Assembly (NCBI GenBank): GCA_022710975.1
Contig: JAKLGA010000016.1
Coordinates: 124,001 to 188,000, forward strand
Length of the DNA stretch: 64,000 nt
From: Myxococcota bacterium
GTDB lineage: Bacteria > Myxococcota > B64-G9
Direction of reading: 5' to 3'
In this document: piece by piece, positions 1-64,000 of the stretch
Layout: each line of letters opens with the position of its first letter
How positions within the stretch are numbered: the stretch's first letter is position 1
The notes under the pieces: model-generated
Database searches by the model: none
Seen by the model: only the letters and a program-made list of their open reading frames with translations
Told to the model about the DNA's origin: nothing
Program-made: the position numbers and the translations under genes

Positions 1-993
1 CACCTGGCGCGCCAGCACACCCGCCTGGTTCCTGGCCAGCGCCAGCGCACCCAGGTGCCGGTCGTGGTAGGCCACTGCCAGGTTGCCGTCGGGATCGAGC
101 GCGGCGGCCAGCCAGGTGCCCGCGCCCGGGCCGGGATCGACGTCCCAGGTGATCCAGCCCTCGTTCAGGCGGCTGGTCACCCGCAGGGCGCCGGTGCAGG
201 GATCGTGGAAGGCGATCCACTCCCCGCCGCGTCCGTCGAGCACCAGCTCCACCCGCCGGCCCACCTCGCCTCCCAGGCCGCCCGGCCAGCCCTGCGCGGG
301 GGAGCAGGCCTGGACCTCCTCGATGGCCCAGCGCCCGTCCGCGTGCTTGCGGGCCAGGCGCAGGGCCCCGGTCGCCTCCCCGAGGTACGCGATGCGCGGC
401 AGGCCGCTGGCGTCCAGGGCCAGGGAGCACAGGCGGCCCACCGGGCCCTGCTCGTCCCCCGCCCGCGGCACGCTGAGCAGGTTCCAGCCCTCGCCCGAGC
501 GGAAGGCGTACTTGAGATCGCCGTGGGTGCGGTCGAAGTAGGCCACGTGGGGCCGGCCCAGCCCGTCGAGCGCCAGCGAGGCGTACAGCCCCACGTCGTC
601 GCCCAGCAGCAGCGGCACCCCGGGCAGCGGCCCGGATCTGCCGTCCTGCGCCGGGGGCAGCCCGTCCACGTACTCGTAGACCAGCCCGCCGTCGGCCCGC
701 TCGTGGGCCACCACCAGGTCGCCGTAGCGGCCGGCGTAGGCGGCCACCCACAGGCGGCCGGCGTCGTCGGTGGCGGCCGAGGCCCAGCGCCCCACGTCCG
801 CGGGCACCTCGGGGCGCACCTCCACGCAGCGGCCCAGGCTCGTGTCGCAGGCCTGCCCCGCGGGGCACCCCCCCGGGCAGGGGAGTCCCTCGGCCGAGCA
901 GCCCGCGAGCGACAGCCCCGCGGCCGCGGCGAACCACCCCAGCCGCGCGAGCGCGCTCAGGAGGCGGGGCGGGTGCTGCGTGGAGCGGTCCAT
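1..993 (-). CDS. Lipoprotein with repeated propeller-like motifs, 3' end beyond the window
   Basis: The gene runs off the left edge; 331 codons are visible without a stop. Residues 1-32 form a lipoprotein signal ending in LAGC, so Cys32 should be lipidated and the protein exported. A short Cys-rich stretch (about residues 38-56) follows. The rest contains repeats of the type 'AYFDRTHGDLKYAF', with Trp, Asp and Gly spaced as in beta-propeller blades. The same repeat occurs in the next gene upstream (1025-3142), so the two are paralogues in one operon, separated by 31 bases. ATG 993 is preceded by a GGGAGG ribosome site. No known enzyme is recognisable; a surface or ligand-binding role is inference. 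Confidence 0.8.
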   Translation of the reverse strand, partial: MDRSTQHPPRLLSALARLGWFAAAAGLSLAGCSAEGLPCPGGCPAGQACDTSLGRCVEVRPEVPADVGRWASAATDDAGRLWVAAYAGRYGDLVVAHERADGGLVYEYVDGLPPAQDGRSGPLPGVPLLLGDDVGLYASLALDGLGRPHVAYFDRTHGDLKYAFRSGEGWNLLSVPRAGDEQGPVGRLCSLALDASGLPRIAYLGEATGALRLARKHADGRWAIEEVQACSPAQGWPGGLGGEVGRRVELVLDGRGGEWIAFHDPCTGALRVTSRLNEGWITWDVDPGPGAGTWLAAALDPDGNLAVAYHDRHLGALALARNQAGVLARQV

Positions 994-1024
994 CGGGAGA
1001 GCATCGGGGGCCTCCCGCCCCGGG

Positions 1025-3142
1025 TCAGGGCACCACGTGCGTGCGCAGATCGATGCCCGAGCTCCAGGGATCGGTGCGCAGGTTGTGCATGAAGTTGCTC
1101 ACGTGGGCGGTCTCGCCCGTGGCGTTCAGCGCCTGATCCACGAAGAAGCCGAAGTTGCCCTGGAAGGTGGCGTCCGAGCCGCGCCGGGCCAGGATCTCCA
1201 GGCTCCACACCCCGGCCGGGCTGCGCGTGGCGTACACCAGATCGAGCGAGGTCCCGTCCTGGTAGGCCACCCGCGCGTTGCCCAGCGGGTCGACCACCAG
1301 GCGGGCGAAGTTGCCCACCCAGTGGAACTCGCCCACCGCGCTGGCCGGGTCGGTCGGGTTGCCGTCCGCGTCGCGGGCGCCCTGGTCGACGAGCTCCATC
1401 ACCCCGCCGGCCAGGCTCAGGTAGCGCAGCTGGCCCAGCAGCGCGTCCTGGTAGACCAGGTGCAGGCTGTCGTCCGCGCCGATGGCCAGGGACGAGTCCG
1501 CGCCCACGTCCCCGGTGTCGTTGCCGCCGCCGTCCTGGCCGTCGAGCAGCGCCGGCGGGTCGAAGGCGCCCGCGCCCCCGTTCCACAGGGCCAGCTTGAG
1601 GTTGCCGTTCACGCTGTCGTAGTAGGCCACAGCCGGGCTGCCGTCCGAGAACAGCGCCAGGCTGGCGAACAGGCCCACGCCCGGGGGCAGGTCGTCGAGG
1701 GTGGGCGCCACGCCGAGCGGCCGGCAGGTGGCCGCCACGCACACCTCCTCGGCCGCGCACCCGGCCGCGCAGTTGGCCGGATCGTCGGGGCTCTCGCACA
1801 GCCCCGAGTCGCCGAGGCACACCAGGCCCTCGGCGCACGAGGCGGGCTGGCAGGCGACCTGCATGCTGTCGAGCGTGTAGAAGGTCCAGTCGGCGGCCGA
1901 GACCGGCGCCGGGTTGTTGGCCCAGGCCACCTTGAGGGCGGCCGTGCTGCCGTCCAGCACGGACATGTAGGCCACGATGGGCCGGCCGTCCGGGCCGAGC
2001 CTCAGCGACGCGTAGCGGCCGGTCACCCCGGCCTCGTCCACCACCTGGACCGTCCAGCCCGCGGCGTCCTGGACCGCGAACTTGAGGTCCCCGTGGGTGG
2101 CGTCGAAGTAGGCGATGCGGGCGAAGCCGTCGGCGCCCACCGCCAGGTCGGTGTCCAGGCCCACGTCGTCGCCGGGCGCGGCGATGCCGCCGCGCGGGCC
2201 GTCGGCCGCGCCCTCGCAGGGCGCGTCGGCCGGCAGGCCGTCCACGATGCTCCAGGTCACGCTCGCGCCCGCCTCCGGGCCGGAGGCCACGCCGAACAGC
2301 AGGTCCCCGTAGGGGACGCCGTAGTAACCCGACAGCAGGGGCACGCCGTCGAGGCCGAGCGCGATGGCCGAGTACTGGCCCTTGAAGGCCTCGTCCAGCG
2401 GGGGCAGCGGCACGCAGGAGCAGTCCGCGCCCTCGAGCGCGCAGGTCTCGTCGTTGACGCTGCCGCCCGGCTCGGGGTTGAGCTGTTCGCAGGCCGGGCA
2501 GGTGACGCCCGCGCAGGCCACCGGGATGTCCTCGCAGGTGTTGCTGGGCTTGCAGCAGTACTTGCCGTCCGGGCAGTCGCCGCCGCAGGGCTGGGCGCAC
2601 TCGCAGGTGCCGCGCGAGCACTTGGGGAAACGGCCCACCTCGCACTCCTGGTAGAGCGGGAAGGCGGGGTCGGCGCACTCGGCGTCCGTGGTGCAGCGCA
2701 CGTAGTTGCACACCCGGCAGCCGGTGATCGGATCCGGCTCGGCCGGGCAGTAGCGCTGCAGCTCGCCCTCGGGCGGGCAGTCGGCGTCGGAGGCGCACTC
2801 GGCGCTCACGCAGCAGCTGTCCGTGCAGGCCATGCAGCTGCCGGCGCAGTCGGCGGCCGTGGTGCAGGCGAGATCCGCGCTGCACTGGACCCTCTCGACG
2901 CACTCCCCGTCCTCGCAGCGCTCGGTGGCCTCGTCGCAGTCCTCGTCCACCAGGCAGTCCTTGCAGCCGCCGCAACACCCCTCGGTGCAGGTGCCGCCGT
3001 TGCAGGTGCTGTCGTCCACGCACACATCCGCCGGGGCGCACAGGCAGATGGGCCCGACGCCGCTGTCGTCGCAGGCGGCGCCCAGGCAGGCGAGCAGTCC
3101 GAGGAACGCCAGGAATCCCAACTTGCAGCCGGTGGCTCTCAC
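1025..3142 (-). CDS. Cys-rich lipoprotein with propeller-like repeats
   Basis: About 705 residues. GTG 3142 is chosen because AAAGGAG lies just upstream; an in-frame ATG at 3181 has no ribosome site and falls in the predicted -10 box. The N-terminus is a lipoprotein signal with candidate lipidated Cys19 (LLAC) or Cys24, which is followed by Asp-Asp. Residues about 27-240 are very rich in Cys in short CxxxxDxDC-type units, as in many deltaproteobacterial surface lipoproteins. The C-terminal two thirds has repeats such as 'AYFDATHGDLKFAV', shared with the downstream gene, and a second small Cys-rich insert in the middle. It is the first gene of the pair. Function is unknown; an outer-membrane adhesin or sensor is possible. 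Confidence 0.8.
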   Translation of the reverse strand: MRATGCKLGFLAFLGLLACLGAACDDSGVGPICLCAPADVCVDDSTCNGGTCTEGCCGGCKDCLVDEDCDEATERCEDGECVERVQCSADLACTTAADCAGSCMACTDSCCVSAECASDADCPPEGELQRYCPAEPDPITGCRVCNYVRCTTDAECADPAFPLYQECEVGRFPKCSRGTCECAQPCGGDCPDGKYCCKPSNTCEDIPVACAGVTCPACEQLNPEPGGSVNDETCALEGADCSCVPLPPLDEAFKGQYSAIALGLDGVPLLSGYYGVPYGDLLFGVASGPEAGASVTWSIVDGLPADAPCEGAADGPRGGIAAPGDDVGLDTDLAVGADGFARIAYFDATHGDLKFAVQDAAGWTVQVVDEAGVTGRYASLRLGPDGRPIVAYMSVLDGSTAALKVAWANNPAPVSAADWTFYTLDSMQVACQPASCAEGLVCLGDSGLCESPDDPANCAAGCAAEEVCVAATCRPLGVAPTLDDLPPGVGLFASLALFSDGSPAVAYYDSVNGNLKLALWNGGAGAFDPPALLDGQDGGGNDTGDVGADSSLAIGADDSLHLVYQDALLGQLRYLSLAGGVMELVDQGARDADGNPTDPASAVGEFHWVGNFARLVVDPLGNARVAYQDGTSLDLVYATRSPAGVWSLEILARRGSDATFQGNFGFFVDQALNATGETAHVSNFMHNLRTDPWSSGIDLRTHVVP

Positions 3143-3180
3143 GGGCTGAGCTCCTTTCGCGAATCGCTGGACTTGGCCCA

Positions 3181-3209
3181 TATTGACACGCGTCCCCCGT
3201 CGCATGCAA
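3181..3209 (-). promoter_or_regulatory. Promoter for the lipoprotein pair
   Basis: On the minus strand, TTGCAT (3204-3209) is followed after 17 bases by TCAATA (3181-3186). The predicted start leaves a leader of about 30 bases carrying the AAAGGAG site used by GTG 3142. Confidence 0.5.
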
Positions 3210-3315
3210 GCCCCCCTCGGGCGGGGGAAGGTCCCGGGAATCCGGAGGGTTGGGGCTAGCCCCGCGGACATCGCGGGACAAGCAACTCTTCGCCCGGGGA
3301 ATCGGGCTCGAGTTG

Positions 3316-5724
3316 CTAGGGCTTGGCCGGGCTGGCCGGCGCGGCGGCCCGGGCCGCGCGGCGGGCGCGCCACCAGCGGGCCAGCGGGCGGAAGGGCCAG
3401 CCGCGCAGGAGGACCTGGCGCAGGGCCCACACCAGGACAGCGGTCCACAGCCCCCACCACAGCGGGTAGTCCCGCAGCGGCAGGAGCAGCGGCACGGCCA
3501 CCAGGGCCGCGCCGCCGGCCAGCAGGCCCAGGGCGCGCGCCTCGCGCAGCAGGCGCCGCTCGCCCTTCCAGGCCCTCCACGCGTGGCGCCCGAGCAGCCA
3601 GGCGAACAGGGCCGCGCCCAGCCACACCAGCACCCAGGCCACCCGGCCGAGCCAGCGCGGGGCGTGCCACAGCTCGAGGCGCGAGCCGGCTCCGGGCAGC
3701 AGCACCAGCCGCTCGAACCGGTAGGCCGGGCCGGACTGCGGGATCTGGAAGCGGGCCGGCAGCGAGCCCACGCTGGTGGTGGCCAGGGCGGGCATGTCGG
3801 CCGGCTTGGGCGCGCCGTCGGCCGCGACCACCATCTGGCGCAGACCGGCCGAGCTGCCCGGTCCGGCCTCGTCGTCGGCGTCGCGCCTGCCCAGCTCCTT
3901 CTTCTTCTCGAACGCGGCCTGCTCCTCGACCGCGTACACGGTCGCGGGCGGGGCCGGAGGCGCGGCGTAGTCCATGCCCGCGAAGCCCCCCCTGGAGCCG
4001 ACGAAGGGGCACAGGTCGTCGGGCAGGAGCTCGGTCGCCAGATCGAACAGCGGGCGCAGATCGCCGCCGAAGCCCAGCACGAAGCGCTCCTCGGGCACGT
4101 ACACGCCGAGCAGCAGGCGGCTGGCCGGCAGATCGCAGCGCGGCAGCTCGAGCGCCACGCGGCCCAGCCCGGACAGCTCCTCCACCGGCGCGAAGTAGGT
4201 CAGCTCCACCTCGAAGGCCTCGAGCTCGCTGCCCAGCCGCGCTGAGCGCTCGAGCGGCACCAGCACCTCGGGCCCCGCGCCCTCGACCTGGGACTCGGAC
4301 AGCGCCGGCTTGACCGGCCGGCCGTGCACGTGGGCGCTCCACACCTGGCCCTGGGGCGGCAGGCCGACGCGCATGAACTGCCGGTTCTGGTTGCGCACCA
4401 AGTAGGACAGGCGCGCCACGGCCTTGCCGTCGGCGGTGAGCTGGAGATCCACCCGGGCCAGATCCACGGCTGCGTCCAGCACCGGCATGGGCGCGTGGCG
4501 GGCCACCGCCAGCACCGCCTTGTAGCCCGGCTTGCGGTAGCCCAGGGCGAGCGAGATGGGGTTGCGCGCCTCGCGCAGCACCTCGGGCGGCAGCTCGGAG
4601 GGATCCTGGCCGAAGACGCCCTGCAGCAGCTTGGGCTGCACCTCGGCCCCCGCACCCACCTGTACGCCCAGCTTGCCGCTCTGGTGCTCCACGCCCACCG
4701 CCTCGACCACCGGAACCTCCAGGTCGAAGGTGGCGCTCTCCTGGGTGCGGTCGACCACCACCTTGAGCTGGTAGCTCTCGGCCACCTCGAAGCCGAGCGG
4801 CACCTTGAGCAGCCCCTTGGCGTCCGGCTCGGGCTGGCCCTGGATGCCCGCGCCGCTCACCTCGGCCAGCGCGTAACCCTGGGGGAGCTGCACGCTGAAG
4901 GAGGTCACCGGCGCCTCGCGCACGCTGAAGGTGATCAGGTTGGTGCTGCGCACGCTGGCCTCCTCGATGGACACCAGCGTGCCGACCGTGGCGTACACCT
5001 TGGGCGGCGCCTTCGGCCGGGCCACGACCTCCTCCTCGAGGTTCTCGGCCGGCAGGGTGTAGCGCACGACCAGCTCGGACCCGGTGAGCAGCGCCCCGCG
5101 GTAGCGCGCCCGGCCCCCGCCGGCCAGCGCGCGTTGCAGCACCGCCCCCTCCACCGCCACCTCCGACAGCCGCGCCGGCAGCTCGAGCTCGAGCTGGGCG
5201 TCCGCGGTCTCGGGGATGGGCAGGCGGGCCTCGTTCTCGCCGGGCTCCTGGGGCGCCTGCACGGCCAGCTCGGCCTCCACGCGGAAGGCGCCCGGGCCCT
5301 CCACCAGCAACGCGCGGGGGTCCTCGGCGGTGAGCGGCGCCGGCCGCCCGTCCAGGCTGGCCGAGGCCAGCGCAGCCCCGGCGGGGAAGAGCGGCACCTG
5401 GACCCAGCCCCGGGCCAGCACCCGGAGCTCGTAGCTGGCCCGCACGCGGAGCGCCGCGTGCTTCTGCTCTCCCTCCAGCCCGCCCTGGTAGCGCGCGCCC
5501 GACAGCACGTACTCCACCGGCGGGGCCGGCGTCTCCACCTGCTTGCCCTGCAGCTCGAGGTAGCCCTCCAGCAGCTCCTCCAGCGCGCCCCACGGCAGCG
5601 TCAGGCGCGCCTCCCCCAGGCTGGGCAGATCGGGCGGTGGCGCGGGCTGCGGGCCGACGCCGGCCTGGAGCGCGCCCGCGCCGAGCAGGAGCAGCGTGGC
5701 CAGAGCCCAGGCCGCAGGCCTCAC
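3316..5724 (-). CDS. Large exported protein with C-terminal membrane segments, paralogue A
   Basis: About 802 residues. GTG 5724 overlaps the TGA of the upstream gene (GTGA), indicating translational coupling. It begins with a signal peptide, then the block 'LGEARLTLPWGALEELLEG', which matches the start of its upstream neighbour ('LGESRLVLPWGEFKGLLER'). The middle is rich in beta strands, with recurring units such as 'SASLDGRPAPL' that also occur in the neighbour. Near the C-terminus there are two or three hydrophobic helices, then an Arg/Ala-rich tail. The protein is therefore probably mostly outside the cytoplasmic membrane and anchored at its C-terminal end. I do not recognise a named family, and no catalytic motif is evident. 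Confidence 0.75.
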   Translation of the reverse strand: MRPAAWALATLLLLGAGALQAGVGPQPAPPPDLPSLGEARLTLPWGALEELLEGYLELQGKQVETPAPPVEYVLSGARYQGGLEGEQKHAALRVRASYELRVLARGWVQVPLFPAGAALASASLDGRPAPLTAEDPRALLVEGPGAFRVEAELAVQAPQEPGENEARLPIPETADAQLELELPARLSEVAVEGAVLQRALAGGGRARYRGALLTGSELVVRYTLPAENLEEEVVARPKAPPKVYATVGTLVSIEEASVRSTNLITFSVREAPVTSFSVQLPQGYALAEVSGAGIQGQPEPDAKGLLKVPLGFEVAESYQLKVVVDRTQESATFDLEVPVVEAVGVEHQSGKLGVQVGAGAEVQPKLLQGVFGQDPSELPPEVLREARNPISLALGYRKPGYKAVLAVARHAPMPVLDAAVDLARVDLQLTADGKAVARLSYLVRNQNRQFMRVGLPPQGQVWSAHVHGRPVKPALSESQVEGAGPEVLVPLERSARLGSELEAFEVELTYFAPVEELSGLGRVALELPRCDLPASRLLLGVYVPEERFVLGFGGDLRPLFDLATELLPDDLCPFVGSRGGFAGMDYAAPPAPPATVYAVEEQAAFEKKKELGRRDADDEAGPGSSAGLRQMVVAADGAPKPADMPALATTSVGSLPARFQIPQSGPAYRFERLVLLPGAGSRLELWHAPRWLGRVAWVLVWLGAALFAWLLGRHAWRAWKGERRLLREARALGLLAGGAALVAVPLLLPLRDYPLWWGLWTAVLVWALRQVLLRGWPFRPLARWWRARRAARAAAPASPAKP

Positions 5725-8018
5725 GGCGCCCTCCCCTCGCCCGCCAGCGTGCGCCGGCGCCGGGCGAGCAGCAGCCAGGCCAGGTACAGCACCGCGGCCA
5801 CCCCGAAGGCCTTGACCGGGCTGGGCACCCACATGCCCACGCCCAGGTGGAGCCCGAGCAGGCCCAGCGCCGTGAGCCCGAGCACCAGCCACTTGCCGCG
5901 GGTGAGCCCGGCCTGGCCGGTCCGCCCGAGCCGGTAGGCCACCGACAGCACCACCAGGGCGAACAGCACGGCCAGGAGCTGGGCCAGGCGGTGCAGGTGC
6001 TGGAACAGGCCGTCGCTGGTGTACCAGAAGCCGAGCCCGCCGGCCTGGCCCGGCCGCACCAGCTTGCGGATGGCCGGCACGCCGACCCCGCGGAAGTCCA
6101 CGTCCACCCGCACCGGCAGCACCCCGCGGGCCATGCCCTGCTGCTCCTTGGCCTGCACCCGCAGCTCGTCCAGGTCGATGGCGTTGCGCTGGGCGAAGGC
6201 CGCCATCTGCGTGGGCGCGTCCTTGGTCGCGGGCGCCTTGCGGCGATCCTCGGCCTGCAGATCCTCCCCGCTCTGGTCGACGGCCCCGATGGCGCCGAGC
6301 GCGAGGCCCTGGTCGACGCCGCCCGAGGTCGGCACGGGGCCGAAGGGGTAGCCCGCGACCAGCGCGTTCGCCTCGCCGGCCGGGGGCACCTCGAACTCGC
6401 CGTCGAAGCCCCGGTAGCGGTAGCGCTCGGGCAGGTGCAGCACCCACAGCGCCGAGCTCATGTCCACGTCCAGCGCGGGCGCCGCGAGCCGCGCCTTCCC
6501 CAGCAGGCAGCCCAGGGGCTCGAGCGCCTGGTGGTAGGTGACCTCGATCAGCGTGCGGGCGCTGCCGGTGCGGGCCCGCTCGAGCGGCACCAGCACCGCC
6601 GCGCCGCCGCCCTCGGCCTGGGCCGGCTTCACCGGGAGGCCGCCCACCTGGGTGCTCCACAGCACCGCGCCCGTCGGCAGCTCGACCCGCAGGAACTGGC
6701 GGCTCGAGTTGACCAGCCAGAAGAGCGCCCGGGTGACCGCGCCGCCCTCGCGGGTCAGCAGGGTGTCCAGGCGCGCGGAGGTGACCTGGGCGGCCAGCAC
6801 CTCGCCGGCCTCGTGGGCCACGACCGCCAGCGGCAGCTCCCAGTCCCGGCGCACCGAGCTCATGCCGAACAGCACGGGCTGGGCGCTCACCTGCAGCACC
6901 TGGGGGGGCAGCTCCTCCACGTCGATCGGGCGCATGCCCTTGACCCTGGCCTCGTCCGGGGCCACCTCCATGTGGCTGGGGGCCGAGACGCCGATGCGGG
7001 TGGTCTGCCGCACCGCCTCCGGGACCAGCAGGGCCGGCAGCACCTCGCTGCGGTCCTCCTCCTTGCGGGAGCGCTCGTAGGTCACCGACAGCTCGTAGTC
7101 GCCCCGCACCTCGAAGCCCACGGTCACCCGGTAGCGGGTGAGCGGGCCGGCCGCCTCGGAGGTGAAGGGCTGGGCGCCGCGGCCGGTCACGTCGGTGACC
7201 GTGACGCCGGCGGGCAGCTGGAAGCCGAGCTCGCGCACCGTCCCGCGGCGGATCCGGTAGCGCACGGTGGACACGCACTTCAGGGCGTCCTCGGCGACCG
7301 TGGCCAGGGTGGCGACCGTGGCCTCCACGGTGGCCTGGCCGCCGCGCTCCTCCACCACCCGCTCGCCCCAGCTCAGCGTCGCGTCCCCGCCCGGGGCCAG
7401 CACGGCGTAGGCCTCGCTGCCCTGCCCGACCGCCCGGCTGACCACGTGGCCGCCCGGCTCGAGCTCGAAGGCCAGGTCGCGCCGCGGCACCTGGAAGGTC
7501 AGGCTGGCCACCGGCACCTCGGGCACCGGGAAGGTGATGCTGGAGGGCCCCTCGGCGTCGTCCACCTCGGCGTACAGGGCGAGCTTCAGGGTGTGCAGCC
7601 CGGGCCTGGCCTCGAGCACCAGCCCGGAGCCGTCTCCGCCGGCGCGGAAGGCCACCGGCCGGCCGTCCAGGCTGGCCTCGGCCAGCGGCACGGCCTGGGA
7701 GAACACCGGCACCAGCACCCAGCCCCTGGGCTGCAGCACGTGGATGGCGATCTCGAGCTCCAGCCGCGCGCTGGCCGCGCCAGGGCGCTCCTCGAGCTGG
7801 CCGCGGAACGCGGCCGAGGACAGGGTGAAGGCCGGCACGCCCTCGGGCAACCCCTCGGGCTCCCTGGGCTGGAGCAGGCGCTCGAGCAGGCCCTTGAACT
7901 CGCCCCAGGGCAGCACCAGGCGGCTCTCGCCCAGATCGGGCAGCTCCACGGGCGGCAGATCCTCGGCCCCGGCGGGGCAGGCCAGCAGGACGACGAGGCC
8001 GAGCAGGGCGCGCTTCAT
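5721..8018 (-). CDS. Large exported protein with C-terminal membrane segments, paralogue B
   Basis: About 765 residues. ATG 8018 has a perfect GGAGGT site. A typical signal peptide (MKRALLGLVVLLACPAGA) is followed by the shared opening block. As in paralogue A there are motifs of the form 'SLDGRPV', 'VKPA', 'LVPLERA' and 'RQFLRVELP' at equivalent places, so the pair arose by tandem duplication with strong divergence. The C-terminus has about three hydrophobic helices and ends in a basic tail. It is the first gene of a two-gene unit that ends at 3316. No known domain is assigned; a large envelope scaffold or secretion accessory is only a guess. Confidence 0.75.
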   Translation of the reverse strand: MKRALLGLVVLLACPAGAEDLPPVELPDLGESRLVLPWGEFKGLLERLLQPREPEGLPEGVPAFTLSSAAFRGQLEERPGAASARLELEIAIHVLQPRGWVLVPVFSQAVPLAEASLDGRPVAFRAGGDGSGLVLEARPGLHTLKLALYAEVDDAEGPSSITFPVPEVPVASLTFQVPRRDLAFELEPGGHVVSRAVGQGSEAYAVLAPGGDATLSWGERVVEERGGQATVEATVATLATVAEDALKCVSTVRYRIRRGTVRELGFQLPAGVTVTDVTGRGAQPFTSEAAGPLTRYRVTVGFEVRGDYELSVTYERSRKEEDRSEVLPALLVPEAVRQTTRIGVSAPSHMEVAPDEARVKGMRPIDVEELPPQVLQVSAQPVLFGMSSVRRDWELPLAVVAHEAGEVLAAQVTSARLDTLLTREGGAVTRALFWLVNSSRQFLRVELPTGAVLWSTQVGGLPVKPAQAEGGGAAVLVPLERARTGSARTLIEVTYHQALEPLGCLLGKARLAAPALDVDMSSALWVLHLPERYRYRGFDGEFEVPPAGEANALVAGYPFGPVPTSGGVDQGLALGAIGAVDQSGEDLQAEDRRKAPATKDAPTQMAAFAQRNAIDLDELRVQAKEQQGMARGVLPVRVDVDFRGVGVPAIRKLVRPGQAGGLGFWYTSDGLFQHLHRLAQLLAVLFALVVLSVAYRLGRTGQAGLTRGKWLVLGLTALGLLGLHLGVGMWVPSPVKAFGVAAVLYLAWLLLARRRRTLAGEGRAP

Positions 8019-8061
8019 CGGGCACCTCCGGAGAGAGACGTCGGCACGGCCGGATGCCCCG

Positions 8062-8092
8062 AGCGTACACCCGGCCCCGCGGTCCCGGTCAA
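8062..8092 (-). promoter_or_regulatory. Promoter for the tandem paralogue operon
   Basis: Minus-strand TTGACC (8087-8092) with either TGTACG (8064-8069, 17-base spacer) or TACGCT (8062-8067, 19-base spacer). It leaves a leader of about 40 bases containing GGAGGT. Confidence 0.5.
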
Positions 8093-8113
8093 GCCGCGGC
8101 CGGCGGCCCGGCC

Positions 8114-8971
8114 TCAGCCGGCGCCGAGCGAGAGCTCGAGCCAGTCGGAGACCGGCGTGTAGCCGACCCGCTGGTAGACCCCGTTCGAGGTGGGGTTGGC
8201 GAGATCCGCGAACAGCACGGCCGCGCTGGCGTGGCCCTCGAGCAGCCGCGCGGTGAGCGCGGCGGTCATGGCTGCCGCCAGCCCCCGGCCGCGGGCGGCG
8301 GGCGGGGTGAAGACCCCGTACACGCGGGCGAGCCCCAGGGCCCGTCCGCCGTGGGCGATGCAGGCCCGGGCCACGCCGCGCTCGTCCTCCCACACGTACA
8401 TGCGCCCCTCGTGCAGGTGCACCTCGGCGGCCTCCCGGGCGTGGGCCGGATCGTCGGACACGCCGGTCTCGCGGATGAAGGCCGCCTGCCACGCGGTCAA
8501 CAGATCGGCCTCCTCCCAGGCGCCCGGGCGCAGCCGCCCCGGGACGGGCCGGGCCGGCGGCCGGGGCGCGGCGCAGCGGTAGAGGCGCATGGCCATCCGC
8601 TCGCAGGCGGGCGCGCCCCCCGGCGGGCGGAACGCCCCGGCGAAGGCCCGCGCGGCGGCCACCGGCCCGAGCACGCCCGGCAGCTCGGCCCCCCGGGCGC
8701 GGAGCTCCACGGCCAGGCAGGCGGCCGCCTCCTCGGGCATGGGCCCGAGCACCAGGTTGCGGGGCGGGGTCTGCAGGGCCAGCCCCAGCGGCTCCTGCCC
8801 GCGCGCGACCTCGAGGAGGCGGGCCACCGGCCGCAGGTGGGTGACCCGGGCCAGCTCCCCCACCCCCTCCAGGATGTCCACGGGCAGCTTGTGCTCCTCG
8901 GGCCGGCGCCAGGCCAGCGGGGCCGTGCGCCCGAGCAGCTCCCGCACCGTGGCGTGGTGGATCACGTGCAT
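8114..8971 (-). CDS. GNAT-family N-acetyltransferase
   Basis: 285 residues. The C-terminal half (about 145-285) is a GNAT domain: 'VYGVFTPPAARGRGLA' is the acetyl-CoA-binding Q/RxxGxG/A loop, followed by a helix and 'ANPTSNGVYQRVGYTPV', the usual last strand and helix. The N-terminal half is degenerate and may be a second GNAT fold, as in tandem GNAT proteins. It lies 52 bases downstream of the P-domain lipoprotein gene on the same strand. I see no convincing ribosome site at ATG 8971. Substrate cannot be told from sequence. Confidence 0.85.
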   Translation of the reverse strand: MHVIHHATVRELLGRTAPLAWRRPEEHKLPVDILEGVGELARVTHLRPVARLLEVARGQEPLGLALQTPPRNLVLGPMPEEAAACLAVELRARGAELPGVLGPVAAARAFAGAFRPPGGAPACERMAMRLYRCAAPRPPARPVPGRLRPGAWEEADLLTAWQAAFIRETGVSDDPAHAREAAEVHLHEGRMYVWEDERGVARACIAHGGRALGLARVYGVFTPPAARGRGLAAAMTAALTARLLEGHASAAVLFADLANPTSNGVYQRVGYTPVSDWLELSLGAG

Positions 8972-9023
8972 GCCGGGATCTTCAGGGGGGCGGCGCCGGG
9001 CCAGGCCCGGCGGCCAGGCGGGC

Positions 9024-10724
9024 TCACTGCGGGGTGATGACGAGCTTCCAGGACTCGATCCGGCCCGTGTCCTGGGCGGCGCCGTCGACCGCCTTCAGCG
9101 TCCAGGTGCCCGAGGCGGCCTGGCCGTTCCAGTTCGTCAGGTTGAAGGTCTGGTGGATGTCCTGGGCCGAGCCGCCGGCGTTGTCCCACACCACCACGTC
9201 CGTGCCGCCGTGGCCGAGGGTGATGGAGAGGTCGCCCACGTAGGTGTGGGCCACGTTCAGCTCCAGGCTGAGCGCCCCGATGGTCAGGCTGTCGGGCACG
9301 CTGAGGGTGCTGGTGGCGCCGGTCGACGAGTCGTCCGGGATGCTCTTGGCGGTGGTGTTCTGGTAGGTCCGGCTGGTGCCCGGATCCGGGTTCGTCCCGC
9401 ACAGCGAGCCCGAGGGGGAGTAGCAGTTGTCGCGCACGCCGCTCACCCCGAAGGTGGAGTCGCCCACCCGGGTGCGGACCGCGCCCAGGATGCTCTTCCA
9501 GGACTGGTTGTACTTGTGGCTGAGGGCGTACTGCAGCTTGGACAGGAACGGGCCGGCGTAGTCGTTGGCCGGGGCGGTCACCTCGACCACGGCCGACATG
9601 ATGTCGAGCTTGTCCCAGCCGCCCTTGCCGGTCATGATCGGCCGCACGTAGTACTCGTAGCCCAGGCAGCCGCCGTACAGGAAGATCTGGTAGAAGCTCG
9701 GGTAGGTCGGCCGGCTCCAGAAGTCGGAGGCGCCCAGCATGCTGTGGCCGTCGTAGGCCACGATCTCGTTCTGGCTGATGGCCTGCTGGAAGTTGGAGAA
9801 GTTGCCCGAGTCGCCCAGCCCGCCGAAGTCGTAGGGCGAGTACAGGTCGACCACCAGCTCCACGCCGCCCACGCGCTTGGAGAAGCGCCGGCCCTTGGGC
9901 ACCGGCTTGGTGGCGCTCTCGGTGTACTTGGCCTGCTTCAGCCAGGTGGCGAAGCGCTTCATGTTGCGCATGCCCGAGTCGCTGTCGGTCAGCGGGTCGT
10001 CGTCGATCTGCCCGAACAGGATGACCATGGTGATGCGCCCGTCGGCGATGAGCTGGTCGTACTCGGGGTAGGGCACCTTGGAGGGCAGCATCCTGGACAC
10101 GGTGATCTGCAGCTGCTGGGTGGTGAGGTCGCAGCCCGCGCGGTCCGGGTTCCACTGGTACCAGTAGATCGACTGATCGAGCGTCATGTGGGCGTCGGGA
10201 TCGGCGCACTTGTCGCCCGCATCGGCCATGGTGGTGAAGGGCTTCAGCGGCACCTCGGCGGTGAACACGCTGCCCACCTGCACCCCGTCGGCGGCGTCGT
10301 GCAGCAGCACCGCGTTCACCCCGCGCAGGCGCCAGTGGCGCAGGCCCGAGGCGCCCTGGCTGCGCGCCTGGGCGGCGGTGATCCAGCTCCCGTCGACCTG
10401 CCACTCCACGAGCTGATCGGAGGTGGAGATCTCGGCCAGGGACTCCAGATAGAACTGGTTGCGGTTGCGCAGGTAGGTCAGCGCGTACTGGCCGACCTCG
10501 GCCGGGCCGTCCCAGATCTTGTAGGCGGTGGCCTCGACGTCGCCCTCGAGGTCCACCTCGACCTCGAGGCCGTCCGGGTTGTAGTAGGCGGTGTCGGCCT
10601 TGTCCGGATCGCCCATCTCGTCGAGCAGCGGGTTCGAGTCCTCGGTGCCCGCTTCGCCGCAGGCGGACAGCACCAGGGCCAGGACCGCCGCCGCCGACCA
10701 CAGCCACGCCGCGCGCTTCGTCAT
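9024..10724 (-). CDS. Lipoprotein with C-terminal P (proprotein convertase) domain and possible caspase-like core
   Basis: 566 residues. Signal peptide ends in LSAC, with lipidated Cys22. The last ~110 residues (about 455-566) match the P/Homo B domain: beta-rich, with 'SIPDDSSTG', 'VGDLSITLGHGGTDVVVWD' and a final 'SGTWTLKAVDGAAQDTG' segment. P domains usually follow subtilisin-type proteases, but no Asp-His-Ser subtilase motif is present. Instead the middle has 'IVAYDGHSMLG' and, about 35 residues later, 'IFLYGGCLGYEYY', which resembles the His and Cys strands of caspase-like (clan CD) peptidases. That reading is inference. It is expressed from its own sigma-70-type promoter with a GGGAGG ribosome site. 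Confidence 0.8.
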   Translation of the reverse strand: MTKRAAWLWSAAAVLALVLSACGEAGTEDSNPLLDEMGDPDKADTAYYNPDGLEVEVDLEGDVEATAYKIWDGPAEVGQYALTYLRNRNQFYLESLAEISTSDQLVEWQVDGSWITAAQARSQGASGLRHWRLRGVNAVLLHDAADGVQVGSVFTAEVPLKPFTTMADAGDKCADPDAHMTLDQSIYWYQWNPDRAGCDLTTQQLQITVSRMLPSKVPYPEYDQLIADGRITMVILFGQIDDDPLTDSDSGMRNMKRFATWLKQAKYTESATKPVPKGRRFSKRVGGVELVVDLYSPYDFGGLGDSGNFSNFQQAISQNEIVAYDGHSMLGASDFWSRPTYPSFYQIFLYGGCLGYEYYVRPIMTGKGGWDKLDIMSAVVEVTAPANDYAGPFLSKLQYALSHKYNQSWKSILGAVRTRVGDSTFGVSGVRDNCYSPSGSLCGTNPDPGTSRTYQNTTAKSIPDDSSTGATSTLSVPDSLTIGALSLELNVAHTYVGDLSITLGHGGTDVVVWDNAGGSAQDIHQTFNLTNWNGQAASGTWTLKAVDGAAQDTGRIESWKLVITPQ

Positions 10725-10766
10725 ACCGCCTACCTCCCGGTTTCAAGCCTCTCGAAAACGGGCCGG

Positions 10767-10795
10767 AGGATACCAGACTTCTGCCCTGGAATCAA
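10767..10795 (-). promoter_or_regulatory. Promoter for the P-domain lipoprotein
   Basis: Minus-strand TTGATT (10790-10795), 17 bases, TATCCT (10767-10772). The -35 box overlaps the stop codon of the upstream kinase gene. The leader of about 40 bases holds a GGGAGG ribosome site before ATG 10724. Confidence 0.6.
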
Positions 10796-13700
10796 GGGGT
10801 TTGTGCGGTGCGGCAAAGGTGCTCGGGCGGTCCGCGCAGCACCGCCTGGCCGTCCTCCCAGCGCACCGGGACCTCGGCCCACACCCGCCGAAGCAGCGCG
10901 CAGCGCGGCGCCAGGAGATCCGCCAGGGGCAACGCGGCGCGGTCCCCCAGCTCGCTCTCGCCCTCCAGGCTGTCCGCCCCGAAGCGCAGGCGCTCGACGG
11001 GGCCGTGCATCTTCTCCTCGAGCAGCCTGCCCCCGCCTGGGAGCTGCCACAGCCCCACCTCCCCGCTCTCGAAGCCCAGGGCCAGCAACCCCTGCGGTCC
11101 CGCCGCCAGGCGGGTCACCCGCACCCCCGGCAACCCGCGCAGCCCCAGCTCCGGCCGCGCCCGGCCGTCGTCCCAGGCCCGCAGGTCGACCGAGCCGTCC
11201 GGGTAGGCGAGCACCAGCTCGTCCCCCAGCCGGGCCACGGCCACGGCCCCGCCGTCCACCGGCAGGCGCCGCGGCTGCCCGCCCGCCGCGGGGTGGATCT
11301 CCAGGCCCTCCGGGGTCGCCACCAGGATCGTGTCCCCGTCCTTGCCCAGGGCGGTGGCGCCCGGGAACCGGCCGCTCGCCAGGGCCTCCGGCCGGGCTCC
11401 CTCGGGCCGCCACACGGGCTTGAACGACGGCAGGCTCCAGAGCCGCACCGCCCCCTCCCCGCCCACGCTGGCCAGCCGGTCGCCCCCCTGCCCGCTCAGG
11501 TACACCAGCTCCGCCGTGGTCTTGGGGTGGGCCTGGAAGGGCCGCTCGGCGCCGCTCTCGGCGTCCACCAGCACGATCCGCCCGTCGCTCAGCCCGAGGG
11601 CCAGCCCCCGGACGTCCGGGCTCCAGGCCAGCCCGAGCAGGGTGCAGGAGGCGCACTCCCACAGCCGCCGGGTCTCGGCCTGGCCGGGTGTCCACAGCCT
11701 AAGTTGGTGATCGTAGCTCGTGCTCGCCACGCGCCGCCCGTCGGGCGAGAACATCACCCGCAGCACGGCGAGCTGGTGGGCCTGGACGCCGTCCAGGCGC
11801 CGGCCGCTGGCGGCGTCCCAGAGGCTCAGGGATCCGTCCGCGTGCCCTACCGCCAGGCGTTGCCCGTCCGGGCTCCAGGCGGGCGCGCTGCCGTAGGTGC
11901 CCACCTCGAGGCGCCGGCGCTCGGCCCCGGTGTCGGGGTCCACCAGGCGCACCGCGCCGTCCAGGCCGCGCAGCGCGAGCTCCCGTCCATCCGGCCGCAG
12001 GGCGAAGTCCCACAGGTTCTCGGCCGGGCCGCCGAGCACCTGGGCCCGCCGGCCGCGCTCCAGATCCCACACGTCGAGCAGCCCGCCGCCCAGCGAGAGC
12101 AGGCGCTTGCCGTCGGGGTGGAAGGCCACCTGGGTGACGCTCTCGCCGTGCTGGAAGACCGCCGTCTGCCGGCCGGTGCGGGCGTCCCACACCCGCACCG
12201 TGCCGTCCTGGCCGCCGCTGGCGAGCCGCTCGCCGGCCGGGTGCAGCGCCAGGCCCCACACGAAGCCGCGGTGGCCGCGCGCCTCGGGGGCCCGGGCGCG
12301 TCGCTCGAGGCTCCACAGCCGCAGCACGTGGTCCAGCCCGGCCGAGGCCAGGCTGCGGCCGTCGGGCGAGAAGCTCACCCCGTGCACCCGGTCCTCGTGC
12401 CCGTCGAAGACCGCCAGGGGCTCCCAGGTGCCGACCTGGTACACCCGGGCGGTGCGGTCGAAGGAGGCCGCCGCCAGCAGCTTGCCGCCGCGGTCGAAGC
12501 TCAGCTCGAAGACGAGATCGCTCGGCCCGGCCACGGTCCGCAGCACCTCGCCGCTCGCGCCGTCGCGCACGCGGATCTGCCGGTCGCCGGTGACCAGCAG
12601 CCGGCCGTCGGGCGAGAAGGCCAGCGCGCGGCCCGCCCCCTCGGCCTGGGCGAACTCGGCGATCACGCGCCCGTCCTGCGGATCCCACAGGCGCAACCCG
12701 AGGTCGAAGCCGCTCGACGCCAGCACGCGGCCGTCAGGCCGGTAGGCCAGGCCCATGACCGCGGCCCCGTGCCCGGCCAACTCGGCCAGCGGGCGGAGAT
12801 CGCGCGCGTCCCAGATGCGCACCATGCGGTCGTCGCCGCCCGAGGCCAGGCGCGCGCCGTCGGGCGAGAAGGCCAGCCCGAAGACCGTGGCCCCGTGGCC
12901 CGGGCTCCCGGCCAGCAGGCGGCCCGGGCCGACGTCCCACAGCCTGAGCGCGCCGTCCTGGCCAGCCGCGGCCAGGCGCCGCCCGTCCGGCGACCAGGCC
13001 ACCGCGGTCTGGGCAGCGCGGGCGCCGCGCAGCAGGCGCACCACCCTGCCGTCGCGGGCGTCCAGGACGCGGATCGAGGAGCCGGCCGGGACCGCCAGCC
13101 ACACCTGGCCGCTCTCGGGGTCGGGCCGCGGGGCGAACTCCACGTCCAGCATGGCCTCGCCCACGTCCAGCTCCCACAGGCGCGGCTCGCGCTCGAGCTG
13201 CGCCCACAGGGCGCGGGCGGCCTGGCTGTCCTCGACCTCCAGCGAGGTCCGCAGCCGGGCGCGGGCCTCCAGCCAGTCGCCCCGGGCCCGCGCGGCCGAC
13301 GAGGCCTCGCGCTCGGCCTCGGCCAGCCGGACCAGCGCCCGGCCCTTCTCGTCGACCACGCGCGCGTAGGACCAGGCTCCCAGGGCGAGCAGCAGCAGCA
13401 GCGCCAGCCCGCCCACCCACAGCGCCACCCGGTGCCTGCCCGCGAACCGCCTGAGGAGATCGAGGCTGGTGTAGGCGTGGGCCCGGACCCTCCCGCCGTG
13501 CAGGAAGGCGTCGACCTCGGCGGCCAGCTCCCGGGCGCTGGCGTAGCGCCAGGAGGCCTCGCGCGCCAGGGCCCGCTGGCAGACCGAGGCCAGCTCGGGC
13601 GGGGCCTGAGGGCACACGTCCAGCACCCGCGGCACCGGCTCGCGCAGCACCTTGCCGATCACCTCGAAGGCGCTCACCCCCACGAAGGGAGTTCGCCCGC

Positions 13701-14838
13701 ATAGCACCTCGAACAGCACCACCCCCAGGCTCCACACGTCCGAGCGCTCGTCCACCCGCTCGATCTCCCCCATGGCCTGCTCGGGGCTCATGTAGGCCGG
13801 GGTGCCCAGGGCCGAGCCGGCCACGGTCTCGCCGGCGTTCTCCTCCTGCAGCAGGCGCGCGCCGCGGGCCAGCTCCTCCCCGCGCTCGTCCCGCTGGCCG
13901 CGGACCTTGGCCAGGCCCCAGTCGAGCAGCACCGTCTCGCCGAACTCGCCCAGCATGACGTTGTCGGGCTTGAGGTCGCGGTGGATGACCCCGCGGCTGT
14001 GGGCGTAGGCCATGGCCTGGCATAGATCGACGAAGTGCCCCAGCAGGCGCAGCCGGCCCGGGACACCCTCGGCGGCGCGCAGCGCCTGGCCCAGGGTGCG
14101 CCCGCGCACGACCTTCATGGTGTAGAACAACCCGCCGTCGGCCCGCCGTCCGAGCTCGTAGACCGGCACGATGTGGGGGTGCTCGAGCTGGCCGGTGACC
14201 CGCGCCTCGCGCACGAAGCGCGCCACGGCGGTGCTGGCGCGCGCGTCGGCCGGGTCGCGGCCGGCCCGCCCGGGCAGCAGCTCCTTGAGGGCCACCTCGC
14301 GGCCCAGGTGGTGATCGAAGGCCAGCAGCACCCGGCCCAGCCCGCCCCGGCCGAGCTCGGCCGCGTCCGGGCCAGCCACCTCGGCCCGGGTGCCGGGATC
14401 GCGGAAGGCGTAGCGGCCCTCGGCCGCCGGGGCGATGGACCGCAGGCTGGCGCCCAGCGAGCCGCCGGGGGCTTCCGGGGCCGGGCCCGCGGAGGCGGCT
14501 CCCCCGGACGGCGCCTCCTGCGCGGCGGCCGGGACTCCGAGCACCAGGCTGCCCCCGAAGCTGCGCGACACGGCCTCCGGGCCGCCCAGGGACGCCAGGC
14601 CCGCCGCGGCGCTCCCGCCGCAGGCCCCCACGGCCGCGTCCACCACCGCGTCCAGGAAGGCCCGCCGCTCCTCGTCCAGCGCGCCCTGGAGCACCAGGAA
14701 GTCGGCCAGCGGCCGGCGCCGCTCGGTGGCCCAGGCCCCGGCCGCGGCCACCAGGGCGGCCGCCGAGACCAGCCCGAGCTGGACCGCCATCACGCCCAGC
14801 AGGAGCTCACGCTGCTCGCCCGTGCCCTGGTCACCCAT
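10792..14838 (-). CDS. Ser/Thr protein kinase with transmembrane helix and WD40 propellers
   Basis: About 1348 residues. The first ~130 residues are the N-terminal extension seen in planctomycete and myxobacterial WD40 kinases ('ADFLVLQGALDEERRAFLD'). The kinase domain follows, with catalytic loop HRDLKPDNV, DWG instead of DFG ('DWGLAKV') and 'GTPAYMSPEQ'. One transmembrane helix (VALWVGGLALLLLLALGAW) and a helical linker lead to about 13-16 WD40-like repeats ('FSPDGRxLASxG..D..LRLWD'), enough for two propellers. The propellers are probably outside the membrane and sense ligand or partner. ATG 14838 is preferred over upstream starts because a -10 box lies 10 bases before it; there is no ribosome site. 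Confidence 0.9.
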   Translation of the reverse strand: MGDQGTGEQRELLLGVMAVQLGLVSAAALVAAAGAWATERRRPLADFLVLQGALDEERRAFLDAVVDAAVGACGGSAAAGLASLGGPEAVSRSFGGSLVLGVPAAAQEAPSGGAASAGPAPEAPGGSLGASLRSIAPAAEGRYAFRDPGTRAEVAGPDAAELGRGGLGRVLLAFDHHLGREVALKELLPGRAGRDPADARASTAVARFVREARVTGQLEHPHIVPVYELGRRADGGLFYTMKVVRGRTLGQALRAAEGVPGRLRLLGHFVDLCQAMAYAHSRGVIHRDLKPDNVMLGEFGETVLLDWGLAKVRGQRDERGEELARGARLLQEENAGETVAGSALGTPAYMSPEQAMGEIERVDERSDVWSLGVVLFEVLCGRTPFVGVSAFEVIGKVLREPVPRVLDVCPQAPPELASVCQRALAREASWRYASARELAAEVDAFLHGGRVRAHAYTSLDLLRRFAGRHRVALWVGGLALLLLLALGAWSYARVVDEKGRALVRLAEAEREASSAARARGDWLEARARLRTSLEVEDSQAARALWAQLEREPRLWELDVGEAMLDVEFAPRPDPESGQVWLAVPAGSSIRVLDARDGRVVRLLRGARAAQTAVAWSPDGRRLAAAGQDGALRLWDVGPGRLLAGSPGHGATVFGLAFSPDGARLASGGDDRMVRIWDARDLRPLAELAGHGAAVMGLAYRPDGRVLASSGFDLGLRLWDPQDGRVIAEFAQAEGAGRALAFSPDGRLLVTGDRQIRVRDGASGEVLRTVAGPSDLVFELSFDRGGKLLAAASFDRTARVYQVGTWEPLAVFDGHEDRVHGVSFSPDGRSLASAGLDHVLRLWSLERRARAPEARGHRGFVWGLALHPAGERLASGGQDGTVRVWDARTGRQTAVFQHGESVTQVAFHPDGKRLLSLGGGLLDVWDLERGRRAQVLGGPAENLWDFALRPDGRELALRGLDGAVRLVDPDTGAERRRLEVGTYGSAPAWSPDGQRLAVGHADGSLSLWDAASGRRLDGVQAHQLAVLRVMFSPDGRRVASTSYDHQLRLWTPGQAETRRLWECASCTLLGLAWSPDVRGLALGLSDGRIVLVDAESGAERPFQAHPKTTAELVYLSGQGGDRLASVGGEGAVRLWSLPSFKPVWRPEGARPEALASGRFPGATALGKDGDTILVATPEGLEIHPAAGGQPRRLPVDGGAVAVARLGDELVLAYPDGSVDLRAWDDGRARPELGLRGLPGVRVTRLAAGPQGLLALGFESGEVGLWQLPGGGRLLEEKMHGPVERLRFGADSLEGESELGDRAALPLADLLAPRCALLRRVWAEVPVRWEDGQAVLRGPPEHLCRTAQTP

Positions 14839-14848
14839 GGAGGGCCGC

Positions 14849-14878
14849 AATCTACACCGGGCAGAGCACGTAGCACAA
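14849..14878 (-). promoter_or_regulatory. Near-leaderless promoter for the WD40 kinase
   Basis: Minus-strand TTGTGC (14873-14878), 18 bases, TAGATT (14849-14854). Only 10 bases separate the -10 box from ATG 14838, so the mRNA should start within about 4 bases of the start codon. Confidence 0.45.
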
Positions 14879-15062
14879 GTGCTCCGGCAGCGAACCAATC
14901 CTACACGGCCGGCGGCGGAACTCCTCAATCGCCTTCACAGAATGGACCCTGGATCTCCGGCGCGAAGGTCACCTGGACTTCTCGTCGCTGCCCCTTCTAA
15001 TTGAGGAACATCACCTGATACTCTCCCAACCCTAATGCGGCAAAGTGTGGCGCGACAGACGC

Positions 15063-15737
15063 CTACCAGTCATCCGCCATACACTCCTCTCGATATCCGG
15101 AAATGGAGAATGTCGCGGTCACATTGCGTACAGCATTCGCCTCGTCACGGAACTCCACTTCGAAGGCAATCGTGAATGGATGCTCAGATACTACGCTCGC
15201 AGTACCGATCGCAGTGGTGGATTTGTACTCCGGGAATTCGCAGTATTCCTTGTAGATTGGTTCCTCGATAAAACTCGCGCACGCTGCGGGTCCTCCTGAA
15301 ATACAGGCGGCCTCCCCGTGCACGATGTCATGTACGTCGCCCTCAACTTGCGGACCCGCGACCATCACACCGAAACCAACACGCGCGCAATCCTCTCTTG
15401 TTTCAACCGTGTCTTCGCACCATGGTGGACCAAGGTAGGCACCACAACCAAACGGAACCTCGCCCGAGAAACTTGACGGATCCTTGAATAGTCGGTGATA
15501 GACCTCGAAGTTTGTAGCGTCTTTATTGTCAATCCAATACTCATATACAGGGTTGTCCAGTTCTTCGGGATACAGAGATTGCCCAGTGACCCGAAAGTCA
15601 GTGCTCTTGAAATCCAGGAAGCTTACGCGGCGCTGATCGATCCCACAGATGTCGCAAGAAGCCACGCACAGGGTGACCCCAAGGGCCACTATCACATCGA
15701 ACAGGTGTCCCCAGCGTTTCGGATCCGCGGTTCTCAT
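15063..15737 (-). CDS. Hypothetical lipoprotein in a lower-GC island
   Basis: About 224 residues. ATG 15737 is chosen because CAGGAG lies 5 bases upstream and the product then starts with a lipoprotein signal ending in 'LCVASC', with lipidated Cys near residue 21. The reading frame stays open back to a TTG at 16025, but that longer form would bury the signal peptide. The mature part has about eight Cys and many aromatic and acidic residues, suggesting a small disulphide-bonded extracellular domain; no family is recognised. Codon use is clearly less GC-biased than in its neighbours, which is consistent with recent acquisition. Confidence 0.65.
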   Translation of the reverse strand: MRTADPKRWGHLFDVIVALGVTLCVASCDICGIDQRRVSFLDFKSTDFRVTGQSLYPEELDNPVYEYWIDNKDATNFEVYHRLFKDPSSFSGEVPFGCGAYLGPPWCEDTVETREDCARVGFGVMVAGPQVEGDVHDIVHGEAACISGGPAACASFIEEPIYKEYCEFPEYKSTTAIGTASVVSEHPFTIAFEVEFRDEANAVRNVTATFSISGYREECMADDW

Positions 15738-16206
15738 GGGAACTCCTGGCAGGAGTAGAACGGATCGAACGCCGACGAAAACCCGCATGGGCACCCTCGG
15801 CGGATAGCCATCGTGGCACAGGAGGGGCGACGCCGTGCACAGCTCGTCGGGCTCCTCGCCGCACTTCGCCAGCATGTCCACCAGGTAATAGTACGGCGTC
15901 GCGGCACCTGCTGGGAAGCCGTCGCGAACCTGACCGCCCATCACCTCAAACCGTTTCCCTGGTGGCCAGGCGAACTTTCGGACCTGCACTGGGAGTAGGA
16001 GGCTGACGATTCGGGTCAGGGTCAAATCGCGATGGTTGCCGAGGAACCGGTAGAGCCTGTCGTTTTGTTTCTAAGCGATCGATCTGGTTAACCTAATTCT
16101 GATGGGCGGTCAGGGATGCCGGCCGTGTTGCCGACACCAAAGCGCTCTCCCTGGTTGATCATCCAAGACTTGCCCGCCCCGCGCGGCGGGTGCTAGCGTG
16201 GGCCTC
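15738..16206. other. Intergenic stretch with an open but unsupported upstream frame
   Basis: No gene can be supported here. On the minus strand a frame continuous with the 15063-15737 lipoprotein is open from TTG 16025 and would encode about 95 residues including 'GAATPYYYLVDMLAKCGEE'. Codon positions there look partly coding, so it may be a remnant of another gene or an alternative N-terminus. The part beyond about 16030 is AT-richer and shows nothing beyond the promoter at 16170-16199. Confidence 0.4.
16170..16199 (+). promoter_or_regulatory. Leaderless promoter for the 16207 lipoprotein
   Basis: TTGCCC (16170-16175), 18 bases, TAGCGT (16194-16199) with an upstream TGC extended -10. The gap to ATG 16207 is 7 bases, so transcription should begin at or next to the start codon. 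A possible GTG at 16198 is inside the -10 box and is rejected as start. Confidence 0.6.
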
Positions 16207-17487
16207 ATGAGCGCAACCCTCGCCCGGCGCGCGTGCTCGCTGGTGCTGGCCCTGGCCGGCGCGCTCGCCTGCGGCGGCTGCCCGGAGGAGAACGCGGGCG
16301 GCTGCACGCTGGACAACGACTGCCCCCTGGGCTTCGTGTGCATCTCGGGCGTCTGCTGGCAGAACCCCCAGGACGGCGAGCCGATCGGCCCGGGCGAGGA
16401 GCCCCCGGCCCAGGACGACGGCGGGCCCGCCGGGGACGAGCCGGGGCCGGCCGACGACGGCCCGGCCGGGGACGACGAGGGCGGCGGCGGGGACGAGGGC
16501 CAGGCCCAGGACGACGGGGCCGCGGCCTGGATCATCGAGGCCGGCCGCAGCGTGGGCCCGGTGAACGTCAGCCGCTCGCTGGCCAACTTCACCACCCTGG
16601 CCCAGGTGCAGGCCGCGCTGGGGGAGACCGGCAGCCTGGTGCCCGGGGCCACCTACACCATGAGCTTCCTGGGCGATCGCCTGTGGGTCCTGGGCATCGA
16701 CGTGAACGACACCAAGACCTTCGACGCCGCGGACCACGTCATCTCGGCCATCGCCCGCGAGGGGCTCAACGCCCGCACCCCGAACGGCCTCACCCTGGGC
16801 TCCACGTTCGTGGACGTGCGCACCTCGCTGGGCCAGCCCGACAACTCGGAGCTGGTGCTGCCCTCCGGGCAGGTCGAGGGCGGACGGCTGGACGCCTACT
16901 TCCGCCTCGGGCTGTACGTGAACTACGACGCCCAGGACGTGGTCAAGGCCATCACCGTGACGCGGGTGTACAGCCTCCCGACCGGCAGCTTCGATCCGGC
17001 CGCGGGCACCCTGACCTACGGCGGCAGGACCATCTACCTGGGCGACGGCAACTCGACGGGCGACGCGCAGGCCGTGCACCGCGGCGCGGTGGGCGAGCCC
17101 GACTGGCCCTCCAGCTTCGAGAAGGAGGTCGACTCGGGCGGCTCCCCGGTGGACGTGCTGTTCTACGTCGACTCCTACCGCATCCAGGGGCTGGAGTTCA
17201 TCGGGGTGGACACCGTGGCCGGCATGTTCGAGAAGGACAAGCTGGTGCTGGTGGCGCTCTACCCGTTCTACTACGGCCGGGCCGCCAACGGCCTGCAGGT
17301 CGGCAGCCCCAAGTCCTCCCTGGACGCGCTCTACGGCGCGCCCACCGTCCGGCAGGATCCCGCCTGGGACGGGGTGCTCTACCTGTACACCACCGGCACG
17401 CGCAAGCTGGGCGTGCTGTACACCAACGACGGCCAGAGCCCGGCCGACACGGCCGTCATGCTGATCCTGAACTACCAGGAAGGCTGA
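16207..17487 (+). CDS. Lipoprotein with acidic linker and repeated GLxxGS / LGxP units
   Basis: About 426 residues. The N-terminus is a lipoprotein signal with Cys22 or Cys25 as the likely lipidated residue, followed by a Cys knot-like motif ('CTLDNDCPLGFVCISGVC'). Residues about 55-105 are a Gly/Asp/Glu/Pro linker, probably flexible. The remainder contains recurring units in which 'NGLTLGSTFVDVRTSLGQP' and 'NGLQVGSPKSSLDALYGAP' are the clearest pair. This resembles the GLxxGxxxxxVxxxLGxP pattern of small outer-membrane-associated folds such as BamE/SmpA, without being a clear member. It is followed after 8 bases by the UbiB-like gene. Function unknown. Confidence 0.8.
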   Translation: MSATLARRACSLVLALAGALACGGCPEENAGGCTLDNDCPLGFVCISGVCWQNPQDGEPIGPGEEPPAQDDGGPAGDEPGPADDGPAGDDEGGGGDEGQAQDDGAAAWIIEAGRSVGPVNVSRSLANFTTLAQVQAALGETGSLVPGATYTMSFLGDRLWVLGIDVNDTKTFDAADHVISAIAREGLNARTPNGLTLGSTFVDVRTSLGQPDNSELVLPSGQVEGGRLDAYFRLGLYVNYDAQDVVKAITVTRVYSLPTGSFDPAAGTLTYGGRTIYLGDGNSTGDAQAVHRGAVGEPDWPSSFEKEVDSGGSPVDVLFYVDSYRIQGLEFIGVDTVAGMFEKDKLVLVALYPFYYGRAANGLQVGSPKSSLDALYGAPTVRQDPAWDGVLYLYTTGTRKLGVLYTNDGQSPADTAVMLILNYQEG

Positions 17488-17495
17488 GCCGAGAC

Positions 17496-19214
17496 GTGCT
17501 ACGCGAAGCGGTCGGCGATCTGAACCGGATGCGCCAGATCCTGCAGGTGGTCGTGAAGCACGGCTTCGGCGACCTGCTGGGGCGGGCGCGCATCTTCGAG
17601 CGCCTGGGCATGAAGCGGCCCGCCGACGAGGCCGCCACCGTCGAGGGCCTGCCCCAGCGCCTGACCCGCATGCTGTCCGAGCTGGGGCCGACCTTCATCA
17701 AGCTGGGCCAGATCCTGTCCACCCGCCCGGACCTCGTGCCCGAGGCCTACCTGGAGCCGCTGCGCACCCTGCAGGATCGCGCCCCGCCCTTCCCCCTGGA
17801 GGAGGTCAGGCGGGTGCTGGCCGCCGATCTCGGCGGCACGCCGGAGAGCCTGTTTGGCGAGTTCGCGGCCGAGCCCATGGCCTCGGCCAGCATCGCCCAG
17901 GTGCACCGCGCCACGACCCACGACGGGCAGGAGGTGGCGGTCAAGGTCCGGCGGCCGGGCATCGAGCACAGCGTGCGGGCCGACCTCGACATCCTCTACT
18001 ACCTGGCCCACCTGATCTCCGCGGTGGTCGAGGACGGCGGGCTGCTCGACCCGGTCGAGGTGGTGCGCGAGTTCGACCGGGCCATCGCCCAGGAGATGGA
18101 CTTCAAGCGCGAGGCCGCCACGCTGCGCCAGTTCGCCGACAACTTCCGCGCGCGCGCCTCCCTGCTCATCCCCGAGCCCATCGAGCGCCTGTCGGGGGCC
18201 CAGGTGGTCACCATGACCTTCCTGGGGGGCCAGCACCTCAGCGAGGTCACGCCCTGCTCGGAGCAGGCCCAGCAGGCGGCCCGCTGCATCGTCGACGGGC
18301 TGTATCACCAGGTGCTGGTCGACGGCGTGTTCCACACCGACCCGCACCCGGGCAACCTGCGCTTCTTCCCCGACGGGCGGGTGGGGCTGATGGACTTCGG
18401 CCAGGTGGGCCGGCTGACCGAGGAGATGCGCCAGAACCTGATGCTGCTGTCCCTGGGGGTCGTGCTCAAGGACCCGGACACCATCGCGCGCATGGTCTAC
18501 CGGCTCGGCCGGCAGGAGGAGCGCGCCGACCTGGGGGCGCTCAAGGACGACGTGGAGGCGCTGCTCGACGGGGCGCTCACCCAGAAGCTGGGGCAGATCG
18601 ACGCCGCCAGCGTGGTGCGCAAACTCCTCGACCTGTCCGCGCGCCACCACATCCGCGTGCCGGCCGACTACGTGCTGCTGGCCAAGGCCATCGGCACCGT
18701 GGACGGCACGGTGCGCACGCTGTGCCCCGACATCGACATGGCCACGCTGACCGCGCCCTACGTGAAGCGGCTGATCTCCGATCGCTTCAGCCTGGACGAC
18801 CTGCGCGGGGGCCTGGGGCGCACGCTGCTGCAGCTCTCGGGCTTCCTGAACGAGGTGCCCCAGCAGGTGTCCCAGATCCTGCTCGACATGGAGGGCGGGC
18901 GGCTGACGCTGAACGTGCGCGACCCGGAGGTCGCCCGCCTGCGGGGCGCGGTGCGCGGGCTGGGCATGGATGTCTTCTGGGGCCTGGTGGCCGCCGGGCT
19001 GCTGGCCGGCGGCCTGCCCGCGCTGCTGGGCCCCGGGCCCACCCCGGGCAAGGCCTGGTGGGCGCTGGGCGGGGCGCTGGCCATCATGGCCATCGCCACG
19101 CTGCGCTACTACCTCACGCCGGCGCTGCACAAGCTCAACCTGCGCACCTGGCTGGAGCGCCGCTGGGGCGAGGACGCCAAGCGGCGGGGGCGCCGCAAGG
19201 GCGACTCAGCGTAG
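17496..19214 (+). CDS. UbiB/ABC1/ADCK-family protein kinase-like ATPase
   Basis: About 572 residues. Family hallmarks are present: the KxGQ motif ('FIKLGQILSTRPDLVP'), an Ala-rich loop ('ASASIAQVHRA') in place of a Gly-rich loop, 'VAVKVRRPG', 'HTDPHPGNL' and 'LMDFGQVG'. Two transmembrane helices end the protein, as in UbiB. Family members act in ubiquinone or isoprenoid lipid metabolism as atypical kinases or ATPases; the substrate here is unknown. The frame is open far upstream, but that part is a shadow of the preceding lipoprotein, so GTG 17496 is taken as start. It is the second gene of the 16207 unit. Its 3' end overlaps the convergent TPR gene by 9 bases. Confidence 0.9.
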   Translation: MLREAVGDLNRMRQILQVVVKHGFGDLLGRARIFERLGMKRPADEAATVEGLPQRLTRMLSELGPTFIKLGQILSTRPDLVPEAYLEPLRTLQDRAPPFPLEEVRRVLAADLGGTPESLFGEFAAEPMASASIAQVHRATTHDGQEVAVKVRRPGIEHSVRADLDILYYLAHLISAVVEDGGLLDPVEVVREFDRAIAQEMDFKREAATLRQFADNFRARASLLIPEPIERLSGAQVVTMTFLGGQHLSEVTPCSEQAQQAARCIVDGLYHQVLVDGVFHTDPHPGNLRFFPDGRVGLMDFGQVGRLTEEMRQNLMLLSLGVVLKDPDTIARMVYRLGRQEERADLGALKDDVEALLDGALTQKLGQIDAASVVRKLLDLSARHHIRVPADYVLLAKAIGTVDGTVRTLCPDIDMATLTAPYVKRLISDRFSLDDLRGGLGRTLLQLSGFLNEVPQQVSQILLDMEGGRLTLNVRDPEVARLRGAVRGLGMDVFWGLVAAGLLAGGLPALLGPGPTPGKAWWALGGALAIMAIATLRYYLTPALHKLNLRTWLERRWGEDAKRRGRRKGDSA

Positions 19215-20090
19215 CTTCCCCAGCCGCAGGCGGGCGCGGCGCAGGTTCTCCTGGGTGCCCCAGTTGTAGGGGTCCAGGCGGAAGGCGCGCTCCCAGGCCC
19301 CGATGGCCTGGGTGTAGAGGATCCGGGCCGGCTCGACCTGGCCGGCCTTGCCGGCCCGATCGGCCAGCAGCGCGTAGCCCAGCCCGAGCTTGTAGAAGAG
19401 CTCCACCCGGTGGGGATCGCGCTCGAGGGCGGCCGCGTACTTCTCCACCGCCAGCTCGTGCCGCCCGGCCTCGTAGGCCTGGTCGCCCTCGTCCCGCAGG
19501 GCGCCGGCCTGGCGCTCGGCGTCCGTGGGCACGGCGCGCGAGACGGGGGTGAGATCGGGGATGTCCTGCGGCGCGGCCAGGGCCACCTTGGCCGCCTCGA
19601 CCGCGCCGTCGGCGGGCTTGGCCTCCTCCGTCCCGCCGGGGGCGGGCTTGGGCAGGATGACCACCTTGAGCTTGTCCGGGGCGGCGGCCACCGGCTCGGC
19701 GGCCGGGGGGGCCGCGCTGTCCTTGAGCACCCGCCGCAGCGGCATCTCGTCCACCGCCATGCGGTCGGCCGCCTGGACCTGGCCGGTCCAGGCGCGCAGC
19801 TTCTCGAACTCGGGCATGCCCTCTTCCCGGACGAAGAGGTCCCCGGCCAGGGCCGTCCCGCGCAGCTCCCCGCGGAAGATGTGCTCGAGCTTGTAGGGCT
19901 TGCCCTCGTACTCGGGGTGCAGCACCCGGTAGAGGGTGAGCTGGGCGCCCTTGTGCTCCACCTGGAAGTTCGTGTCGCCCGAGTTCAGCGCCTGGTAGGC
20001 CCACTCGCCGCTGAGATCCGCCTGGGCCCGGGCGGGCCCGGCCGAGAGCAGCAGGCCGAGCCCGAGCCACAACCACCGCGTCGCGTGCAT
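19206..20090 (-). CDS. Exported TPR-repeat protein
   Basis: 294 residues. A clean signal peptide ends around 'SAGPARA'. Residues about 24-120 form a beta-rich domain ('DLSGEWAYQALNSGDTNFQV') reminiscent of domains that report on lipid or small ligand binding, but not assignable. A Pro/Ala/Lys linker leads to one or two TPR units (about 200-290: 'GDQAYEAGRHELAVEKYAAALERDP'). ATG 20090 has a GGAGGGAG site and a TATACT -10 box upstream. The stop overlaps the convergent UbiB gene, leaving no room for a terminator. Likely a periplasmic scaffold; substrate unknown. Confidence 0.8.
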   Translation of the reverse strand: MHATRWLWLGLGLLLSAGPARAQADLSGEWAYQALNSGDTNFQVEHKGAQLTLYRVLHPEYEGKPYKLEHIFRGELRGTALAGDLFVREEGMPEFEKLRAWTGQVQAADRMAVDEMPLRRVLKDSAAPPAAEPVAAAPDKLKVVILPKPAPGGTEEAKPADGAVEAAKVALAAPQDIPDLTPVSRAVPTDAERQAGALRDEGDQAYEAGRHELAVEKYAAALERDPHRVELFYKLGLGYALLADRAGKAGQVEPARILYTQAIGAWERAFRLDPYNWGTQENLRRARLRLGKLR

Positions 20091-20120
20091 GCCTCGCTCC
20101 CTCCGTGGAAAGCTCGGGCA

Positions 20121-20126
20121 AGTATA
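20121..20126 (-). promoter_or_regulatory. -10 box for the TPR protein
   Basis: Minus-strand TATACT at 20121-20126, about 30 bases before ATG 20090 and its GGAGGGAG site. The -35 region (TCCGTC at 17 bases) is weak. Confidence 0.35.
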
Positions 20127-20188
20127 CCAACCCCAGCCCCTTCGACGGAAGGGAGGCCCGCGGGCTTCACCCGGCGGGGCGGCCGGGG

Positions 20189-20216
20189 TTGCAGCCGCCC
20201 GGCAACGTGATAGGCT
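20189..20216 (+). promoter_or_regulatory. Near-leaderless promoter for the DUF192 gene
   Basis: TTGCAG (20189-20194), 16 bases, TAGGCT (20211-20216). Nine bases separate the -10 box from ATG 20226 and there is no ribosome site. Confidence 0.45.
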
Positions 20217-20225
20217 GCCCCACCG

Positions 20226-20699
20226 ATGGAGACGCCGCTGCACGCTGCGATCGCCGGCCTGCTGCTCTGCGCGCTGGCCGGTTGCCGGACCACCGAGACG
20301 CAGGGCCCGCCGCAGGTGATCCTGCAGAACCGCGAGGGCCAGCCGCTCGCCCTGCGGGTCGAGGTGGTCAGCCGTCCGGAGGATCTGGCCCGCGGGCTGA
20401 TGCACCGCGAGCGCCTGGCCGCGGACGCCGGCATGCTGTTCGTCTACCCGGACGAGGACCAGCGCTCCTTCTGGATGAAGAACACCCTCATCCCGCTCGA
20501 CATGCTGTTCATCGGCTCCAACCTGCGCGTGGTCGGGGTGGTGGAGAACGCCGTCCCGCTCAGCCTGGAGCCGCGCACGGTGGACGCCCCGGCGCGCTTC
20601 GTGCTCGAGGTCCAGGGCGGCTTCGTCAAGCGCCACGGCATCCGGCTGGGCAGCCTGGTGCGGCTGGCCGGCGTGCCCGGCCTGTCCGCGGCGCGTTGA
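20226..20699 (+). CDS. DUF192 family lipoprotein
   Basis: 157 residues. The N-terminus is a lipoprotein signal (LAGC, Cys20). The rest is a complete DUF192 domain: 'LARGLMHRERLAADAGMLFVY', 'SFWMKNTLIPLDMLFI' and a C-terminal 'RHGIRLGSLVRL'. The family is small, beta-rich and usually exported, without established function. It heads a probable three-gene unit with the membrane-anchored protein at 20720 and the Pta/Buk fusion at 21483 (gaps of about 20 bases each). Confidence 0.88.
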   Translation: METPLHAAIAGLLLCALAGCRTTETQGPPQVILQNREGQPLALRVEVVSRPEDLARGLMHRERLAADAGMLFVYPDEDQRSFWMKNTLIPLDMLFIGSNLRVVGVVENAVPLSLEPRTVDAPARFVLEVQGGFVKRHGIRLGSLVRLAGVPGLSAAR

Positions 20700-20719
20700 A
20701 CGAAGAGGGGGGGACCGCC

Positions 20720-21463
20720 ATGCAAGCCGCTTCCCGCCGGGCGCTGTGGCAGTTCGGCGCCGTGCTGGCCGGCCTGTACCTCCTGTTCTCCGCGGCCGTG
20801 TGCCTGCGGAGCGCGTGGCGCCCCGAGCCCCAGCGGGCGGCCGAGGCGTACCTGCGCGCCCTGCAGGCCCGGGACGCGACCGGCGTCTACATGCTGTCCG
20901 ATCTGCTCGGCGCGCGCCTGGCCGGCCTGACCGCGGGCGGCGGGCTGGAGGGCGACGCGGCCAAGCACCTGCAGGCCAAGGACTTCGCCCGCTGGAAGGC
21001 CGAGTTCGAGCGCGGCGCGGACAGCCAGGAGAGCCTGCGGCGCGAGGTGGACCTGGTGCGGCCCGGGGCCGAGCTCACCCCGGTCGAGCCCGAGGACTAC
21101 CAGGCCGAGGTGCCGGATCCCGAGGGCACCAGCCTGGAGTCCTACCGCGACTCGGCGGGCGAGCTCTACCACCGCTACTGGCGGCTCGCCTACCCGAGCG
21201 CGGCCGGGGCGCCCGAGGTGGGCAAGCTGGAGAACGTGCAGACCGGCAAGGGTCGCCGGCTGAAGGCTGTCACCCTGCGGCTCGAGGTCCGCCGCCGGCC
21301 GGAGCTGGGGGGGGTCAGGGCGTTCGTGCTGGCGCTGGACGCGCTCGACCCGGTGGCCTGGCTGGCGCCCGCGCGCCACCTGTTCTCCCCGCCCGAGCCG
21401 TCCGCGGTGTGGATGGTCCGGCTGTGCTTCGCCGTGGACAAGACCAGCCTGGAGACCTTCTGA
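20720..21463 (+). CDS. Membrane-anchored hypothetical protein
   Basis: 247 residues. A single N-terminal hydrophobic helix (about 11-30, 'FGAVLAGLYLLFSAAVCL') anchors a soluble domain of about 210 residues, presumably outside the membrane. The domain begins 'AAEAYLRALQARDATGVYMLSDLLGARLA', similar to the opening of NTF2-like/DUF4878 'lumazine-binding-like' domains, but the match is weak. It is placed between DUF192 and the acyl-phosphate fusion with short gaps. No catalytic motif is seen. Confidence 0.65.
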   Translation: MQAASRRALWQFGAVLAGLYLLFSAAVCLRSAWRPEPQRAAEAYLRALQARDATGVYMLSDLLGARLAGLTAGGGLEGDAAKHLQAKDFARWKAEFERGADSQESLRREVDLVRPGAELTPVEPEDYQAEVPDPEGTSLESYRDSAGELYHRYWRLAYPSAAGAPEVGKLENVQTGKGRRLKAVTLRLEVRRRPELGGVRAFVLALDALDPVAWLAPARHLFSPPEPSAVWMVRLCFAVDKTSLETF

Positions 21464-21482
21464 CGAGGAGGGCCGCGCCGCC

Positions 21483-23690
21483 ATGTTCCCCCTGGAGAAG
21501 ACGCTCGAGTCGCAGCTGCGCTCCTTCGGCGGCCCCCGCCCCACGCTCATCTTCCCCGAGGCCGACGATCCGCGGGTGATCGCCGCCGCGTCGGGGCTGA
21601 TCCAGTTCGCCAAGGTGGTGCTGACCCGGCGCTGGGAGGACATCGAGCGCGACATCCACGCGCACGCGATCCCGCTGCGGGTGAGCCTGCGGCGCTTCCG
21701 CCAGTCGGTGCGCTGCCTGGCGCCCGCGGACGAGCCCGGGCTGTGCGAGGACTTCGCCCGGGAGATGGCCGAGCTGTCCCGGGGCAAGGCCTACCAGGTC
21801 GGCCTGGAGGAGGCCCGGGCGCTGACGCGCGATCCGGTCTACTTCTCCATCCTGGCGGTGCGCCAGGGGCACGCGGACGCGGTGCTGGGGGGCGTGACCC
21901 ACGCCTCGCGCGACTTCTTCCAGCCCTGCCTGCGTTTCCTGGAGCGCGACGGCACGGTCTACGAGATGGGCCTGTTCGCCCTGCCCGACTCCCACGCCCC
22001 GGGCCTGTTCCACCAGAACCTGGTCATGTTCGCCGACGTGGCGCTGAACCCCGAGCCCTCGCCCGAGCGCCTGGCCGACATCGCGGTGGGCGCCTGCGTC
22101 ACCATGCGCAACCTCATCCCGGTCGAGCAGCTGCCCGAGGTGAACGGCGCCATCCTGTCCTACTCCACCCGCGGCTCGGGCTCCGGGCCCTCGGTGGACC
22201 GGGTGCGCGGGGCCGAGCCCCACATCGAGCGGCTGCTGTCGCGCCTGGCGGCCGAGAACCCGCTCTACCGCAGCATCCACATCGCCACCGAGCTGCAGAT
22301 CTCGGTGGCCATCTCCAAGGACATGGCCCGCTCCAAGCTGGGGCCCCAGGCCGATCAGCTCCCGGCCGTGGGCGTGGCCAACGTGCTGGTGGTCAGCAAC
22401 CTGGACACCGGCAACCTGCTCTACCACATCTACAACACGCGCTTCCCCGACGCGCAGAGCGTGCTCGTCATCGGCGGCCTCAGGAACCAGGCCCTCGACT
22501 TCTCGCGCTCCTCGAAGCCCCACGACGTGGAGATGGGCGCCAAGGCGCTCCTGCTGCGGCTGTACCGCTCGGGCCGTTTCCGCGCCACCCCGCGGGACAC
22601 CTTCTTCCCCCGCTCGCGCGTGCTGGCCATCGGCCCGCACAACAGCTACACCGACGTGGCCGTGTGGGGCGGGCGGGATCTCATCCGCGAGGAGCGCCTG
22701 CCGCACGATCCGGCCGAGCTGCCGGACGACTTCGCGGCCCAGGTGCCGATCCGCAAGGCCGCGGTGATGGAGTTCCTGGGCCGGGCCGGGCTGCGGCCCG
22801 AGGAGCTGGCGGCCGTGGTGGGCCGGGGCGGGCTGGTGCTGCCGGTCGAGTCGGGCACCTACCTGGTGGACGAGGCCATGCTCGAGCACCTGCGCCAGGC
22901 CCGCTCGGGCAGGCACGTGGTCAACCTGGGGGCCCTGCTGGCGCGCGAGGTGGCCGGCCCCGCCCACCCGCACGTGTTCATCGTCGATCCGCCGGTGGTG
23001 GACGAGCTGGACGAGGCCGCGCGCCTGACCGGCCTGCCCGGGGTGGAGCTCCCGGTCACCTGGCACGCGCTGGGGCAGAAGGCGGCCGCCAAGCTGTACG
23101 CCGACCAGCACAACCGCGAGTACGAGGAGCTGAAGCTCATCGTGGGTTTCCTGGGGCGCGGCATCTCGGTCGGGGCGCACCTCAACGGGCGCTGCGTCAA
23201 GGTGGGCAACGCCCTGTTCGACGGCCCCATGTCGCTCGATCGCGCCGGCAGCCTGCCCGGCCGCGAGCTGGTCGACCTGTGCTTCTCCGGCCCGGGCAAG
23301 GACCAGGTCATCGACCGGCTGACCACCCAGTCGGGGCTGAAGGCCTACCTGGGCTCGGCCGACTTCGAGGAGGCCGAGCGCCGGGCCCAGGCCGGCGACG
23401 CCCTGGCGGTGCGGGTGCTGGACGCCATGGCCGAGCAGATCGCCACCGAGATCGCGGGCCTGGTGCCCAAGTTCGACGGCGAGCCGGTCGACCAGATCAT
23501 CCTGACCGGCCCGCTGTGCACCTCGGCCTGGCTGGTGGCGAGCCTGAGGAAGGCGCTCAGGCAGCTGCCCGTCGAGATCACCGTGTACCCGGGCAGCCGC
23601 GAGATGGCGGCGCTGCGGGACGGCGCGCTGCGCGTGCTGCAGGGCTTCGAGCCCGCCCGCCCCTACCGGCCCATCCGCGCCGCGCGGTGA
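21483..23690 (+). CDS. Phosphate acyltransferase-butyrate kinase fusion with a degenerate kinase half
   Basis: 735 residues, two enzymes in one chain. Residues about 1-370 are a phosphate acetyl/butyryltransferase domain (acyl-CoA + Pi to acyl phosphate): 'AILSYSTRGSGSGPSVDRV', 'VGVANVLVVSNLDTGNLLYH' and SR followed by Asp seven residues after the Ser, the pattern of catalytic Ser/Arg/Asp in Pta. Residues about 380-730 are a butyrate kinase fold: 'VVGRGGLVLPVESGTYLVD', 'IVDPPVVDELDEA', 'WHALGQKA', 'ISVGAHLNGR'. However the kinase lacks NPGSTSTK (here GPHNSYTD), HxGGG (here FLGRG) and LTGGIA (here LTGPLC). So acyl transfer looks intact while ATP formation is doubtful. An RBS-like GAGGAGG precedes ATG 21483. 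Confidence 0.88.
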   Translation: MFPLEKTLESQLRSFGGPRPTLIFPEADDPRVIAAASGLIQFAKVVLTRRWEDIERDIHAHAIPLRVSLRRFRQSVRCLAPADEPGLCEDFAREMAELSRGKAYQVGLEEARALTRDPVYFSILAVRQGHADAVLGGVTHASRDFFQPCLRFLERDGTVYEMGLFALPDSHAPGLFHQNLVMFADVALNPEPSPERLADIAVGACVTMRNLIPVEQLPEVNGAILSYSTRGSGSGPSVDRVRGAEPHIERLLSRLAAENPLYRSIHIATELQISVAISKDMARSKLGPQADQLPAVGVANVLVVSNLDTGNLLYHIYNTRFPDAQSVLVIGGLRNQALDFSRSSKPHDVEMGAKALLLRLYRSGRFRATPRDTFFPRSRVLAIGPHNSYTDVAVWGGRDLIREERLPHDPAELPDDFAAQVPIRKAAVMEFLGRAGLRPEELAAVVGRGGLVLPVESGTYLVDEAMLEHLRQARSGRHVVNLGALLAREVAGPAHPHVFIVDPPVVDELDEAARLTGLPGVELPVTWHALGQKAAAKLYADQHNREYEELKLIVGFLGRGISVGAHLNGRCVKVGNALFDGPMSLDRAGSLPGRELVDLCFSGPGKDQVIDRLTTQSGLKAYLGSADFEEAERRAQAGDALAVRVLDAMAEQIATEIAGLVPKFDGEPVDQIILTGPLCTSAWLVASLRKALRQLPVEITVYPGSREMAALRDGALRVLQGFEPARPYRPIRAAR

Positions 23691-23693
23691 GCC

Positions 23694-26600
23694 TCAGTGC
23701 CTGACCGTCTGCTCTGGCGCCAGCTTCGGAGCAGAGGGATTCTCGAGCAGAACGATCGGCACCTGGCGCAGCCCTGGGTCCTGATCCTCGAGCTGAAGGA
23801 GGACCGCCGCGATCTCGTTCGACGCCTTGGCTTCGAGAGGCGACTGGAGCCACGCCGCCAGGGTCTGATGGGCTTCCTCGGCACCGAAGCCGGCAAGGAG
23901 GGCAAGGTACGCGGACGCTTTCTCGCCGCAATCGAGTCCGCCTCCGCACCATCCTCCGCACCATAAAGACGGATCTGGCGTCCCGCAAGGCTCTCCACGC
24001 ACATAGAACATCGAGCTGGAACGCCAGTCATGGGAAGTACCCGCCCAGACGAAAGCGCTCACATCCACCGCGGCTCGAAGGAAAACACGTCTCGGGCGCA
24101 CCTGTGTCGCTACATCCAGCCCGACCATCAACCGAGCCAGGCGCTCCACGTCGGGCCTGGCAGGCCGGAATCGTGCGCTGGCCAGAGCCCTCGCGAGGAC
24201 GAGGCACTCCCACGTGTCGTCCTCGGACAGGAGCTCGGCGTGAAGGCGCGCCGCCGAATCGGGGCCCTGTCGCGCGATCCAGGCATGAAACTCCACGCCT
24301 CCTTCTATGACCGAGTCAAAGCGGCCGAAGTTCATCATTCCAGCGCAAACCGGACTCCCGTGGCTCAAGGCGACCTCGGCCTCCTCGCGAGTCAGAGGAC
24401 ATCCCGAAAGGAACAAGCAACGAAGCAATTCGGCGCCGAGCTGTTCCTGCCTCGGGTGAGAACGGCGAAGACGCGAGTCAGGTAACGGCGCCTGTGCCCC
24501 GCTCGACCTGCACGCGATGCAACTCCACCCTCCACCCGTCACCTCCTCGACTAGCCACGGCCGCAGCCGGATCAGCGACTCCAGATCGAGAGCCAGCATT
24601 CGATCGGCGAGAATCCGGCGGACCACTTCTGGTGATTCTCGATGCAACCGCGCCACTACGCTCCCGAGCGCTTCCACAGCCTGCGCTCGAATCTCTTCCT
24701 CGGGGTCATCCAGGGAAGCGCGCACCAGCGGGAGGGCGTCCTGACCTCCAAGCCACCTGGTAAAATCCAATGCGGCCAGTTTCTGGACCATATCGCCGCC
24801 ACGGAGCGCGCGAGACACATCCGCAGACCAGCGCACCGAGACGCGAGGTCCCGTGACGCCGTGGAGACCGACGAAGCACTCGGAACCGAGGCGCGCACAG
24901 GCAGCGAGGAGGAGTTCATCACCGCACGGGCCATCGACGGCCGGCCAGGGCAGCTCTTCCACTCGAACGCCGTCTCTTGCGGTGGCGGCACGAATCCGGA
25001 GCAATGGGACGATGAGATCCTCCTCGCAAGTACGGGCGACTATCTCCTGATCCTTGGCGCCGAAGACGTGGTCCTCGTACCTGAAAGAAACCTCACCCGT
25101 CGCGGAGCGGATCTTCCCAAGCAAATACTCTATCTCCCGTCGATCCCCGAGCAGGGCGCGGAACCTCCTCGCCACCGCATCGAGCATGCCCTTGGGGAGC
25201 TCGTTCGGCTGCAAGGGATGCCGGGTCAGCCTATCCAGAGACTCGATGGCCGTTTGAGGGTGCCTGTACGCATCTGGCTCGAAGAAGCAGGCCAAGTCCA
25301 TCGTGTCGAGCCATCCAGGGGAATGCGCGGTTCTCCAGGCCAGCGCAGCCATCGATCGGTGGTCGCGGAGCGCCAGGATGGCAGCCACTGCGGATGCTTG
25401 CCTGGACTGCATCGACGCGGGCTGGAAGGCGATGCCAGCCTCGAGCAGGGGTCTCACCTCTTCGAGCGCCCTCGCATCTTCTGAGGTCAGAGGTTCACAG
25501 TTCCGGTTCTTCTTTCCCGAGAACCTCGAGGCGCGACGGTCGAACCGCGCCATGACCTCTCGCAGCAAGCCAGTGGCGAGCAAAGGTCGCCGGATGCGGA
25601 GCGCGATATCGTCCGCGAGGACCCTCTCCAGCTCCCCCCCGCGACGCATGGCATCGAGAATGGGCAGCGCCGCAGAGCCCAGGGACACCATGAGATCCCT
25701 GAGCCTCTCGTGGTTCTCGCCCTTGGCGTGCAGAGCAGCATCGAACAGGGCAGGGATCGCTCTCACATCACCGAGCCCCGCAAGGAGCTTGGCGGCATCG
25801 AGCTTCACCGGGGAGCCCTCGAGGGTGAGAGAAGCCAGGAGCGCCGTCCTCGGGTGGCCCTGCAGGGCCAGCACCTGCGGACGAATTGCCTGGTAAACAT
25901 GCACCCGTCTCCGCGGTGGATCGGCGAGGATCCTCAGGGCATTCGGGAGGTCTCGGTCATGGGTCGAGAGCAAGGCCTCGAGGATGCCGAAGTCAGGCTC
26001 GGGAAGACCCTGCCGCTCCAGCAGGCGCAAGAAGAGCCCATAGGCCATCTCCGGCTCCCTGCGCGCCAGCTCGAACGCGACCACCCAGCGGCCACCGTCG
26101 AGGCCCGAACTCGGCGAATCTCGCCAGCGGAGCGCGAGGTACCTCGCCAGCGCAACGCCCACAAGGGGGTTCTCTGGCATTCCGGCAGCCAGCAGAGCTG
26201 CGTCACCTCGTCCAAGGACGGCTGCACCGAACATGATCCTCTCAGGTGACGAACCGCCAAACACCCTCCACCCCAGGCCGTTGTCCTGGGGCTCGGGTTG
26301 GTCGAATCCAGCGAGCACATCCTCCAGGAGAATCCGCTCAAGAACCCGGCCTCCGGTCGCTGCATCGTCTCTCCGCGCCGCCACCTCGTCGCGTCCAAGG
26401 GCCAGGATGCCGCGCCAGAGGGTATCCAGCGACTCGTAGATGGCCGGCTCGTCCACCCTGGACCCGTGGGCGACGAAGAGCGAGACTGCCAGGCGCAGCG
26501 CCGCTCGGCCGTGGAGCACCAGCAGCGCCTCGGCGGAGGCAAGCTGGACAGCCACTTCGCCCGACCAGGCTAGCGCCCAGAGCAGCGGGAACGTGGCGCT

Positions 26601-27425
26601 GGGCTCCCGCAGCCGCCCTAGGGCACATGCGGCCACCATCCGTCTATGATTGCTCTTCGACCGTCTCTCGACCCCCACCCCGGAGAGGAGCAGGTCTTCG
26701 GGAGCGACTACCGAGTGCAGGGCTCCGACGAGTAGTGGGACCACATCGGGCCCCAGGGAGGCACATGCGTCTGCCATGGTAGCGATGTGATCCGCGGTGT
26801 CTGAAGCCGACGCACTCCTCAGGATGGACGGGACGTGCTCGGGCGAGCCGACCAGTCCGAGCGCACGCACGGGGGCGGGGTATCTCGACGCGCGCCAGTG
26901 ACCACCGCCCTCACCTCGAAGTCTTCCCTCGAGAAAGCCTGCTGCTGCCCGGTCGAGCTCCCCGATGAACAGGAACTCCGGACAGGAGACCAGGTCGCGA
27001 GACGACTCCAGCCACACCTCGGTCTGGCAGATCTGGGCTTCGACGCGACAGGGTGACGACCTGACCACCACCCTGGCGCGCCGGCCAGGGAGTGGGCTCA
27101 CCTCGGCGCCGGGCTCGAGCACCTGCCGCCACAGCGGAACCCGATCGGGGTGATCGAGCTGCGCCAGGAGGTCCAGCGCCAGCACCCGCTCGCCGAGCCG
27201 TTCGCTCTTCGCCTTGCGGGAGAGGAGCGGCCTCAACGCCTCGCCCTGCCTGACGAGCAGGCTCACCCCTGCGTCGTAGGCCGGGCCCATGCGTTTCGCG
27301 GTCAGCTCGAAGAATGGCTCAATCGATGCCGGACCCGCAGGATGCGTGTCACGCGCACAAGTGGACAGCAGGCAGAGTCCGCTCAGCGCCAGCGCCATCC
27401 CAGCCAGACAGCCGGACGCCCTCAT
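23694..27425 (-). CDS. Large HEAT-repeat lipoprotein
   Basis: 1243 residues. Lipoprotein signal with Cys23 (LLSTC). Most of the chain is made of HEAT-like helical pairs, for example 'PVRALGLVGSPEHVPSILRSA' and 'EIRAQAVEALGSVVARLHRE', giving a long solenoid likely displayed outside the cytoplasmic membrane. Several scattered Cys pairs, including a CGGWCGGGLDC cluster near residue 1170, may form disulphides. G+C and third-position bias are lower than in the flanking genes, so it may be a later acquisition. It ends 3 bases from the convergent Pta/Buk gene. I find neither a clear promoter nor ribosome site, so the start is tentative. No enzyme motif was found. Confidence 0.75.
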   Translation of the reverse strand: MRASGCLAGMALALSGLCLLSTCARDTHPAGPASIEPFFELTAKRMGPAYDAGVSLLVRQGEALRPLLSRKAKSERLGERVLALDLLAQLDHPDRVPLWRQVLEPGAEVSPLPGRRARVVVRSSPCRVEAQICQTEVWLESSRDLVSCPEFLFIGELDRAAAGFLEGRLRGEGGGHWRASRYPAPVRALGLVGSPEHVPSILRSASASDTADHIATMADACASLGPDVVPLLVGALHSVVAPEDLLLSGVGVERRSKSNHRRMVAACALGRLREPSATFPLLWALAWSGEVAVQLASAEALLVLHGRAALRLAVSLFVAHGSRVDEPAIYESLDTLWRGILALGRDEVAARRDDAATGGRVLERILLEDVLAGFDQPEPQDNGLGWRVFGGSSPERIMFGAAVLGRGDAALLAAGMPENPLVGVALARYLALRWRDSPSSGLDGGRWVVAFELARREPEMAYGLFLRLLERQGLPEPDFGILEALLSTHDRDLPNALRILADPPRRRVHVYQAIRPQVLALQGHPRTALLASLTLEGSPVKLDAAKLLAGLGDVRAIPALFDAALHAKGENHERLRDLMVSLGSAALPILDAMRRGGELERVLADDIALRIRRPLLATGLLREVMARFDRRASRFSGKKNRNCEPLTSEDARALEEVRPLLEAGIAFQPASMQSRQASAVAAILALRDHRSMAALAWRTAHSPGWLDTMDLACFFEPDAYRHPQTAIESLDRLTRHPLQPNELPKGMLDAVARRFRALLGDRREIEYLLGKIRSATGEVSFRYEDHVFGAKDQEIVARTCEEDLIVPLLRIRAATARDGVRVEELPWPAVDGPCGDELLLAACARLGSECFVGLHGVTGPRVSVRWSADVSRALRGGDMVQKLAALDFTRWLGGQDALPLVRASLDDPEEEIRAQAVEALGSVVARLHRESPEVVRRILADRMLALDLESLIRLRPWLVEEVTGGGWSCIACRSSGAQAPLPDSRLRRSHPRQEQLGAELLRCLFLSGCPLTREEAEVALSHGSPVCAGMMNFGRFDSVIEGGVEFHAWIARQGPDSAARLHAELLSEDDTWECLVLARALASARFRPARPDVERLARLMVGLDVATQVRPRRVFLRAAVDVSAFVWAGTSHDWRSSSMFYVRGEPCGTPDPSLWCGGWCGGGLDCGEKASAYLALLAGFGAEEAHQTLAAWLQSPLEAKASNEIAAVLLQLEDQDPGLRQVPIVLLENPSAPKLAPEQTVRH

Positions 27426-27492
27426 CCGCGCACCCCGAGCCTGCGGTCACCGCGAATTCCACCCCACTGTTCGACCTCGGCGGAGCGACCCC

Positions 27493-27891
<399 letters not shown>

Positions 27892-27935
27892 CGGGGTCCC
27901 TCGCATCCGGACGCGAAATAGCGCGATCTGTCGGC

Positions 27936-27965
27936 ATGCTAGCCCAGGCCTCGCGGTGCGGTCAA
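27936..27965 (-). promoter_or_regulatory. Promoter for the PilZ gene at 27891
   Basis: Minus-strand TTGACC (27960-27965), 18 bases, TAGCAT (27936-27941). It lies back to back with the plus-strand promoter at 27979-28007. Confidence 0.6.
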
Positions 27966-27978
27966 GCGTACGGTCGCG

Positions 27979-28007
27979 TTGCCTGCCGCGCGGGCCTGTG
28001 CTAGCCG
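27979..28007 (+). promoter_or_regulatory. Leaderless promoter for the metallopeptidase gene
   Basis: TTGCCT (27979-27984), 17 bases, TAGCCG (28002-28007) with TGC before the -10 box. Six bases separate it from ATG 28014. Confidence 0.55.
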
Positions 28008-28013
28008 TGGTCC

Positions 28014-30299
28014 ATGAGGCGCGCGCTCGCATGGCTGGGACCGCCGCCGCCCTCGGCCTGGGTGGCGCTCGGCCTGCAGGCGGCCGCGGGCGGGGCGCTG
28101 TGCTTCGTGCCGCTCTTCGACCTGCTGGGCTACGAGTTCGCGGCCGCGCTGGCGCTGCTGGCCTCCCTGACCGCGGGCCCGGTGGCGCTGGCGCTCGGCC
28201 GGCGGGCGCGGGGCGAGTGGGCGCGGGTGGCCGTCCTGCCCGTCTACCTGCGCGCGCTCGCCTGGCTGGGGCTGAGCCTGGCCGCCCCGCTCGCGCTCAT
28301 CTCGCTGAACGCGCTGCGGGTGCCCAACTGCAACTGGCTGGACGGCTGGCTGTTCGTCCTGCTGCTGCCCTTCGCCGGCGGCGCGGCCGCGGCCGCCTGG
28401 GGGCTCGCGCTCGGGCTGTGCATCCGCCGCCGCTGGCTGGGCGGGCTCGCCTACGCCGGAGTGTGGCTCGGGCTGGCCGGGCTGGCCGTCTGGCGGGTGT
28501 GGACCGGGCCCGAGGTGGACAGCTGGAACCCGCTCGTCGGCTGGGTGGCCGGGCCGGTGTACGAGGAGGTGGTGCGCCCGGGCTGGGCGCTCGCCTGGAG
28601 CAGGCTCCACGATCTCGCCTGGGCGCTCGGGCCGCTGGCGGTCGTGGCGGGCCTGCGCGGGCTCCACCCCCAGCGGGCCTTCCTGGCCGGGGCGGCGCTG
28701 CTCGCGCTGGCGTTCGGGCTCGGGCGCGAGGCGGACGGGCTCGGCTTCGGCCGCTCGACCGCGGCCGTGGAGCGGGCGCTGCCGGAGGAGCTGCGCACGG
28801 CGCACTTCAGGCTGCGCCACGCGGTCGGGCTCGAGCCGGAGCGGGCGCGGCTGCTGGCCCGGGACTGCGAGTTCCGCCTGCACCAGCTCCTGGCCGCGCT
28901 CGGGCCGGTGGAGCTGCCGCCCCTCACGGTGTACCTGTTCCCGGACGCGCAGACCAAGCGGCGCTGGACCGGCGCGGGCCACACCCAGTACGTGAAGCCG
29001 TGGCTGAACCTCCTGGTGCTCAACGCGGCCGACTTCCCCCACCCCACCCTCAAGCACGAGTTGGTGCACGCGGTGGCGGCGGCCTTCGGCTCCTGGCCCA
29101 TCCGCGCCTCGGCCCGCGGGGCGCTGTGGGTGAACCCGGGGCTCACCGAGGGCATCGCGGTGGCGCTCGACTGGCCCGTGGGCGCGCTCGATCCGCACAC
29201 CTGGAGCGCGGCCATGCGGAGGCTGGGCAAGGCGCCCGACGTGCGGGCGCTCTTCGGCCCGGTGGGCTTCTGGAGCGCGGCGGCCAACCGCTCCTACACC
29301 CTGGCCGGCTCGTTCGTGCGCTACCTGCTCGAGCGGCACGGGCCCGCGGCGCTCCGCCAGGCCTACGCCCAGGGCAGCCTGGAGGGCGCCTACCCCGGCA
29401 CCCTCGACGGGCTGATCCAGGGCTGGGAGGCCCACCTGGACGCGCTGCCGGTGCCGCCCGCGGCGCTGGAGTCCGCCCGCGCCCGCTTCGCCCAGGGCAG
29501 CGTGTTCCAGCGGGCCTGCGCCCACGAGGTGGCGGGCCTGCGCGCCGCGGCCGGGCGGGCGCTCGCCAGGGATCCGGCCCGGGCCGGGGCGCTGGCCGAG
29601 GAGCTCCTCGGCCACCTGCCGGGCGACCCGCAGGCGCTGGAGCTCCAGCTCGAGGCCCGCGCCGGCGCAGGGGCCCCGGCCGAGGCCCGCGCGCTGGCCC
29701 TGGCGCTGCTCGCGCGGGCCGATCTCCTGGAGGCCGACCGGACCCGGCTGACGGTCCGGCTGGCCGAGCTGGAGCTGGAGCTGGGCCTGCCGGCGCAGGC
29801 CCGCGACCGGCTGCAGGCCGTGCTCTCGAACCCGGCCACGGCCGAGGAGGCAGTGCGGGCGAGCGCCATCAGGCTCGAGGCCCTGGAGCGGGGGCTGGCC
29901 GGGCAGCGGGTGCTCGCCTTCCTCGCCCGCGGCAAGACCGACGCGCTGGCGCTGCTCGAGCTGCGCCAGGCCACCCTCGAACAGCCCGCCTGGGGCGCGG
30001 CCTGGTACCTGCTGGGGCGCGCCCTGTGGAACCTGGGCGAGCCCGCCCGGGCGCTGCCCTGCCTGCGCCGCGCGCTCGACGAGGGGCTGCTCCACCCCGC
30101 GCTCCTGGCCGAGGATCTGCGCCTCGTGATCCAGGCCGCCTACCGGACCGGAAACGGGGACGGAGGTGGCCCGGCGGCGGTCGCCACGGCCGCCCTGACG
30201 CTCATGCAGTTCCCCAGATTTCCAGGAGATCTCGCCCTGGCGCTGGACTGGCTGGAGCGCCTCGCCTTCGACGCCTCCCAGCCCCTCGAAGCCCCGTGA
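28014..30299 (+). CDS. Polytopic membrane metallopeptidase with TPR-like C-terminus
   Basis: 761 residues. About six to seven hydrophobic helices fill residues 15-245. A gluzincin-type peptidase domain follows: HELVH near residue 348 supplies the HExxH zinc ligands and catalytic Glu, and 'GLTEGIAV' about 30 residues later supplies the third ligand Glu. Upstream, 'LTVYLFPDAQTKRRWTG' and 'LLVLNAADFPHPTLK' are typical of peptidase MA-like domains. The last ~270 residues are helical, Ala/Leu-rich TPR-like repeats. The peptidase domain probably faces the periplasm. Substrate is unknown. Transcription starts from a leaderless-type promoter; the next gene (30390) has its own promoter. Confidence 0.8.
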   Translation: MRRALAWLGPPPPSAWVALGLQAAAGGALCFVPLFDLLGYEFAAALALLASLTAGPVALALGRRARGEWARVAVLPVYLRALAWLGLSLAAPLALISLNALRVPNCNWLDGWLFVLLLPFAGGAAAAAWGLALGLCIRRRWLGGLAYAGVWLGLAGLAVWRVWTGPEVDSWNPLVGWVAGPVYEEVVRPGWALAWSRLHDLAWALGPLAVVAGLRGLHPQRAFLAGAALLALAFGLGREADGLGFGRSTAAVERALPEELRTAHFRLRHAVGLEPERARLLARDCEFRLHQLLAALGPVELPPLTVYLFPDAQTKRRWTGAGHTQYVKPWLNLLVLNAADFPHPTLKHELVHAVAAAFGSWPIRASARGALWVNPGLTEGIAVALDWPVGALDPHTWSAAMRRLGKAPDVRALFGPVGFWSAAANRSYTLAGSFVRYLLERHGPAALRQAYAQGSLEGAYPGTLDGLIQGWEAHLDALPVPPAALESARARFAQGSVFQRACAHEVAGLRAAAGRALARDPARAGALAEELLGHLPGDPQALELQLEARAGAGAPAEARALALALLARADLLEADRTRLTVRLAELELELGLPAQARDRLQAVLSNPATAEEAVRASAIRLEALERGLAGQRVLAFLARGKTDALALLELRQATLEQPAWGAAWYLLGRALWNLGEPARALPCLRRALDEGLLHPALLAEDLRLVIQAAYRTGNGDGGGPAAVATAALTLMQFPRFPGDLALALDWLERLAFDASQPLEAP

Positions 30300-30330
30300 G
30301 GCGAGGCCGCGCCTGGCCCGCAGGCGGGCC

Positions 30331-30359
30331 TTGCATCCGACGTGCCATCTCGATACGAT
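30331..30359 (+). promoter_or_regulatory. Promoter for the GH57-GlgA-PATAN unit
   Basis: TTGCAT (30331-30336), 17 bases, TACGAT (30354-30359). The short leader of about 24 bases carries the GGAGG site for GTG 30390. Confidence 0.6.
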
Positions 30360-30389
30360 GCGGGCGCGGTAGGGCTCCGGAGGCGAAAC

Positions 30390-32567
30390 GTGAGCAAAAC
30401 CAGGTTGATCATTGCCATCCACTGCCACCAACCCGCGGGCAACCTCGAGCCGGTCTTCGTCCAGGCCCACGACCAGTGCTACGCGCCCTTCATCCGGGCC
30501 CTGGAGCGGCACCCCGGGGTCCACCTGGGGCTGCACCTCTCCGGCTGCCTGCTGGAGTGGCTCGAGCAGAACCGGCCCGAGCTGCTGACCGAGCTCGCCC
30601 GCCTGGTCGAGCGCAGGCAGGTCGAGCTCCTGGGCGGCGGGTTCTACGAGCCCGTGCTGACCGCCATCCCGGACGGGGACGCGCTGGGCCAGCTCGAGCT
30701 GATGCAGGACTACCTCCAGGACCGCTTCGGGGTGACCCCGCGGGGTGGCTGGCTGGCCGAGCGGGCCTGGGAGCCGGGCGCCGGCCGGCTGCTCGGCCTG
30801 GCCGGGCTCCAGTACACGCTGCTCGACGAGGAGACGCTGCGGCCGGCCGGCCTGGCGGGCGAGCGCCTCAGCGGCTACTACACCACCGAGCACGCCGGCA
30901 AGCCCCTGGCGATCTTCCCCGCGGACCGGGCGCTGCGCTACCAGATCCCCTTCCGCCCGGTGGCCGAGGTGCTGTCGGGCCTGCGCGCGCTCGAGGGACG
31001 CGGCGTGCCCAGCCTGACCTACGCCGACGATGGGGAGAAGCTCGGCCTGTGGCCCGGCACCCACGCCTGGGTGCACCAGCAGGGCTGGCTGGAGGACTTC
31101 CTGGCGGCCCTGGAGGAGAACGCGGGCTGGCTGGAGACCGCCGCGCCCGGAGAGGCGCTCGACGCCGAGCCCCCGCGTGGCCGGATCTACCCGCCCGCGG
31201 GCGCCTACCCGGAGCTGGGGGCCTGGTCCCTGCCGTGCGAGGCGGCCCTGCGCCTGGCGCGCCTCAAGCAGCGCGCCGGCGAGGCCGGCCTGGAGGACGA
31301 GCTGGACGTCTTCCTGCGGCCGGGCGGTTTCGCCGGCTTCGCCGCCAAGTACGACGCGGCCGACCGGCTGCGGCAGAAGATGCTGGTGGTCAGCCGCAAG
31401 CTGGCCACCGCCCGCCGCGAGGCGGCCGAGTGGAGCGAGGACCACGAGCAGGCCCGGCTGGGCCTGTACCGCGCCCAGGGTCACGACGCCACCTGGCACG
31501 GGCTGTTCGGCGGGGTGTACCTGCCCCACCTGCGCCAGGCCGCCTACCGCGACCTGCTGGAGGCCGAGTGCGCCCTCGACCGCATGTCCCAGGGCGACGG
31601 CGCCTGGATCGCCTTCGATCAGCTCGACCTCGACGCTGATCGGTCCGACGAGGCCCTGGTGGAGAGCGCCGAGCTCAACGCCTACCTGGCCCCCCAGCAC
31701 GGCGGCAGCCTGACCGAGCTCGACCACCGCGCCTCGCTCTCGAACCTGCTGGACGTGCTCACCCGCCGGCCCGAGACCTACCACCGGGCCGAGCCCGCCC
31801 CGGCCGGCGCCGGCCCGGAGCCGGCGGCCTCCGACGAGGCCACCCTGGTCGGCCAGCTCGGCGAGGACGCCTTCCCGCGGCGCGGCTTCATGGACCGCTT
31901 CCCGGCCCCCGCCACCCAGCTCGAGGGGCTGCAGCGGGGCAGCTACCAGGAGGAGGGCGACTTCGTCGCGGGGGCCTACCAGGTCGTGCGCATGGGCATC
32001 GACGAGGAGGGTGACTGCGACTTCAAGGCCGAGCTCGCGCGCGCGGGCCGGCTCACCCGCGACGGCCGGAGCCTGCCGCTCGAGATCGTCAAGCGCTACG
32101 CCATCCCGGTCGATCGGGCCGAGGTGCGCGTCGGCTACACGCTGCGCAACCCTGGCCCGGAGCCGCTGGCGTTCGTGTTCTGCCCCGAGCTCAACCTCGG
32201 GCTGTCCACGCCCGAGGCCTGCAGCTGGGAGTACGACGGGGTGGTCGGCCCGGGCCCGCGGGCGGCCACCGCGGGGGAGGTGCAGGGGACCCGCTGGATC
32301 GCGCTGGTCGACCAGCACCGGCGGCTGCGCGTGCGGCTGGAGTGCTCCCCGGCGGCCAGCCTGTGGCGCCACCCGGTCGAGAGCCTGACCCGCACCGAGT
32401 CCGGGCTGGTCCGCATCCTGCAGGGCGTGGCGCTGGCCCCGCGCTTCGAGCTCGCGCTCGGGCCGGGCGAGGAGCTGGAGCTCTCGCTGCGGCTCGAGCT
32501 GCAGGCGCTGGACCAGGACGCCCTGGTGCCGGTGGCCGGGCCAGCGGGCGCGGGAGCCGACGCGTGA
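30390..32567 (+). CDS. GH57 family alpha-glucanase or 4-alpha-glucanotransferase
   Basis: About 725 residues, start GTG 30390 with GGAGG. All GH57 landmarks are visible: HQP near residue 12 ('IAIHCHQPAGN'), 'LLGGGFYEPVLTAIP', 'GGWLAERAWEP' whose Glu is the expected nucleophile, and 'TYADDGEKLGLWPG' with the acid/base Asp. The C-terminal half matches the beta-sandwich domains (DUF1925/DUF1926) of amylases and 4-alpha-glucanotransferases ('VVRMGIDEEGDCDFKAELARAG'). It lacks a signal peptide, so it acts on cytoplasmic alpha-glucan such as glycogen. GTGA overlap couples it to the GlgA homologue downstream. Hydrolase versus transferase cannot be settled from sequence. Confidence 0.92.
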   Translation: MSKTRLIIAIHCHQPAGNLEPVFVQAHDQCYAPFIRALERHPGVHLGLHLSGCLLEWLEQNRPELLTELARLVERRQVELLGGGFYEPVLTAIPDGDALGQLELMQDYLQDRFGVTPRGGWLAERAWEPGAGRLLGLAGLQYTLLDEETLRPAGLAGERLSGYYTTEHAGKPLAIFPADRALRYQIPFRPVAEVLSGLRALEGRGVPSLTYADDGEKLGLWPGTHAWVHQQGWLEDFLAALEENAGWLETAAPGEALDAEPPRGRIYPPAGAYPELGAWSLPCEAALRLARLKQRAGEAGLEDELDVFLRPGGFAGFAAKYDAADRLRQKMLVVSRKLATARREAAEWSEDHEQARLGLYRAQGHDATWHGLFGGVYLPHLRQAAYRDLLEAECALDRMSQGDGAWIAFDQLDLDADRSDEALVESAELNAYLAPQHGGSLTELDHRASLSNLLDVLTRRPETYHRAEPAPAGAGPEPAASDEATLVGQLGEDAFPRRGFMDRFPAPATQLEGLQRGSYQEEGDFVAGAYQVVRMGIDEEGDCDFKAELARAGRLTRDGRSLPLEIVKRYAIPVDRAEVRVGYTLRNPGPEPLAFVFCPELNLGLSTPEACSWEYDGVVGPGPRAATAGEVQGTRWIALVDQHRRLRVRLECSPAASLWRHPVESLTRTESGLVRILQGVALAPRFELALGPGEELELSLRLELQALDQDALVPVAGPAGAGADA

Positions 32568-34030
32568 GGATCGTGTACGTCGCGGCCGAGGCGGCGCCCT
32601 ACGCCCGCGGAGGCGATCTGTCGGAGGCCGCCGCGGCCCTGCCCGCGGCCATGGCCCGGCGCGGGCACGAGGTGATGCTGGTCGTGCCGCGCTACGCCCA
32701 CATCGACGTGGCCGGCCACGATCTGCGCCGCAAGCGCTTCCGCCTGGCCCTGCAGATCAAGGGACGCCAGGTCCAGGGCGGCGCGCTCGAGGGCGTCGCC
32801 CCGTCCGGCGTGCCGGTGCTGTTCATCGACCAGCCCGGCTACTTCGAGCGCCCCGGGACGCTCGGCCAGGCCGGGGCCGACTTCCCCGACAACGACGAGC
32901 GCTTCGCCTTCTTCTGCCGCGGGGTGCTGGAGTCCTGCCACCCCATGGGGCTGCGCCCGGACGTGATCCACGCGTTCGACTGGCCGGCGGGGCCCATCCC
33001 GGCCCTGCTCGAGGCCGAGTACCGCGAGCGCCCGGAGCTGAACGCCTGCGGCACCGTGTTCACCTTCCAGCGGCTGGAGCGCCAGGGCGTCTTCCCGCCC
33101 GAGGCCATGATGACGCTCGGGTTGCCCTGGTCGATGTTCACCCCCTCGTCGCTCGAGCTGTCCGGCCAGGTCAGCTTCCTCAAGGCCGGGTTGCTGTACG
33201 CCGACCACCTGACCACCGTCAGCCTGAGCGGCTCCAGGGCCGACCAGACCTCCGAGCGCGGCCACGGGCTGGACGAGCTGCTCAAGGAGCGCGCCAGCCA
33301 CCTGACCGCCGTCTGGAACGGGCTGCCCGACGACTGCGGCGAGCCGTCCACGGACCCCACCCTGCCCGCGCGCTACAGCGCGGCCGACCCCTCGGGCAAG
33401 CGGGCCTGCAAGGCGGCCCTGCAGGAGGAGTGCGGCCTGCCGGCCGGCCACCTGGCGCCGCTGGCCGCCTTCCTGGGCGAGCTCGGCCCGGCCGGCGGGC
33501 TGGAGATCTTCCTCGCGGCGGCGGAGGAGCTGCTCAAGCTCGACTGCCAGTTCGTGCTGCACGGCCCGGGCGAGCCCGCCAGCCTGGGCGCGCTCCAGGC
33601 CCTGCACGAGCGCTACCCGCACCGCCTGGCGCTCCTGCCCCCCCAGCCGGGCCAGGAGGAGGGTCAGCGGCGCAGGGTGCTGGCCGGCGCCGACCTGCTG
33701 CTGCTGCTCTCGCCCCGCGACCCCTCCGGCCAGGTCGCCATGCGCGCGCTGCGCTACGGCACGGCGCCCGTGGCGCGGGCCGACGGGGGCCTGGACGACG
33801 TGGTCGAGGACGGGGAGCAGGGCACCGGCTTCAAGGTTCGCCCGGTGGATCCGGCCGGGCTGCGGGCCGCGCTCGAGCACGCGCTCGGGGCGTTCCGCGA
33901 GCCCCAGGGCTGGGCGCGGCTGGTGGAGCGCGGTATGCGCCAGGACTTCTCCTGGGAGCTGCCCGCCCGGCGGTACGAGGCCATCTACCGCCAGGTGGCG
34001 CGGCTGCGAGGCGAGGCGCGCAAGGGCTGA
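32564..34030 (+). CDS. GlgA (GT5) homologue lacking key catalytic residues
   Basis: About 488 residues. Overall GT5 architecture is clear: 'SGQVSFLKAGLLYADHLTTVS', 'LPARYSAADPSGKRACKAAL', 'ALRYGTAPVARADGGLDDVV' and a final 'DFSWELPARRYEAIY' match bacterial glycogen synthase. But the ADP-glucose site is eroded. The N-terminal KxGGL is 'ARGGDL', HDWH is 'FDWPA', the Arg/Lys of SRLxxQKG is missing ('LGELGPAGGLEI'), and the catalytic Glu of EPCGL is Asp ('DPSGQ'). A non-catalytic partner or regulator of the coupled GH57 enzyme is more likely than an active synthase. No glgC, glgB or glgP is nearby. Confidence 0.85.
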   Translation: MRIVYVAAEAAPYARGGDLSEAAAALPAAMARRGHEVMLVVPRYAHIDVAGHDLRRKRFRLALQIKGRQVQGGALEGVAPSGVPVLFIDQPGYFERPGTLGQAGADFPDNDERFAFFCRGVLESCHPMGLRPDVIHAFDWPAGPIPALLEAEYRERPELNACGTVFTFQRLERQGVFPPEAMMTLGLPWSMFTPSSLELSGQVSFLKAGLLYADHLTTVSLSGSRADQTSERGHGLDELLKERASHLTAVWNGLPDDCGEPSTDPTLPARYSAADPSGKRACKAALQEECGLPAGHLAPLAAFLGELGPAGGLEIFLAAAEELLKLDCQFVLHGPGEPASLGALQALHERYPHRLALLPPQPGQEEGQRRRVLAGADLLLLLSPRDPSGQVAMRALRYGTAPVARADGGLDDVVEDGEQGTGFKVRPVDPAGLRAALEHALGAFREPQGWARLVERGMRQDFSWELPARRYEAIYRQVARLRGEARKG

Positions 34031-34047
34031 CCTCGCGGAGGGGCGGG

Positions 34048-35211
34048 ATGGGACTCCAAGGCACCCTGGACAGCATGCCGGTGACCGAGCTGATGCACTG
34101 GTTCGTCCAGCGTCAGCGCACCGGGGTGCTGCAGCTCAAGTCCCGCGGTCGGGTGAAGACGCTGCACGTGGACCAGGGCCGGGTGATCAACGCCGCCTCC
34201 ACCGATCCGCGCGAGTACTTCGGCCAGTTCCTCATCAACCTGGGGCTGATCGACGAGGACCAGCTGCAGAAGGCCTTCGAGACGCAGCAGCAGACCAAGG
34301 TGCTGCTGGGCAAGATCCTGGTGATGACCGGGCTGCTGACCGAGGAGCAGGTGCTGCGGGTGCTGGAGCTGAAGATCCGCGAGTCGATCCTGGACGCCTT
34401 CCTGTGGGACGCGGGCGCCTTCGAGTTCCACGACGGCCTGCTGCCCGAGGAGACCTCGGTGGTGCACGTGGCCCTCGAGCTGCCCGCGCTCGTGGCCGAG
34501 GGCATCCAGCGGCGGGAGCAGCACGCCCTGATCCGCCTGCGCATCCCCTCCAACGCCTGCGGCTTCCGGGCGCTCGACGTCCCGGCCAGCCGGCAGGTGT
34601 CGCCCACCTCCACGGCCGGCATCTTGCTGGAGATGGCCCGCCAGGGCCTCCGCGCCGAGGACATCATCCTGCGCTTCCACTCGCTCGACTTCCCGGTGCT
34701 GCGCACGCTGCACGAGCTGCTGGAGCGCGGCCTGCTGGAGGTCCTGGCGCCGGCCGCGGCGGCCACCGAGCTGCCCATGCTCGAGGTGGAGCTGACCGAC
34801 GTGGTGGTCGAGCCCGTCGAGGAGGCCAGCCCCGAGGACGCCGCCATGGCCCAGGCCGAGGCGGCCATGGGGCGGCGCGACTTCGAGGGCGCGGTGCGCC
34901 TGCTGGAGACCGCCGCGGCCCGGAACGCCCACGACCCGACCCTGGCCACCGCCCTGGAGACGGCCGAGCGCGGGCTCCTGGCGGCGCTGCGGGCCGAGCT
35001 CCGGCCCGAGCGCTGCACCCCCGTGCCGCAGGCCCTGGATCGCCAGGAGCCGGCCGCCCGCTGGACGCCGGCCGAGCGCTACCTGCTCGAGCGGGTGGAC
35101 GGACGGCGCACGCTGAAGGCCATCCTCCAGGTCAGCCCCCTGCGGGAGCTGGACGCGCTGCGGGCCGTGCGGGAGCTCGTGCGCCGGGGTGTGCTCGGCC
35201 TGCGCGGCTGA
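34048..35211 (+). CDS. PATAN (DUF4388) domain protein
   Basis: 387 residues. Residues 1-105 are a PATAN domain: 'LQGTLDSMPVTELMHWF' and 'RTGVLQLKSRGRVKTLHVDQGRVINA' followed by helices. Residues about 55-140 ('FLINLGLIDEDQLQKAFE', 'VLLGKILVMTGLLTEEQVLRV') resemble the MshEN-type repeats found with type II/IV secretion ATPases and PATAN proteins. The middle has winged-helix-like segments ('FHSLDFPVLRTLHELLERGLLEVL'), repeated at the end ('LDALRAVRELVRRGVLGL'). It follows glgA by 17 bases with a GGAGG site. PATAN proteins are adaptors in myxobacterial and cyanobacterial signalling; partner unknown. Confidence 0.85.
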   Translation: MGLQGTLDSMPVTELMHWFVQRQRTGVLQLKSRGRVKTLHVDQGRVINAASTDPREYFGQFLINLGLIDEDQLQKAFETQQQTKVLLGKILVMTGLLTEEQVLRVLELKIRESILDAFLWDAGAFEFHDGLLPEETSVVHVALELPALVAEGIQRREQHALIRLRIPSNACGFRALDVPASRQVSPTSTAGILLEMARQGLRAEDIILRFHSLDFPVLRTLHELLERGLLEVLAPAAAATELPMLEVELTDVVVEPVEEASPEDAAMAQAEAAMGRRDFEGAVRLLETAAARNAHDPTLATALETAERGLLAALRAELRPERCTPVPQALDRQEPAARWTPAERYLLERVDGRRTLKAILQVSPLRELDALRAVRELVRRGVLGLRG

Positions 35212-35212
35212 G

Positions 35213-36643
35213 TCACAGCGGGTAGGCGAGCGTCAGCCCGAGCAGGGTGACCAGCAGCAGCACCACCGGGGTGAGCACCAGGAAGACCAGCAGGGTGAAG
35301 CCCATCACGTCCCGGGCGCGCAGCCCGAGCAGGGCCAGCGTGGGCAGCATCCAGAAGGGCTGCACCAGGTTGGCGAGCGCCTCCCCCAGGTCGTAGACCG
35401 CCACCATCCAGCCCAGGTGCACCCGCAGGTCGTGCGCCGCGGCCATCACGTAGGGCGCCTCGATCACCCACTTGGAGCCGCCGGACGGCACGAACACGCC
35501 CAGGCCGGTGGAGTACATGGCGATCAGCGCGGGGAAGCTCTCCGGGCTGGAGATGGACACGAAGAAGGCGGCGATGCGCTCGTTCAGCCCCGTGTACACG
35601 ATCACCCCGGCGATGCCGGCGTAGAAGGGGAACTGCAGGATCACCCCCCACACGGCCGGGGTGGCCTCGCGGAAGGCGCGCATCAGTCGGGCCGGGGTGC
35701 CGTGCAGGGCGAAGCCCAGCAGCAGGAAGGCCAGGTTGATCGTGTTCAGATCGATGGCCAGCAGCGGGTCGGCGGCCGTGGCGAAGCGATCGGCCAGGTA
35801 GAGTCCGCCCACGAGCACCACCAGCGCCGTCAGCAGCGGGCTGTGCTCCAGCCACTCGCCCGGCGCGCGCGGGCGCGGCGGCCCGTCGCCCGCGGCCGGC
35901 GGGTCGAGCCGCACCCCGAGCTGGGCCGCCGTGCGCGCCCGCGGCCCGACCGGGGTCACCAGCCAGATCACCAGCAGCACCACCGCGATCTCCACCAGCA
36001 CCGAGACCAGGCTCTGCCACAGGAAGATGGTGTGCCTGAGCGGCACCAGCCCGCCGGGGACCAGGCCGCCGTGGGCGATCACCTCGCGGATGGCCGGCTG
36101 CAACGCGCCCGGGGTGGTCATCTGCAGCGCGGCCGAGCCCGACAGGCCCTGGGCCCACACGCTGCCCAGGCCCAGGAAGGAGGCGGCCGCGAGCACGCGG
36201 TAGTCGCAGCCCGGGCGGCGGCGGGCCACCTCGCGCGCCAGGATGGCGCTGAAGATCAGCGAGAAGCCCCAGTTGAGCCAGGAGGTGAGCATGGCGAACA
36301 GCGCCACCAGGACGGCGGCCCCGCGATCGGTGCGCGGCCGCCCGGCCAGCCAGGTGATCGCGCGCAGCACCGGCCGCGAGGAGGCCAGCACGTAGCCCGT
36401 GATGATCACCAGCGCCATCTGCAGGGTGAAGGGGATGAGCTCCCAGAACCCCTTGCCCCAGCTCCGCACCAGCTCCAGCGGGCCAGCCGGGGTGGCCAGC
36501 AGCCCCGCGGCGAGCACCAGCAGGGTGGCCACCAGGGCGAACACGAAGGCGTCCGGGATCCAGCGTTCGCTCCAGGCGGTGAAGCGCACCGCCAGCCGCT
36601 CCAGGCGTCCCGGCGAGCCGGGCGGGGGGATCGGATCGCTCAT
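35213..36643 (-). CDS. AtoE-like short-chain fatty acid carrier
   Basis: 476 residues with about twelve hydrophobic segments. Matches the short-chain fatty acid transporter family (TIGR00366): 'RWIPDAFVFALVATLLV' at the N-terminus, 'LTSWLNWGFSLIFSAILAREV', 'TINLAFLLLGFALHGTP', 'FVPSGGSKWVIEAPYVM' and 'YDLGEALANLVQPFWMLP'. The family moves butyrate, acetoacetate and related acids across the inner membrane. ATG 36643 has GGGAGG; a longer frame to 36694 lacks it. It ends one base from the convergent PATAN gene. The Pta/Buk fusion 12 kb away could act on the same compounds, but they are not in one operon. Confidence 0.9.
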   Translation of the reverse strand: MSDPIPPPGSPGRLERLAVRFTAWSERWIPDAFVFALVATLLVLAAGLLATPAGPLELVRSWGKGFWELIPFTLQMALVIITGYVLASSRPVLRAITWLAGRPRTDRGAAVLVALFAMLTSWLNWGFSLIFSAILAREVARRRPGCDYRVLAAASFLGLGSVWAQGLSGSAALQMTTPGALQPAIREVIAHGGLVPGGLVPLRHTIFLWQSLVSVLVEIAVVLLVIWLVTPVGPRARTAAQLGVRLDPPAAGDGPPRPRAPGEWLEHSPLLTALVVLVGGLYLADRFATAADPLLAIDLNTINLAFLLLGFALHGTPARLMRAFREATPAVWGVILQFPFYAGIAGVIVYTGLNERIAAFFVSISSPESFPALIAMYSTGLGVFVPSGGSKWVIEAPYVMAAAHDLRVHLGWMVAVYDLGEALANLVQPFWMLPTLALLGLRARDVMGFTLLVFLVLTPVVLLLVTLLGLTLAYPL

Positions 36644-36716
36644 GGCCAGGGCCTCCCGGGCTCGAGCATCCCTCGCCCGCGGGAGCCCACGCAAGGGGGC
36701 CGGCGGCAGACGCGCG

Positions 36717-36745
36717 TTGATCGCCGGGCCGGCGCGTGCTAGGGA
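36717..36745 (+). promoter_or_regulatory. Leaderless promoter for the PilZ gene at 36754
   Basis: TTGATC (36717-36722), 17 bases, TAGGGA (36740-36745) preceded by TGC. Eight bases to ATG 36754; no ribosome site. Confidence 0.55.
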
Positions 36746-36753
36746 TCCTGCCC

Positions 36754-37242
36754 ATGGCCTTCACCCTCAAGAAGCGCCGCAAGGCCCCGCGGGCGCCGCT
36801 CAACCGGCCGATCGACGTCCAGGCCGGCGGCGCGCAGCTCAAGGGCCGCGGCATCGAGGTGGGCATCGGCGGCATGTCCCTGTGGCTGGAGCAGGTGCCC
36901 GAGGCGGGGGTGGTCACGGTGACCTTCAGCCTGCCCGGCTCGGCCCGCCGCATCACCGCCATGTGCGAGCGGATGTGGTCCCGCCCGGCCGTGGGGGAGC
37001 GCCGCTCGGCCCAGCTCGGCCTGCGCTTCGTGGCGCTGTCGCGCGACGAGCGCGAGGAGATCCGCATCTACGTGACCAAGCTGGCCAGGACCTACCGCGA
37101 TCTGCACATCCTGCTGGCGATGAACGAGTGGAAGCTGGACCGCGTGCAGGAGCTGGTCCGGGTGGCCCACATCCCCGCCTTCCGCGATCTGAAGGATCTC
37201 AAGGAGAGGGTGCAGAAGGCCATGGACGGCTTCCGCCTCTAG
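36754..37242 (+). CDS. PilZ-domain protein with C-terminal helical region
   Basis: 162 residues. Residues about 8-112 are PilZ-like. The RxxxR arm is present ('RRKAPRAP'), but the second motif is altered ('EVGIGGMSL' in place of D/NxSxxG), so c-di-GMP affinity may be weak or lost. The strands 'VVTVTFSLPGSARRITAMCERMW' and 'QLGLRFVALSRDEREEIRIYV' complete the barrel. A helical tail of about 50 residues ('LLAMNEWKLDRVQELVRVA') probably docks a partner. Monocistronic, with a leaderless-type promoter; it ends 13 bases from the convergent PEGA gene. Confidence 0.85.
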   Translation: MAFTLKKRRKAPRAPLNRPIDVQAGGAQLKGRGIEVGIGGMSLWLEQVPEAGVVTVTFSLPGSARRITAMCERMWSRPAVGERRSAQLGLRFVALSRDEREEIRIYVTKLARTYRDLHILLAMNEWKLDRVQELVRVAHIPAFRDLKDLKERVQKAMDGFRL

Positions 37243-37255
37243 ATCCCCGGCGGCG

Positions 37256-38446
37256 CTAGAACTCCACCCCCAGCGCCAGGCCCGGTCCGGCGGGCAGCAG
37301 GCGCACCTGGGGCGCCTGGCCGTCCGCGGCGCCGGCCGGCTCCGGGCCCCGCGCGGCGTCCACGATGAGCAGCACCACGCCGGTCAGCACGGCCGCGCCG
37401 CCCACCCCGAAGCCGATGTCGGCGGCCAGGGCGAACTTCTGGCCGCGCTCGTACAGGTCCTGATGGCTGGCCTGCAGGTAGGGCGGCTCGCCCCCGGCGG
37501 CGGCCTCGAGCTCGTCCTCGAGCACCCACACGCGCCAGGCCAGCACCCCGGCCACGGCGCCCACGGCCAGCCCGACCCCGGTCAGCGACCACCCGGCCAC
37601 CCACAGGCTCCGATCGGGTGGAGGCGCCGGCGCCGGCGCGGGCCGGGCCGCCTCCTCGGCCTGGGCGGCCGCCTCCTTCTCGTAGGTCAGGCCCGTCAGG
37701 GCCGAGGAGATCAGATCCACCTTCACCCGGGTGATCTGCTGGAACCGCACCGGGACGTCCTCCTGGAACTCGGACAGCCCTGGCTTGGAGATGCGCAGCC
37801 GGTGCAGGCCCGGCCGCAGCCCGCCGATGGGCTCGCCCAGCGGCGAGCGCCCGGCCAGCTTGCCGTCCAGGTAGACCTCGGCGCCCTCCACCGGCACCTC
37901 GACCCGCAGGGAGCCGATCAGGCGGTCGGGCGCCGCCAGCTTGTACAGCGCCTGGCGGATGGCCCCGATCAGCAGGTCCTCCCGGCCCGACAAGGCCTCG
38001 TTGATGCGGCTGCGCTCCTGGCACGGCTGCACCGACACCAGCTTCAGGTCGAAGGTGTAGTCGTCGCCCAGCTCGCCCAGCAGCCCGGTCACCAGCAGCT
38101 CCACCCCCAGGGCCGCGCCGATGGCGCACAGGCACTGGGTCTCGCCGCCGCAGGCGGCCAGCTCGCCCTGGCCGGCCAGCAGCCGCTCGGTCTCCTCGCG
38201 CGCCTGCAACCTGAACCCGGACAGGCGGCCGGCCTCGGCCCGCAGCAGCGCCTCCAGGCGCTCGGCGGTGGGCGCGTCCATGCCCAGCGGTTTCAGGCGC
38301 CAGATGGCCAGGGAGCGCGGGCCGGCGGCGGGCGGAGCCTGGGCCGCGGGCGGAGCCTGGGCCGCGGCCGGAGCCTGGGCCCAGGAGGGCGCCCAGGCCA
38401 GGCCCGCGGCGAGGAGGCAACCGAGGCACAGCGCGCGGCGGAGCAA
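37256..38446 (-). CDS. Exported PEGA-domain membrane protein
   Basis: About 396 residues. No ATG or GTG fits; TTG 38446 is selected because GGAGGT lies 9 bases upstream and the product then opens with a signal peptide ending near 'PSWAQA'. A repetitive Ala/Pro/Gln spacer (residues about 27-45) follows. Residues about 50-200 resemble the curli-assembly/TolB-like domain that probes for family names ('RLEALLRAEAGRLSGFRL', 'LLVTGLLGELGDDYTFDLKLV'), then a PEGA domain ('GSLRVEVPVEGAEVYLDGKLAG'). Two transmembrane helices lie in the C-terminal third. It forms an operon with the KOW-like gene 28 bases upstream. Role: probably envelope or surface polysaccharide related, by inference. Confidence 0.8.
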   Translation of the reverse strand: MLRRALCLGCLLAAGLAWAPSWAQAPAAAQAPPAAQAPPAAGPRSLAIWRLKPLGMDAPTAERLEALLRAEAGRLSGFRLQAREETERLLAGQGELAACGGETQCLCAIGAALGVELLVTGLLGELGDDYTFDLKLVSVQPCQERSRINEALSGREDLLIGAIRQALYKLAAPDRLIGSLRVEVPVEGAEVYLDGKLAGRSPLGEPIGGLRPGLHRLRISKPGLSEFQEDVPVRFQQITRVKVDLISSALTGLTYEKEAAAQAEEAARPAPAPAPPPDRSLWVAGWSLTGVGLAVGAVAGVLAWRVWVLEDELEAAAGGEPPYLQASHQDLYERGQKFALAADIGFGVGGAAVLTGVVLLIVDAARGPEPAGAADGQAPQVRLLPAGPGLALGVEF

Positions 38447-38474
38447 GGCAAAGACCTCCGGTTGCGGCCCGGCC

Positions 38475-39410
38475 TCAGGTCGGGGCCAGATCCTCGAGCC
38501 TGAGCGACAGCAGCACCGGCCCCATACGGACCTTGACCGTGCCCTTGTGCCCGAGGCTCTCCACCACCCCCAGCCGGCCAGCGGCCAACCCGCGGGCGAT
38601 GCGCACCCCGTCACCGGGGCGGATCTCGCGGAACTGCTTCTCGACCTTGTCCTTGTGGACCTGGATGACCGCCTTGACCTGGTGGTGATCGTTCTGCCCG
38701 CTCCAGGCGATGAAGCGCAGCACCGGCAGGAGCGGGCGCAGCAGCCCGAGCAGCCTGTCCACCAGCCCGGGACCGGCCAGGGCGGGCTCGGCCCGCGGGA
38801 GCACCTGCCCGATCACGGTGAAGGGCTGGGCCTCGCCCAGCCCGGCCACCAGCGCCTCCACCGCGGCGCCCTGGGCGGCCGGGGCGTCCGGCGGCAGATC
38901 CTCGCCCTGCCCCACGCACACACCCGCGGGCAGCCCCTGCAGCAGGCTCCCCAGCCGCTCCGTCTCGCCGTACTTCTTGCAGCGCTCGACGGCGTTCTTC
39001 CAGTCCACCCAGGCATCGCGGTGCAGCCACAGCCCGGCCGTCAGCCCCTCCCGGTGCAGGCGCATGCCCACCGACACGTGCCTGTGGTGCGGGGCCGGAT
39101 CCAGCACGTTCTGGGCGATGCTCCGGGAGCGATCCAGGATGGCGTCCAGCGCCGCGCGGTCGCCGGCGTCGCGCTGGAAGTACAGGCACAGGTGAGAGAC
39201 GCGCTGCTGGTTGAAGACCGAGGGACGCTCGTCGGTCACGCCCATCTCCAGCCCGGCCAGCTCCTGGCCCAGGCCGGCCTCCAGGGCCTTGCCCAGGGAG
39301 CCCAGCTTGAGCTTGGCCTCCAGGCGCTCCCGGTTGAAGGCGTGGGAGGCCCACTTGCGCTCCTCGAACGCGTCGAAATCGCTGCTCGCGAAACCTTCGA
39401 ACGGTGTCAT
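38475..39410 (-). CDS. Hypothetical protein with C-terminal KOW-like segment
   Basis: 311 residues, soluble, no signal peptide. I do not recognise the N-terminal ~240 residues, which contain 'SVGMRLHREGLTAGLWLHRDAWVDWKN' split by helices. The last ~50 residues ('IRPGDGVRIARGLAAGRLGV' then 'GTVKVRMGPVLLSL') read like a KOW/SH3-type barrel, as in proteins that touch RNA or ribosomes. It starts at ATG 39410 from a promoter at 39454-39483, back to back with the PilZ-J promoter. The PEGA gene follows in the same direction. Confidence 0.7.
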   Translation of the reverse strand: MTPFEGFASSDFDAFEERKWASHAFNRERLEAKLKLGSLGKALEAGLGQELAGLEMGVTDERPSVFNQQRVSHLCLYFQRDAGDRAALDAILDRSRSIAQNVLDPAPHHRHVSVGMRLHREGLTAGLWLHRDAWVDWKNAVERCKKYGETERLGSLLQGLPAGVCVGQGEDLPPDAPAAQGAAVEALVAGLGEAQPFTVIGQVLPRAEPALAGPGLVDRLLGLLRPLLPVLRFIAWSGQNDHHQVKAVIQVHKDKVEKQFREIRPGDGVRIARGLAAGRLGVVESLGHKGTVKVRMGPVLLSLRLEDLAPT

Positions 39411-39453
39411 GCGCCCTCGCCACCCAGCCGCCGATCTCGCCCGGCGGTGAGGC

Positions 39454-39483
39454 AGTCTACCCCGCCGCCCGCGGCCCACGCAA
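39454..39483 (-). promoter_or_regulatory. Promoter for the KOW-like and PEGA genes
   Basis: Minus-strand TTGCGT (39478-39483), 18 bases, TAGACT (39454-39459). It leaves a leader of about 40 bases with a weak GCGAGGG site. Confidence 0.5.
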
Positions 39484-39500
39484 GGGCGCGGGACGGCGAA

Positions 39501-39529
39501 TTGACAAACGACCATCGTTCCCATTCAAT
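39501..39529 (+). promoter_or_regulatory. Consensus leaderless promoter for the PilZ-J / Hsp70-PATAN operon
   Basis: TTGACA (39501-39506, perfect -35), 17 bases, TTCAAT (39524-39529). The -10 box contains the ATG at 39528, so that ATG cannot be in the mRNA. Seven bases downstream lies ATG 39537, which should be the first codon of a leaderless message. Confidence 0.65.
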
Positions 39530-39536
39530 GGTGACC

Positions 39537-40706
39537 ATGAAGGCGACCTACCGCCTCGCGGGGAGCGATCGGGCAGGCGAGGTGAGAAACCTCGACACCT
39601 GCGGGGCGTTCGTGATGGGTCCGGCCGAGCCCGGCCGCCTGGTGCTGGTGCTGGCGGGCGGCGACCAGGCCCTGGCGCTCCCCGGCGAGGTGGTGGACGT
39701 CCGCCCGGAGGGGTTCGCCTTCGTGTTCGCGGCGCTCCCACCCGAGACCCTGGAGCGGCTCGACCTGCTGCTGCGGACGGGCTCCCCGGGCGCGCCGCCG
39801 GCGTCGGCTCCGCCGCCGATGGGTCTGCGGGTCGCCGGCGAGGACTGGTCCCCACCGGTGAGCGAGCCGACCCTGCACCAGTGGATACCGGAGAAGGGCC
39901 CCGTACCGCCCACCCGCGGCGAGGGCGAGTCGCGAGGCTGGCTGAGCCTGCCGACCCTGGCGCAGGACCCGGAGTCGACGCCGTCCGCCGTCCCCGCCGC
40001 GGCGCCCGCCCCGGCCGCGCCCGCGCCGGTCGCGGCGGCCCCGGCCCGCATGGCGCTCCCGGTCCGCGCGGCGGCCCCGGCCCGCGCGCCCTCCCCCGCC
40101 GCCGAGCCGCAGGGCGACGAGCGCCGCCAGCTCGAGCGCCACGAGCAGTCCATCCCGGTGGCCTTCGACAACCTGACCAGCCTGATCAAGGAGTTCACCC
40201 ACAACATCTCCTTCGGCGGCATGTTCGTGTACACGGACCGGCAGCTCGCGAAGCTGGCCAGCACCGTGGTGACGCTCATCCACCCGGTCACCGGCGAGCG
40301 CCTGAGCCTGGAGGCCCGGGTGGCGCACTGCGGCAAGGCCCCCAGCCCCGATCCGATCACCGGGACCCAGCGCTTCGGCGTGGGGCTGGAGTTCACCCTG
40401 CCGCTCGAGCGGCTCAAGCCGCTGCTGTCCAAGTTCATCAGCGCTCACCAGCCGGACGAGGCCCAGCCCGCGGTCAGCGACGTGGTCGGGGCCGCCCGGG
40501 CCGTCCTGGCCCGCGGCCAGACGGCCGCCAAGCTGCTCGGGCTGCCCGAGCAGCCGCAGGCCGCCCAGGTGCGCGCGGCCTACTTCGCGCTGGTCGATCG
40601 CTTCCACCCCGACCGCCACTACGGCAAGCTCAGCGCGGCCGAGCGCCAGGTGCTCGAGGAGCTCTTCCGCCGCCTGACCAAGGCCTACCAGGAGCTTGGA
40701 GCATGA
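39537..40706 (+). CDS. Double PilZ protein with C-terminal J domain
   Basis: About 389 residues. Residues 1-85 form a divergent PilZ-like barrel ('ATYRLAGSDRAGEVRNLDT') without the binding motifs. A Pro/Ala linker (about 85-200) follows. Residues about 200-310 are a second PilZ of TIGR02266 type with intact RxxxR ('RRQLERHEQ') and NxSxxG ('NISFGGMFV'). The last ~60 residues are a J domain: 'AAKLLGLPEQPQAAQVRAAYF' split around the family spacing, then 'FHPDRHYGKL' with the HPD tripeptide that stimulates Hsp70 ATPase. ATGA overlap with the next gene, an Hsp70, makes a chaperone pair almost certain. c-di-GMP control of the J protein is inference. Confidence 0.9.
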   Translation: MKATYRLAGSDRAGEVRNLDTCGAFVMGPAEPGRLVLVLAGGDQALALPGEVVDVRPEGFAFVFAALPPETLERLDLLLRTGSPGAPPASAPPPMGLRVAGEDWSPPVSEPTLHQWIPEKGPVPPTRGEGESRGWLSLPTLAQDPESTPSAVPAAAPAPAAPAPVAAAPARMALPVRAAAPARAPSPAAEPQGDERRQLERHEQSIPVAFDNLTSLIKEFTHNISFGGMFVYTDRQLAKLASTVVTLIHPVTGERLSLEARVAHCGKAPSPDPITGTQRFGVGLEFTLPLERLKPLLSKFISAHQPDEAQPAVSDVVGAARAVLARGQTAAKLLGLPEQPQAAQVRAAYFALVDRFHPDRHYGKLSAAERQVLEELFRRLTKAYQELGA

Positions 40707-42586
40707 GCCCGCAGGACACCAACCAGCGCCCGGTGCTCGGCATCGATCTCGGCACCACCAACTCCGTGGTGGCCAGCGTGATCGGCGGCCGCGTGCAGCT
40801 GCTCCAGGACGCCCACGGGCAGGTGCTGTTCCCCTCCGCGGTCACCCTCGGCGAGGGCGACCGGCTGTGGATCGGCCGCGAGGCGCTGGCGCTGGGCGCG
40901 GCCATGCCGGGCCGCACGGTCTACGCGGTGAAGCGCCTGATCGGCCGCTGGTACCGCGACGACGTGGTCCAGCGCGCCCGCCAGTTCTACCCCTACCGCA
41001 TCCAGGAGAACCCCTCGGGCGGCGGGGTGCACATCCTGCTGGGCGAGCGGCCCTACACCCCCGAGCAGGTCTCGGGCCTGGTGCTCAGGGAGCTGAGGGA
41101 TTCCTTCGTGCGCCAGGTGGGCGTGGCGATCGAGGACGCCGTGGTCACCGTGCCCGCCTACTTCAACCACTCCCAACGCGAGGGCACGCAGCGGGCCGCG
41201 GCCGAGGCCGGGCTCAAGGTGCTCAGGCTGCTCAACGAGCCGACCGCCGCGGCCCTGAGCCTGCCGGGCGGCTCGCCCACCGAGCAGATCGTGGCCGTGT
41301 ACGACTTCGGCGGGGGCACCTTCGACATCTCCGTCATCCGCATCGCCGGCAAGGTCTACGAGGTGCTGGCCACCGACGGCGACACCTTCCTGGGCGGCGA
41401 CGACATCGACGGGCTGCTGTGTGACGAGCTGGCCCGCTGCTTCGAGGCCGACACCGGGGTGAAGCTGCGCCACTTCCCCCTGGCCTGGTACCGGCTGCGG
41501 GACGCGGCCGAGAAGGCCAAGAAGGAGCTGAGCCACAACCCCTCCTGCTCGGTGTTCCTGTCGCGGCTGGTCGAGGAGCACGCGCTGGCGGCCGAGCTCA
41601 CCCAGGCCCGCCTGGAGGCCCTGGCCCAGCCGCTGATCGACCGCTCGCTGGCCATCTGCGATCGCACCCTCAAGGCGGCCGGCCTCACCCGGGAGCGGCT
41701 GCACAAGCTGCTGCTGGTGGGGGGCCAGACCCGCATGCCGCTCATCCGCCGCGCGGTGATCGGCTTCTTCGACCGCGAGCCCGAGCCCGGCGTCGACCCG
41801 GACACGGCCGTGGCCGAGGGCGCGGCGCGCGAGGGCGCCATGCTGCGCCAGGGCAGCGGGGCGCTGCTGCTGGACGTCACCCCCATCACGCTGGGCATCA
41901 ACATCGCCGGCAACCGCATGTACTCCATCATCGGGCGCAACACCAAGGTGCCCACCAGCCAGACGCACGTGTTCACCACCCACCGCGACCAGCAGACGCG
42001 GGCGCGCATCATCATCCTGCAGGGCGACAACCCGGTGGCCTCCGAGAACACCCGCCTGGGCGAGGTGCTGCTGGCCAACCTGCGGGGCTACGAGCGCTTC
42101 AACGCCCGCATCCAGGTGCGCTTCGACATCGACGCCAACGGCATCCTGAAGGTGTTCGCCGTCGACCAGGACTCGGGCGAGAGCCAGGCCCTGACCATCC
42201 GCGACTCCTTCAACCCCGAGGGGCGCGAGGGCGCCGAGGGCCTGGAGGACGACGACACCCTGGCGCCCTCGCCCGATCAGGCCCGGGTGACCATCTCCGG
42301 CCCATTCCGCTCCACCGAGCTGGTGGACGTGCTGTACTTCCTGCACACGAACCACAAGACCGGCCGCATCGGGCTGCGCGGCGCGTGGGGCGGGGGGGAT
42401 CTGTGGCTGCTCGACGGCCACATCACCCACGCCCGGCTCGGCGATCAGACCGGGCTCGAGGCCGCCCGGGCGCTGCTGGGGACGCCCGGCGGGGACTACG
42501 CCTTCCACGAGGACGAGGCGCCCCAGGGCCCGCCGCAGATCGAGCTGCTCTTCGAGGATCTGGTCCAGGTCCGCCCGGAGACCTGA
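40703..42586 (+). CDS. Hsp70 (DnaK-like) chaperone with PATAN domain in place of the lid
   Basis: 627 residues. The ATPase domain is complete: '[13 protein letters not shown]', '[18 protein letters not shown]', '[11 protein letters not shown]', '[13 protein letters not shown]' and '[12 protein letters not shown]'. The substrate-binding beta domain follows ('[20 protein letters not shown]', '[14 protein letters not shown]'). At about residue 510, where DnaK begins its alpha-helical lid, there is a short acidic linker and then a PATAN/DUF4388 domain ('[20 protein letters not shown]', '[20 protein letters not shown]'). The length equals normal DnaK because the lid is swapped, not added. This is clearly not the housekeeping DnaK. 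Myxococcus SglK, a DnaK homologue needed for social motility, is a possible functional analogue. Confidence 0.92.
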
Positions 42587-42615
42587 GGCCGCCGGCACAC
42601 CGCCGGGCGAGCGGC

Positions 42616-42645
42616 TTGACCGTCGCGGACGGCCGGGGTGATACT
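42616..42645 (+). promoter_or_regulatory. Leaderless promoter for the 42654 lipoprotein
   Basis: TTGACC (42616-42621), 18 bases, GATACT (42640-42645); eight bases to ATG 42654. Confidence 0.55.
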
Positions 42646-42653
42646 CCCCGTCC

Positions 42654-43133
42654 ATGAGAGGCCCTCCCCTGCCCCACCCGTCCGCCCGGCTGTCCCCCCT
42701 GGCGGCGCTGGCCCTCGCGGCGCTGGCGCTGGCGGCCTGCGACTCGCGCCCGGCGCCCGGCCTGCCGGCCGAGCGGAGCTCGCTCAAGGCCGCGACCGAC
42801 GTCTTCTGGGCGCTGCAGAAGCTGGGCTTCATCGCCAGCAAGGAGCCGCCCCAGGAGCCCAGCCGCGGCTGCATGCCCAGCGAGTACCAGGCGCTCAAGG
42901 CCGACCCGCAGCGCGGCGACGCCCGTTTCAAGATCAGCGTCTTCGAGTGTCCCGACGAGGAGACGGCCCGCGCCATCGTCGAGGACGCGCGCACCCGGCA
43001 GGTGGACTCCCTGCTGCGCAACGACCACTCCGGCGGCATCCTGCAGCGCACCCGGCTGCAGATCATCGTGCGCCGCACGCAGGGCCCGGGCCAGGCGGCC
43101 GACGAGCTGATCCGGGCCCTCGAGGGCATGTGA
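42654..43133 (+). CDS. Small hypothetical lipoprotein
   Basis: 159 residues. Long signal with a Leu/Ala-rich core ending in LAAC, lipidated Cys near residue 29. The mature domain of about 130 residues is alpha/beta ('FKISVFECPDEETARAIVEDA', two Cys that may pair) with a C-terminal helix 'GPGQAADELIRALEG'. No family is recognised. It precedes the radical SAM gene by 25 bases on the same strand and probably shares its transcript. Confidence 0.75.
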   Translation: MRGPPLPHPSARLSPLAALALAALALAACDSRPAPGLPAERSSLKAATDVFWALQKLGFIASKEPPQEPSRGCMPSEYQALKADPQRGDARFKISVFECPDEETARAIVEDARTRQVDSLLRNDHSGGILQRTRLQIIVRRTQGPGQAADELIRALEGM

Positions 43134-43158
43134 GCCGCCACCAGCGAGGCTTCCGGGC

Positions 43159-44553
43159 TTGAACATCACCCTCATCCTGGCGGCCGCGGAGCACGATCCG
43201 CTGCGCCTGACCGATCCCTTCATGCCGCTGTCCCTGCCGCTCCTGGCGGCCGCCGCGCCCGGGCACGCCTACACGTTCGTGGACATGCTGGCCGGGGAGA
43301 CGCCCGACCTGGCGGCGCCCGCGGAGCTGGTGGGCATCAGCGCCCGGCTGACCGCCGAGCGCACCGCCTTCGAGCTGGCCGACGCCTACCGCCGGCGGGG
43401 GGTCAAGGTGGCGCTGGGCGGGCCGCAGATCTCCGCCAACCCCCACGCCGCGGCCGAGCACGCGGACGCGGTGGCCATCGGCGAGGGCGAGCTGCTGTGG
43501 CCGCTCATCGTGGCCGACGCCCAGGCCGGCCGCCTCCGGCGCTTCTACGCGGCCACGCCCCGGCCGTTCGAGGCGCGCGGCCTGAGCCTGCAGCAGGTGC
43601 CGCGCTTCGCGGACCTGGCGCGCGAGGTGCATCCGCCCGACCGCCGGCCCTACCGCAAGCGCTACGCCTTCGACACCGTGTTCGCGGCGCGCGGCTGCCC
43701 GATCGACTGCGAGTTCTGCTCGGTGCCGGCCCTGTTCGGCCACGCCCTGCGCAGGCGGCCCATCGAGGACGTGCTGCGCGAGATCGACGGGTTCCGCGGC
43801 ATGTTCTACCTGCTGGACGACACCGTCTTCGGCCGGCCGGGCTCGTACGCGTACTACCAGGAGCTGTACGCGCGCCTGGGCGGCCTGCGCAGGCGCCGGC
43901 TGTGGACCGGCCAGGCCAACCTGGACGCGGCCGCCAGCGAGGAGGGTCGCGAGGTCATCCGCCGCGCCGCGCGCGCCGGCCTGGTGTACGCCGCCATCGG
44001 CATCGAGTCGATCGATCCGCGCGTGCTCGCGCGCAGCGGCATGATCCGCAAGATGGGGGTCGAGACGGGCGAGGACGCGCTGGCCCGGATGAAGGAGCAC
44101 CTGCGCTTCATCCAGGCGCAGGGCATCTTCGTCTCGGGCTGGTTCACCCTGGGCCACGAGGAGGACGATCTGGGCTCGGTCGAGCGCACCCTGGCCTTCG
44201 CCGAGGAGCTGCACCTGCTGCCCATCCTGTGCCCGCTGGAGGCGCTGCCCGGCACCCGGCTGCACGCGCGGCTCTCGCGCGAGGGCCGCCTGGACGCGAC
44301 CCAGCGCGTCAACATCCGCCACCCGACCCTGAGCGACGAGGCGCTGCTCGGGGCGATCGAGCGCGCCACCCGGCGGGCCTTCTCCCCGCGGGCCGTGCTC
44401 CGGCGCTCCCTGCACCACACCCCGCTCTACGGACGGGACGAGCCCGGCGCGGCGCTGCGCATGCGCGCGCGCATGCAGCGCACCCTGTTCACCCTCGTGC
44501 TCCAGTACCACATGCGCAAGGGCGTCATCGGCCTGGCGAACGACTTTCGCTAG
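43159..44553 (+). CDS. B12-binding-type radical SAM enzyme
   Basis: 464 residues, start TTG 43159. Residues 1-125 look like a cobalamin-binding Rossmann domain of the kind that precedes radical SAM domains ('LVGISARLTAERTAFELADAY', 'VKVALGGPQISANPHAAAE'), though the DxHxxG signature is not obvious. The 4Fe-4S ligands are the CxxxCxxC of 'RGCPIDCEFCSV' (Cys about 180, 184, 187). 'YLLDDTVFG' and 'YAAIGIESIDPRVLARSGM' are standard TIM-barrel segments. The last ~90 residues are basic and helical. Product unknown; methylase or C-C bond chemistry is typical for the family. Its end overlaps the convergent radical SAM gene by 29 bases. Confidence 0.88.
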   Translation: MNITLILAAAEHDPLRLTDPFMPLSLPLLAAAAPGHAYTFVDMLAGETPDLAAPAELVGISARLTAERTAFELADAYRRRGVKVALGGPQISANPHAAAEHADAVAIGEGELLWPLIVADAQAGRLRRFYAATPRPFEARGLSLQQVPRFADLAREVHPPDRRPYRKRYAFDTVFAARGCPIDCEFCSVPALFGHALRRRPIEDVLREIDGFRGMFYLLDDTVFGRPGSYAYYQELYARLGGLRRRRLWTGQANLDAAASEEGREVIRRAARAGLVYAAIGIESIDPRVLARSGMIRKMGVETGEDALARMKEHLRFIQAQGIFVSGWFTLGHEEDDLGSVERTLAFAEELHLLPILCPLEALPGTRLHARLSREGRLDATQRVNIRHPTLSDEALLGAIERATRRAFSPRAVLRRSLHHTPLYGRDEPGAALRMRARMQRTLFTLVLQYHMRKGVIGLANDFR

Positions 44554-46972
44554 TCACCGCGATCCGCAGCCAGGCGTCCGGGCTCGGCAGGCGGAAGGCC
44601 GTCCGCAGGAAGTCGTCCAGCGCGAGCTTCTGGCCGGGCGCGAGCGCCACCTCGCAGCCGCCGCCCTCGAGCTCGCGCCAGGCCAGCGCGCTCACCAGGC
44701 GCTTCTTGCGGGCGGCCGGGCCGAGCTCCCAGCGGAAGCCGCCCGCGGCGTCCCTGCGCCGTGTCGGCTTGAGCCCGAGCGCGCGCGCCCACTCCTGCCC
44801 GCAGAACTCGAACGGCGAGCGGAGGCGGAGCTCGAGCGCCTCGAGGCTCAGGCCCTCGGCCGGCCCCAGCACCTCGAGCCAGCCCTCGAGCTCCAGGTTC
44901 AGGCGCGCCAGGCAAGCCGCCTCGGCCAGGCGCCGCGCCGCCAGCCCGTCCGCCGGCTCCAGGAAGGCGAGCTGCAGCTCGTCCAGCCCGCTCGGCGCGC
45001 TCGAGCCGAGCAGCTCCTCGACGCGCGAGCCGGCGAACCCCCAGGCGCCCTCGACCAGCCCGGGCTCGGCCCGCATCAGGGCCCCGCCGAGCTGCGCGCC
45101 CGCGCTCCGGCGCGGCAGGTGACGCTGGCGCGCGTCGAGCCGCACCCGCACGCCCAGCACCCGCACCCGGCCGCGCTGCGCTGCCCGCAGCGCGCCCAGC
45201 GCAGCCAGCTCGGGCCAGGCGCGGGCGCCGGGGCGGACGCGGAACCCGGGCGGCTCGAGGCAGCCCTGGTGCGCCTCGAGCCGCGTCCGCAGCCGGGCCC
45301 GCGACAGCCCCAGGTCGAGCGCGGCCCAGGGCGGCGAGCCGCCCGGCGCGCTCCCCCGGCGGAGCTCGGCCTCGTCCAGCCCCTGCGCGGTCAGCGCCTG
45401 CTGGAAGGCCCTGGCGAAGGAGGCCGGGATGCGGCTGCGGTACACGAAGCCGGTCCGCCCCAGGGCGTCGTGCAGCGCCAGGGCCACGCGGGGATCCGCG
45501 GCCCGCGCCAGCACCTGCGCCACCCAGGCCTCGCCGGCCTCGGCCGCGGCGCGGTGCTCGAAGCCGGCGGCCAGCACCCGCGCGCGGATGTCCGCGAGGG
45601 CCTGCGCGTACCTGCGGGCCGGCCGGGCGTCCTCGAACTCGAAGGGGGTCCAGGGGAAGCACACCAGCGGCGTGGCCGAGAACACCACCCGCGGCCGCCG
45701 GTCCGCCAGGCCGAGCGCCCGCCGCAGGTGTTCGAGCAGCCCGTCGAAGGCGGCCAGGTCCTCGGCCTCCTCCAGGCCAGTGGCGATCAGGAAGATCTTC
45801 AGCGAGCGCAGCGGCGCCCCGGCCAGGGCCGCGAAGGCGCGCCGCACCGCCCCCTCGTCCAGGCCCTTGCCCAGATAGCGCCGCAGGCGGGGCGAGATGC
45901 CCTCCAGGCCGACCGTCAGGCTGGCCTTGCCGAGCGCGTGCTGCGCGCCGAGCAGGGCCGGATCCGCGGCCAGGCCGTCCAGACGCTGGCTCTTGAGCGC
46001 CACGCCGGCGAAGCTCCGCGCGAGCCCCCGGAGCAGCGCCCCCAGCTCCGCGTGCAGGTTGAAGTTGAACGAGTACACCTCGATGGCCGACAGGCCCAGG
46101 GCGGCCTTGGCCGCCTGCGCCTGCGCCAGGAGCCCCGCGGCGGCCGCCTCCCGGTAGGGCCGCCGGCTCCAGGCCTCGGCGCAGAAGGCGCAGCCGGCCG
46201 GGCAGCCGTCGGAGACGACCAGCGGCGCGCTGCCCGCCTGCTCCGTGCCGGGCAGCCACGGCATGCGGGCGATCCAGCCGTTCAGCGCCTCGGGCCGGGC
46301 CAGGCGCTTGCGGGTCCGCCGGGGGGCGTCCGGCTGCAGGAAGCCGTCCACGCCCTCCAGCGCGCGGAGGATCTCGGGCTTGGTCCGCCCCTCGAGGGAG
46401 CCCCGCGCCGCCCGCGCGAAGAGCTCGCCCAGGGCCGCGGGGTCCTCTCCCACGAACACGCCATCCACCGGCGGATCCGGCCCCCAGAAGACGGTCGAGT
46501 GCAGCGCGTTGGAGCCGCCCAGCAGCACCAGCGGCAGCTCGGGCCGGGCAAGCCGCGTGGCCTTGGACAGCGGCAGGCCGCTACGCGCGAGCAGGCCGGG
46601 CAGGTTCACCAGCTCCTGGACCAGGGCGTTGGACAGGGCCAGCAGCTGGAAGTCCTGCACCGGCCGCTGGCTGAGCCAGCCGAACAGCCAGGGCAGCCCG
46701 GCCTCGCCCAGCCGCGCGGCCAGCTCGGCCGAGGGCAGGAAGGCGAGATCGGGCGCCGTGTCCGCCCGCGCGGCCAGCAGGGCGTACAGCAGCCGGTGTC
46801 CGAAGCTCTCCTGCACGTCAGGGAAGCCCGACAGGCGCGCCACGAGCACCCGGAACGGGCGGCGGGCCGCCTCCGCCGCGCTCAGCGCGCCGGGCACGCC
46901 GCCCGCGAGCCAGGGCCAGCCGAGCAGCCCGGGCCGGTCCAGGAGGAAGGAGCGCAGGTCGCCAGCCGGCAT
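44525..46972 (-). CDS. Large radical SAM enzyme with C-terminal extension
   Basis: 815 residues. Residues about 40-240 contain a B12-binding-like region ('LPLVLLGGSNALHSTVFWG', 'DGVFVGEDPAALGELFARA'). The cluster ligands are in 'SDGCPAGCAFCAEAW' (Cys about 257, 261, 264), followed by 'SAIEVYSFNFNLHAELGAL' and 'ASLTVGLEGISPRLRRYLG'. This resembles the DUF2344/TIGR03960-like radical SAM layout. The ~300-residue C-terminal extension is Ala/Leu/Arg-rich and of unknown role. It starts from a leaderless-type promoter arranged head to head with psuG. Confidence 0.85.
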   Translation of the reverse strand: MPAGDLRSFLLDRPGLLGWPWLAGGVPGALSAAEAARRPFRVLVARLSGFPDVQESFGHRLLYALLAARADTAPDLAFLPSAELAARLGEAGLPWLFGWLSQRPVQDFQLLALSNALVQELVNLPGLLARSGLPLSKATRLARPELPLVLLGGSNALHSTVFWGPDPPVDGVFVGEDPAALGELFARAARGSLEGRTKPEILRALEGVDGFLQPDAPRRTRKRLARPEALNGWIARMPWLPGTEQAGSAPLVVSDGCPAGCAFCAEAWSRRPYREAAAAGLLAQAQAAKAALGLSAIEVYSFNFNLHAELGALLRGLARSFAGVALKSQRLDGLAADPALLGAQHALGKASLTVGLEGISPRLRRYLGKGLDEGAVRRAFAALAGAPLRSLKIFLIATGLEEAEDLAAFDGLLEHLRRALGLADRRPRVVFSATPLVCFPWTPFEFEDARPARRYAQALADIRARVLAAGFEHRAAAEAGEAWVAQVLARAADPRVALALHDALGRTGFVYRSRIPASFARAFQQALTAQGLDEAELRRGSAPGGSPPWAALDLGLSRARLRTRLEAHQGCLEPPGFRVRPGARAWPELAALGALRAAQRGRVRVLGVRVRLDARQRHLPRRSAGAQLGGALMRAEPGLVEGAWGFAGSRVEELLGSSAPSGLDELQLAFLEPADGLAARRLAEAACLARLNLELEGWLEVLGPAEGLSLEALELRLRSPFEFCGQEWARALGLKPTRRRDAAGGFRWELGPAARKKRLVSALAWRELEGGGCEVALAPGQKLALDDFLRTAFRLPSPDAWLRIAVTSESRSPGR

Positions 46973-46979
46973 GCCGGCG

Positions 46980-47008
46980 ACGCTACCAGCGCCGCGCGGT
47001 CACCGCAA
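46980..47008 (-). promoter_or_regulatory. Leaderless promoter for the large radical SAM gene
   Basis: Minus-strand TTGCGG (47003-47008), 17 bases, TAGCGT (46980-46985); seven bases to ATG 46972. The psuG promoter starts 4 bases further on in the opposite direction. Confidence 0.55.
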
Positions 47009-47011
47009 CGG

Positions 47012-47042
47012 TTGGACGCCGCCCCGGGGTTCTTGCTACCCT
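47012..47042 (+). promoter_or_regulatory. Leaderless promoter for psuG
   Basis: TTGGAC (47012-47017), 19 bases, TACCCT (47037-47042) with a TGC extended -10; seven bases to ATG 47050. Confidence 0.5.
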
Positions 47043-47049
47043 GGGCGGC

Positions 47050-47961
47050 ATGCACCCGCTGCTCCACGTCCTGCCCGAGGTAGCGGAGGCCCTGGCGGCC
47101 GGGCGGCCGGTGGTGGCCCTGGAGTCCACGGTCATCGCCCACGGCCTGCCACGGCCCGACAACCTGGCCATGGCCCGGGACATGCAAGCGGCCGTGCGCG
47201 CTCACGGCGCCGTGCCCGCCACCCTGGCGCTGATGGACGGCCGCATCCGGGTGGGCCTGAGCGACGCGGAGCTCGAGCGCCTGGCCACCGCCCGCGAGGT
47301 GCGCAAGGTCTCCCGGCGCGACCTGGCGGCCGTGCTCGCGCGCGGCGAGCTCGGCGCCACCACCGTGGCCGGGACCCTGGCCTGCGCCGCCCTGGCCGGC
47401 ATCCGCCTGTTCGCCACCGGGGGCCTCGGCGGGGTGCACCGGGGCGGCGAGCTCAGCCTGGACGTCTCGGCCGATCTGCCGGAGCTGGCGCGCAGCCCGC
47501 TGGGCGTGGTGTGCGCCGGGGCCAAGTCGGTGCTCGATCTGCCCCGCACGCTCGAGGTGCTGGAGTCGCTGGGGGTGCCGGTGGTGGGGTACGGGACCGG
47601 GCATTTCCCGGCCTTCTTCTGCCAGGACAGCGGGCTCGCCCTGCCCCACCGCGTGGACGGCCCGCGCGAGGCGGCCCGCATGCTGGCGGCCCACTTCGCC
47701 ATCTGCCCCGGCGGCGTGGTGCTGGCCCAGCCGCCCCCGGCCGGGGCCTGCCTGCCCGCGACCGAGGTCGAGGCCCTGGTGGCCGAGGCCGAGGTCGAGG
47801 CCCGCCACCAGGGCGTGTCCGGCCCGGCGCTCACCCCCTTCCTGCTGGCCCGCCTGGTGGCCAGGAGCGGCGGCCGCACGCTGGCGGTCAACCAGGCCTT
47901 GCTGCTGGCCAACGCCGCCGCCGCGGCCGACATCGCCGTGGCCCTCGCCGCGGGCAGCTGA
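47050..47961 (+). CDS. psuG: Pseudouridine-5'-phosphate glycosidase
   Basis: 303 residues, the usual length. It breaks pseudouridine 5'-phosphate into uracil and ribose 5-phosphate. Family landmarks: 'ALESTVIAHGLPRPDNLAMA' at the N-terminus with the metal-site Glu, 'RKVSRRDLAAVLARGELGAT' with the catalytic Lys, 'FATGGLGGVHRGGELSLDVS' with the metal-binding Asp, 'VCAGAKSVLDLP' and 'NQALLLANA' near the end. The partner kinase (psuK) is not in the window. It is followed after 13 bases by the ABC exporter pair. Confidence 0.96.
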   Translation: MHPLLHVLPEVAEALAAGRPVVALESTVIAHGLPRPDNLAMARDMQAAVRAHGAVPATLALMDGRIRVGLSDAELERLATAREVRKVSRRDLAAVLARGELGATTVAGTLACAALAGIRLFATGGLGGVHRGGELSLDVSADLPELARSPLGVVCAGAKSVLDLPRTLEVLESLGVPVVGYGTGHFPAFFCQDSGLALPHRVDGPREAARMLAAHFAICPGGVVLAQPPPAGACLPATEVEALVAEAEVEARHQGVSGPALTPFLLARLVARSGGRTLAVNQALLLANAAAAADIAVALAAGS

Positions 47962-47974
47962 GCGAGGTACCCCC

Positions 47975-49714
47975 ACGCCCGGCGGAATCCGACAGCTGCT
48001 CGGCCTGCTGCTCCGACGCCCCGGTCCGCTCGCGGCGGGGCTGGCCTGCCTGCTGGTCACCGACGCGGGCCAGCTCGTCTCGCCGCTGATCGTGCGGGAG
48101 GTGATCGACGGCCTGGCCGGGGGCCTCGCGGACACGGGCTTCCTGGTCCGCTGGGCGCTCGCCCTGGTCGGGCTGGCGCTGGGGATCGCCGTCTTCCGCT
48201 TCGGCTGGCGGCACTTCTTCTTCTCGCTGGCGCACGGCGCCGAGCTCGACCTGCGCCAGCGCATGCTGGATCACGCGCTGGTGTTGTCGGCCACCGAGCT
48301 CGAGCGCACCACCCCCGGCGAGCTCATGGCGCTGGCCACCAACGACCTGGAGTCGGTGCGCCGCGCCCTGGCCATGGGCCTGGTGGCGGGGGTGGACGCC
48401 AGCCTGTACGCCGTGGTGGCGGCCGGCGCGCTGTTCTGGCTGGATCCGGCCTCCGCGGCCGTGGCCGTCCTGCCGCTGCCCTGCCTGGCCCTGCTGATGA
48501 AGGGCGCCATGCGCGCCATCTACCGGCGCTGGGACGGGGTGCAGTCCTCCTTCGAGTCGCTCACCGAGCGGGCCAGGGAGACGATCGCCGGGGCGCGGGT
48601 GCTCAAGTCCTTCGCCCGCGAGCCGGAGGGGGAGCGCCGCCTGGCCGCGGCCAGCCAGGAGGTGGCCCGGCGCAGCGTGGCGCACGCCCGGGTCGAGGCG
48701 GCGCTGCACCCCGCGATCCTGCTGTTCACCGGCGCCTGCACGGCCCTGCTGCTCGGCTTCGGCGGCGCGCGGGTGGCCGACGGCCGGCTCGGCCTGGGCA
48801 CCTTCGTGGCCATGATCTCCTACCTCGGCATGCTCACCTGGCCGGCCATCGCCATGGGCTGGATGCTGTCGATGCTGCAGCGCGCGTCGGCCTCCATGGA
48901 CCGCCTGCAGGCCTTCCTGGCACGCGCCCCGGAGGACGCCGGGGGCGAGCGGCTGCCCGGACCCGCGCGCGGGGCGCTCGAGGTGCGCGCCCTCCGCCTG
49001 AGCCTGCCGGGCGCGCACGCGCCGGTGCTCGACGGGATCGACTTCGCGCTGCGGCCGGGTGACAGCCTGGGCATCACCGGGCCGGTGGGCTCCGGCAAGA
49101 GCGTGCTGCTCGGGCTGCTGGCGGGCCTGCGGGAGCCGCCCCCCGGCGCGATCGCGCTGGACGGCCGCGATCTGGCCGGGCTGGCGCGCGCCGCGCGCCG
49201 CGCGGCGGTGGCCTACGTGCCGCAGGAGGCCTTCCTGTTCTCGGACACCATCGAGGCCAACCTGCGCCTGGGAGACCCCGACGCCAGCCCGGGCGAGCTC
49301 GAGCAGGCCTGCCGGGCCGCCGCCCTGCACGAGGAGATCGTCGCCCTGCCCGACGGTTACCAGAGCCAGCTGGGCGAGCGCGGCATCAGCCTGTCGGGCG
49401 GGCAGAAGCAGCGCCTGTGCCTGGCGCGGGCGCTGCTGAAACCGGCGCCGGTGCTGCTGCTGGACGACACGCTGTCGGCCGTGGATCCGGCCAGCGAGGC
49501 GCGCATCGCCGCGGCGCTGGCCGGCCGGCGGGGGCGACAGACCCTGGTGGTGGTCAGCCACCGGCTGAGCGCGCTGCACGGCCTCGACCGGGTGGCCGTC
49601 CTGGAGCGCGGGCGCCTGGTCCAGCTCGGGCCGCCGGCCGCGCTGCTGCAGCAGCCCGGGCCCTACCGCGAGCTGGCCCGCCTCCAGGAGCTCGAGGGGG
49701 GAGGTGCGGCGTGA
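47975..49714 (+). CDS. ABC exporter half-transporter, degenerate Walker B, apparent ACG start
   Basis: About 579 residues if started at ACG 47975, normal length for an ABC-B half exporter. The first transmembrane helix is encoded upstream of the first canonical start (GTG 48092), and no in-frame ATG, GTG or TTG exists between there and well inside psuG. ACG 47975 sits 7 bases after GCGAGG. After the six-helix domain, the ATPase has Walker A 'GPVGSGKS', signature 'LSGGQ' and Walker B 'LLLDDTLSAVD', where the catalytic Glu is Asp. It pairs with the next gene (GTGA overlap), as in TM287/288-like heterodimers with one degenerate site. Confidence 0.88.
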   Translation, partial: TPGGIRQLLGLLLRRPGPLAAGLACLLVTDAGQLVSPLIVREVIDGLAGGLADTGFLVRWALALVGLALGIAVFRFGWRHFFFSLAHGAELDLRQRMLDHALVLSATELERTTPGELMALATNDLESVRRALAMGLVAGVDASLYAVVAAGALFWLDPASAAVAVLPLPCLALLMKGAMRAIYRRWDGVQSSFESLTERARETIAGARVLKSFAREPEGERRLAAASQEVARRSVAHARVEAALHPAILLFTGACTALLLGFGGARVADGRLGLGTFVAMISYLGMLTWPAIAMGWMLSMLQRASASMDRLQAFLARAPEDAGGERLPGPARGALEVRALRLSLPGAHAPVLDGIDFALRPGDSLGITGPVGSGKSVLLGLLAGLREPPPGAIALDGRDLAGLARAARRAAVAYVPQEAFLFSDTIEANLRLGDPDASPGELEQACRAAALHEEIVALPDGYQSQLGERGISLSGGQKQRLCLARALLKPAPVLLLDDTLSAVDPASEARIAAALAGRRGRQTLVVVSHRLSALHGLDRVAVLERGRLVQLGPPAALLQQPGPYRELARLQELEGGGAA

Positions 49715-51486
49715 GCATCGCGCGCGACGAGGCCCGCGTGGGCTCCCTGCGCCTGCTGACCCACCTCGGGCGGGCGCTGGCCGCCGTCCGGGAGCGACGG
49801 GGCCTGCTGTGGGCGCTGCTGCTGGCCAGCCTGCTCCAGGCCGCGCTCGAGCTGGCCCTGCCGCTGCTGCTCAAGGCGGGCATCGACGGCCAGCTGGCCC
49901 CGGCCCGGGGGAGCCCCGACAGCGCCGGGCTGTGGACGCTGGCCGGGCTCTACCTGGGGCTGCTGACCCTGGGGGCCGGGCTGAGCTTCGCGGTCGCCTA
50001 CGGGCTGGCCCACCTGGGCCAGGACGCGGTCCTGCGGCTGCGGGGACGCCTGTGGAGCGGGCTGCTGCGACAGCCGGTGGCCTTCTTCGACGAGCAGCCC
50101 GTGGGCCGGCTGGTGACCCGGGTGACCAACGACAGCGCGGCCCTGGCCGACCTGTTCGCCACCGTGCTGGCCACGGCCGCCGGAGACGTGGCTCTGGTGC
50201 TCGGCCTGCTGGGGCTGCTGTTCTACCTCGACGTGCCGACCGCCCTGTGGCTGCTCGGCCTGGCGCCGCTGCTGGTCGGGCTGGCCCTGTGGTTCCAGCG
50301 CGCCTCGCGCGGCGTCTACCGCGCCCTGCGGACGCAGCTCGCGCGGCTGAACACCTACCTCCAGGAGGCCGCCTCGGGGGTGCAGCTCATCCGCTCTTTC
50401 CAGCGGGAGCGGATCTTCTCCGCCCGGCTGGCAGCGGAGAATCGGGCGCTGTACGGCACGCAGATGCGGCTGGTCTACGCCTTCGCCGTGTTCCGCCCGC
50501 TGGTGGACGCCTTCGGCACCTTCGGCGCCGCCATGGTGCTGTGGGCCGCGGGCGGGCGCGTGCTCGAGGGGCACCTCAGCCCGGGCGGGCTGGTGGCCTT
50601 CCTGCTCTACCTGCGCCTGCTGATCATGCCGCTGCAGGATCTGGCCGAGAAGTTCAACATCCTGCAGGGCGCGGCCGCGGCCGGAGAGAGGCTCTTCCAG
50701 CTGCTCGATCGCGCGCCCGAGCCGAGCGGCGCCGGGCAGGCCGAGCCCGGCCGCCCGCTCGACCTCGAGTTCGAGCGGGTGTCCTTCGCCTACCGCCCCG
50801 GCCAGCCCGTGCTGCAGGGCGTCAGTTTCCGCGTGCCCGCGGGCAGCCGCGTGGCCCTGGTGGGGCCCACCGGCTCGGGCAAGACGAGCGTGCTGCACCT
50901 GCTGCTCGGCTTCTACCGCCTGTCGCCGGGCCAGGGCAGCATCCGCGTGGGCGGCCTGTCCCTGGAGGACTGGGACGTCCGCGCGCTGCGCGCCCGCTGC
51001 GCGCTCGTGCCCCAGGACCTGTTCCTGTTCTCGGGCAGCCTGCGCGACAACCTGGGCGTGCTGCGCGCGCCGCCGCCGGAGCGGCTGGCGCGGGCGCTCG
51101 CGGCCAGCCGCCTGGAGGCCGTCCTGGCCCGCCGCGCGGATGGCCTGGACGGCCAGGTGGGCGAGCGTGGCGCCCAGCTGTCGCAGGGCGAGCGCCAGCT
51201 GGCCAGCATCGCCCGGGCGCTGCTGCAGGAGGCGGACGTGCTGCTGCTCGACGAGGCCACGGCCTCGGTGGACAGCGCCACCGAGGAGATCGTCCAGCAG
51301 GCCCTGGCCGAGCTGCTGCGCGGGCGGACCGCGCTGGTGGTCGCCCACCGCCTGTCCACGGTGCAGGCGGCCGACGCCATCCTGGTGCTGCACCGCGGCC
51401 GGCTCGTCGAGCAGGGCGACCACGCCGGGCTCATGCGCGCGGGCGGGCTGTACGCCCGGCTGGTGCGCGCGGGGCGCCTGAGCTGA
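49711..51486 (+). CDS. ABC exporter half-transporter, canonical ATPase partner
   Basis: 591 residues, start GTG 49711 overlapping the previous stop, with GGGGGAGG upstream. Six transmembrane helices (about 30-320), then an ATPase with Walker A 'GPTGSGKT', Q-loop 'LVPQDLFLFSG', signature 'LSQGE', Walker B 'LLLDEATASVD' with the catalytic Glu, and H-loop 'VVAHRLSTV'. It supplies the intact Walker B to the heterodimer, though its signature carries Gln instead of Gly. Likely a lipid or drug exporter; substrate cannot be inferred. No ribosome-independent promoter separates it from the first half. Confidence 0.93.
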   Translation: MSIARDEARVGSLRLLTHLGRALAAVRERRGLLWALLLASLLQAALELALPLLLKAGIDGQLAPARGSPDSAGLWTLAGLYLGLLTLGAGLSFAVAYGLAHLGQDAVLRLRGRLWSGLLRQPVAFFDEQPVGRLVTRVTNDSAALADLFATVLATAAGDVALVLGLLGLLFYLDVPTALWLLGLAPLLVGLALWFQRASRGVYRALRTQLARLNTYLQEAASGVQLIRSFQRERIFSARLAAENRALYGTQMRLVYAFAVFRPLVDAFGTFGAAMVLWAAGGRVLEGHLSPGGLVAFLLYLRLLIMPLQDLAEKFNILQGAAAAGERLFQLLDRAPEPSGAGQAEPGRPLDLEFERVSFAYRPGQPVLQGVSFRVPAGSRVALVGPTGSGKTSVLHLLLGFYRLSPGQGSIRVGGLSLEDWDVRALRARCALVPQDLFLFSGSLRDNLGVLRAPPPERLARALAASRLEAVLARRADGLDGQVGERGAQLSQGERQLASIARALLQEADVLLLDEATASVDSATEEIVQQALAELLRGRTALVVAHRLSTVQAADAILVLHRGRLVEQGDHAGLMRAGGLYARLVRAGRLS

Positions 51487-51546
51487 TGTAGGTGTGCGCC
51501 CGACCCCTGCCAGCAGGGACTTTCGCACGCCCGATGCATTTTCTCC

Positions 51547-51576
51547 TTGACTGGACGGCGCGGCGGGTGCTATGGC
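51547..51576 (+). promoter_or_regulatory. Strong sigma-70-type promoter for HU
   Basis: TTGACT (51547-51552), 18 bases, TATGGC (51571-51576) with TGC extended -10. The predicted leader is about 45 bases and carries AAAGGAGAGGAAGG before ATG 51629, the best ribosome site in the window. Confidence 0.7.
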
Positions 51577-51628
51577 TTCCGCAACCGTCACCCAACCCCA
51601 AATGCGGGGGCAAAGGAGAGGAAGGCAA

Positions 51629-51931
51629 ATGGCGGACAAGAAGGCGATGACCAAGGCTCAGATCGTGTCCCACATGGCCGGCAAGTTCGAGATGCCGAAG
51701 AAGACCGTCAGCGCGTTCTTCGACGAGCTGGCGGAGCTCGGCTACGGCCAGGCCAAGAAGGTCGGCATGTTCCTGCTGCCGGGCTTCGGCAAGCTCGTGC
51801 TGGCTCAGCGCAAGGCGCGCATGGGCCGCAACCCGGCGACGGGCGAGGCCATCAAGATCCCGGCCAAGCGCGTGGTGAAGATCCGCGTGGCCAAGATCTG
51901 CAAGGAAAACATCATCCCGTCCAAGAAGTAA
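51629..51931 (+). CDS. HU/IHF-family DNA-binding protein
   Basis: 100 residues. The N-terminal helices ('MTKAQIVSHMAGKFEMPKK', 'VSAFFDELAELGYGQAKK') and the beta arm ('GRNPATGEAIKIPAKRVVKI') are those of HU; the proline of the DNA-intercalating arm is in 'NPATG'. It should bind and bend DNA as a dimer in the nucleoid. A longer frame to 51572 is rejected because it would start inside the -10 box. Strong promoter, strong ribosome site and a hairpin terminator make a highly expressed single-gene unit. Confidence 0.95.
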   Translation: MADKKAMTKAQIVSHMAGKFEMPKKTVSAFFDELAELGYGQAKKVGMFLLPGFGKLVLAQRKARMGRNPATGEAIKIPAKRVVKIRVAKICKENIIPSKK

Positions 51932-51950
51932 GCTCGCGACTGAGATCCTT

Positions 51951-52010
51951 CCGACGGCCTCGGCCGCCCCGCGGGAACGCGGGTCCGGCCCGAGGCCGTC
52001 GGTCGTTTCG
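51951..52010 (+). terminator. Hairpin terminator after HU
   Basis: A perfect 13-base-pair inverted repeat, CCGACGGCCTCGG at 51951-51963 and its complement at 51990-52002, with a GC-rich inner hairpin and a short T-containing tail (TCGTTT). It ends the HU message before the promoter of the next gene. Confidence 0.75.
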
Positions 52011-52029
52011 GCGGCCGGCCAGGGCGTGC

Positions 52030-52035
52030 TACACT
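52030..52035 (+). promoter_or_regulatory. -10 box for the 52064 gene
   Basis: TACACT with TGC extended -10, just after the HU terminator. A weak TTTCGG lies 18 bases upstream. A GGGAGG ribosome site follows before ATG 52064. Confidence 0.45.
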
Positions 52036-52063
52036 GGCGGCGCAACCCCAGCGGGAGGCGCGC

Positions 52064-52333
52064 ATGATCAAGAAGCTGCTGATCCTGGCCATCCTGGGCG
52101 GCCTGGGCTACGTCGGTTACCTGGTGTGGAGCAACCTGTCCAGCGACGAGAAGGCGGTGGTGACCAAGAAGGTGGGCGAGGTGGCCAGCGACGCCAAGGA
52201 CCTGGCCCACAAGGCAGCCGACAGCCTGACCGACAACGCCAAGGAAGCCATCAAGAAGATCGACGACAAGGGCAAGGGGGTTGACGGCGCGCCCGCGCCC
52301 GAGAAGTCCCCCGACCCGCCCAAGGCGCCCTGA
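52064..52333 (+). CDS. Small membrane-anchored helical protein
   Basis: 89 residues. One N-terminal hydrophobic helix ('LLILAILGGLGYVGYLVW') is followed by about 55 charged residues predicted as a continuous amphipathic helix ('VVTKKVGEVASDAKDLAHKA'), with a Lys/Ala/Asp pattern like LEA or YtxH-type stress proteins. The C-terminus is Pro/Lys-rich. ATG 52064 has GGGAGG. Function unknown; an envelope stress or membrane-spacing role is a guess. Confidence 0.75.
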   Translation: MIKKLLILAILGGLGYVGYLVWSNLSSDEKAVVTKKVGEVASDAKDLAHKAADSLTDNAKEAIKKIDDKGKGVDGAPAPEKSPDPPKAP

Positions 52334-52352
52334 GCGCGCCGCCCGCGGGGGC

Positions 52353-53624
52353 TCACACCACCAGCGCGATCTCGGCCGGCGCGAGCTCCAGCCTGGCCGG
52401 CAGCGGCTCCCGGCTGCTGGCCCCGTCGGGCCCGAGCCGCAGCAGGTGCGAGCCGGGGGCCACCTCGAGCCCGGACAGCTCGAGCGGCTGCACGGCGTGC
52501 CAGTCCTTGTTCACCAGCGCGAGCAGCCGCCCGTCCCGGGGCCCGCCGGTCTTCTCCAGCACCAGGGTGGGCCGCGGGAAGGGTGTCAGCGCGCGCAGCG
52601 CGCCCTCCTGGCCCAGCAGGGGTTGCTCGCGCTTGAGGCGATTGACCGCCCGGATGAAGGCGCGCAGATCCACCCCGGTCTGCTCCCAGTCCTCGGGCCG
52701 GGTGCGCACCACGTCCAGCGAACGGCGGAAGCCGAACTCGTAGCCCACGGGCATCAGCAGGCCCGCGGAGAACACGGCCGCCAGCAGGTAGCGCTGGCGC
52801 TGGACCGCCAGGTTGCCGTTCGTCTCGGCCATCAACCGCAGGGTGTCGTGCGACTCGGGGAAGGAGATGGAGGGCGCGATGCGCCCGAACTGCTCGTGCT
52901 GGGTCAGCGCCCAGGGCGCTTCGAAGGCCCAGTACTTGGACGAGTTGAACAGGAAGTGGAAGCCGGCCGGGGCCAGCCCGCGCACCTCCTCCAGCCGGCA
53001 GCCCAGGTTCTCGGCGAAGAAGACCACCCCCGGGTCGCGCTCGCGGGCCGCCGCGGTCAGCGAGGCCCACAGCCCCGTGGGCACCTTGTAGGCCGCGTCG
53101 CAGCGGAAGCCGCCGAAGCCCACGTCCAGGGCCTGGCCGACCACGTCCCGCCAGTAGGCCCACAGGGCCTCCCGCGCCGGGCTATCCGCGTTGTCCACCT
53201 CGGCCAGGTCGCCCCACACGGTCACCTTGCGCGCGTCGGCCGGATCGATGGCCGAGGGGCGCACCACCTCGCCCTCCTCGTCGCGCCGGAACCACTCCGG
53301 GTGCGCGCCGACCAGCGGGCTGTCGATGGCCGTGTGGTTGACCACCAGGTCCATCACCGGCGTGAGCCCCCTGGCGCGCACCCGCTCGAGCGTGCGGCCG
53401 AGCTCGGCCCAGCCCGTGCCGGAGGTGCCCGGCGGCAGGAAGTCCGGGCACACCCGGTCGTGCTCGCGGATGGCGTACAGGCTGCCCGAGAAGCCCGGCT
53501 GGGTGACGGGGTTGAGGAAGAGGTGGGTGAAGCCCATGTCCCGGGCCCGGTCCACGTGCGGGAGCCAGCGCTCCATGCTGCCGGCCAGGCGGGGGAAGAG
53601 GTTGTACAGGATCGGGGTCTGCAT
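52353..53624 (-). CDS. GH13 alpha-amylase family enzyme
   Basis: 423 residues, cytoplasmic. GH13 regions are present: 'VMDLVVNHTA' (region I), 'GFRCDAAYKVP' with the nucleophile Asp (II), 'VVFFAENLG' with the acid Glu (III) and 'SFPESHDTLRL' with the transition-state Asp (IV). The short C-terminal beta domain ends 'LELAPAEIALVV'. The region II sequence 'CDAAY' and compact size resemble GlgE-like or minor maltodextrin-active subfamilies rather than secreted amylases; exact activity is uncertain. It is transcribed from a leaderless-type promoter, divergently from the transketolase-like gene. Confidence 0.88.
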   Translation of the reverse strand: MQTPILYNLFPRLAGSMERWLPHVDRARDMGFTHLFLNPVTQPGFSGSLYAIREHDRVCPDFLPPGTSGTGWAELGRTLERVRARGLTPVMDLVVNHTAIDSPLVGAHPEWFRRDEEGEVVRPSAIDPADARKVTVWGDLAEVDNADSPAREALWAYWRDVVGQALDVGFGGFRCDAAYKVPTGLWASLTAAARERDPGVVFFAENLGCRLEEVRGLAPAGFHFLFNSSKYWAFEAPWALTQHEQFGRIAPSISFPESHDTLRLMAETNGNLAVQRQRYLLAAVFSAGLLMPVGYEFGFRRSLDVVRTRPEDWEQTGVDLRAFIRAVNRLKREQPLLGQEGALRALTPFPRPTLVLEKTGGPRDGRLLALVNKDWHAVQPLELSGLEVAPGSHLLRLGPDGASSREPLPARLELAPAEIALVV

Positions 53625-53630
53625 GCGGGC

Positions 53631-53660
53631 AGTATCCTCGAAAGGGCGGGTCCGTGGCAA
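53631..53660 (-). promoter_or_regulatory. Leaderless promoter for the GH13 gene
   Basis: Minus-strand TTGCCA (53655-53660), 18 bases, GATACT (53631-53636); six bases to ATG 53624, no ribosome site. Confidence 0.55.
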
Positions 53661-53688
53661 CGTCCGCCGCCGGTGGAGACGGGAAGGC

Positions 53689-53720
53689 TTGACAAGCCCG
53701 GGCCGCTCGGCCGTGATCAC
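53689..53720 (+). promoter_or_regulatory. Candidate promoter for the transketolase-like gene
   Basis: A perfect -35 TTGACA (53689-53694), but the -10 region (CGTGAT or TGATCA around 53712-53719) is poor, so an activator may be needed. A GGAGG site follows at about 53730. Confidence 0.35.
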
Positions 53721-53745
53721 GGGGCGACAGGAGGCGCCCCGGGAA

Positions 53746-56112
53746 ATGCCGCCACCGACCCCACGCCAGGGCGTGAGCCAGGCCATCGACGGCTGGCCCG
53801 CCGACCTGCCCCCCCAGGACCCGGCCTGCCTGGCCGCCCTGGAGGAGCTGAACGTCCTCAGCCGGGCGCTGATCGCCGGCGGCTACAACTACGCACCCTG
53901 CTCGGGCCACCCGGGCGGCAGCATCTCGGCCAGCCGCATCCTGGAGGGCCTGCTGTACGCCGGGCTGGAGCACGATCTGTCCGCCCCCGACCGCCCGGAG
54001 GCCGACCGGCTGGTGCTGGCCGCCGGCCACAAGGCGCTGCTGCTGTACGTGGCGCTGGCGCTGCGGGACGAGCTGGCGCGCCTCGGCTGCCCCGAGCTGC
54101 TGCCGCCCTCGCAGGCGCACCGGCTGCGGCTCGAGGACCTGCTCGGGTTCCGGCGGAACCCCACCCACGCGGCCCCGCTCTTCCGCGCCTTCGGCGCCAG
54201 GGCCCTGGACGGCCACCCCACCCCCGCCACCCCCTTCGTGCCCGTGGCCACCGGCGCCTCGGGCGTGGGGGTGGCCGCGGCCGTCGGGCTGGCGCTCGGC
54301 CTGCTCGACACCTACCCGGACGACCCGCCCCGGGTCCACGCCCTCGACGGCGAGGGCGGCCTGACCCCGGGTCGGGTGCACGAGGCCCTGGCCGCGGCCG
54401 CCTGCGCCGGCCTGTGGAACCTGGTGCTGCACGTGGACTGGAACCAGGCCTCCATCGACAGCGAGCGGGTGTGCGGCGACGAGCGCGGCCCCGGCGACTA
54501 CGTGCCCTGGAGCCCGGCCGAGCTCTTCCGCCTGCACGACTGGCACGTGCTCGAGGTGGCCGACGGGCTGGACTTCCGCCAGGTGCTGGCCGCCCAGGCG
54601 CGCCTGCGGGCGCTGTGGGCCGACGGGCACCCCCGCCGCCCGACCGCCATCATCTACCGCACCCAGAAGGGCTGGCGCTATCCGCTGCGGGGCCGGGCCT
54701 CCCACGGGGCCGGGCCGGCCTGCTGCTCCCCGGCCTTCTGGGAGAGCCTGGCCGAGCTCGAGGGCCTGCTGGGCCACGCGCTGCCCCGCGCCCGGCCCGA
54801 GCCGGCCGACGCGGGCGCCCTGGAGGCGGCCTGGTGGGAGCTGCTGGGGGAGGTGCGCGCCCACCTGCACTCCCGGGCCGCCGCCCTGGAGAGCCTCACC
54901 CGCGGCCTGCGGGCGGCCCACGCCCGGCTGGCGGCGCGCGGGCGCAGCCCGCGGCCGGACGCGCCCTCGCTGGACGCGGCCCTGGAGCCGGGCCGCACCC
55001 GCGCGGAGGCCCCGCCGCCCGGGCTGACGCCGGCCCCCGGCGGCCGGGCCAGCCTGCGCGAGACGCTCGGCGACGCGCTGGCCGAGCTGAACCGCCGCGG
55101 CGCGGGCGCGTTGCTGGTGGCCTCGGCGGATCTCGGCCAGTCCACCTCGGTGGCCCGGGCCGCGGCCGGGTTCCCGCCGGGCTTCTTCCAGGCCGGACGA
55201 AACCCCGGCGCGCGCCTGGTGGCCACCGGCGGCATCTGCGAGGACGCCATGACCGCCATCCTGGCCGCGGCTGGCGCCGCCGGCCGCCACCTGGGGGTGG
55301 CCGCCTCCTACGCCGCCTTCCTGGCGCCGCTGGGACACGTGTCCGCGCGGCTGCACGCCATCGGCGAGCTGGCCCGGCGAGAGGCCCTCGGGGCGCCCAT
55401 GCGCCCGCTGCTGATGGTGTGCGCCCACGCCGGGCTGAAGACAGGCGAGGACGGGCCGACCCACGCCGATCCGCAGGCCCTGCAGTTGCTGCAGAACAAC
55501 TTCCCGCCCGGCGCGCTGGTGAGCCTGGTGCCCTGGCGGCCGGAGGAGATCTGGCCCTGCCTGGTGACGGCGCTGCAGGCCCGCCCGGCGGTGGTGGCCT
55601 GCTTCGTCACCCGGCCCGCGGAGCTCACCCTGGACGGGCGCGCGCTGGGGCTGCCTCCCCCCGAGGCGTCCACGCGGGGCGTGGTGGCCATCCGCCGCGC
55701 GGACCCCGCGGCCCGGCCCTACCACGGCAGCCTGGTGCTGGTCGGGGCGGGCGTCACCCAGGGCTTCGCCGCCGAGGTGCTGCCGCGCATGGACGCGGCC
55801 GGCCTGCGCATGAACGTCTTCAGCGTGGTGAGCCCGGAGCTGTTCGATCGCCTGAGCGCGGCGGAGCAAGACGAGCTGTTCCCGCCCGCGCGGGCCGAGG
55901 AGGCCGTGGGGCTGACCGACTTCACCGCGCCGGTCCTGTGGCGCTGGGTGACCGGCGCGGCCGGGCGCAAGGCCTCGCGCCACGCCTTCTCGACCGGCCG
56001 CTACCCGGGCTCGGGCCAGGCCGGGCGCGTGCTGGCCGAGGTCGGGCTGGACCCCGAGGGGCAGTGGCGGCTGGTGCAGGCCTGGGCCGCGCGGCGCGCG
56101 ACCGGTGGGTGA
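53746..56112 (+). CDS. Transketolase-family thiamine diphosphate enzyme
   Basis: 788 residues, longer than usual transketolase (about 660). N-terminal ThDP domain: 'CSGHPGGSISASRILEG', 'AAGHKALLLYVAL', and 'DGEGGLTPGRVHEAL' with 'VDWNQASID' as the diphosphate-binding GDG...N-type motif (here DGE). 'RASHGAG' keeps the phosphate-contact His. The pyrimidine domain has 'GGICEDAMTAILAA' with the cofactor-activating Glu and 'GEDGPTHADPQALQLL'. About 80 extra residues link the domains. Divergence from housekeeping transketolase suggests a different ketol donor or acceptor. The divergent GH13 gene and downstream smpB give little hint. Confidence 0.85.
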   Translation: MPPPTPRQGVSQAIDGWPADLPPQDPACLAALEELNVLSRALIAGGYNYAPCSGHPGGSISASRILEGLLYAGLEHDLSAPDRPEADRLVLAAGHKALLLYVALALRDELARLGCPELLPPSQAHRLRLEDLLGFRRNPTHAAPLFRAFGARALDGHPTPATPFVPVATGASGVGVAAAVGLALGLLDTYPDDPPRVHALDGEGGLTPGRVHEALAAAACAGLWNLVLHVDWNQASIDSERVCGDERGPGDYVPWSPAELFRLHDWHVLEVADGLDFRQVLAAQARLRALWADGHPRRPTAIIYRTQKGWRYPLRGRASHGAGPACCSPAFWESLAELEGLLGHALPRARPEPADAGALEAAWWELLGEVRAHLHSRAAALESLTRGLRAAHARLAARGRSPRPDAPSLDAALEPGRTRAEAPPPGLTPAPGGRASLRETLGDALAELNRRGAGALLVASADLGQSTSVARAAAGFPPGFFQAGRNPGARLVATGGICEDAMTAILAAAGAAGRHLGVAASYAAFLAPLGHVSARLHAIGELARREALGAPMRPLLMVCAHAGLKTGEDGPTHADPQALQLLQNNFPPGALVSLVPWRPEEIWPCLVTALQARPAVVACFVTRPAELTLDGRALGLPPPEASTRGVVAIRRADPAARPYHGSLVLVGAGVTQGFAAEVLPRMDAAGLRMNVFSVVSPELFDRLSAAEQDELFPPARAEEAVGLTDFTAPVLWRWVTGAAGRKASRHAFSTGRYPGSGQAGRVLAEVGLDPEGQWRLVQAWAARRATGG

Positions 56113-56123
56113 AGGGGACGGGC

Positions 56124-56600
56124 ATGGGCAAGGCCAGGGACGCGCAGGCCGAGGCGGGCCGCAAGGTGGTGTGCCGCAACCGCAAGGCCGCCCACGACTA
56201 CTTCATCGAGGAGCGCCTGGAGGCCGGCCTGGTGCTGACCGGCAGCGAGGTGAAGTCGCTGCGGGAGGGCAAGGCCAGCCTGCAGGAGGCCTTCGCGGTG
56301 CTCGAGCGCGGCGAGGCCTGGCTGCTCGGGGTGCACATCCAGGAGTGGGTCAACGCCAAGTTCTTCGGGCACGCCCCGACCCGCAAGCGCAAGCTCCTGC
56401 TGCACAAGCGTCAGCTCCGCAAGCTGCAGGGCCAGATGCAGGAGAAGGGCTACACCCTGGTGGCGCTCAGCATCTACTTCAACGAGCGCAACCGGGCCAA
56501 GGTGGAGCTCGGCCTGGCCCGGGGCAAGCGCCAGTTCGACAAGCGCGCGACCATCCGCGAGCGCGAGCAGCGCCGGGAGGCCGAGCGCGAGGCCCACTGA
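56124..56600 (+). CDS. smpB: SsrA-binding protein SmpB
   Basis: 158 residues. It binds tmRNA and brings it to stalled ribosomes. Typical blocks: 'NRKAAHDYFIEERLEAGLVL', 'TGSEVKSLREGKASLQEAF', 'ERNRAKVELGLARGKRQFDK' and a basic C-terminal tail that mimics the codon-anticodon stem. The tmRNA gene itself is not in the window. It follows the transketolase-like gene by 11 bases. Confidence 0.97.
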   Translation: MGKARDAQAEAGRKVVCRNRKAAHDYFIEERLEAGLVLTGSEVKSLREGKASLQEAFAVLERGEAWLLGVHIQEWVNAKFFGHAPTRKRKLLLHKRQLRKLQGQMQEKGYTLVALSIYFNERNRAKVELGLARGKRQFDKRATIREREQRREAEREAH

Positions 56601-56624
56601 CGGCCGCGCGAGCGTGGAGGCGCG

Positions 56625-57095
56625 ATGGTGCACCGCAGCAAGGTGGACTGGTGGCTGTTCTCCCTGGTGTTCGCGGGGCTGCTGGTCAGCGGGCTCGGCG
56701 GGGCCTTCGTGCTGGTCACCGGCCCGGGCGCCGGCGCGCGCTGGACCGGCGGCTTCGGCCTGCTCGTCTGCGCGGCCGTGCTGCTGCTCACCTGGCCGGT
56801 ACGCTACGAGATCACCCCGGAGGAGCTGCGGGTGCGCGCGGGCCTGGTCCGCTGGCGCCTCCCGCTGGCCTGGATCCGCGCGGCGCGCCTGTCCTCGAAC
56901 CCCCTGTCGGCCCCGGCCTGGTCGCTGCGGCGCCTGCGGCTGGACTACCGCCGGCCGGACGGCCGGGAGGGCTTCCAGCTCCTCTCGCCGCGCGACCGGG
57001 AGGCGTTCCTGCGCGAGCTGGCCGCGGCCGATCCCGGGCTCGAGCTGGACGAGGATCGCTGGGTGCTGACGCGCCGGCCGCCGGCCGGCGCGTGA
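56625..57095 (+). CDS. Small membrane protein with bacterial PH-like domain
   Basis: 156 residues. Two N-terminal hydrophobic helices (about 10-32 and 42-60) are followed by 'VRYEITPEELRVRAGLVRWR' and 'PLAWIRAARLSSNPLSAPAW', the start of a YyaB-like/bacterial PH domain, and a C-terminal helix ('PRDREAFLRELAAADPGL'). ATG 56625 has a GGAGG site and lies 24 bases after smpB. Role unknown; such proteins are small inner-membrane modules. Confidence 0.8.
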   Translation: MVHRSKVDWWLFSLVFAGLLVSGLGGAFVLVTGPGAGARWTGGFGLLVCAAVLLLTWPVRYEITPEELRVRAGLVRWRLPLAWIRAARLSSNPLSAPAWSLRRLRLDYRRPDGREGFQLLSPRDREAFLRELAAADPGLELDEDRWVLTRRPPAGA

Positions 57096-57123
57096 GGACG
57101 GCGGCCCGCGGCGCCGTTTTCTG

Positions 57124-57153
57124 TTGCGGCCGCCTCCGGGCCCAGGCTAGATA
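57124..57153 (+). promoter_or_regulatory. Promoter for the rubrerythrin-like gene
   Basis: TTGCGG (57124-57129), 18 bases, TAGATA (57148-57153). The leader of about 30 bases carries GGGAGGAG before ATG 57190. Confidence 0.6.
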
Positions 57154-57189
57154 CGTGACGGGTCCAGGAGCGACCCGGGAGGAGAACAC

Positions 57190-57705
57190 ATGGACCGCAT
57201 GGCATCGATCGAGCTGGCGCTGAAGAACGAAGACACCGAGATGAAGTTCTACCTCGGGGAGGCGCAGCGCTCGAAGAACCCGCTGGCCAGGGCCATGTTC
57301 AAGAACCTGGCCAAGGACGAGGCCGAGCACAAGACCCGCATCCAGGGTCTACACGAGCGCCTGATCCGGGACGGGAGCTGGCCCCAGGACATGCCCCTCG
57401 AGGTGGCCGGGACCGACATCAAGAAGACCCTGGAGAAGATGCTGCACACCAAGGGCGCGGACCAGGCCCACGACCACGACGACGTGAGGGCCATCGAGAA
57501 GGCCATCGACTTCGAGGCCAAGGGGGAGCGGTTCTACGTCGAGCTCGCCAAGGTCTGCCAGAACCCCATGGAGCGCCGCTTCTTCGAGTTCCTCGCGCGC
57601 CTCGAGCGCGAGCACCACCTGAGCCTGACCGAGTCGCTGGCCTACCTCCAGGATCCCGCGGGCTGGATGCTGCAGCACGAGAAGGCCGGCCTGGACGGGG
57701 CCTGA
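57190..57705 (+). CDS. Rubrerythrin/ferritin-like diiron protein
   Basis: 171 residues, all helical. The metal ligands are in the usual places: Glu in 'ALKNEDTEMKFY', ExxH in 'DEAEHKTR', Glu in 'AIDFEAKGERFY' and ExxH in 'LEREHHLS'. There is no C-terminal rubredoxin Cys pair, so it is the ferritin-like half only. In anaerobes such proteins reduce peroxide. It stands directly upstream of the AOR gene, which has its own promoter. Confidence 0.88.
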   Translation: MDRMASIELALKNEDTEMKFYLGEAQRSKNPLARAMFKNLAKDEAEHKTRIQGLHERLIRDGSWPQDMPLEVAGTDIKKTLEKMLHTKGADQAHDHDDVRAIEKAIDFEAKGERFYVELAKVCQNPMERRFFEFLARLEREHHLSLTESLAYLQDPAGWMLQHEKAGLDGA

Positions 57706-57715
57706 CGCGACGTGC

Positions 57716-57721
57716 TAGCCT
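57716..57721 (+). promoter_or_regulatory. -10 box for the AOR gene
   Basis: TAGCCT with TGC extended -10; a poor -35 (CTGGAC, 57691-57696) lies 19 bases upstream inside the previous gene. GGGAGG follows before ATG 57751. Confidence 0.4.
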
Positions 57722-57750
57722 GCGGGCGTTCCCCTGCACGGGAGGTTCGC

Positions 57751-59625
57751 ATGGCGGGCGGCTCGCACAACCGCTACCTGGACGTGGATCTCGGGACCGG
57801 CGCGGTCCGCGTCCGCTCCTTCGAGCGGGACGAGCTCGAGCGCTACCTGGGCGGGCGGGGGCTGGGCGTGCGCCTGCTCTACGACCACACCGATCCGGGC
57901 CTGGACCCCTACGACCCGCGCATGGTGCTGGTCTTCGCGGTCGGGCCGCTCACGGGCTCGGCCGCCCCTCAGTCCAACCGCTTCAGCGTGACCACCAAGT
58001 CGCCGCTGACAGGCGGGCTGGCCGACAGCCACTGCGGCGGCAGCTTCGCCACCAAGCTCAAGCGCGCGGGCTACGACGCGCTGCTCATCCGCGGCCGCAG
58101 CCCGCGCCCGGTGCTGCTGGAGATCGAGGATGAGCGGGTGGAGCTGAAGGACGCCGGCCACCTGTGGGGCCAGGGCACCACCCAGACCCAGGGGGCGCTG
58201 CCCAACCGCTTCGGCAAGGCGGTGATCGGCCCGGCCGGCGAGCACCTGGTGCGCTTCGCCTGCATCGTCTCCGACGCGCGCGTGGCGGGGCGCGGCGGGG
58301 TGGGCGCGGTCATGGGCTCGAAGCAGCTCAAGGCCATCGTGGTGGACGGCACCCACAAGCTGGAGCCGGCCCGGCCCGAGGCCTACAAGGAGCTGCAGAA
58401 GTCCATCACCAAGTACCTGCTCGCGCACCCCATGACCGGCGGGGTGCTGCCCGAGCTGGGCACGGCCAACCTGGTCATGACCACGGCCGGGCGGAACATC
58501 ATCCCCACCCGCAACTTCCAGGCCGGGCGGGATCTGCGCACCCCGCAGCTGTCCGGCGAGAAGATGCGCGACGAGCTGCTGGCCAAGCGCGAGGGCTGCC
58601 TGCACTGCCCGGTCCGCTGCGGGCGGCTGGTCAAGCTCCAGGAGCGCGTGACCAAGGGCCCCGAGTTCGAGACCATCGGCCTGCTGGGTAACAACCTGGG
58701 CGTCTTCGACATGCCGGACGTGGTGCGGCTGGGCGAGCTGTGCGACGACCTGGGCCTGGACACCATCAGCATGGGCAACACGCTGGGCTTCGCCACCGAG
58801 CTCACCGAGCGCGGGTTGCTCTCGAGCGAGCTCGCCTGGGGCGACGTGGCGGCCTACCGCGCGGCCATCGAGCGCACCGCCCTGCGCGAGGGCCTGGGCG
58901 ACGAGCTGGCCGAGGGCACCCGCCGTCTGGCGGCGCTCCACGGCGGCGCGGACTACGCCATCCAGGTCAAGGGGATGGAGCTGCCGGCCTACGACCCGCG
59001 CGGCTGCGTCGGTCAGGGGCTGGAGTACGCCACCTGCAACCGCGGCGGCTGCCACATCCGCGGCAGCACCATGTTCCTGGAGGCCACCGGCCCCGTGTCG
59101 ATCGATCCCCACTCCCCGCTCGCCAAGCCGGAGCTGGTGATCCTGCAGCAGAACCTGAACGCGGCCGTGTCCTCGCTGGTCATGTGCTGGTTCTCGGCCT
59201 ACGCCATGATCCCGCCGCCGCTGTTCCGCATGGATCCCAACTCGCTGGCCTACCGGCTGCTGATGCAGGCCATGCTGCACTCCGGGCCGATCGTGCGGGT
59301 GGTGCTGGGCCTCAAGGCGCCCACGAAGCTGCTGTGGTTCGAGAAGTTCGTGACCACCTACGCCGGGCGTGACTTCAGCATGGGCGACCTCACCGAGCTG
59401 GGCGAGCGCGTCTTCAACCTGGAGCGCATGTACAACCTGCGCGAGGGCCTGCCGCCGAGCGCCGACACCCTGCCGGCGCGCCTGCTGCAGGAGGGCACCT
59501 CGCGCTCCTCCCCGGCCGGGGTTCCGCTGGCCGGCATGCTCTCGGCGTACTACCACGTGCGCGGCTGGGACGCGCAGGGCGTGCCCCGGGCCCGCACCCT
59601 GCAACGCCTGGGCGTACGCACCTGA
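57751..59625 (+). CDS. Aldehyde:ferredoxin oxidoreductase family, tungstopterin enzyme
   Basis: 624 residues. Aldehyde oxidation to acid with ferredoxin reduction is the family reaction. N-terminal 'YLGGRGLGVRLLYDH' and 'VGPLTGSAAPQSNRFSVTTK', then 'AGRGGVGAVMGSKQLKAIVV', bind the bis-pterin tungsten cofactor. The 4Fe-4S ligands are CLHCPVRC near residue 285-292 plus a later Cys in 'SSLVMCWFSAY'. 'GVFDMPDVVRLGELCDDLGLD' is also typical. ATG 57751 has GGGAGG. It is followed 3 bases later by a MoaD/ThiS-like gene, a recurrent pairing for tungsten-pterin enzymes. Confidence 0.95.
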   Translation: MAGGSHNRYLDVDLGTGAVRVRSFERDELERYLGGRGLGVRLLYDHTDPGLDPYDPRMVLVFAVGPLTGSAAPQSNRFSVTTKSPLTGGLADSHCGGSFATKLKRAGYDALLIRGRSPRPVLLEIEDERVELKDAGHLWGQGTTQTQGALPNRFGKAVIGPAGEHLVRFACIVSDARVAGRGGVGAVMGSKQLKAIVVDGTHKLEPARPEAYKELQKSITKYLLAHPMTGGVLPELGTANLVMTTAGRNIIPTRNFQAGRDLRTPQLSGEKMRDELLAKREGCLHCPVRCGRLVKLQERVTKGPEFETIGLLGNNLGVFDMPDVVRLGELCDDLGLDTISMGNTLGFATELTERGLLSSELAWGDVAAYRAAIERTALREGLGDELAEGTRRLAALHGGADYAIQVKGMELPAYDPRGCVGQGLEYATCNRGGCHIRGSTMFLEATGPVSIDPHSPLAKPELVILQQNLNAAVSSLVMCWFSAYAMIPPPLFRMDPNSLAYRLLMQAMLHSGPIVRVVLGLKAPTKLLWFEKFVTTYAGRDFSMGDLTELGERVFNLERMYNLREGLPPSADTLPARLLQEGTSRSSPAGVPLAGMLSAYYHVRGWDAQGVPRARTLQRLGVRT

Positions 59626-59628
59626 GCC

Positions 59629-59877
59629 ATGCCGATCCTCGTCCCCCACGCCAGGCTGGCCGCGCTCCTGGGCGAGACCAGCGTCCGCTCCGCGGCGGCG
59701 ACCCTCGGCGAGCTGCTCGCGGAGGTCGAGCGCCGGGTGGGTCCTCAGGACTGGGCCTGGGCGCGCAAGGCCACGCTGCTCGTCAACGGCCGGGCGGCCC
59801 ACCACCTGGGTGGCCTGCGGGCGCGGCTCGAGCCCGAGGATCAGGTCTGGATGGTGCTGCCCTCGGCCGGAGGCTGA
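59629..59877 (+). CDS. MoaD/ThiS-family sulfur carrier
   Basis: 82 residues of ubiquitin fold. The chain ends in Gly-Gly ('MVLPSAGG'), the site that becomes thiocarboxylated. 'DQVWMVLPSAGG' and the hydrophobic 'TLLVNGRAAHHLGG' are typical. It begins 3 bases after the AOR stop, so it probably supplies sulfur for that enzyme's pterin dithiolene cofactor. No MoaE or MoeB is nearby. Confidence 0.88.
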   Translation: MPILVPHARLAALLGETSVRSAAATLGELLAEVERRVGPQDWAWARKATLLVNGRAAHHLGGLRARLEPEDQVWMVLPSAGG

Positions 59878-59900
59878 GCGTCGCCAGGCCGGCCGCGGCC

Positions 59901-60116
59901 TCAGTGCTCCCGGTACTTGGGCTTGCCGGTCATGTCGTCGATGCTGCAGCGGAACTCGCTGCCGCAGTAGTAGCAGCGCACCTCATCCCCCGCCCCGAAC
60001 CCGTCGTCGTAGGGATTGTTCGCGCTGCACAGCGGACACTCGAACTCGAACAGGCGCTTGACCTTCTCCCCTGCCTTCTCATCCTCACCACCGTCGTGCT
60101 GGTCGTCGGGACACAT
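59901..60116 (-). CDS. Small zinc-ribbon protein
   Basis: 71 residues. ATG 60116 is preferred over GTG 60122 because GGGAGG lies 7 bases before it. Two CxxC pairs ('CPLCSANN' and 'CYYCGSEF') make a zinc ribbon; the N-terminus is acidic. It lies 22 bases downstream of the PEGA kinase gene and is likely co-transcribed with it. Could be an adaptor of the kinase; no enzymatic role is evident. Confidence 0.75.
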   Translation of the reverse strand: MCPDDQHDGGEDEKAGEKVKRLFEFECPLCSANNPYDDGFGAGDEVRCYYCGSEFRCSIDDMTGKPKYREH

Positions 60117-60138
60117 GTCCACCTCCCGCGCGCGGCGC

Positions 60139-62460
60139 TCACTCGAGCTTCTTGATCAGCTTCTTGGTCTCGTTGGCGACGATGTCCACCTCGAAGTCGT
60201 AGCGCTGGCCGCCGGGCGTCTCGAAGGTGACCTTGTGCTTGCCGGCGGACAGCTTGAGCTTCTTGTCCGGGGGGATTGGCGTCTCGCGGCCCGTGTCGGC
60301 GCCGTCCACGAACACCTTGGACCAGGGACGGGTGTTGGCCATCAGGTAGCCGTACTCCACCTTCCTGGGCGGCGGCGGCGGGGGCGGCGGCGGCCGGTCG
60401 GGCTTGACCGGCGGCGCGGCCTTGCGCTGCAGGCTGACCGCGACCTGCTTGCGCTCCCCGGCGGCCAGGCGCAGCGCCTCGCTGTGGACCTTGAAGCCCT
60501 TGAGCTCGAGCGCCAGCCGCACCTGGCCGACCTTGAGCCCCGGCAACTCGAGCGGCGTCTGGCCCACCAGCTTGCCGTTCAGCAGCACCTTCGCGCCGGG
60601 CGGCTCCGAGCTCACCGACAGGCTGGGCGCGACGGGCGGGGCGGGGCCGGCGTCCGCCACGGCCAGGGCCCCCGCGTCAGCGGCGGACGGCGCGCCGGCG
60701 TCGGGGCCCTCCGGCGGGCCGGCCTCCACCGCCACCAAGGCACCGGCGTCCGCGCCGGCCGCTCCGCCGTCGGTCGCCTCGGCGGGCCCGCCCCCGGGCC
60801 GCAGGAAGACCTCCAGCACCAGGCGCTGGTTGGGCTCGAGCGTCAGCCGCCGCTCGAAGGGCTCGAACCCGGCGCGGGTCACCCTCAGGCGGTGCTCGCC
60901 GGCCTCCAGATCCTCGAAGCGGACCGGCGTGGCGCTGGCGACCTCGCGCCCGTCGAGCAGCACCTGCACCCCGGTCGGCGGCAGGGTGTTCAGCTCCAGG
61001 GCCGGAGGGGTCGTGCCGACGGCCTGCAGCGCCTCCGCCTGGGAGCGCAGCCGGTAGGTGCTGAACAGCGAGTAGCCCAGCAGCAGCGCCGCCAGCATGG
61101 CCACCCAGGGGAACAGGCGCTCGCTCAGGCTGCGCCCCCGCCCGCCCGGGCGGGGCGCGGGCGCGGTGGAGTCGTCCAGCGGCGGCGGCTCCAGCATGTG
61201 GGTGGGCACCTCGTCGTCCGGCGAGGGCTCGCTGAAGATGACCGTCTTGGCGTCCAGCGGCGGCGGCTTGCTGGGGGTGGCCTGGCCGTCGCTGAAGATG
61301 ACCGTCTTGGCGTCCAGCGGCGGCGGGTGCCCCGCCGCCGGGCCCGGCTGCGGCGGGCTCGAGTGCAGCTGGCCGTCCTCGTCCCGCGCGGCGAAGATGA
61401 GCGTCTTGCCCTCGGAGTCGACCGGGGCCGCCAGCCCGGGCTCGTCGTACTGGCCCGCGCCCCCGCCGCTGGCCAGCGCCTCCTCGTCCGGCTCGGGCAT
61501 GTCGTTGTACTCTTCCAGGCGCTTGAGCTCCGCCAGGTGCTCCGTCCGGAAGGTCTCGCGCAGGTAGGCCGACAGCTCCCGCGAGCCGATCAGCCTGGTG
61601 TTGAGCAGGTAGGCCTGCAGCGCCTCGGACATCTCCATGGCGTTCTGGAAGCGGTCCTCCACCTCCTTCGACAGCGCGCGCAGGATGATGTCCTCGAGCT
61701 GCTCCGGCACGTCCCGGTTGTAGCTGGAGGGCGGCACCACGTCCGCGTTGCGCACCTTCTCCAGGGTGGAGAAGTCGCTCTCGCCCACGAACAGCCGCTC
61801 GAGGGTGACCATCTCGTACATCAGCGTGCCCACGGTGAACAGATCGGAGCGCCCGTCGAGCGGCAGCCCGCGTACCTGCTCCGGGGACATGTAGCCGAAC
61901 TTGCCCTTCAGCACGCCGGCCTGGGTCTTCTGGCCGCGGTTGGCCGCCTTGGCGATGCCGAAGTCGCAGATCTTCACCTCGCCGTCGAAGGAGACGATCA
62001 CGTTCTGCGGGCTGATGTCGCGGTGGATGATGCCCAGCGGCTTGCCGGTGGGGTCGCGCTTGTTGTGGGCGTAGTCCAGCGCCTCCAGGATCTTCACCGC
62101 GACGAGGGCGGTCAGGTTGACGTCCAGGGGCTTGCCCGCGCGGGCCTGCCGCTCCTGGATGAAGCGCAGGTCCTTGCCATGGACGAACTCCATGGCGATG
62201 TAGTAGTCCTCGCTGAACCGCCCCAGCTCGAAGATCTGCACGATGCCCGCGTGGCTCAGCTCCGCGGCGATGCGGGCCTCGTCCACGAACATGGCGATGA
62301 ACTCCTCGTCCTCCGCCATGGTGGGCAGGATCTTCTTGATGGCCAGCAGGCGCCGAAAGCCCTGCAGGCCGCGGGAGCGGGCCAGGTAGATCTCCGCCAT
62401 CCCGCCCACGTTGATGCGCTCGAGCAGCAGGTACCTGCCGAAGGGGATGGGCTGTCTCAC
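60139..62460 (-). CDS. Membrane Ser/Thr protein kinase with three PEGA domains
   Basis: 773 residues. Kinase domain about 8-275: Gly-rich loop 'INVGGMAEIYLA', Lys in 'LAIKKILP', catalytic loop HRDISPQNV, DFGIAK, 'GYMSPEQVRG'. A cytoplasmic linker (about 320-435) carries repeated KTxIF units, two of them in an exact DNA duplication. One transmembrane helix (about 440-460) leads to PEGA domains at about 480-550, 615-680 and 700-770, with long Ala/Asp/Gly spacers. PEGA is a surface-exposed extracytoplasmic module, so the kinase may sense the envelope. It sits 30 bases downstream of the coiled-coil gene. Confidence 0.93.
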   Translation of the reverse strand: MRQPIPFGRYLLLERINVGGMAEIYLARSRGLQGFRRLLAIKKILPTMAEDEEFIAMFVDEARIAAELSHAGIVQIFELGRFSEDYYIAMEFVHGKDLRFIQERQARAGKPLDVNLTALVAVKILEALDYAHNKRDPTGKPLGIIHRDISPQNVIVSFDGEVKICDFGIAKAANRGQKTQAGVLKGKFGYMSPEQVRGLPLDGRSDLFTVGTLMYEMVTLERLFVGESDFSTLEKVRNADVVPPSSYNRDVPEQLEDIILRALSKEVEDRFQNAMEMSEALQAYLLNTRLIGSRELSAYLRETFRTEHLAELKRLEEYNDMPEPDEEALASGGGAGQYDEPGLAAPVDSEGKTLIFAARDEDGQLHSSPPQPGPAAGHPPPLDAKTVIFSDGQATPSKPPPLDAKTVIFSEPSPDDEVPTHMLEPPPLDDSTAPAPRPGGRGRSLSERLFPWVAMLAALLLGYSLFSTYRLRSQAEALQAVGTTPPALELNTLPPTGVQVLLDGREVASATPVRFEDLEAGEHRLRVTRAGFEPFERRLTLEPNQRLVLEVFLRPGGGPAEATDGGAAGADAGALVAVEAGPPEGPDAGAPSAADAGALAVADAGPAPPVAPSLSVSSEPPGAKVLLNGKLVGQTPLELPGLKVGQVRLALELKGFKVHSEALRLAAGERKQVAVSLQRKAAPPVKPDRPPPPPPPPPRKVEYGYLMANTRPWSKVFVDGADTGRETPIPPDKKLKLSAGKHKVTFETPGGQRYDFEVDIVANETKKLIKKLE
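61229..61326. repeat. Two exact 38-base direct repeats within the kinase linker
   Basis: 61229-61266 and 61289-61326 are identical over 38 bases, with a 60-base (20-codon) period. They encode, on the minus strand, two copies of 'PPPLDAKTVIFS'. A third, non-identical unit (KTLIFA) lies upstream in the protein. Recent tandem duplication is the simplest origin. Confidence 0.9.
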
Positions 62461-62490
62461 CGCGCGTTCACCCGGTGTCCGAGGCGGCTG

Positions 62491-64000
62491 CTACTTGTCC
62501 TTCAAGCCGTCCAGCATCTGATCGATGTCGAAATCGCCGCCCTCGGGGTTCGGCGTCGAGCTGGCCAGCGGGGCGCTGGTGGCACCCGGCGCCACCCGCC
62601 CGGCGGCCTTGGGCAGCGGGCTGGCCACCGGCCGCCGCTCCAGCTCGGCCACCTTGTCCTTGAGCCGCTGGATCTCCAGCTCGGCGATCTTCAGCGCCTT
62701 GCCGCGCTGCAGGAAGTTCTGGTTGATCTTGGTCATCTCGGCGATGTGCGTCGAGCGGACCCGCTCGAGCTCCTTGATGTAGTGGTCCTGCTTGGCCTCC
62801 AGCTCCTGCATGGCCCGCAGCTCGAGCTCCTCCTTCTCGCGGATGGCCCCGTTCATGGCCTCCTCGTACTGCTTGCTCAGGTGCTTGGCGCGATCGCGCT
62901 CCTCGCCGGCGGCGGTCAGCTCCTGCTGGAGCGCGGCCGCCTCCTGCCCCTGGGCCTCGAGCCCCTCGGCCAGCGTGCGCTTCTCGGCCTCCAGCGCCTC
63001 GACCCGCGCGAGCGCGGCCTCCGCCTGCTGCTCCACCTGCCGCAGCCGCTCCTGGTGCCTGGCGTCGGCCTCCTGGAGCTGGTCCTGGAGCTGCGTCCGC
63101 AGGGCACCGGACTCCGCCTCGAAGCTCTGCTGGAGCTCCGCCTCGCGCTCCTGGGCGGCGGTGAGCTGCTCGTGCAGCGTGGAGATCTTGCCCTCCCACT
63201 GCTCGATGCGCTCGCGCATGTCGCTCCGCAGCGCCTCGACGCGCTGCTGGGCCGCGGTCACCTGATCGGTCAGCTCGCCCTCGCGCGCCTGCGCCTGGCT
63301 GAGCGCGGCCGCGTGCTCCTGCTCCCTGGCGGCGGCCTGGGCCAGGGCGGCCTCGTGCGCGGCCTGGAGCTGCTCGTGGCGGCCGCCGAGGTCGGTGAGG
63401 GTGCCCTGCAGCTCGCGCAGGCGCTCGGATAGGTCGGCCTGCAGCCGCTCGGCCTCCTGGCGCTCGGCGCGCAGCGTCTCCTCCATCCCGGACACGCGGT
63501 TGTCGCGCTCGAACACCTTGCGCTCGAGATCCTGGCGAGTCTCCTCGGCCTCGCGCCGTGCCTGCGCCAGCTCGGCCTCCAGGCCGGTCAGGCGCTGGTT
63601 GCGCTCCGCCAGGGTCCCGTCCAGCTCGTCGATGCGCTCGGCCGAGGACTGCCGGTGGCGCGAGTACTCCATCTCCAGCTCGGTCAGGCGCCCGTCGAGC
63701 GCCTGGATGCGGCCGTTGCGCTCCTCGAGCTCGGCGCCCATCTGGTCCGCCTGCTGGCGATGGCTGGCCTCGAGCGCGCGGAGCTGCTCGTCCAGGCGCC
63801 CGACCTCCTCCTCGCGGGTCTCGCGCACGGCCCGCTCGCCTTCGAGATCGTGCTGCAGCCCGCCGATGCGCTCCTCCCGCTCCTGGATCTGACCCTCGAG
63901 CTGGAGCCGGGCCGAGGCCCAGGACGACTGCTCCTCCTGGCGCGCGCGGCTGAGCTCGGCCAGCTGCTCGTCGCGCTCGCGGACCGTGGCCTCCAGCTTC
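62491..64000 (-). CDS. Long coiled-coil protein, FrzS/AglZ-like, N-terminus beyond the window
   Basis: 503 codons visible; the 5' part lies past 64000. Almost the whole visible chain is heptad-rich coiled coil (Glu/Gln/Arg/Leu/Ala, e.g. 'RLDEQLRALEASHRQQADQM'). Near the C-terminus a more conserved helix 'KALKIAELEIQRLKDKVAEL' precedes a Pro/Ala-rich linker and a short acidic tail, 'DFDIDQMLDGLKDK'. Myxococcus FrzS and AglZ have a pseudo-receiver or receiver-like domain, long coiled coil and a short end segment of this kind. The assignment to motility is inference, because the diagnostic N-terminal domain is not visible. Operon: coiled coil, PEGA kinase, zinc ribbon. Confidence 0.8.
   Translation of the reverse strand, partial: KLEATVRERDEQLAELSRARQEEQSSWASARLQLEGQIQEREERIGGLQHDLEGERAVRETREEEVGRLDEQLRALEASHRQQADQMGAELEERNGRIQALDGRLTELEMEYSRHRQSSAERIDELDGTLAERNQRLTGLEAELAQARREAEETRQDLERKVFERDNRVSGMEETLRAERQEAERLQADLSERLRELQGTLTDLGGRHEQLQAAHEAALAQAAAREQEHAAALSQAQAREGELTDQVTAAQQRVEALRSDMRERIEQWEGKISTLHEQLTAAQEREAELQQSFEAESGALRTQLQDQLQEADARHQERLRQVEQQAEAALARVEALEAEKRTLAEGLEAQGQEAAALQQELTAAGEERDRAKHLSKQYEEAMNGAIREKEELELRAMQELEAKQDHYIKELERVRSTHIAEMTKINQNFLQRGKALKIAELEIQRLKDKVAELERRPVASPLPKAAGRVAPGATSAPLASSTPNPEGGDFDIDQMLDGLKDK

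Follow-up and report, generated by a model that had tools for sequence, protein, structure and literature searches.

What does a protein do when it joins a phosphotransacylase to a butyrate kinase that no longer carries the motifs for binding a nucleotide? The question is raised by a single gene in the window, by which we mean the whole 64,000-nucleotide stretch of Myxococcota DNA analyzed here.

A phosphotransacetylase-like domain joined to a butyrate-kinase-type domain

The fusion gene lies at 21483..23690 (+) and is one open reading frame of 735 residues, exact from ATG to stop, as the original prediction had it. Third-position GC is 0.95-1.00 throughout the gene, at 0.99 in both halves and ~0.99 up to the stop. 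Convergent with it, at 23697-27425 (-), is a gene for a 1,243-residue protein with weak HEAT repeats.

The first domain (residues 21-349; 21543..22529, +) matches PF01515 (PTA_PTB; 4e-35), with 122 bits against a gathering score of 24, and the solved phosphotransacetylases (Ptas) 1R5J and 1QZT (E 1e-21 to 1e-18). The second domain (residues 378-728; 22614..23666, +) matches NF002834 and the butyrate kinase (Buk) profile TIGR02707, the latter with 315.2 bits over residues 379-725 against a curated cut-off of 289.1. It also aligns end to end with the Thermotoga Buk2 structures 1SAZ/1X9J (E 8e-67). The prediction of a Pta/Ptb domain fused to a butyrate kinase fold therefore holds for the fusion itself (PF01515, TIGR02707). 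It does not hold for a phosphate butyryltransferase (Ptb) as the first domain: TIGR02706 (phosphate butyryltransferase; cut-off 410.5 bits) gave no match to the protein at E 0.01, and TIGR00651 (phosphate acetyltransferase equivalog) gave 114.1 bits against a cut-off of 311.2. Ptb identity was rejected on these profile scores, and we describe the domain as Pta-like, of the TIGR00651/PRK09653 type and under the equivalog cut-offs. An AlphaFold model of the fusion, made from three sequences only, was of low confidence, with a pLDDT of 48.8 and a pTM of 0.34.

Alignment to 1QZT places S341, R342, and D348 (22503..22526, +) opposite S309, R310, and D316 of MtPta, which bears out the predicted Ser-Arg-x5-Asp pattern. 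The window equivalents of MtPta S128, Q244, K257, N279, Y282, and D307 are kept as well. In the Pta TP0094, mutants of the Ser and the Arg have 0.3% and 0.07% of activity, respectively (PMC10194888). Conservation of these residues suggests that the Pta half is active. However, because the equivalents of two CoA contacts (K283 and Q286) and of acyl phosphate pocket residues (Y294 and P296) differ, neither its activity nor its substrate is certain.

Loss of the nucleotide motifs in the kinase half

All three motif replacements that had been predicted for the kinase half are present. PHOSPHATE1 reads GPHNSYTD at residues 384-391 (22632..22655, +) in place of NPGSTSTK, PHOSPHATE2 reads FLGRG at residues 556-560 (23148..23162, +) in place of HxGGG, and ADENOSINE reads TGP at residues 675-677 (23505..23513, +) in place of TGG. 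In acetate kinase, the Asn, Ser, and Lys of PHOSPHATE1 are important for activity (PMC4390882), and the role of the ADENOSINE Gly has been described (PMC5517563, PMC4390882). None of the butyrate-kinase motifs NPGxxSTK, HxGxG, and TGG is thus found in the protein, which nonetheless passes the curated butyrate-kinase cut-off. It would receive that name in annotation even though the ATP motifs are gone.

The motifs reported as retained are indeed there. RGG (R448-G450; 22824..22832, +), presumably on the acyl side of the site, is found in 41-42 of 42 canonical kinases and in all four degenerate proteins described below. In the kinase alignment, the Asp-Pro of the VDP motif (D502-P503; 22986..22991, +) and the Arg of the DRAG/ERSG motif (R587-A-G589; 23241..23249, +) are likewise kept, as are E707, H528, and HAL.QK. 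By homology with acetate kinase, we take R448, D502, R587, E707, and H528 to lie on the acyl/phosphate side. A PGE-to-PGS change near the C-terminus was considered as a further lost motif and rejected, since the solved Buk2 also carries PGS.

We compared 46 near-invariant kinase positions, 12 in the ATP site and 34 elsewhere; the ATP-site set was taken from literature motifs (PMC4390882, PMC5517563) after the original prediction had flagged those motifs. The window protein has lost 6/12 ATP-site positions versus 3/34 elsewhere (p 0.005). For two relatives with the same fusion, L031 and L109, the losses are 6/12 versus 2/34 (p 0.002) and 4/12 versus 2/34 (p 0.03), the three tests being non-independent through shared ancestry. 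In each protein, it is the ATP site that has lost the larger share of its positions. Nor are the motif changes a matter of chance, since the same positions are altered in L031, L109, and the partial L110, and 42/48 of the collected Buk-type kinase rows are canonical in their motifs.

Altered motifs also occur in other arrangements. A standalone Buk homologue (L107/L126; G376:C197:8582-9619, -) has independently altered motifs (LPTDIATE, TGP, and E707 to Leu) and still scores 385 bits as a butyrate kinase. In two Buk-first fusions (L027 and L028, from G026 and G013), PGS of PHOSPHATE1 has become PHN or PQN and TSTK is kept; their aligned match ends ahead of the ADENOSINE motif.

Three states of one fusion family

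We searched the window's class and phylum, GTDB-species contigs, and a relative's own order and phylum for related proteins. The search covered part of the phylum of genome G195 and, beyond the two phyla, used two short peptide patterns only. Fourteen further Pta-then-Buk proteins were found, alongside many standalone kinases, and the family falls into three states. State 1, a pseudokinase behind a Pta half that keeps Ser-Arg-x5-Asp, comprises four proteins: the window protein, L031 (from the Myxococcota MAG Prado146), L109, and L110, which is truncated by its contig end. State 2, with both halves canonical and Ser-Arg-x5-Asp kept in every member, comprises three (L032, L093, and L111); L032 (= L003) comes from CSMAG_2928, which belongs to the same family as the window genome. 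State 3, a canonical kinase behind a pseudo-Pta, comprises eight (L094-L099, L112, and L113). No natural Pta-Buk fusion and no pseudo-acetate or pseudo-butyrate kinase was found in the open-access papers searched.

The recurrence of the fusion and its substitutions in related genomes, proposed as a check on the prediction, was thus observed in L031, L109, and, in part, L110. State-1 proteins are 52-67% identical per half. Their PHOSPHATE1 sequences are GPHNSYTD (window), SPQNEYTE (L031), NPVAAYTE (L109), and SPHREHTE (L110), such that in 4/4 the Lys has become Asp or Glu and the Ser has become Tyr or His. The PHOSPHATE2 His is Phe in the window protein and L031 and is kept in L109. In the three proteins that reach the ADENOSINE region, TGG has become TGP (window), TGA (L031), or TGS (L109). 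L109 may retain some activity, since it keeps the His of PHOSPHATE2 as well as the Asn of PHOSPHATE1.

State 3 shows losses in the other half. The equivalent of S309 has become Ala or Pro, that of R310 Met, Leu, or Gln, that of S128 Pro, that of Q244 Lys, and that of K257 Tyr or His, with D316 kept; CoA contacts are among the losses. The kinase motifs are canonical (NPGSTSSK for PHOSPHATE1 in L113). Judging from these residues, the two halves of the family look reciprocally inactivated. According to the original prediction, orthologues with canonical motifs would suggest that the window copy had simply decayed. Such orthologues exist in state 2, but this implication does not follow, since conservation extends to the degenerate form too. 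By its sequence, the window protein is not a single decayed copy but one example of a degenerate form common to four genomes.

In a tree of both halves together with the motif columns removed, the window protein groups with L031 and L109 (100/100), and the kinase tree (47 rows) recovers this clade with a support of 100. L110 was joined to them by 67% Pta identity and the common Lys-to-acid change. The kinase tree rejects strict monophyly for the fusions as a whole (p 2.4e-6), because two standalone canonical Buks, L101 and L102, nest inside the state-3 clade. The topology is compatible with, and does not prove, a single fusion event after which L101 and L102 lost their Pta half.

Without the motif columns, the ratio of kinase to Pta divergence is 1.32 (1.08-1.63) in state 1, 1.15 (0.94-1.43) in state 2, and 0.72 (0.60-0.89) in state 3. 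The state-3 ratio therefore indicates that the pseudo-Pta half evolves faster than its live kinase partner. These ratios suggest no clear rate excess of the state-1 kinase half over the intact forms, with a modest excess possible.

Genome context and the role of the kinase half

The search for phosphotransacylases covered the PF01515 family, in which Pta- and Ptb-type genes were told apart by matched profile range and score. Within that scope, the fused Pta is the only Pta-type match in the state-1 genomes G000, G195, G391, and G384, and also in G002 and G230. The remaining PF01515 matches in these six genomes are Ptb-type genes or parts of reverse fusions. AckA was found in G000, G195, and G002. 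Another Buk gene is present in 4/4 state-1 genomes, and no other Buk was found in G002, which has an intact fusion. Genome searches found no phosphoketolase as a full-length match. At 35216-36694 (-), 11.5 kb downstream of the fusion, the window encodes a short-chain fatty acid transporter, which matches SCFA_trans with 346 bits. The genome context fits, but does not show, a Pta half whose product is passed to an acetate or butyrate kinase on a separate protein.

The window genome also encodes a second fusion, L002 (G000:C23:159125-161164, -), in which the order is reversed, Buk coming first and Ptb second; its kinase motifs are canonical. An ADP-forming acyl-CoA ligase-type gene (ATP-grasp_5, Succ_CoA_lig) belongs to the same row of genes (L087 166-7770). 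Several more genomes of the window's family encode comparable Buk-Ptb fusions. Elsewhere in the window, rubrerythrin, an aldehyde ferredoxin oxidoreductase, and a ThiS-like small protein are encoded in a row (57190-59874, +).

Members of the window clade have no operon in common around the fusion gene. In two state-1 genomes, purF precedes the fusion gene (L177 5235-8895; L178 648-3880), with a sigma-factor-like frame upstream; neither the window nor L031 shows this arrangement. The fusion gene of two state-3 genomes touches or overlaps a neighboring Ptb-type gene (L181 5964-9085; L182 5681-8877), which looks as though it provided a live Ptb in trans.

We consider that the window protein is probably an active phosphotransacylase with a pseudo-Buk that is unable to use ATP and has been retained for a non-catalytic role in regulation or as a scaffold. 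The regulatory pseudokinase of the original prediction fits what was found, in that the motifs are eroded in four genomes and the rest of the kinase half is constrained. The Pta half would convert acyl-CoA and phosphate to acyl phosphate and CoA, and a separate enzyme, either AckA or a further Buk of the genome, would take up the acyl phosphate. The pseudokinase, with R448, D502, and R587 kept, would bind acyl phosphate or a short-chain acid and signal to the Pta half; we infer such sensing from the residues that it keeps. That the window fusion itself channels acyl phosphate to ATP, as had been suggested, is unlikely; for the intact state-2 relatives such channelling is plausible.

The kinase half could instead be a relic, redundant given the other Buk genes and carried along by its fusion to a useful Pta. 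In favor of such decay, all four degenerate-form genomes carry another Buk, and none was found besides the intact fusion in G002; moreover, the nesting of L101 and L102 among fusions of the reciprocal clade implies that a dead half can be shed. We nevertheless find this unlikely: divergent lineages retain the kinase half at full length (in L110, to the contig end), its positions outside the motifs are not clearly faster than in intact relatives, the losses cluster as described, and the PHOSPHATE1 Lys position is acidic in every case. A different phosphoryl acceptor had also been raised, and the kinase half might use pyrophosphate/phosphate or some other acceptor in place of ADP. Replacement of the ADENOSINE Gly, as in the pyrophosphate-dependent acetate kinase of Entamoeba (PMC5517563), and retention of substrate-side R448, D502, R587, and E707 speak for such an altered phosphotransferase. 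This part of the original prediction is weak, however, and we strongly doubt it: the Entamoeba case is explained by ADENOSINE and PHOSPHATE2 changes (PMC5517563), and the window clade has also lost PHOSPHATE1, whose Asn (kept in L109), Ser, and Lys are important in acetate kinase (PMC4390882), the Lys being reversed to an acid, with the PHOSPHATE2 His gone in the window protein and L031. Hydrolysis of the Pta-made acyl phosphate by the kinase half, which would make the whole protein a phosphate-dependent acyl-CoA hydrolase, would suit a site with its substrate side kept and its nucleotide side lost. It is very improbable, as no precedent was found in the open-access literature searched and no clade-specific catalytic base was identified.

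If the pseudokinase is indeed regulatory, the state-3 proteins could be its mirror image. We put forward only tentatively that one Pta-Buk family in Myxococcota-type bacteria has split reciprocally, with a live Pta regulated by a dead Buk as sensor of acyl phosphate or short-chain acid, and a live Buk regulated by a dead Pta as sensor of acyl-CoA; state 1 is known from four members only. If true, each enzyme of a two-step pathway has been turned into a sensor of the other. The family would offer a natural experiment, a fused two-step enzyme in which either half has become non-catalytic with intact forms still extant, and it becomes testable whether a pseudokinase relays feedback from acyl phosphate or short-chain acid to a phosphotransacylase.

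The individual halves have clear counterparts. Like Thermotoga Buk2 (1SAZ/1X9J), the kinase half shows whole-domain homology above the TIGR02707 cut-off and keeps the substrate-side residues; unlike Buk2, it has all three ASKHA nucleotide motifs altered and sits behind a Pta domain. The Pta half shares the catalytic Ser, Arg, and Asp and most polar CoA-contact residues with the phosphotransacetylases of Methanosarcina thermophila (1QZT) and Treponema (TP0094), but it reaches 114 bits against the cut-off of 311, has changed acyl pocket residues, and is fused to a kinase domain. With the Entamoeba acetate kinase (PMC5517563), the protein shares the replaced ADENOSINE Gly; it differs in that PHOSPHATE1 is lost too in its clade, as is the PHOSPHATE2 His in two members.

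For the fusion as a whole, the closest comparison is the hybrid malic enzyme MaeB (PMC7902834, PMC12704298). The window protein is not itself a MaeB-type hybrid, since Pfam finds no malic enzyme domain in it and the Asp and Ser of its Pta are kept. In both, two unrelated enzymes are fused, a dead member of the acyl-CoA/acyl-phosphate pathway is kept as a domain, and a Pta fold takes part. The Pta domain of MaeB has lost the Asp and Ser/Thr, binds acetyl-CoA, and has no Pta activity (PMC7902834), and its partner is live; the window Pta keeps those residues, and its kinase partner has lost its motifs. MaeB is regulated through an acetyl-CoA sensor, whereas regulation of the window protein is predicted from sequence. 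MaeB thus illustrates that a pathway enzyme can lose its activity and still be kept for allosteric control, a principle that the window protein would follow with the roles swapped.
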